DNA of 16,877 nt. Origin: a bacterium. GTDB lineage: Bacteria > Coprothermobacterota > Coprothermobacteria > Coprothermobacterales > JAADFF01. Positions 1 through 16,877 of the stretch are shown here, in pieces (position 1 is the stretch's first letter; each line of letters starts with the position of its first letter). Made by a program: the position numbers and the translations under genes. The stretch spans positions 1 to 16,877 of the forward strand of contig JAMORD010000209.1 of the NCBI GenBank assembly GCA_027063755.1, written 5' to 3'. The notes beneath the pieces were generated by a model. It was not told the origin of the DNA. It saw only the letters and a list, made by a program, of their open reading frames with translations, and searched no databases.

Positions 1-1
1 G

Positions 2-1069
2 GCATTTGGAGGGGGCAGTGATGGTAATGAAGACCCGAATATCATAGACCTGATAGTGCCAGAGGGGTACAAGCAGGAAGAGGTACTTGACTGGAGGAAG
101 CAAAGTCCTGTGAGGGTACCTGGAATACTGGTTGATCCATATATCCAGGGTGGTACTGAAGAGATTTCCATGACAATCGTAAAACCATCTGATGGTGCTG
201 TTATTGGTAGTAAGCAAATAGATGTTGTAGCTATGGTTAAGGGCACAGATAAGGCTTATATTTACCTCGGTGGTAAACAAATAGCCACCGTAGGTGTTAC
301 CGACGGAAAGGTAGAATACCAAATTACCGTCCCAGGTGAAGGTACTTATGAAATCGGTGTGGGTACAAAGGATAAAATACTATCTTCTGTAAAGGTTACA
401 ATTGATCTGCATGTTTCTGGTCTTGAAATTACCTCTCCAACCTCAAAGATTGTTTCCAGTAGGAAGGTTTATATTGAAGGTATTACGGAACCCGAATCTG
501 TGGTGACTATCAAGCAGATGAAAGGCATTAAGGAGGGAACAACCTCTCAGGTTAAGGCAGATAAAGATGGACACTTTAAGTCTGCTCTCTTTAGGATGTT
601 CCACGGTGTCAATGTGTTTAGAATTGAAGTTGTTGATCCTGCTGGCAATAAGCTTATAAAGCACTATGTATATGTGTATCCAAGTGCATTGAAGATTGTC
701 ATGAAGATAGATGATCCAGTTGCCATTGTAGGTAGGGTGAAAGTTAAACTTGATGTGCCTCCTACTATTATCAATGATAGAACAATGGTTCCTGTAAGAT
801 TTATTGCGGAATCCTTCTCTGCTATTGTAGATTATGATGAAGCAACACAGCAGATTACCATTCAGCTGGGTGATGATACCATTCAGATGTTTGTGGGACA
901 AAAGACATATTATGTCAATGGTAAACCTCACGATGACATGGATGCTCCTCCGGTTATAAAAGATGGTCGCACACTGGTACCTGTAAGATTTGTTGCACAG
1001 GCACTGGGAGCATCTGTCGGTTGGGATGGTGAGACTCGTACGGTTACGGTTGTATATCCCGGAGAGTAA
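2..1069 (+). CDS. Secreted Ig-like protein with C-terminal copper-amine-oxidase-N1 (stalk) domain, 5' partial
   Basis: The frame is open from base 2, so the N-terminus lies before the window. The GTG at 56 is internal and has no ribosome binding site. The visible 355 residues start in a Gly/Ser/Asp-rich linker. Two beta-rich Ig-like modules follow (about residues 56-135 and 139-226). The second has the pattern of a bacterial secreted-protein module: ITEPESVVTI, then a DKDGHF turn, then VVDPAGN. Residues 227-352 form a copper-amine-oxidase N-terminal-like region (Pfam PF07833 type), recognisable by two copies of the PVRF signature (MVPVRFIAESF and LVPVRFVAQAL), each followed by a short strand pair. 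In Bacillota these domains are non-catalytic and occur on surface or secreted proteins. No membrane anchor or sorting signal follows. A paralogous layout occurs in the gene at 14832-16877. The precise role is unknown; surface location is inferred. Confidence 0.85.
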   Translation, partial: AFGGGSDGNEDPNIIDLIVPEGYKQEEVLDWRKQSPVRVPGILVDPYIQGGTEEISMTIVKPSDGAVIGSKQIDVVAMVKGTDKAYIYLGGKQIATVGVTDGKVEYQITVPGEGTYEIGVGTKDKILSSVKVTIDLHVSGLEITSPTSKIVSSRKVYIEGITEPESVVTIKQMKGIKEGTTSQVKADKDGHFKSALFRMFHGVNVFRIEVVDPAGNKLIKHYVYVYPSALKIVMKIDDPVAIVGRVKVKLDVPPTIINDRTMVPVRFIAESFSAIVDYDEATQQITIQLGDDTIQMFVGQKTYYVNGKPHDDMDAPPVIKDGRTLVPVRFVAQALGASVGWDGETRTVTVVYPGE

Positions 1070-1084
1070 AACACATATGCCTTT

Positions 1085-1120
1085 AAAAAGGGGGAAGCAT
1101 TGCTTCCCCCTTTTTATTTT
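1085..1120 (+). terminator. Rho-independent terminator
   Basis: A near-perfect inverted repeat (AAAAAGGGGGAAGCA at 1085-1099, mirrored at 1101-1115) makes a GC-rich stem of about nine pairs closed by a three-base loop. An A-tract precedes it and TTTTTATTTT follows. It lies 15 bases after the stop of the first gene and insulates it from the genes starting at 1160. Confidence 0.9.
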
Positions 1121-1159
1121 GCAAGATTATTTGGTATAACAAAAATGGGAGGTGATGAT

Positions 1160-1627
1160 ATGAGTGGGTTTGATTCCTATGGTAATCAGCGTATGATGGC
1201 AGAACAGATAGCTTTTCAGGTAAAGGTATATTTGCATAGTCTTGCCAATGTACTGGTGAAATATGTATCTAACGAAGAGTCAAAGGAAATAATTTCTGAA
1301 ATCATTTCCTATGGCGATGAACATGGTTGGTTTGATGTGAGAAAGATATCAAAACAAATATTGAAAGAGCACTTTGAGGAAAGTGTTGTTAATGAGATTA
1401 TGAGAGATGCGGAAAGAGAATTTAAAAAGGCCTGGGCTCCTATGAGAAAAAATGCCATTTTAGGGTTGCTTTTTATCTTTGGCGGTTTGTTGCTTGGAGG
1501 TTTCTTCATACTTTCTGATACATTAGGGAGTTTAGGAATCGTTTCTATTCTGCTCGGCATGGTACTCGGTGTGTATTTTATTGTAAGAGGTCGTTCTGAG
1601 ATTCATCAGCAGTTTGATGATTTATAA
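1160..1627 (+). CDS. Hypothetical membrane protein with two C-terminal transmembrane helices
   Basis: A 155-residue protein starting MSGFDSYGNQ. The start at 1160 is chosen because GGGAGGTGAT (1147-1156) is correctly spaced before it; farther upstream in-frame starts at 1100 and 1145 lie inside the terminator or in the ribosome binding site. Residues 1 to about 90 are soluble, helical and charged. Two hydrophobic helices follow, from NAILGLLFIFGGLL and from SLGIVSILLGMVLG, separated by a very short turn, and then a short charged tail. That is a hairpin-anchored topology with a large N-terminal domain, probably cytoplasmic. I do not recognise the family. It sits 45 bases before the coiled-coil gene at 1673 with no strong terminator between them. 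A small imperfect hairpin at 1635-1652 lies in that gap, so the two are probably co-transcribed. Confidence 0.7.
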   Translation: MSGFDSYGNQRMMAEQIAFQVKVYLHSLANVLVKYVSNEESKEIISEIISYGDEHGWFDVRKISKQILKEHFEESVVNEIMRDAEREFKKAWAPMRKNAILGLLFIFGGLLLGGFFILSDTLGSLGIVSILLGMVLGVYFIVRGRSEIHQQFDDL

Positions 1628-1672
1628 TAAAGTTAGGTAGCATTTGCTATCTATTTTAAGGAGGTGATCCCT

Positions 1673-2287
1673 ATGGGATTTTGGGACAAGGTGAAACAGG
1701 TTGTTGAGAAAGGTGGAGAAGCAGCATCTCTTGCAGCGAAGAAAGCTGCTATTCTTGCTGAGATTAAGAAGATTGAGATGAGTATTGCTAGTTTGAAGAA
1801 AGAGATCGTAAAACTTGAGAAGGAAAAAGAACAAATTATTGAGAGTATTGAAAAAGAGATTAGAAACTTGAAGACTGAACTTGGTGAGAAAATATACGAT
1901 ATGTATATTGAAGAGGGCAAGACAGAGTTTGCCGAGCTGTTAGCAGAGTATAAAGCCAAGATTGAGGAGAAGGAGCAGGAGATCGTTAAGACAGAAGAGG
2001 AATACAAGCAAAAGGTTGCAGAGGTTGAGGCAAAGATAGCGGAGAAGCAAAAAGAAATAGAGTTGAAGAAAGAAGAGTTGGCAGCTTTAGACGCAGAGAA
2101 TGCTGAGAAAGAAGATGTTGTCAGTGAATCTTCGCAGAGTGCAGATGCTACTGTTGATGATACGGTAGAAGAGGTTTCTGAGGTCAATGAGGAATCTTCT
2201 ACAGTAGAGGAACCAACAGAAGTTTCAGAAGAACAAACAGATCAAACCACAGAAGAAAAGAAAGACGAAGATAACGACTTATTCTGA
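1673..2287 (+). CDS. Coiled-coil protein with acidic C-terminal tail, function unknown
   Basis: A 204-residue protein. ATG at 1673 is preceded by an ideal AAGGAGGTGAT (1658-1668). The N-terminus (MGFWDKVKQVVEKGGEAA) is amphipathic and could lie on a membrane. From about residue 25 to 145 the chain is a nearly continuous Lys/Glu heptad coiled coil. One break occurs around the segment IYDMYIEEGKTEFAELLAEY, which suggests a hairpin of two long helices. The last 55 residues are low-complexity, Glu/Asp/Ser/Thr-rich and presumably disordered. There is no signal peptide or catalytic motif. The overall shape recalls PspA- or scaffold-like cytoplasmic proteins, but I see no diagnostic motif and do not assign a family. 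Its neighbour at 1160 is a membrane protein and may be its partner (inference from operon context). Confidence 0.72.
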   Translation: MGFWDKVKQVVEKGGEAASLAAKKAAILAEIKKIEMSIASLKKEIVKLEKEKEQIIESIEKEIRNLKTELGEKIYDMYIEEGKTEFAELLAEYKAKIEEKEQEIVKTEEEYKQKVAEVEAKIAEKQKEIELKKEELAALDAENAEKEDVVSESSQSADATVDDTVEEVSEVNEESSTVEEPTEVSEEQTDQTTEEKKDEDNDLF

Positions 2288-2290
2288 TAG

Positions 2291-3418
2291 TTATCTTTGG
2301 GAGGGTTTTCCCTCCCACTTTCCACCTACAACTTTATCTTTATCTTTTTTGGCTATATACATGAGGGCATCGGCAAGTTTGATGATTTTTTCAAGGTTTG
2401 CTTCTGCGCCTTTTCGTTTGTAAACGGCACCTATGCTTGTTGAGATAAGATTGTTTCTTACTGATAACCTTATGCGTTCTGCCACCCTAAGGCCATTTTC
2501 CATGCTTGTATCGGATACAATTACGACAAATTCATCGCCTCCGTATCTGATGAGAATATCATTGCCTCTAAGGCTGCTTTGTATTTTTTTCACAGTGTTT
2601 TTGAGGATTTCATCGCCCTTTTCATGCCCCATTGTATCGTTGACCTTTTTGAAGCCGTCAAGATCAATCATAAGCAGGGTATATTGAGAATCTTTGTCTT
2701 CAATGTAGTCTCTTATGAGTTCTAAAAATTGTCTGTTATATGCTCCTGTCAGTGGATCGGTAATGGACCCTTTAAGGTCTTCCCACTTTTTCAAAGCAAG
2801 GCTGAAAAGCTCAAGTATATCTTCTATTTCGTGGCTATACACATATCCCGGTACATAACCGATGTGTACATAGAAGATATTTTCTCTGCCGGGTATCTCA
2901 AGTTTAATCTGTGGAGGAGATGTATCGCCTTTTCTTATCAATGGGGCAGGCGATAAAGCCTGCTTGCCTCTAATGAGTATGGAAAAGCCTTTAACACCTT
3001 CAAAGTGTTTATGGAGAAAGGTTTCCAGGGTGTGTATGACATCTTCGGGTGTGGTTGCTTTCCCCAGCTCTTTGACGAATTTCTTGAAAATACTGTGTCT
3101 CTTTTCATACAAATGCTCTGATTTGGCAACATGTTTCAAAACATCAAGCTCATTGTTGAGAATAGACATTTGTGAACGCATGCTATCTATGGTGGTGTTT
3201 CTTTCATCTATCATGTCAAGTAGATATTCTATGGTCTTATACAGTGATGCGAGTATTACAATGATGGGCAAGTACACGAAGATAATACTAAGGGTGGTAG
3301 AGCCTGTTTTATATGCGACGAACGCAATAGGAACTATGGCCAATATAGCAGATAAAAAAACACCTTTGGCAACTGTAGGTGGTAGTTTTTTTAAGGTATG
3401 TTTTTTACCTATCTTCAC
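2291..3418 (-). CDS. Membrane diguanylate cyclase (GGDEF domain)
   Basis: Makes cyclic di-GMP from two GTP. Starting from GTG at 3418 the protein has 375 residues; AAAAGGAG at 3433-3426 suits this start better than the TTG at 3424, which lies one base after it. Two transmembrane helices (about residues 18-37 and 42-65) are followed by a coiled coil (70-100) and a GAF-like sensory region (about 105-215, inferred from position and secondary-structure pattern). The GGDEF domain occupies about 218-372. It has DPLTGAYNR, a metal-binding Asp in DLDGF, and the intact signature RYGGDEF (GGDEF at 293-297). An RGND inhibitory I-site (284-287) lies five residues upstream, so product feedback is expected. 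The gene overlaps the end of the HD gene by 14 bases, implying co-transcription and translational coupling. Confidence 0.93.
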   Translation of the reverse strand: MKIGKKHTLKKLPPTVAKGVFLSAILAIVPIAFVAYKTGSTTLSIIFVYLPIIVILASLYKTIEYLLDMIDERNTTIDSMRSQMSILNNELDVLKHVAKSEHLYEKRHSIFKKFVKELGKATTPEDVIHTLETFLHKHFEGVKGFSILIRGKQALSPAPLIRKGDTSPPQIKLEIPGRENIFYVHIGYVPGYVYSHEIEDILELFSLALKKWEDLKGSITDPLTGAYNRQFLELIRDYIEDKDSQYTLLMIDLDGFKKVNDTMGHEKGDEILKNTVKKIQSSLRGNDILIRYGGDEFVVIVSDTSMENGLRVAERIRLSVRNNLISTSIGAVYKRKGAEANLEKIIKLADALMYIAKKDKDKVVGGKWEGKPSQR

Positions 3419-3989
3419 TGTCAAGCTCCTTTTCTATATGTTCTAAAAAATATTCTACAACCCCTACCCTTTCTATTGCCAGGTTATAACCTGTTTCTGT
3501 ATACATTAAGTTGGGTAGCTTAATAATTTTTTCGTAGAAGTGGTTGATATCTTCCTCTATGGGCCTGTTAGGGGCATGTTTGAATACCCTTGCAATACCT
3601 ATGGCACCAAGCGCATCAAGTTTATCGGCATCACTAAGAATTTTTCCCTCCAGTGTTTGAGGTATTCTGCCTTTGGAAAAGCGATGGCTATATATAGCAT
3701 CGTAGACAATGTCTATGATATTACTGGAAACGTTCCATGACTTAAGGAGTCTCTTTGTTATATTGGCAGAGACCTCAGCGTGGTCCCAGCCGGTTAAGTT
3801 TTCAATAGGTCTACCAATGTCGTGCAAGATAGCCGATAGTTTAATAGCAAAGAGATTTCCCCCTTCTTTTTCCCATATCAATGTGGCGTTGCGAAATACC
3901 CTTTTTATATGACCTATATCATGATTGCCGCTATCAAGAAAGGCGTGGGCTACCCACCATGCACTGCTAATAATCTCTTCTTCTGTCAT
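3405..3989 (-). CDS. HD-domain phosphohydrolase, YedJ/YpgQ-like
   Basis: A 194-residue soluble protein with the HD superfamily metal ligands in order: His27 (GHIKRV), His56-Asp57 (ILHDIGR) and Asp122 in the segment SDADKLDALGAIGIARVF. That last segment is characteristic of the YedJ/YpgQ branch, as is the SHRFSKG..P.TLEGKIL stretch before it. Bacillus YpgQ has been described as a metal-dependent nucleotide pyrophosphohydrolase; by family this is probably a small-molecule nucleotide hydrolase. It is not an HD-GYP protein, so I do not assign c-di-GMP degradation. ATG at 3989 has GGGAGTGAT (4003-3995) before it. On the same strand TATAAT at 4030-4025 could be its -10 box. Its last 14 bases overlap the diguanylate cyclase gene. 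Confidence 0.9.
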   Translation of the reverse strand: MTEEEIISSAWWVAHAFLDSGNHDIGHIKRVFRNATLIWEKEGGNLFAIKLSAILHDIGRPIENLTGWDHAEVSANITKRLLKSWNVSSNIIDIVYDAIYSHRFSKGRIPQTLEGKILSDADKLDALGAIGIARVFKHAPNRPIEEDINHFYEKIIKLPNLMYTETGYNLAIERVGVVEYFLEHIEKELDSEDR

Positions 3990-4024
3990 AATATATCACT
4001 CCCGTGCGTATATGTATGTGAAAA

Positions 4025-4052
4025 ATTATAACAAGGAGGTAGAAATTATGAA
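4025..4052 (-). promoter_or_regulatory. Possible promoter of the HD/GGDEF pair
   Basis: On the minus strand a perfect TATAAT (4030-4025) lies about 36 bases upstream of the HD gene start. The best -35 candidate at 16-base spacing is TTCATA (4052-4047), only 4/6 to consensus, so this rests mainly on the -10 box. Confidence 0.3.
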
Positions 4053-4059
4053 GAAGTAA
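4033..4059 (+). promoter_or_regulatory. Strong ribosome binding site driving a three-codon reading frame
   Basis: AAGGAGGT (4033-4040) is ideally spaced for ATG 4048, but that frame is MKK followed by TAA (4057-4059). The next in-frame ATG is at 4066, too far from the site for direct initiation. The sequence therefore either encodes a start-stop leader or records a nonsense mutation in codon 4. Confidence 0.7.
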
Positions 4060-4065
4060 TTCAAC

Positions 4066-4446
4066 ATGCGTGCATGCACAACATTCATGATGGCCTGGTC
4101 GTTTGTATTTCTCTTTATATCGGGTATTGCTCTATTTATTGTATCTTCAGGTAGGGTAGCCAATTGGTCACAGTGGACATTTTTAGGACTTAATAAAAAT
4201 GCTTGGGAAGCTGTTCATGTTATATGGGCTATTGTATTTACAATTGCTACTGTGTTTCACTTAAAGTATAACTGGGCTATTTTTAAGTCGTATTTTGTGA
4301 ACTGGACTAGAGAAGTAAGGGGCGTAAGGCTACACGAGGTTGGTGTAGCTACTGTTCTATCCGTTGCCATATTTATCGGAGCTGCTGTGTCATTTGTGCC
4401 GTTTGCCTATATTATGAATACCTCTGGATATTTTAAAGATGTATGA
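4066..4446 (+). CDS. DUF4405-type membrane protein, N-terminal part
   Basis: 126 residues if translation begins at ATG 4066. Three hydrophobic helices are visible: FMMAWSFVFLFISGIALFIV, EAVHVIWAIVFTIATVF and HEVGVATVLSVAIFIGAAV. Conserved-looking His residues in AVHVIW and VFHLKYNW, plus the WSQWTFLGL segment, fit the DUF4405 family (PF14358), small cytochrome-b-like membrane proteins; haem binding is inferred, not shown. ATG 4066 has no ribosome binding site of its own. The good site at 4033-4040 serves ATG 4048, whose reading stops after three codons (ATG AAG AAG TAA). Translation here would need reinitiation six bases past that stop. The stop TGA overlaps the next start as ATGA. Confidence 0.72.
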   Translation: MRACTTFMMAWSFVFLFISGIALFIVSSGRVANWSQWTFLGLNKNAWEAVHVIWAIVFTIATVFHLKYNWAIFKSYFVNWTREVRGVRLHEVGVATVLSVAIFIGAAVSFVPFAYIMNTSGYFKDV

Positions 4447-4850
4447 GAGGAAAAAGTCCTATCCTCCAACCGGAACCTGATAAAATGACCCTTTCTGAGC
4501 TTGCAGAGCACTTTGGTGTGTCGGAAACTGCTATCAATAATTACTTAAAGGGACAGCTGGGACTTGAGCCGATGAATGCAACAGAAACACTTGAGTATTA
4601 TAAGCACAGAATGGAAGAAGAAGGTTATATTACAGATGAGGAAAAGATGGGAACATGGGATATTTACTATGCGTTAAGAGACCACTTTCAGAGTGTGGAG
4701 TCGGGAGGTAGTGAAGGAACATCAGTCATAAAAGGACAAGGATATGGTAGGTATACAGTATCAGAGCTTGCTGAAAAAGAGGGTATTGATGTGGATAAGG
4801 CTGTAGAGAACCTTCAAAATTCTTGTTGGGGGCACTGTAGACATAGATAG
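4443..4850 (+). CDS. Helix-turn-helix-like C-terminal segment of DUF4405 locus, frameshifted
   Basis: 135 residues in the frame as given. It has two similar segments: MTLSELAEHFGVSETAINNY (about residues 15-34) and YTVSELAEKEGIDVDKAVEN, the latter preceded by GQGYGR. These look like the Tl-x-E-L-A helix-turn-helix-like repeats at the C-terminus of longer DUF4405 proteins. The reading ends abnormally in SCWGHCRHR. Shifting by one base at about 4821 gives a natural continuation from 4822: LVGGTVDIDRD, then IRDIMDATGLDAESIISIM, to TAG at 4936-4938. The displaced part is a third repeat. The ATG overlaps the previous stop (ATGA), which allows translational coupling. No strong ribosome binding site precedes it. 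It is probably not a DNA-binding regulator in its own right. Confidence 0.6.
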   Translation: MRGKSPILQPEPDKMTLSELAEHFGVSETAINNYLKGQLGLEPMNATETLEYYKHRMEEEGYITDEEKMGTWDIYYALRDHFQSVESGGSEGTSVIKGQGYGRYTVSELAEKEGIDVDKAVENLQNSCWGHCRHR

Positions 4851-4961
4851 GGATACACGTATAAGAGATATTATGGATGCTACTGGGCTTGATGCAGAGT
4901 CTATTATATCCATCATGAAGACAGGTAAGACAGAGTAGAAGTGATAAGTTCTTAATAGAAA

Positions 4962-4998
4962 AGGCCGACCTGTGGGGGCAGGTCGGCCTATGTTTTAT
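4962..4998. terminator. Bidirectional terminator between DUF4405 locus and flagellin
   Basis: An 11-bp perfect stem (AGGCCGACCTG at 4962-4972 pairs with 4979-4989) with a TGGGGG loop. On the plus strand ATGTTTTATT follows. On the minus strand TTTTCTATT follows. It lies between the convergent DUF4405 locus and flagellin gene and can serve both. Confidence 0.88.
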
Positions 4999-5016
4999 TC
5001 AGGTATCTGGTTTTCA

Positions 5017-6120
5017 TTAACGAAAAAGTGCCAGTACACTCTGTGGGGCCGTGTTGGCCTGTGCAAGCATGGCAGTTGCCGTCTGCTGAAGTATCTGATC
5101 TCTTGTAGCCTGTAGTTGCTCTTTTGCCATATCGGCGTTGTAGATTCTGTTCCAAGATGCTTCAACATTAACCTGGGCAATCATGAGTGTTTCCTCTTTG
5201 GCCTGAAGTCTGGAACTGAGGGCACCGATACCGGCCAGCCACTCAGATGTGTTTCTAATGGCGGCATCTACTCTTTGCAACAGCTCGTTGGCGGATGCGC
5301 TGACATTGGTAGAATTGGTAAAACTTGTTGTTATACCTGCTGTATCTTTCACACCAAGATAGGCATATACCATGCCTACGGTGATGGCAGAGGATGCATT
5401 GATAAGGCCTTTTTCAGAGCTGTATACACTTGCTGTTGCGGCTTTACTGGTGTCATTGGCCTGTGTAATGACAACACCGAGATGATCAGCTTTGGACTGC
5501 CAATTTCCCCAATTTTCCTCTGTGTTGTTGATAGCTACACTGGTTCCGCCGCCAATATTGACATTGTTGGTCCCTGTGTCAAATAAAACCTTGTAGGTTC
5601 TCTGCCAGGTTGTTGTCTCACCAGAATCTGCGCCACTCTGGAAGTGGAATGTTGTAGATGCAAGGTTGCCTACATCAGGTGGGGTAGAGTTGTCAAGTAG
5701 TCCCAGGTCATTCCAACGGGTTTCATGGGCAATACGCACGATCTCATGGAGATACTCTTTTACCTGCTGTGCGATAGCAAGTCTTTCTTCTGTGCCCATT
5801 GTGTCGTTGGCGGCTTGAGCGATTTTGTCTCTAATGTCAAGTAGTAGGTCTTTAATCTTGGTAATACCACCTTCTGCAACAGAAAGCATGTTCTTGGCGT
5901 CGGCAATATTGTCAAGGGCTACGCCAAGTCCTCTGCTGCGGGCCTTAAGCTTAATGGAGATACGATAACCTGCTGGGTCGTCAGCTGCCTTGGTGATACG
6001 CACACCAGTTGCAAGCCGCAGCTGCCTGAGGGCAAGGTCATTGTTGACCAGCTTCAGGCTGTTCAGGGCATTCATGGCCCCGATGTTCGTTCTGATCCTT
6101 GTCAGATCAGCCAGTGCCAT
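5017..6120 (-). CDS. Flagellin
   Basis: The filament subunit, 367 residues from ATG 6120, exported by the flagellar type III system. The start is set by AAGGAGGTGT just upstream, and it gives the usual flagellin N-terminus (MALADLTRIRTNIGAMNALN). The N-terminal helical domain runs to about residue 145 and contains LATGVRITKAADDPAGY, AQAAND, and WNDLGLLDN at its end. A variable Ser/Thr/Gly/Asn-rich middle (about 146-270) forms the exposed part. The C-terminal helical domain (about 280-367) contains AIRNTSEWLAGIGALSSRL and RIYNADMAKEQ, and ends SVLALFR. Both conserved ends are intact, so this should polymerise. It is monocistronic, with a SigD-type promoter upstream and a terminator at 4962-4998. 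I leave the symbol empty because hag and fliC cannot be told apart here. Confidence 0.97.
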   Translation of the reverse strand: MALADLTRIRTNIGAMNALNSLKLVNNDLALRQLRLATGVRITKAADDPAGYRISIKLKARSRGLGVALDNIADAKNMLSVAEGGITKIKDLLLDIRDKIAQAANDTMGTEERLAIAQQVKEYLHEIVRIAHETRWNDLGLLDNSTPPDVGNLASTTFHFQSGADSGETTTWQRTYKVLFDTGTNNVNIGGGTSVAINNTEENWGNWQSKADHLGVVITQANDTSKAATASVYSSEKGLINASSAITVGMVYAYLGVKDTAGITTSFTNSTNVSASANELLQRVDAAIRNTSEWLAGIGALSSRLQAKEETLMIAQVNVEASWNRIYNADMAKEQLQATRDQILQQTATAMLAQANTAPQSVLALFR

Positions 6121-6151
6121 ACGAGACACCTCCTTCCGTGGTTTTTTATTT

Positions 6152-6175
6152 TTGAGGGGCATCCATTCCCCTCAA
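6152..6175 (-). promoter_or_regulatory. 5' stem-loop of flagellin mRNA
   Basis: TTGAGGGG (6175-6168 on the minus strand) pairs with CCCCTCAA (6159-6152) around an 8-base loop. It begins about six bases after the SigD-type -10 element, that is at the predicted transcript 5' end. Such terminal hairpins are known to stabilise mRNAs; that role here is inferred. Confidence 0.6.
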
Positions 6176-6180
6176 TCGTT

Positions 6181-6208
6181 ATATCGGAAGCTTTCACAAA
6201 AATTTTAG
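6181..6208 (-). promoter_or_regulatory. SigD/sigma-28 promoter of flagellin
   Basis: On the minus strand CTAAA (6208-6204), a 16-base spacer and CCGATAT (6187-6181) match the Bacillus SigD consensus exactly. Transcription should start near 6175, leaving a leader of about 55 bases before ATG 6120. Confidence 0.9.
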
Positions 6209-6215
6209 TCCTTTT

Positions 6216-6244
6216 CTAAACGAGTGAGAATATCTTACCGATGA
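6216..6244 (+). promoter_or_regulatory. Possible divergent SigD-like promoter
   Basis: CTAAA (6216-6220), a 17-base spacer and CCGATGA (6238-6244) face the NurA-like gene. The -35 part is perfect. The -10 part fits CCGAT and then diverges, and the spacer is one base longer than in the flagellin promoter. It lies back to back with that promoter. Confidence 0.4.
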
Positions 6245-6279
6245 TAATATATGAATAGAATGTTAGGAGGTGCGTGTGG

Positions 6280-7356
6280 GTGGGCTGGTTTGAATATATC
6301 TATGAAATTGATTGGCAAGAAGAAGGGCTTCCATATATAGCCCCTCTTGATATAGATAGATTGAAGGCTTACGGTATAGAGACCGATTTAGATAAGCAGG
6401 CATGGAATACATGGCTCGCCCAGTGGCGAAGTCATGCCACTGAGAGCAGAAAAGATATATTCACTAAACGCAATCAGAGGTTTTTGTACTTTGTAGACGG
6501 GCGCAAGAAGATATACAGCAAAGTGCTTCTAAAAGGTGGCGTAGTTGGTATATTTGTTGAGATACTGGCTGGCACTGTTGAGTGGTCTATTCAGCGTGGT
6601 ATTCAGGTGATGTTTGATACTGTTAATCTTCCCCGTGGTCGGAGATACTTTATCGTTGTTGACGATATTAAAAACAATGTGGAAGAAAAGTTACCTGATA
6701 AGATTGTTTTGCTTCCCGGTGAAATGGAGTTTGATGTTATCTATGTGGATAGCGAAGATGATATAGAAGAAATGATAATAAAACTCATGGTAGAACTGGA
6801 GAAAGAGGAGATAAAAGCCATTGCGGAAAAGTTAGAAGGCGGTGATTTGGCCATTGTATGGGATGGCAGCCTCATGGCTCTTGGTGAGGACTTTGTTTAT
6901 AGTAACATCCCTATCGTGGGATTTAATAGATATATGGCCATGCGATATATGCCCAAAGAGGTGGAGCAGCTATACGATGTGCTTTATGATTTGGATGTTG
7001 CCGAAAGAACCCCTCTTTTTGCCATAACGGGGTTTCATGAAAACCTGTCTCTTGTCTCTTCTTATATTCGTCTCATTAAACCCGAAGATGAACAACCTGC
7101 GACAATGAGAGGTATATCTCTGTTTGAAACCCTTCACGATAACAAGCATATTCCCGATACTCTCTCAGAACTGTATGATTTCTTTGCACTTATGTTGCCA
7201 CGCCTTGCCACATCTGCTCCGTTTGGTCAGGGAACAGAAACACTATTTCCACTGCTTGCTGCACAGGGTAATCTTGTCCATTATTTTATACCTCGCGAGT
7301 ATGTGGCATACCTCATTACCAAAGAAGTTATGAAGCATCGACAAGAAAAAGATTAG
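6280..7356 (+). CDS. Divergent NurA-domain-like protein (candidate nuclease)
   Basis: About 358 residues. GGAGG at 6266-6270 is nine bases before GTG 6280 and three before GTG 6274; I choose 6280. There is no signal peptide or membrane helix. The order of motifs recalls the NurA nuclease family. An Asp-Gly motif on a hydrophobic strand (RFLYFVDGRK, Asp72) is followed by a long alternating alpha/beta region, then a second Asp-Gly motif (LAIVWDGSLM, Asp195) before IPIVGFNRY. A later strand reads SSYIRLIKP (260-268) and a C-terminal helix PLLAAQGNLVHYF lies near 324-336. NurA proteins are metal-dependent 5'-3' exonucleases that usually act with the HerA translocase; no HerA is encoded here. The assignment rests on my motif reading only. 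It could be another RNase-H-like fold or an unknown family. The ferredoxin gene begins 48 bases downstream without an evident terminator. Confidence 0.5.
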   Translation: MGWFEYIYEIDWQEEGLPYIAPLDIDRLKAYGIETDLDKQAWNTWLAQWRSHATESRKDIFTKRNQRFLYFVDGRKKIYSKVLLKGGVVGIFVEILAGTVEWSIQRGIQVMFDTVNLPRGRRYFIVVDDIKNNVEEKLPDKIVLLPGEMEFDVIYVDSEDDIEEMIIKLMVELEKEEIKAIAEKLEGGDLAIVWDGSLMALGEDFVYSNIPIVGFNRYMAMRYMPKEVEQLYDVLYDLDVAERTPLFAITGFHENLSLVSSYIRLIKPEDEQPATMRGISLFETLHDNKHIPDTLSELYDFFALMLPRLATSAPFGQGTETLFPLLAAQGNLVHYFIPREYVAYLITKEVMKHRQEKD

Positions 7357-7404
7357 TTATAATAGTCTCCTATAAACAAAAACGATAAAAAGGTGGTGAG
7401 GACA

Positions 7405-7827
7405 TTGGCTATCCTCAAAGTTGTTGATGTAGATAAATGTATAGGGTGTATGTCGTGTATGCAGGCATGTGCTCGTTTTAGGTATCAAAGTTTTTCTCTC
7501 TATAGGGCTGCTCTTCAGGTGAAAACAAGGGGTGGTATCTCCAGCGGATTTCAGATCAATACATGCCTTGGATGTACGGAACCTGCTTGTGCTGAGGCAT
7601 GTCCTACTGAGGCACTTATTCCCCGTAAAGGGGGCGGTGTAGTGTTTAGACAAAACCTCTGTATTGGCTGTGGTGAGTGTGAAAAGGCGTGTCCCGTTGA
7701 TGCCATTCGCATGGATCCTGAGTGGCATATTCCTATAGTGTGTGTTCAGTGTGGTATTTGCACGCAGTATTGTCCCCATGAAGTTATACAGATGGTAGAA
7801 GAGGTGGTTCCCCATGTGGATAAATGA
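7405..7827 (+). CDS. Four-cluster 4Fe-4S ferredoxin subunit of aldehyde oxidoreductase
   Basis: 140 residues from TTG 7405 (MAILKVVDVDKC). AAGGTGGTGAGG stands just upstream; a GTG start at 7393 is also possible but would lie inside that site. Sixteen Cys form four groups: 12/15/18/22, 54/57/62/66, 86/89/92/96 and 113/116/119/123. Each has the C-x2-C-x2-or-4-C-x3-C pattern and three end in CP, so four [4Fe-4S] clusters are expected, as in HycB/DmsB-type electron-transfer subunits. No Tat or Sec signal is present, so it should be cytoplasmic. Its last 14 bases overlap the aldehyde:ferredoxin oxidoreductase gene. Such pairs occur in two-subunit AOR systems, where this subunit passes electrons between the tungsten/molybdenum enzyme and a soluble acceptor. 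Confidence 0.93.
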   Translation: MAILKVVDVDKCIGCMSCMQACARFRYQSFSLYRAALQVKTRGGISSGFQINTCLGCTEPACAEACPTEALIPRKGGGVVFRQNLCIGCGECEKACPVDAIRMDPEWHIPIVCVQCGICTQYCPHEVIQMVEEVVPHVDK

Positions 7828-9553
7828 TGTTAGAGTGCTTCATATAGATTTGACAAATAAAAAGGTGAAACTGGAGCACAGACCAGATCTTAAAGAATGG
7901 ATAGGGGGTACTGGTGCTGCCAGTAAGCTCTTTGAAGAGTTAAAGGGACATGAGATACCTCCAGGAGATGAAGCGTCTCCTATTATATTTGCCACAGGGC
8001 CGCTCAATGGTGTGCTTCCACTGATGACCAAGGTTGTAGCTATATATCGTTCACCATATACAGGTGATTGGGGTGAGTCTCATGCCGGTGGTCGCCTTGG
8101 TATGGTAATGGCCTATGCGGGTATAGACCTTTTGGTGATAACAGGTAAGGCAGAAAGACCTGTATATCTTGTTATAGGGCCTCACTCTGTTGAATTTAAA
8201 GATGCAAGGCATCTGTGGGGACTTGATGTGTTTACAACGGGAAGACTTATCAGACTTCATGACAAAAGTGCCAGTGGAAGAAGGAGTATCCTAAGAATAG
8301 GACCTGCCGCTGAAAGAGGTGTAAAGTTTGCCGGTGTCAATGTTGATACATTTAGGCACTTTGGTAGGTTGGGACTTGGTACCCTTATGGGTATGAAGAA
8401 TCTTAAAGCTATTGTTGTTGTAGGAGATGACTCCACTCACTTTGGTGTTAATCCTGAATATACAAAGTTTTACAAGGAGATATATGATCTTGTAGTAGGT
8501 TCTGATCTTTTGCACAAATATCATGATCTGGGGACTCCCCAAAATGTGTTGCCGCTAAATAACATTAAGTCTTTACCTACCAAGAACATGCAGAAAAGCC
8601 AATTTGAGTATGCCGAAAATATTAGTGGTGAATACTTTGCCGATAATCTTCTTGTGAGGAAGATTGCATGCTCTGGTTGCCAAGTGGGATGTATACATGT
8701 GGGACTTTTAAGGGAACAATTTGGTCCTGAACATGAATATAAATATACTCAGGTTTCTTACGACCATGAACTGATATTTGCCCTTGGTAGTATGCTTGAA
8801 ACACGAACCGCTGAAGAAGTGTTGAAACTTATAGATCAGGTGGAGAGATTAGGTCTTGATGCTATATCTTCTGGTGTAGCCCTTGCATGGACGACGGAGG
8901 CCCTCCAGAGGGGTATTATTTCTGAAAAGGATACTGGTATAAAACTTCAGTGGGGAGATACAGAGCGCTATCTTGAAGCTCTTCAAATGCTTGCCTATAG
9001 GGTTAATGATTTCTGGCATCTCCTTGGTGAGGGAACAATGGCGGCAGCCCGTGAGTATGGTGGAGAGGACTTTGCAGCGGTGCTAGGCCAAGAGATGGCT
9101 GGTTATGCTACGGGTCCTGTTTTTTATGTATCTCAGGCAATGGGTGTCAGACATTCCCACCTTGATACAGCAGGCTATTCGTTTGACCAGAAAGCTACAG
9201 AATACACACCAGAAGCGGCACTAGAGTATATTGTCAGTGAGGATAGACGAAGGGTTGTGCTAACCTCCCTTGTATCCTGTCTATTTGCAAGAGGACTTTA
9301 TACATGGGATAGGATAAAGAAGGGGCTTTCCCTTATTGGTTATGAAAAGCAAGCTAAGCATGTTGAAGAGATCGGTGATGAGATAAGAAGACTTAGGTGG
9401 AAACTAAAGGTGGCTATGGGGTTTGATCTTGATAATGTCAAGATTCCTAAACGCTACTTTGAAACAGAGACATTTAGGGGGAAACCTGATCCCGAGTTTA
9501 CCAATAAACTGATAAAGATGTATGCTTCCCACATTAAAGAGATTATTAAATAA
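7814..9553 (+). CDS. Aldehyde:ferredoxin oxidoreductase family, catalytic subunit
   Basis: A 579-residue cytoplasmic enzyme of the tungsten/molybdenum bis-pterin AOR family, interconverting aldehydes and carboxylic acids with ferredoxin-level electrons. ATG 7814 follows GAGGTGG. The N-terminal pterin-binding domain contains WIGGTGAASKLF, IFATGPLNG, GDWGESHAGGRLG and LGTLMGMKNLKAI. The [4Fe-4S] ligands are Cys286, Cys289 and Cys293 (CSGCQVGC) and Cys489 (SLVSCLF), almost the same positions as in the Pyrococcus furiosus enzyme. GVRHSH at 444-449 lies where the family has its active-site His (inferred from position). Length and domain order are normal and no lesion is seen. The substrate cannot be told from sequence; it may be a tungsten or molybdenum enzyme. 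It is coupled to the ferredoxin gene by a 14-base overlap. Confidence 0.95.
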   Translation: MWINDVRVLHIDLTNKKVKLEHRPDLKEWIGGTGAASKLFEELKGHEIPPGDEASPIIFATGPLNGVLPLMTKVVAIYRSPYTGDWGESHAGGRLGMVMAYAGIDLLVITGKAERPVYLVIGPHSVEFKDARHLWGLDVFTTGRLIRLHDKSASGRRSILRIGPAAERGVKFAGVNVDTFRHFGRLGLGTLMGMKNLKAIVVVGDDSTHFGVNPEYTKFYKEIYDLVVGSDLLHKYHDLGTPQNVLPLNNIKSLPTKNMQKSQFEYAENISGEYFADNLLVRKIACSGCQVGCIHVGLLREQFGPEHEYKYTQVSYDHELIFALGSMLETRTAEEVLKLIDQVERLGLDAISSGVALAWTTEALQRGIISEKDTGIKLQWGDTERYLEALQMLAYRVNDFWHLLGEGTMAAAREYGGEDFAAVLGQEMAGYATGPVFYVSQAMGVRHSHLDTAGYSFDQKATEYTPEAALEYIVSEDRRRVVLTSLVSCLFARGLYTWDRIKKGLSLIGYEKQAKHVEEIGDEIRRLRWKLKVAMGFDLDNVKIPKRYFETETFRGKPDPEFTNKLIKMYASHIKEIIK

Positions 9554-9576
9554 GGGGGCTTTATGCCCCCTTATTT
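9548..9576. terminator. Bidirectional terminator after the aldehyde oxidoreductase
   Basis: A 12-bp perfect stem (AAATAAGGGGGC at 9548-9559 pairs with 9565-9576) with a TTTAT loop. It overlaps the stop codons of both convergent genes. The flanking A/T pairs supply a U-tract in either direction. Confidence 0.88.
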
Positions 9577-9808
9577 ACTCTGATACCTCTTCGGTCAGTT
9601 CTATCTCTGCCAGTGTTGAGGCAAGCAAGTTTAGAGAGTTTGCTATTTCGCCGACAACTGTTATGTAATCTTCAAGGTCTCTTAGTCCCCTTATGCTGCC
9701 AGATTCACCGGCAATCTTGTAGGTCATCTCTGTAAACTCACTCATGCTGAGCAAGATACGAGATAATGCTCCAATACTCTCTTTAATGTTTTCTCTTGTT
9801 TTGTCCAT
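9575..9808 (-). CDS. Small helical protein downstream of mini rod protein
   Basis: 77 residues with AAGGAGGTG directly before ATG 9808; this site overlaps the stop of the upstream gene, leaving a 12-base gap. The sequence is acidic and alpha-helical throughout: one amphipathic helix before a GESGS turn and one after it, with no Cys, signal peptide or membrane segment. I do not recognise a family. Because it is co-transcribed with a flagellar rod-like gene it may be a flagellar accessory protein or a small chaperone. That is inferred from context and overall helical character only. Confidence 0.75.
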   Translation of the reverse strand: MDKTRENIKESIGALSRILLSMSEFTEMTYKIAGESGSIRGLRDLEDYITVVGEIANSLNLLASTLAEIELTEEVSE

Positions 9809-9820
9809 ATAGACACCTCC

Positions 9821-10108
9821 TTATGCCTTCATATCTAAAATATATCCCATAAGCTCGTCTGCTGTCTTAATGAGTTTAATGCCCATCTTGGTATATGTTG
9901 TGTTTTGCAGAAGATTAGGCATGTCGCTAATTAGTGAGGTGTGCTCAGATGTTTTATATGTGAAGGCCCTTACGCCGTAAGGTGTTTCTTTATATGTAGT
10001 CTCAAGTGCTTTGGCATTTTGGGTATTTGTGTTGGCGATGTTGTGTGCTGTGTTTCTCAGTGCTATCAGACCACTTTGTATATTTGATAGGCCAATACGC
10101 TCTATCAA
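9821..10108 (-). CDS. Minimal flagellar rod/hook-like protein (FlgC/FlgG-type termini only)
   Basis: 95 residues from TTG 10108. AAGGGGGTGG lies about eight bases upstream and rules against the ATG at 10141. Residues 5-30 carry the rod-protein N-terminal signature: IQSGLIALRNTAHNIANTNT, matching the SGL...NIAN.NT pattern of PF00460. The C-terminus YTKMGIKLIKTADELMGYIL resembles the conserved C-terminal helix of FlgC/FlgG/FlgE (Y.AN...I.TADEML), PF06429 type. FlgC itself is about 135-150 residues and FlgG about 260, so nearly all of the middle is missing and only the helical termini remain, joined by a short region. Compact orphan rod-like proteins of this kind occur elsewhere in bacteria. Being outside a flgBC cluster, it is probably an accessory axial protein rather than canonical FlgC. 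Confidence 0.78.
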   Translation of the reverse strand: MIERIGLSNIQSGLIALRNTAHNIANTNTQNAKALETTYKETPYGVRAFTYKTSEHTSLISDMPNLLQNTTYTKMGIKLIKTADELMGYILDMKA

Positions 10109-10134
10109 ATCTACCACCCCCTTTATATTCATTA

Positions 10135-10163
10135 TATACATTGGCAGATGGTAAGGTTATAAT
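10135..10163 (+). promoter_or_regulatory. Probable vegetative promoter of the glyQ-glyS operon
   Basis: A perfect TATAAT (10158-10163) lies 17 bases after TATACA (10135-10140, 4/6 to TTGACA). Transcription would start near 10170, about 25 bases before glyQ. That leaves no room for a T-box leader, so tRNA-dependent antitermination is unlikely. Confidence 0.5.
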
Positions 10164-10193
10164 TTAAGTAAACGACAGCAGGAGGTGCGAGCG

Positions 10194-11081
10194 GTGTATT
10201 TTCAAGAGCTGATACTGAAACTGGAAAGTTATTGGGTAGGCAAAGGATGTCACCTGTGGCAACCATATGATATTGAGGTAGGGGCAGGCACGATGAATCC
10301 TGCTACATTTCTCTGGGTGCTTGGTCCGGAATCATGGAATGTGGTCTATGTTGAGCCTTCCCGTAGACCCGCAGATGGTAGGTATGGTGAAAATCCCAAC
10401 AGGCTGTATATGCACCATCAGCTACAGGTTATTATGAAACCATCTCCCGATAATATACAAGAGCTTTATCTTGGTTCTCTAAAGGAGTTAGGACTTGACC
10501 TGAAAAAGCATGATATCCGTTTTGTAGAAGATAACTGGGAATCTCCCACACTGGGTGCGTGGGGTATAGGATGGGAAGTATGGCTTGATGGTATGGAAAT
10601 AACGCAGTTTACATACTTCCAACAGAGCGGTGGTAAGACACTGGACCTGATACCTGTTGAGATTACTTATGGTCTTGAGCGTATTGCCATGTATCTTCAG
10701 GGAGTAGAAAATGTGTTTGATCTTGAGTGGGCTCCCGGTATTACATATGGTGATCTTAGAAAACGAGAAGAATACGAACAGTCTGTATACGCCTTTGAGA
10801 AAGCCGATGTTCCCAAGCTCCGTAAGTGGTTTGAGGAATTTGAAGAGGAGGCTCACAGGCTCATTGATGAAGGACTGGTGTATCCTGCATACGACTATAT
10901 TCTTAAATGCTCTCATGTATTCAACCTTCTTGATGCCCGTGGGGCGTTAGGATATAACGAGCGTTTTAATCTCATTTTACGCATGAGGTCTATGGCAAGA
11001 AACATATCTGATAGGTGGCTGAAGATGAGAGAAGAACTGGGATATCCACTGCTGAAGAAAGAGGTGAAGAGCGGTGCGTGA
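10194..11081 (+). CDS. glyQ: Glycyl-tRNA synthetase alpha subunit
   Basis: The catalytic subunit of the alpha2-beta2 class II glycyl-tRNA synthetase, which activates glycine with ATP and charges tRNA-Gly. It has 295 residues from GTG 10194, set by GGAGG at 10181-10185; the GTG at 10185 falls inside that site. Family hallmarks are intact: [13 protein letters not shown] at the N-terminus, [18 protein letters not shown], the motif-2 region [17 protein letters not shown], the HHQLQVI segment, [18 protein letters not shown], and motif 3 in [11 protein letters not shown]. Length is normal. glyS follows with an 8-base overlap (stop within its GTG start region), so subunit synthesis is translationally coupled. 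Confidence 0.98.
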
Positions 11082-13101
11082 TGTGATATTTGAACTGGGC
11101 ACAGAGGAGATGCCCCATACTTATATTCTTGGTGCGATAAAGCAGATAGAAGACAAACTGCCTTCTTTACTTGAGGAAAATGGCGTTGTGTACGATGGCT
11201 TTCGCATATATGCAACACCAAGGAGACTAGCTATATATCTAAATGGGGTAGAAGAAAAACAGGCTACAGTTGAAGAGGAAGTGAAAGGTCCGCCTGTAGC
11301 TGTGGCATATAAAGATGGACAGCCCACAAAGGCGCTGGAAGGCTTTTTGAAGAAAAACAATGCCACTGTAGACGATGTTTTTACGAAAAAAGAGGGTAAA
11401 AAGGAATATGTATATATTAGGGCTAGAAAAGGTGGTGCCGAGACCAAAGACATATTACCTTCTATATTTATAGAACTCATATCTTCACTAAGATTTCCCA
11501 AGATGATGAAGTGGGGAGAAGGAAAATACGAGTTTGGGCGTCCTGTGCGTTGGATTATTGCCCTGTATGGCGATGAAGTGCTACCTATTTCCATGTTTGG
11601 TCTTCAGGCTGATAGGTATTCCCGTGGCTTGAGGATATTTGCCGGTGATGTAAAAATAGACAGGGCAGAGGATTATGTTCCCCTACTTGAAGAAGAGGGT
11701 ATTGTCATACCCAATCCTGAGATTAGAAAGGACATTATTAGGCAAAGTGTCCTAGACAAGGCAAGTAGTATCGGCGGGGTGCCCGAGATAGATGAAGACC
11801 TTCTTGACGAGGTTAACTATCTTGTTGAGTATCCTTCTCCGTTTGTTGGCAAAATAGAAGAAGAGTTTCTAAGATTACCTGAGGTTGTTGTAATCACCGT
11901 TATGAAGCATCACCAGAGGTATTTCCCTGTTAGAGATAAGGAGGGTAGACTATTGCCTTATTTTATCGGTGTTCGCAACGGTCCCGCTGAAGATATTGAA
12001 AATGTTATAAAGGGCAATGAGCGTGTTATTAGGGCTCGTCTTTACGATGCTGTATTTTTCTTTGAAGAAGATAAGAAAAGACCCCTTGGGTCTTGGCGTG
12101 ATGATACAGCCACTATACCATTCTTTGAGGATATGGGCTCATACCTTGATAAGTCAGAGCGTGTTAAAGCCCTTGTTGATACCGATGTAAGGAAGCAGAT
12201 AGCACATCTCATGTATGCAGATCTGCCCACCAATATGGTAAGAGAGTTTACAGAACTTCATGGCTATATGGGTAAGGAGTATTACAAAGATGAAGATAGC
12301 CATGTTGCCCAAGGTATTTTAGATACAATATTCCCACTTTATGGGGAGATGCCACAGACCGAAGATGGAGCATATGTAGGTCTTATGGATAGACTGGATA
12401 CACTTGCCGTTGCCGCCATAAAGGGGATCAAAGTTAGAGGTGGTGGAGATATCTTTGGTATTAGAAGGGCAGGTATGGGTATTATTACTCTTCTTGACAG
12501 ATACTTTCCCCATCTTGTCTGGAAAGATGTGGCTATGAAAGCTGCCCGTCAGGCTATAGGGTTTTTTGGTAAAGGAGACATAGAAGAGGTTTATAAGTAC
12601 ATGACAGATATCGTTTCCGGTAGATTCAGAGGCTACTTTGACGATGTTTCTTATGAAGCATTGGCTGCAGCAAGAGAGGGATGGGAGACGAGACCATTTG
12701 GGGCTGTTCATACTATAGCCCGTGTGCTTGATGATATTCTTACTGATGATAAGGCTAAGTTGGAAAAGGTTGCATTCGGTCATAAGCGTATTAAAAATAT
12801 CCTTAAAGGAGAAGAAGACCTTGACGCAGATATTACACCTGATGGTGAGTGGGAGGAAAGACTGTATACCAAGGCCATTGAGGTTTCTGATACCTTAGGG
12901 AGTCTCAATTTCTATAAGTCTGATGATGTAAAAAAGGCTATAGAAGTGCTAATGGATCTTGCCGATATTTTAGACGAGTTCTTTGAAGAGGTCCTTGTCA
13001 ATCACAAAGATGAGACGATTAGAAAGAGAAGAAAATCGCTTTTGAAACTGACTGGAGATGTATTTGAGACAGTGGCCCGTTTTGATAAACTTGGTTTGTA
13101 G
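11074..13101 (+). CDS. glyS: Glycyl-tRNA synthetase beta subunit
   Basis: 675 residues, normal for the family, from GTG 11074 with GAGGTGA six bases upstream. The beta subunit binds tRNA-Gly and is needed for aminoacylation by GlyQ. Hallmarks are ELGTEEMP at the N-terminus, the YATPRRLA segment, [35 protein letters not shown], and [11 protein letters not shown] in the HD-like central part. The C-terminal helical region (about 560-675) is the DALR-type anticodon-binding domain. There is no internal stop or gap. A diguanylate cyclase gene begins five bases after the stop, with the ribosome binding site overlapping the stop codon region. Confidence 0.98.
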
Positions 13102-13106
13102 GAGCA

Positions 13107-14831
13107 GTGAAGCATCAAGAGAAGCTTCTGTATCTTATAATTGGTGTTTTTGCATTGTCTGTAATGTTTTGGTATGGCATTAAGTGGGTTGTATTGCCTC
13201 CAGATAATGCTACTGTTATTTATAACTGGACTGTAAAAGATACAACAGGACATGTATATACCCGGAGGGAAGACCGCTCCATCCCCAAAATATTGAGTCA
13301 AGATATCCCTCCGGGTATTTTTGTTTATACTGCCACTGTTGAGTTGCCATTGCTTACTGGTGAGGGTACAGATTATGCCCTTGTTATATCTCATCCAGCT
13401 TTTCAAGCTTTTAGAGTGTATATTGATGGTGTTCTTGTAGGTAGTGTTGGAGATATGGCAAGTGGAAGGAGCAATATATGGAATGGCGTTTTTTACTTTC
13501 CTATAGACAGGTCATTTTTAGATAAGGATACTCTTTCTGTTGAGATTAGAGGGTATGCCTTATACATACATGGTTTTGATATAGAACCTTTTATTACATC
13601 TATGGAGACTGCACGAAGATATTTCTTTGTCAATCGTCTTTTTACCGATAGGGTTTATAATTGGGCTATCGGTGCCAGTTTAACAGTTGGGTTTAGTTTG
13701 CTTGTTCTAATTATGCTTAGCAGGGGGGTATCCAATAAGAAATACCCTTATTTTGCTTTAGCCTCACTATTTGCCGCTATTTTCTATATGGATTATACAG
13801 TAATAGATTGTTTGCCTGTGCCATACATTTTATATAAAAAGGTCATTATACTTTCTGCTATGTTGGCTACATACTTTATTCATAATGGGGTGCTTGCCGT
13901 TGTCTATGGTAATGAGAAAAAGCCACGGAGTGCTCAGATATTGTCCGCTCTTGTTTGGGTAGCGGCTGTTATAGACTTGATTGTGGGATACGATATGGTG
14001 CAATTTAAAAAAATATATGCATATGTAAATCTGATTATCCCCCTTGTTTTTGTTTACGATGCGGTGGTATTGTTTAGTAGGTATTCACAAGCTATTGAAA
14101 CTGGCCGTGAGATGAGCATTCTTCTGTTTGGTATGGTAGCCAATAGTTTCTTTGTCGTTATTGATATTTACCAGCTTGTGAGAGAGATTTATACCTCGGG
14201 CTATACTATACTTATCAGTACTTATGGTCTTATGATTTTTATCCTTGCCATGAATTTTGCCCTTATATACGACTATATTTTGGTATATAGGCGTGCAATG
14301 AGGCAAGAGAGAACAGTACGTGAGTTAAAGGATATATCCCAAAAAGATTCTCTTACAGGGGCATATAACAGGAGCTACATGTCGGAGATACTGCCTGCTG
14401 TTCATGGAGATGTATGTTTTCTCATGTTGGATATAGATCACTTTAAAAGAGTTAATGATACATATGGCCATACTGTGGGCGATAAAGTTCTTAAGCATAT
14501 TGTTAGTGTTATCAATATGCAAGTGCGCTCTGGTGATATTGTTATTAGATATGGTGGAGAGGAGTTTCTTATTATCCTATTTGATACAGAGATGGGTATT
14601 GGTAAGGTTGTGGCGGAGCGTATTAGACAGGCTGTAGAAAGTAGTATTATTATTGCATCTGGTTATGAAGTACATGTAACGGTGTCAATAGGTGTATGTT
14701 GTGGATTTATTGGAGAAGATATAACCAAGGAGGCTATCTGGCAATACATTCATAAAGCCGATGAATATTTGTATATTGCAAAGGAATCGGGAAGGAATAA
14801 GGTGGTGGCGGGAGAGTGCCCCACCACCTGA
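13107..14831 (+). CDS. Seven-transmembrane diguanylate cyclase with extracellular sensor (GGEEF)
   Basis: 574 residues from GTG 13107. AGGAG at 13100-13104 is only two bases upstream, so the start is not certain. A first membrane helix (about 8-28) precedes an extracytoplasmic beta-rich domain (30-180) resembling 7TMR-DISM ligand-binding domains. About seven hydrophobic helices follow (185-395), then a short linker and a GGDEF domain (412-574). That domain has DSLTGAYNR, the metal Asp in LDIDHF, the active signature RYGGEEF (GGEEF at 483-487) and an RSGD I-site (474-477) five residues before it. It should therefore be an active, product-inhibited c-di-GMP synthase responding to an external ligand. 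It follows glyS by five bases, so it is probably expressed with housekeeping genes. The linkage to glycyl-tRNA synthetase is likely positional only. Confidence 0.93.
   Translation: MKHQEKLLYLIIGVFALSVMFWYGIKWVVLPPDNATVIYNWTVKDTTGHVYTRREDRSIPKILSQDIPPGIFVYTATVELPLLTGEGTDYALVISHPAFQAFRVYIDGVLVGSVGDMASGRSNIWNGVFYFPIDRSFLDKDTLSVEIRGYALYIHGFDIEPFITSMETARRYFFVNRLFTDRVYNWAIGASLTVGFSLLVLIMLSRGVSNKKYPYFALASLFAAIFYMDYTVIDCLPVPYILYKKVIILSAMLATYFIHNGVLAVVYGNEKKPRSAQILSALVWVAAVIDLIVGYDMVQFKKIYAYVNLIIPLVFVYDAVVLFSRYSQAIETGREMSILLFGMVANSFFVVIDIYQLVREIYTSGYTILISTYGLMIFILAMNFALIYDYILVYRRAMRQERTVRELKDISQKDSLTGAYNRSYMSEILPAVHGDVCFLMLDIDHFKRVNDTYGHTVGDKVLKHIVSVINMQVRSGDIVIRYGGEEFLIILFDTEMGIGKVVAERIRQAVESSIIIASGYEVHVTVSIGVCCGFIGEDITKEAIWQYIHKADEYLYIAKESGRNKVVAGECPTT
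14800..14829. terminator. Stem-loop between convergent genes, possible bidirectional terminator
   Basis: AGGTGGTGG (14800-14808) pairs with CCACCACCT (14821-14829). It lies within the last codons of the GGEEF gene, just past the stop of the minus-strand gene. T-tracts are poor: TTATTCCTT on the minus strand and none on the plus strand, so termination efficiency is doubtful. Confidence 0.4.
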
Positions 14832-16877
14832 TTATGGATATATAATTTTCACCATCTTGGTGCTATCTATCCACTGCACCCTTGCCCCGAATGTTTCCGC
14901 TATAAACCTTGCTGGCACGAGGCTTCGCCCTTGTATGACAGGTAACTTTCTGCCCAAATTTACCCCTTTGCCATTTACAATGGCGTATGGCTTGTCAAGA
15001 TATAGGGTAAGAGTTGTCTCCCCTAGGGAAAGTACAATTTTTCTCTCCATGCCATACCATCCCAGTTCCATATTCATGGCCTCTGCAAGGAATCTTACAG
15101 GTATATATGTTGTGCCGTTTACTATGGTAGCTGGTACTTCCAGTAGGTATTTCTTGCTGTTGACATAGCCTTCTTTTTTACCTACACGGAAGGATATGAT
15201 GGTAGATGAAGGATAGGATACGACACCGCACTTTTCATATGTATTGCCTGCTTTATCGCGGGCATATAGACATATTTCATTGATACCTGTAAACAAGTAC
15301 ATATTAAAGTGATATTTTCCCTCCTTGTCAATATCCGGCTGATAATATGCCTCTCTAAGGTTGCCAGCCTTTACCCTTATGATAAGGGAAGCGCCTGGTT
15401 CTGTCATGCCTGTTACCTTAAATGGTGATTTGGATATAACCCCTTTGTCTGGTATGTTCCATATTGTATATGGTGGTGTGGTATCTATAGAGACGGGTAT
15501 ATCTGCAGGTTTAGAGTTATTGCCGAATGTATCTTCTGCGTAAAACTTCATAATAAAGTTTCCATCGCTGGGTAGTGTAATGTCTTTCAGATATGATGTG
15601 CCCGGTGTAGCCTTAAATCTAAATATTTCCCTTCCATTTATTTCCGTCCATATGGTGTCAAGGTCTTTATCGGCAGGGGATACGATAAGCATTCTAACAG
15701 TTTTCCCTTCAACTCCTACCAATTTTACGATAGGTGAGGCCGGGGAACCTTTGTCTTCAAAATATCCTGTCCATGTGGCATTGTTGTTTTCGGGGTTGAT
15801 GTCTGTTGTTTTTGTCTTAGCTTTAACGGTGGTCTCTACACTAACAGGTCCTTCTTTCTTGTTTATGATGTCTATGTAAAGGGATGCAGAACTACCAGGT
15901 TCAAGTTTTTTGATGTTCCATGTATTACCAGCAACCTCTCCATCGGTCTTGTCAATGACCTTATAGGAGCCTCCGTTTATGGTAAATGTGACTACAATGT
16001 TTTCTGCAGGTGTGGTTCCCCTATTGAGGACTACAACGGGTAAGGGATACGATTGGGCTGTGTCAAGCCCATCTTTGTCGTCGGGGAGAATAATGGCAAT
16101 ATCTGATATATTCTTTGGTGCCATGGCTATTGTGCGTTTGATATTTGAAACGATGGATTGCAGGTTTGCCTCAACAAGCATGGGTTTGTTGCCATCATTG
16201 GGAATAGCCTGAAATATACCGAAGTATATGCCTGGTTCAATATCGCCCAGTTTCCAAACATTATCCTTCATAGTTCCCTTGCTGAGTATAACTTTTTTTA
16301 CAGTTCCACCAGAAGGTTTCAATGTAATGCTGAGGTCTTTTTCTGGTGATGGGCCTTTGACGGTGATGATGCCAACAAAGTATATGTTGTCTCCGGGAAG
16401 AAAGTAAGGGTTGACAGGATAAAGCTGCAGCTCAGTGTTTGGCTTTCTGCTGACATTGAAGGTAATCATTGTCTCATCGTTATTGTCGTTGCTGTCGCTA
16501 AGTGGCGATTCAACCTTTAAAATACCATTGTATTTGCCTTCTGCAAGGGCTGTGATTTGAATAAGACATTTGACTGTTTGACCTTTAATCATGGTGCCTA
16601 TGTTCCATATATTGCCTGCTATAGCTCCTTGAGAGCACATGGCCCGACCTGTTTGCCTTATCATGCTATCTGTTTGGAAAGAGACCTTTACACCACTTGA
16701 CTGTCCTCCACGGTTTAAAACGGCTAGTTCCACATATGGAGTTTCTCCCAATGCAAAGCTAATGCTTTTTTTAGGCACGACGGTAACATCTATGTCAGGC
16801 TCTTCCTCAACGCCGATATAGACATTTTTCTCCATAACATATTTGTCATTTTCATAGAGTTTCAGCGTAATACCGTG
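14832..16877 (-). CDS. Large secreted repeat protein with C-terminal copper-amine-oxidase-N1 domain, 5' partial
   Basis: The frame is open to the window edge; 14 codons precede the ATG at 16835, which has no ribosome binding site, so the N-terminus lies outside. 681 residues are visible. Three tandem modules of about 115 residues (CARDB/DUF11-like) each carry a matching N-x-W-x-I/L-x-x-I/L turn, at Trp 91, 208 and 320; modules 1 and 3 also share VLNRG and a late DNN or ENNN turn. Two Ig/FN3-like modules follow (about 380-465 and 470-560), the second with TEPGASLII and DKAGN turns. The end (about 571-681) is a copper-amine-oxidase-N1 region with two PVRF-type signatures (YIPVRFLAEAM, LVPARFIAETF). 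It is probably an exported surface or adhesion protein, and shares its C-terminal layout with the gene at 2-1069. Confidence 0.87.
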   Translation of the reverse strand, partial: HGITLKLYENDKYVMEKNVYIGVEEEPDIDVTVVPKKSISFALGETPYVELAVLNRGGQSSGVKVSFQTDSMIRQTGRAMCSQGAIAGNIWNIGTMIKGQTVKCLIQITALAEGKYNGILKVESPLSDSNDNNDETMITFNVSRKPNTELQLYPVNPYFLPGDNIYFVGIITVKGPSPEKDLSITLKPSGGTVKKVILSKGTMKDNVWKLGDIEPGIYFGIFQAIPNDGNKPMLVEANLQSIVSNIKRTIAMAPKNISDIAIILPDDKDGLDTAQSYPLPVVVLNRGTTPAENIVVTFTINGGSYKVIDKTDGEVAGNTWNIKKLEPGSSASLYIDIINKKEGPVSVETTVKAKTKTTDINPENNNATWTGYFEDKGSPASPIVKLVGVEGKTVRMLIVSPADKDLDTIWTEINGREIFRFKATPGTSYLKDITLPSDGNFIMKFYAEDTFGNNSKPADIPVSIDTTPPYTIWNIPDKGVISKSPFKVTGMTEPGASLIIRVKAGNLREAYYQPDIDKEGKYHFNMYLFTGINEICLYARDKAGNTYEKCGVVSYPSSTIISFRVGKKEGYVNSKKYLLEVPATIVNGTTYIPVRFLAEAMNMELGWYGMERKIVLSLGETTLTLYLDKPYAIVNGKGVNLGRKLPVIQGRSLVPARFIAETFGARVQWIDSTKMVKIIYP

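Follow-up and report, generated by a model that had tools for sequence, protein, structure and literature searches.

Membrane proteins of the DUF4405 family have been described as cytochromes, and binding of heme b is on record for a purified member of the family and for FezC, a related protein; these published heme-binding proteins are tied to flavinylation or ferrosome loci (PMC11334425). The stretch of DNA analyzed here (the window, 16,877 nucleotides, which is contig C209 of G000, a MAG of 1.5 Mb in 251 contigs that is 88% complete) holds a gene of the same family: its open frame past an early TAA matches Pfam DUF4405 (PF14358) with 59.3 bits, well above the cutoff of 26.7, and it retains both His 57 and His 71, which are invariant in our alignment. 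We infer that the ancestral protein of the window was likewise a cytochrome. There are two differences from the described DUF4405 cytochromes, as the subfamily in the window has C-terminal HTH/IF2_N-like repeats and the window copy is broken; in addition, no link to flavinylation or ferrosome loci of the published kind was noticed at the window locus.

Proteins in which HTH/IF2_N-like repeats are fused to a membrane domain of cytochrome-like type form a DUF4405 subfamily that we observed in L009:333-1223, L012, L013, L014 and L017, including distant genomes, and it is feasible that this subfamily acts as a redox-linked sensor. The DUF4405 gene of L013 and that of L014 each have as their neighbor a gene that looks ferritin-like, presumably DUF2202-like. 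Elsewhere in the window, at 7393-9553, a 4Fe-4S ferredoxin-like gene is followed by a gene of the aldehyde ferredoxin oxidoreductase family, with a 14-nt overlap between their ORFs.

The initial annotation had singled out the very start of the DUF4405 gene, and re-reading positions 4033-4068 shows that it had the letters right: behind a good ribosome binding site, 4048-4068 reads ATG AAG AAG TAA TTC AAC ATG in one frame, that is, a start codon (4048-4050), two AAG codons, a TAA (4057-4059) and, six nucleotides past this stop, another ATG (4066-4068). Two explanations had been offered for this arrangement, either that a sense codon had turned into a stop or that the cell makes a tripeptide and then reinitiates, as a translational control device.

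The position of the stop can be compared in a close relative, the same-genus MAG G001 (Dictyoglomota), hereafter the sister, in which the locus (L009/L027) lies on the 6.2-kb contig JAADFF010000032.1. In the window and the sister alike, the DUF4405 gene is preceded by an HD-domain gene and followed by a flagellin gene, and the syntenic sister gene (L009:333-1223) is a single uninterrupted ORF of 296 aa plus stop. Its protein starts at ATG 333 with MKKRFNMRAFTTF (MKKRFNMRA); residues 10-76 make up the DUF4405 domain, and a region that is HTH/IF2_N-like lies at around 140-184. As the sister ORF is uninterrupted and has a sense codon at the position of the window's stop, the conversion of a sense codon in a DUF4405 gene is supported, but not in the form first proposed (AAA or another xAA codon to TAA): codon 4 of the sister is CGA, which is two transitions from TAA. 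The statement that homologues begin with MKK followed by FN-x-R is true of the sister; among more distant homologues the N-terminus is variable.

Alignment with the sister gene showed that the early stop is one of four lesions that the window copy carries within 891 bp (Table 1). Three of these had been missed by the initial annotation, namely the TGA at 4444-4446, the loss of one nucleotide at about 4451 and the gain of one at about 4822. Consistent with the alignment, a search of the whole G000 genome with the sister protein retrieved the window copy as three separate pieces, which lie in two frames and contain one TAA and one TGA. No second intact copy of the DUF4405 gene was found in G000. 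The 135-aa ORF at 4443-4850 corresponds to the central part of the DUF4405 gene read in a shifted frame, and at residue 33 (sister numbering) the window has Ser where all seven aligned homologues have Pro. Two recoding explanations were considered and rejected. Stop-codon reassignment is contradicted by the occurrence of both TAA and TGA in frame together with two frameshifts, and real ortholog pairs lack internal stops. A programmed frameshift at the A run at 4451 would be unable to rescue the upstream frame, because the site is 3' of the in-frame TGA and the TGA therefore comes first.

Table 1. Features of the DUF4405 locus in the window
Feature	Position	Strand	Basis or remark
Shine-Dalgarno sequence AAGGAGGT	4033..4040	+	7-nt spacer to ATG 4048; same letters in sister L009
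Degraded DUF4405 and HTH/IF2_N-repeat gene, ancestral reading frame	4048..4938	+	Sister has 296 codons plus stop
Lesion 1, in-frame TAA at codon 4	4057..4059	+	Sister CGA, two substitutions
Lesion 2, in-frame TGA at codon 133	4444..4446	+	Sister TGG
Lesion 3, -1 frameshift, A5 run (A6 in sister)	4451..4455	+	Sister alignment
Lesion 4, one extra nucleotide (+1) that the sister lacks	4822..4823	+	Sister alignment
DUF4405 stretch still open (126 aa), from internal Met 4066 up to TGA	4066..4446	+	Matches Pfam DUF4405
Accidental 135-aa ORF covering most HTH/IF2_N-like repeats	4443..4850	+	ATGA-overlap start; ended by lesion 4
Intrinsic-terminator-like hairpin 3' of gene	4962..4989	+	Conserved in sister
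Tract of unusually low divergence from sister	3995..5010	.	About 95% identity; flanks mostly 70-89%

Could the start, stop and restart form a control device, in which a deliberate MKK tripeptide governs reinitiation at 4066? The arrangement has the features of leader-peptide and reinitiation control as generally known, with a minimal ORF behind a strong ribosome site and another ATG soon after its stop, and these features are what speaks for such a device. However, the arrangement is not conserved. The 5' UTR (from about 3995), the ribosome site and the first three codons are identical in the window and the sister, yet the sister has no stop, and its counterpart of ATG 4066 is an ordinary internal Met. 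Neither a leader tripeptide nor a stop of this kind is present in the sister or in six further homologues. The structure of the RNA in the start region is not unusual either, its fold being weaker than those of shuffled sequences (z = +1.4), and no Rfam match was found there. Furthermore, the gene downstream of such a device is itself broken at three other places, and the device would leave those lesions without explanation. That the tripeptide is a control device thus seems scarcely credible to us.

The homologues bear also on how much damage the early stop would do. Four other genomes have a single ORF of 274-292 aa with the same architecture, a DUF4405 domain with repeats at the C-terminus; two additional genomes have a shorter homologue, likewise a single ORF. 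Two homologues start near the position equivalent to ATG 4066 (these starts were chosen among possible ATGs), which raises the possibility that the first six residues may be dispensable; because of this, the stop at codon 4 would be the mildest of the four lesions, if ATG 4066 is usable. The same two starts favor a remodeled gene that is still functional, in which start or reinitiation at ATG 4066 would produce a 126-aa DUF4405 cytochrome without the repeats, perhaps coupled to a 135-aa repeat protein from the ATGA at 4443. In keeping with this, the TGA falls past the cytochrome-like domain and the loss of one nucleotide brings ATG 4443 into frame with the repeats. Nonetheless, the fourth lesion shortens the repeats themselves, a distance of 25 nt separates ATG 4066 from the ribosome site, the conserved Pro has been lost, dN/dS is raised and the split arrangement is absent from all the homologues compared. 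We consider a remodeled gene improbable, and it is highly improbable that there was a gene fission in which the stops and frameshift gave rise to a reinitiated 126-aa DUF4405 protein and a separate, translationally coupled repeat protein, both still made.

A different question is "Are the lesions real?", as the organism itself could have an unbroken DUF4405 gene and the consensus of the MAG could be wrong at this place. The G000 assembly is fragmented and incomplete, two lesions consist of the gain or loss of a single base, one of them in an A run, and another G000 gene, L166, has a frame-breaking 10-nt gap, so that a locally poor consensus at the DUF4405 gene is possible. Against this, four separate lesions occur in a single gene of 891 bp and none in the other window genes compared, a pattern closer to decay than to random error; two base changes are needed to make the TAA, and the elevated dN/dS extends along the gene. 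The background disruption rate was low in the sampled sequence, which covered about 316 kb of G000 and 901 kb of G001. There, 14 of the 116 sister ORFs with a G000 match were flagged; these 14 comprise the DUF4405 gene itself, over-extended starts, antisense or spurious ORFs, the L166 gap and a paralogue that matches the L166 place. Based on these comparisons an erroneous consensus is unlikely, and the four lesions would be biological rather than assembly errors. L166 (G000:C30), whose gap is at about 902, encodes a membrane protein with a methyl-accepting-chemotaxis-like C-terminus, and its counterpart L116 is intact.

We prefer a recent pseudogene to a reinitiation device because it accounts for all four lesions (TAA, TGA, -1 and +1) whereas the device covers only the first, and the early stop is probably one lesion of a gene that was recently inactivated and is decaying. 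The ancestral gene would have encoded a 296-aa membrane protein in which a DUF4405 (heme-b cytochrome-like) domain at the N-terminus was combined with HTH/IF2_N-like repeats, and would have had its own ribosome site and terminator between the HD-domain gene and the flagellin gene; the window lineage would then have gained two nonsense codons and two single-nucleotide indels, leaving the gene in its present decay. The counterpoint to a pseudogene is that the start context is still perfect and that the DUF4405 domain, with its two conserved histidines, is still open.

Relaxed selection on the broken gene is apparent from its comparison with the sister (dS 0.13, dN 0.033), which gave a dN/dS of 0.26, versus a median of 0.06 among 123 sampled ortholog pairs (median dS 0.94), although its divergence as a whole is not neutral. 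The ratio is 0.23 in the first part of the gene and 0.34 in the second, in which dS is 0.05; for the other window genes it is 0.02-0.17 in 11 of the 12 tested, the twelfth having a saturated dS. The 23 synonymous and 22 nonsynonymous changes in the broken gene depart from the neutral expectation (p = 3e-5), and from this synonymous excess it follows that most of the divergence is older than the inactivation. If the gene is dead, then, its death would have been recent relative to the divergence.

With its two nonsense codons, two indels, raised dN/dS and an intact syntenic ortholog in the sister, the window gene is like an ordinary bacterial pseudogene, but it is unlike one in that it diverges less from the sister than its neighbors do, not more. 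Both of its parts are among the lowest dS values of the 123 ortholog pairs, and the tract of low divergence in which it lies ranks second among 435 overlapping 1-kb windows of the sample. There is a more divergent patch within the tract at about 4300-4400. Protein selection can be excluded as the cause of the likeness because synonymous and intergenic divergence are low as well and the gene is broken. What, then, made the tract so similar? These patterns of sequence divergence suggest that a single-gene locus was recently exchanged between close relatives of both species and then decayed in the window lineage, the exchange being placed before the decay because of the low dS of the tract. A search for a mobile origin gave no match among plasmid or phage records.

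We conclude that this is most likely a case of ordinary gene loss, and not a tiny control peptide. Our analysis highlights that a start-stop-restart motif that catches the eye can turn out to be a single lesion in a gene undergoing decay, which cannot be recognized without a sister genome and the remainder of the gene. In addition, the broken tract, with its low divergence at synonymous sites, offers a modest lead to the exchange of genes between two species in a little-studied lineage.
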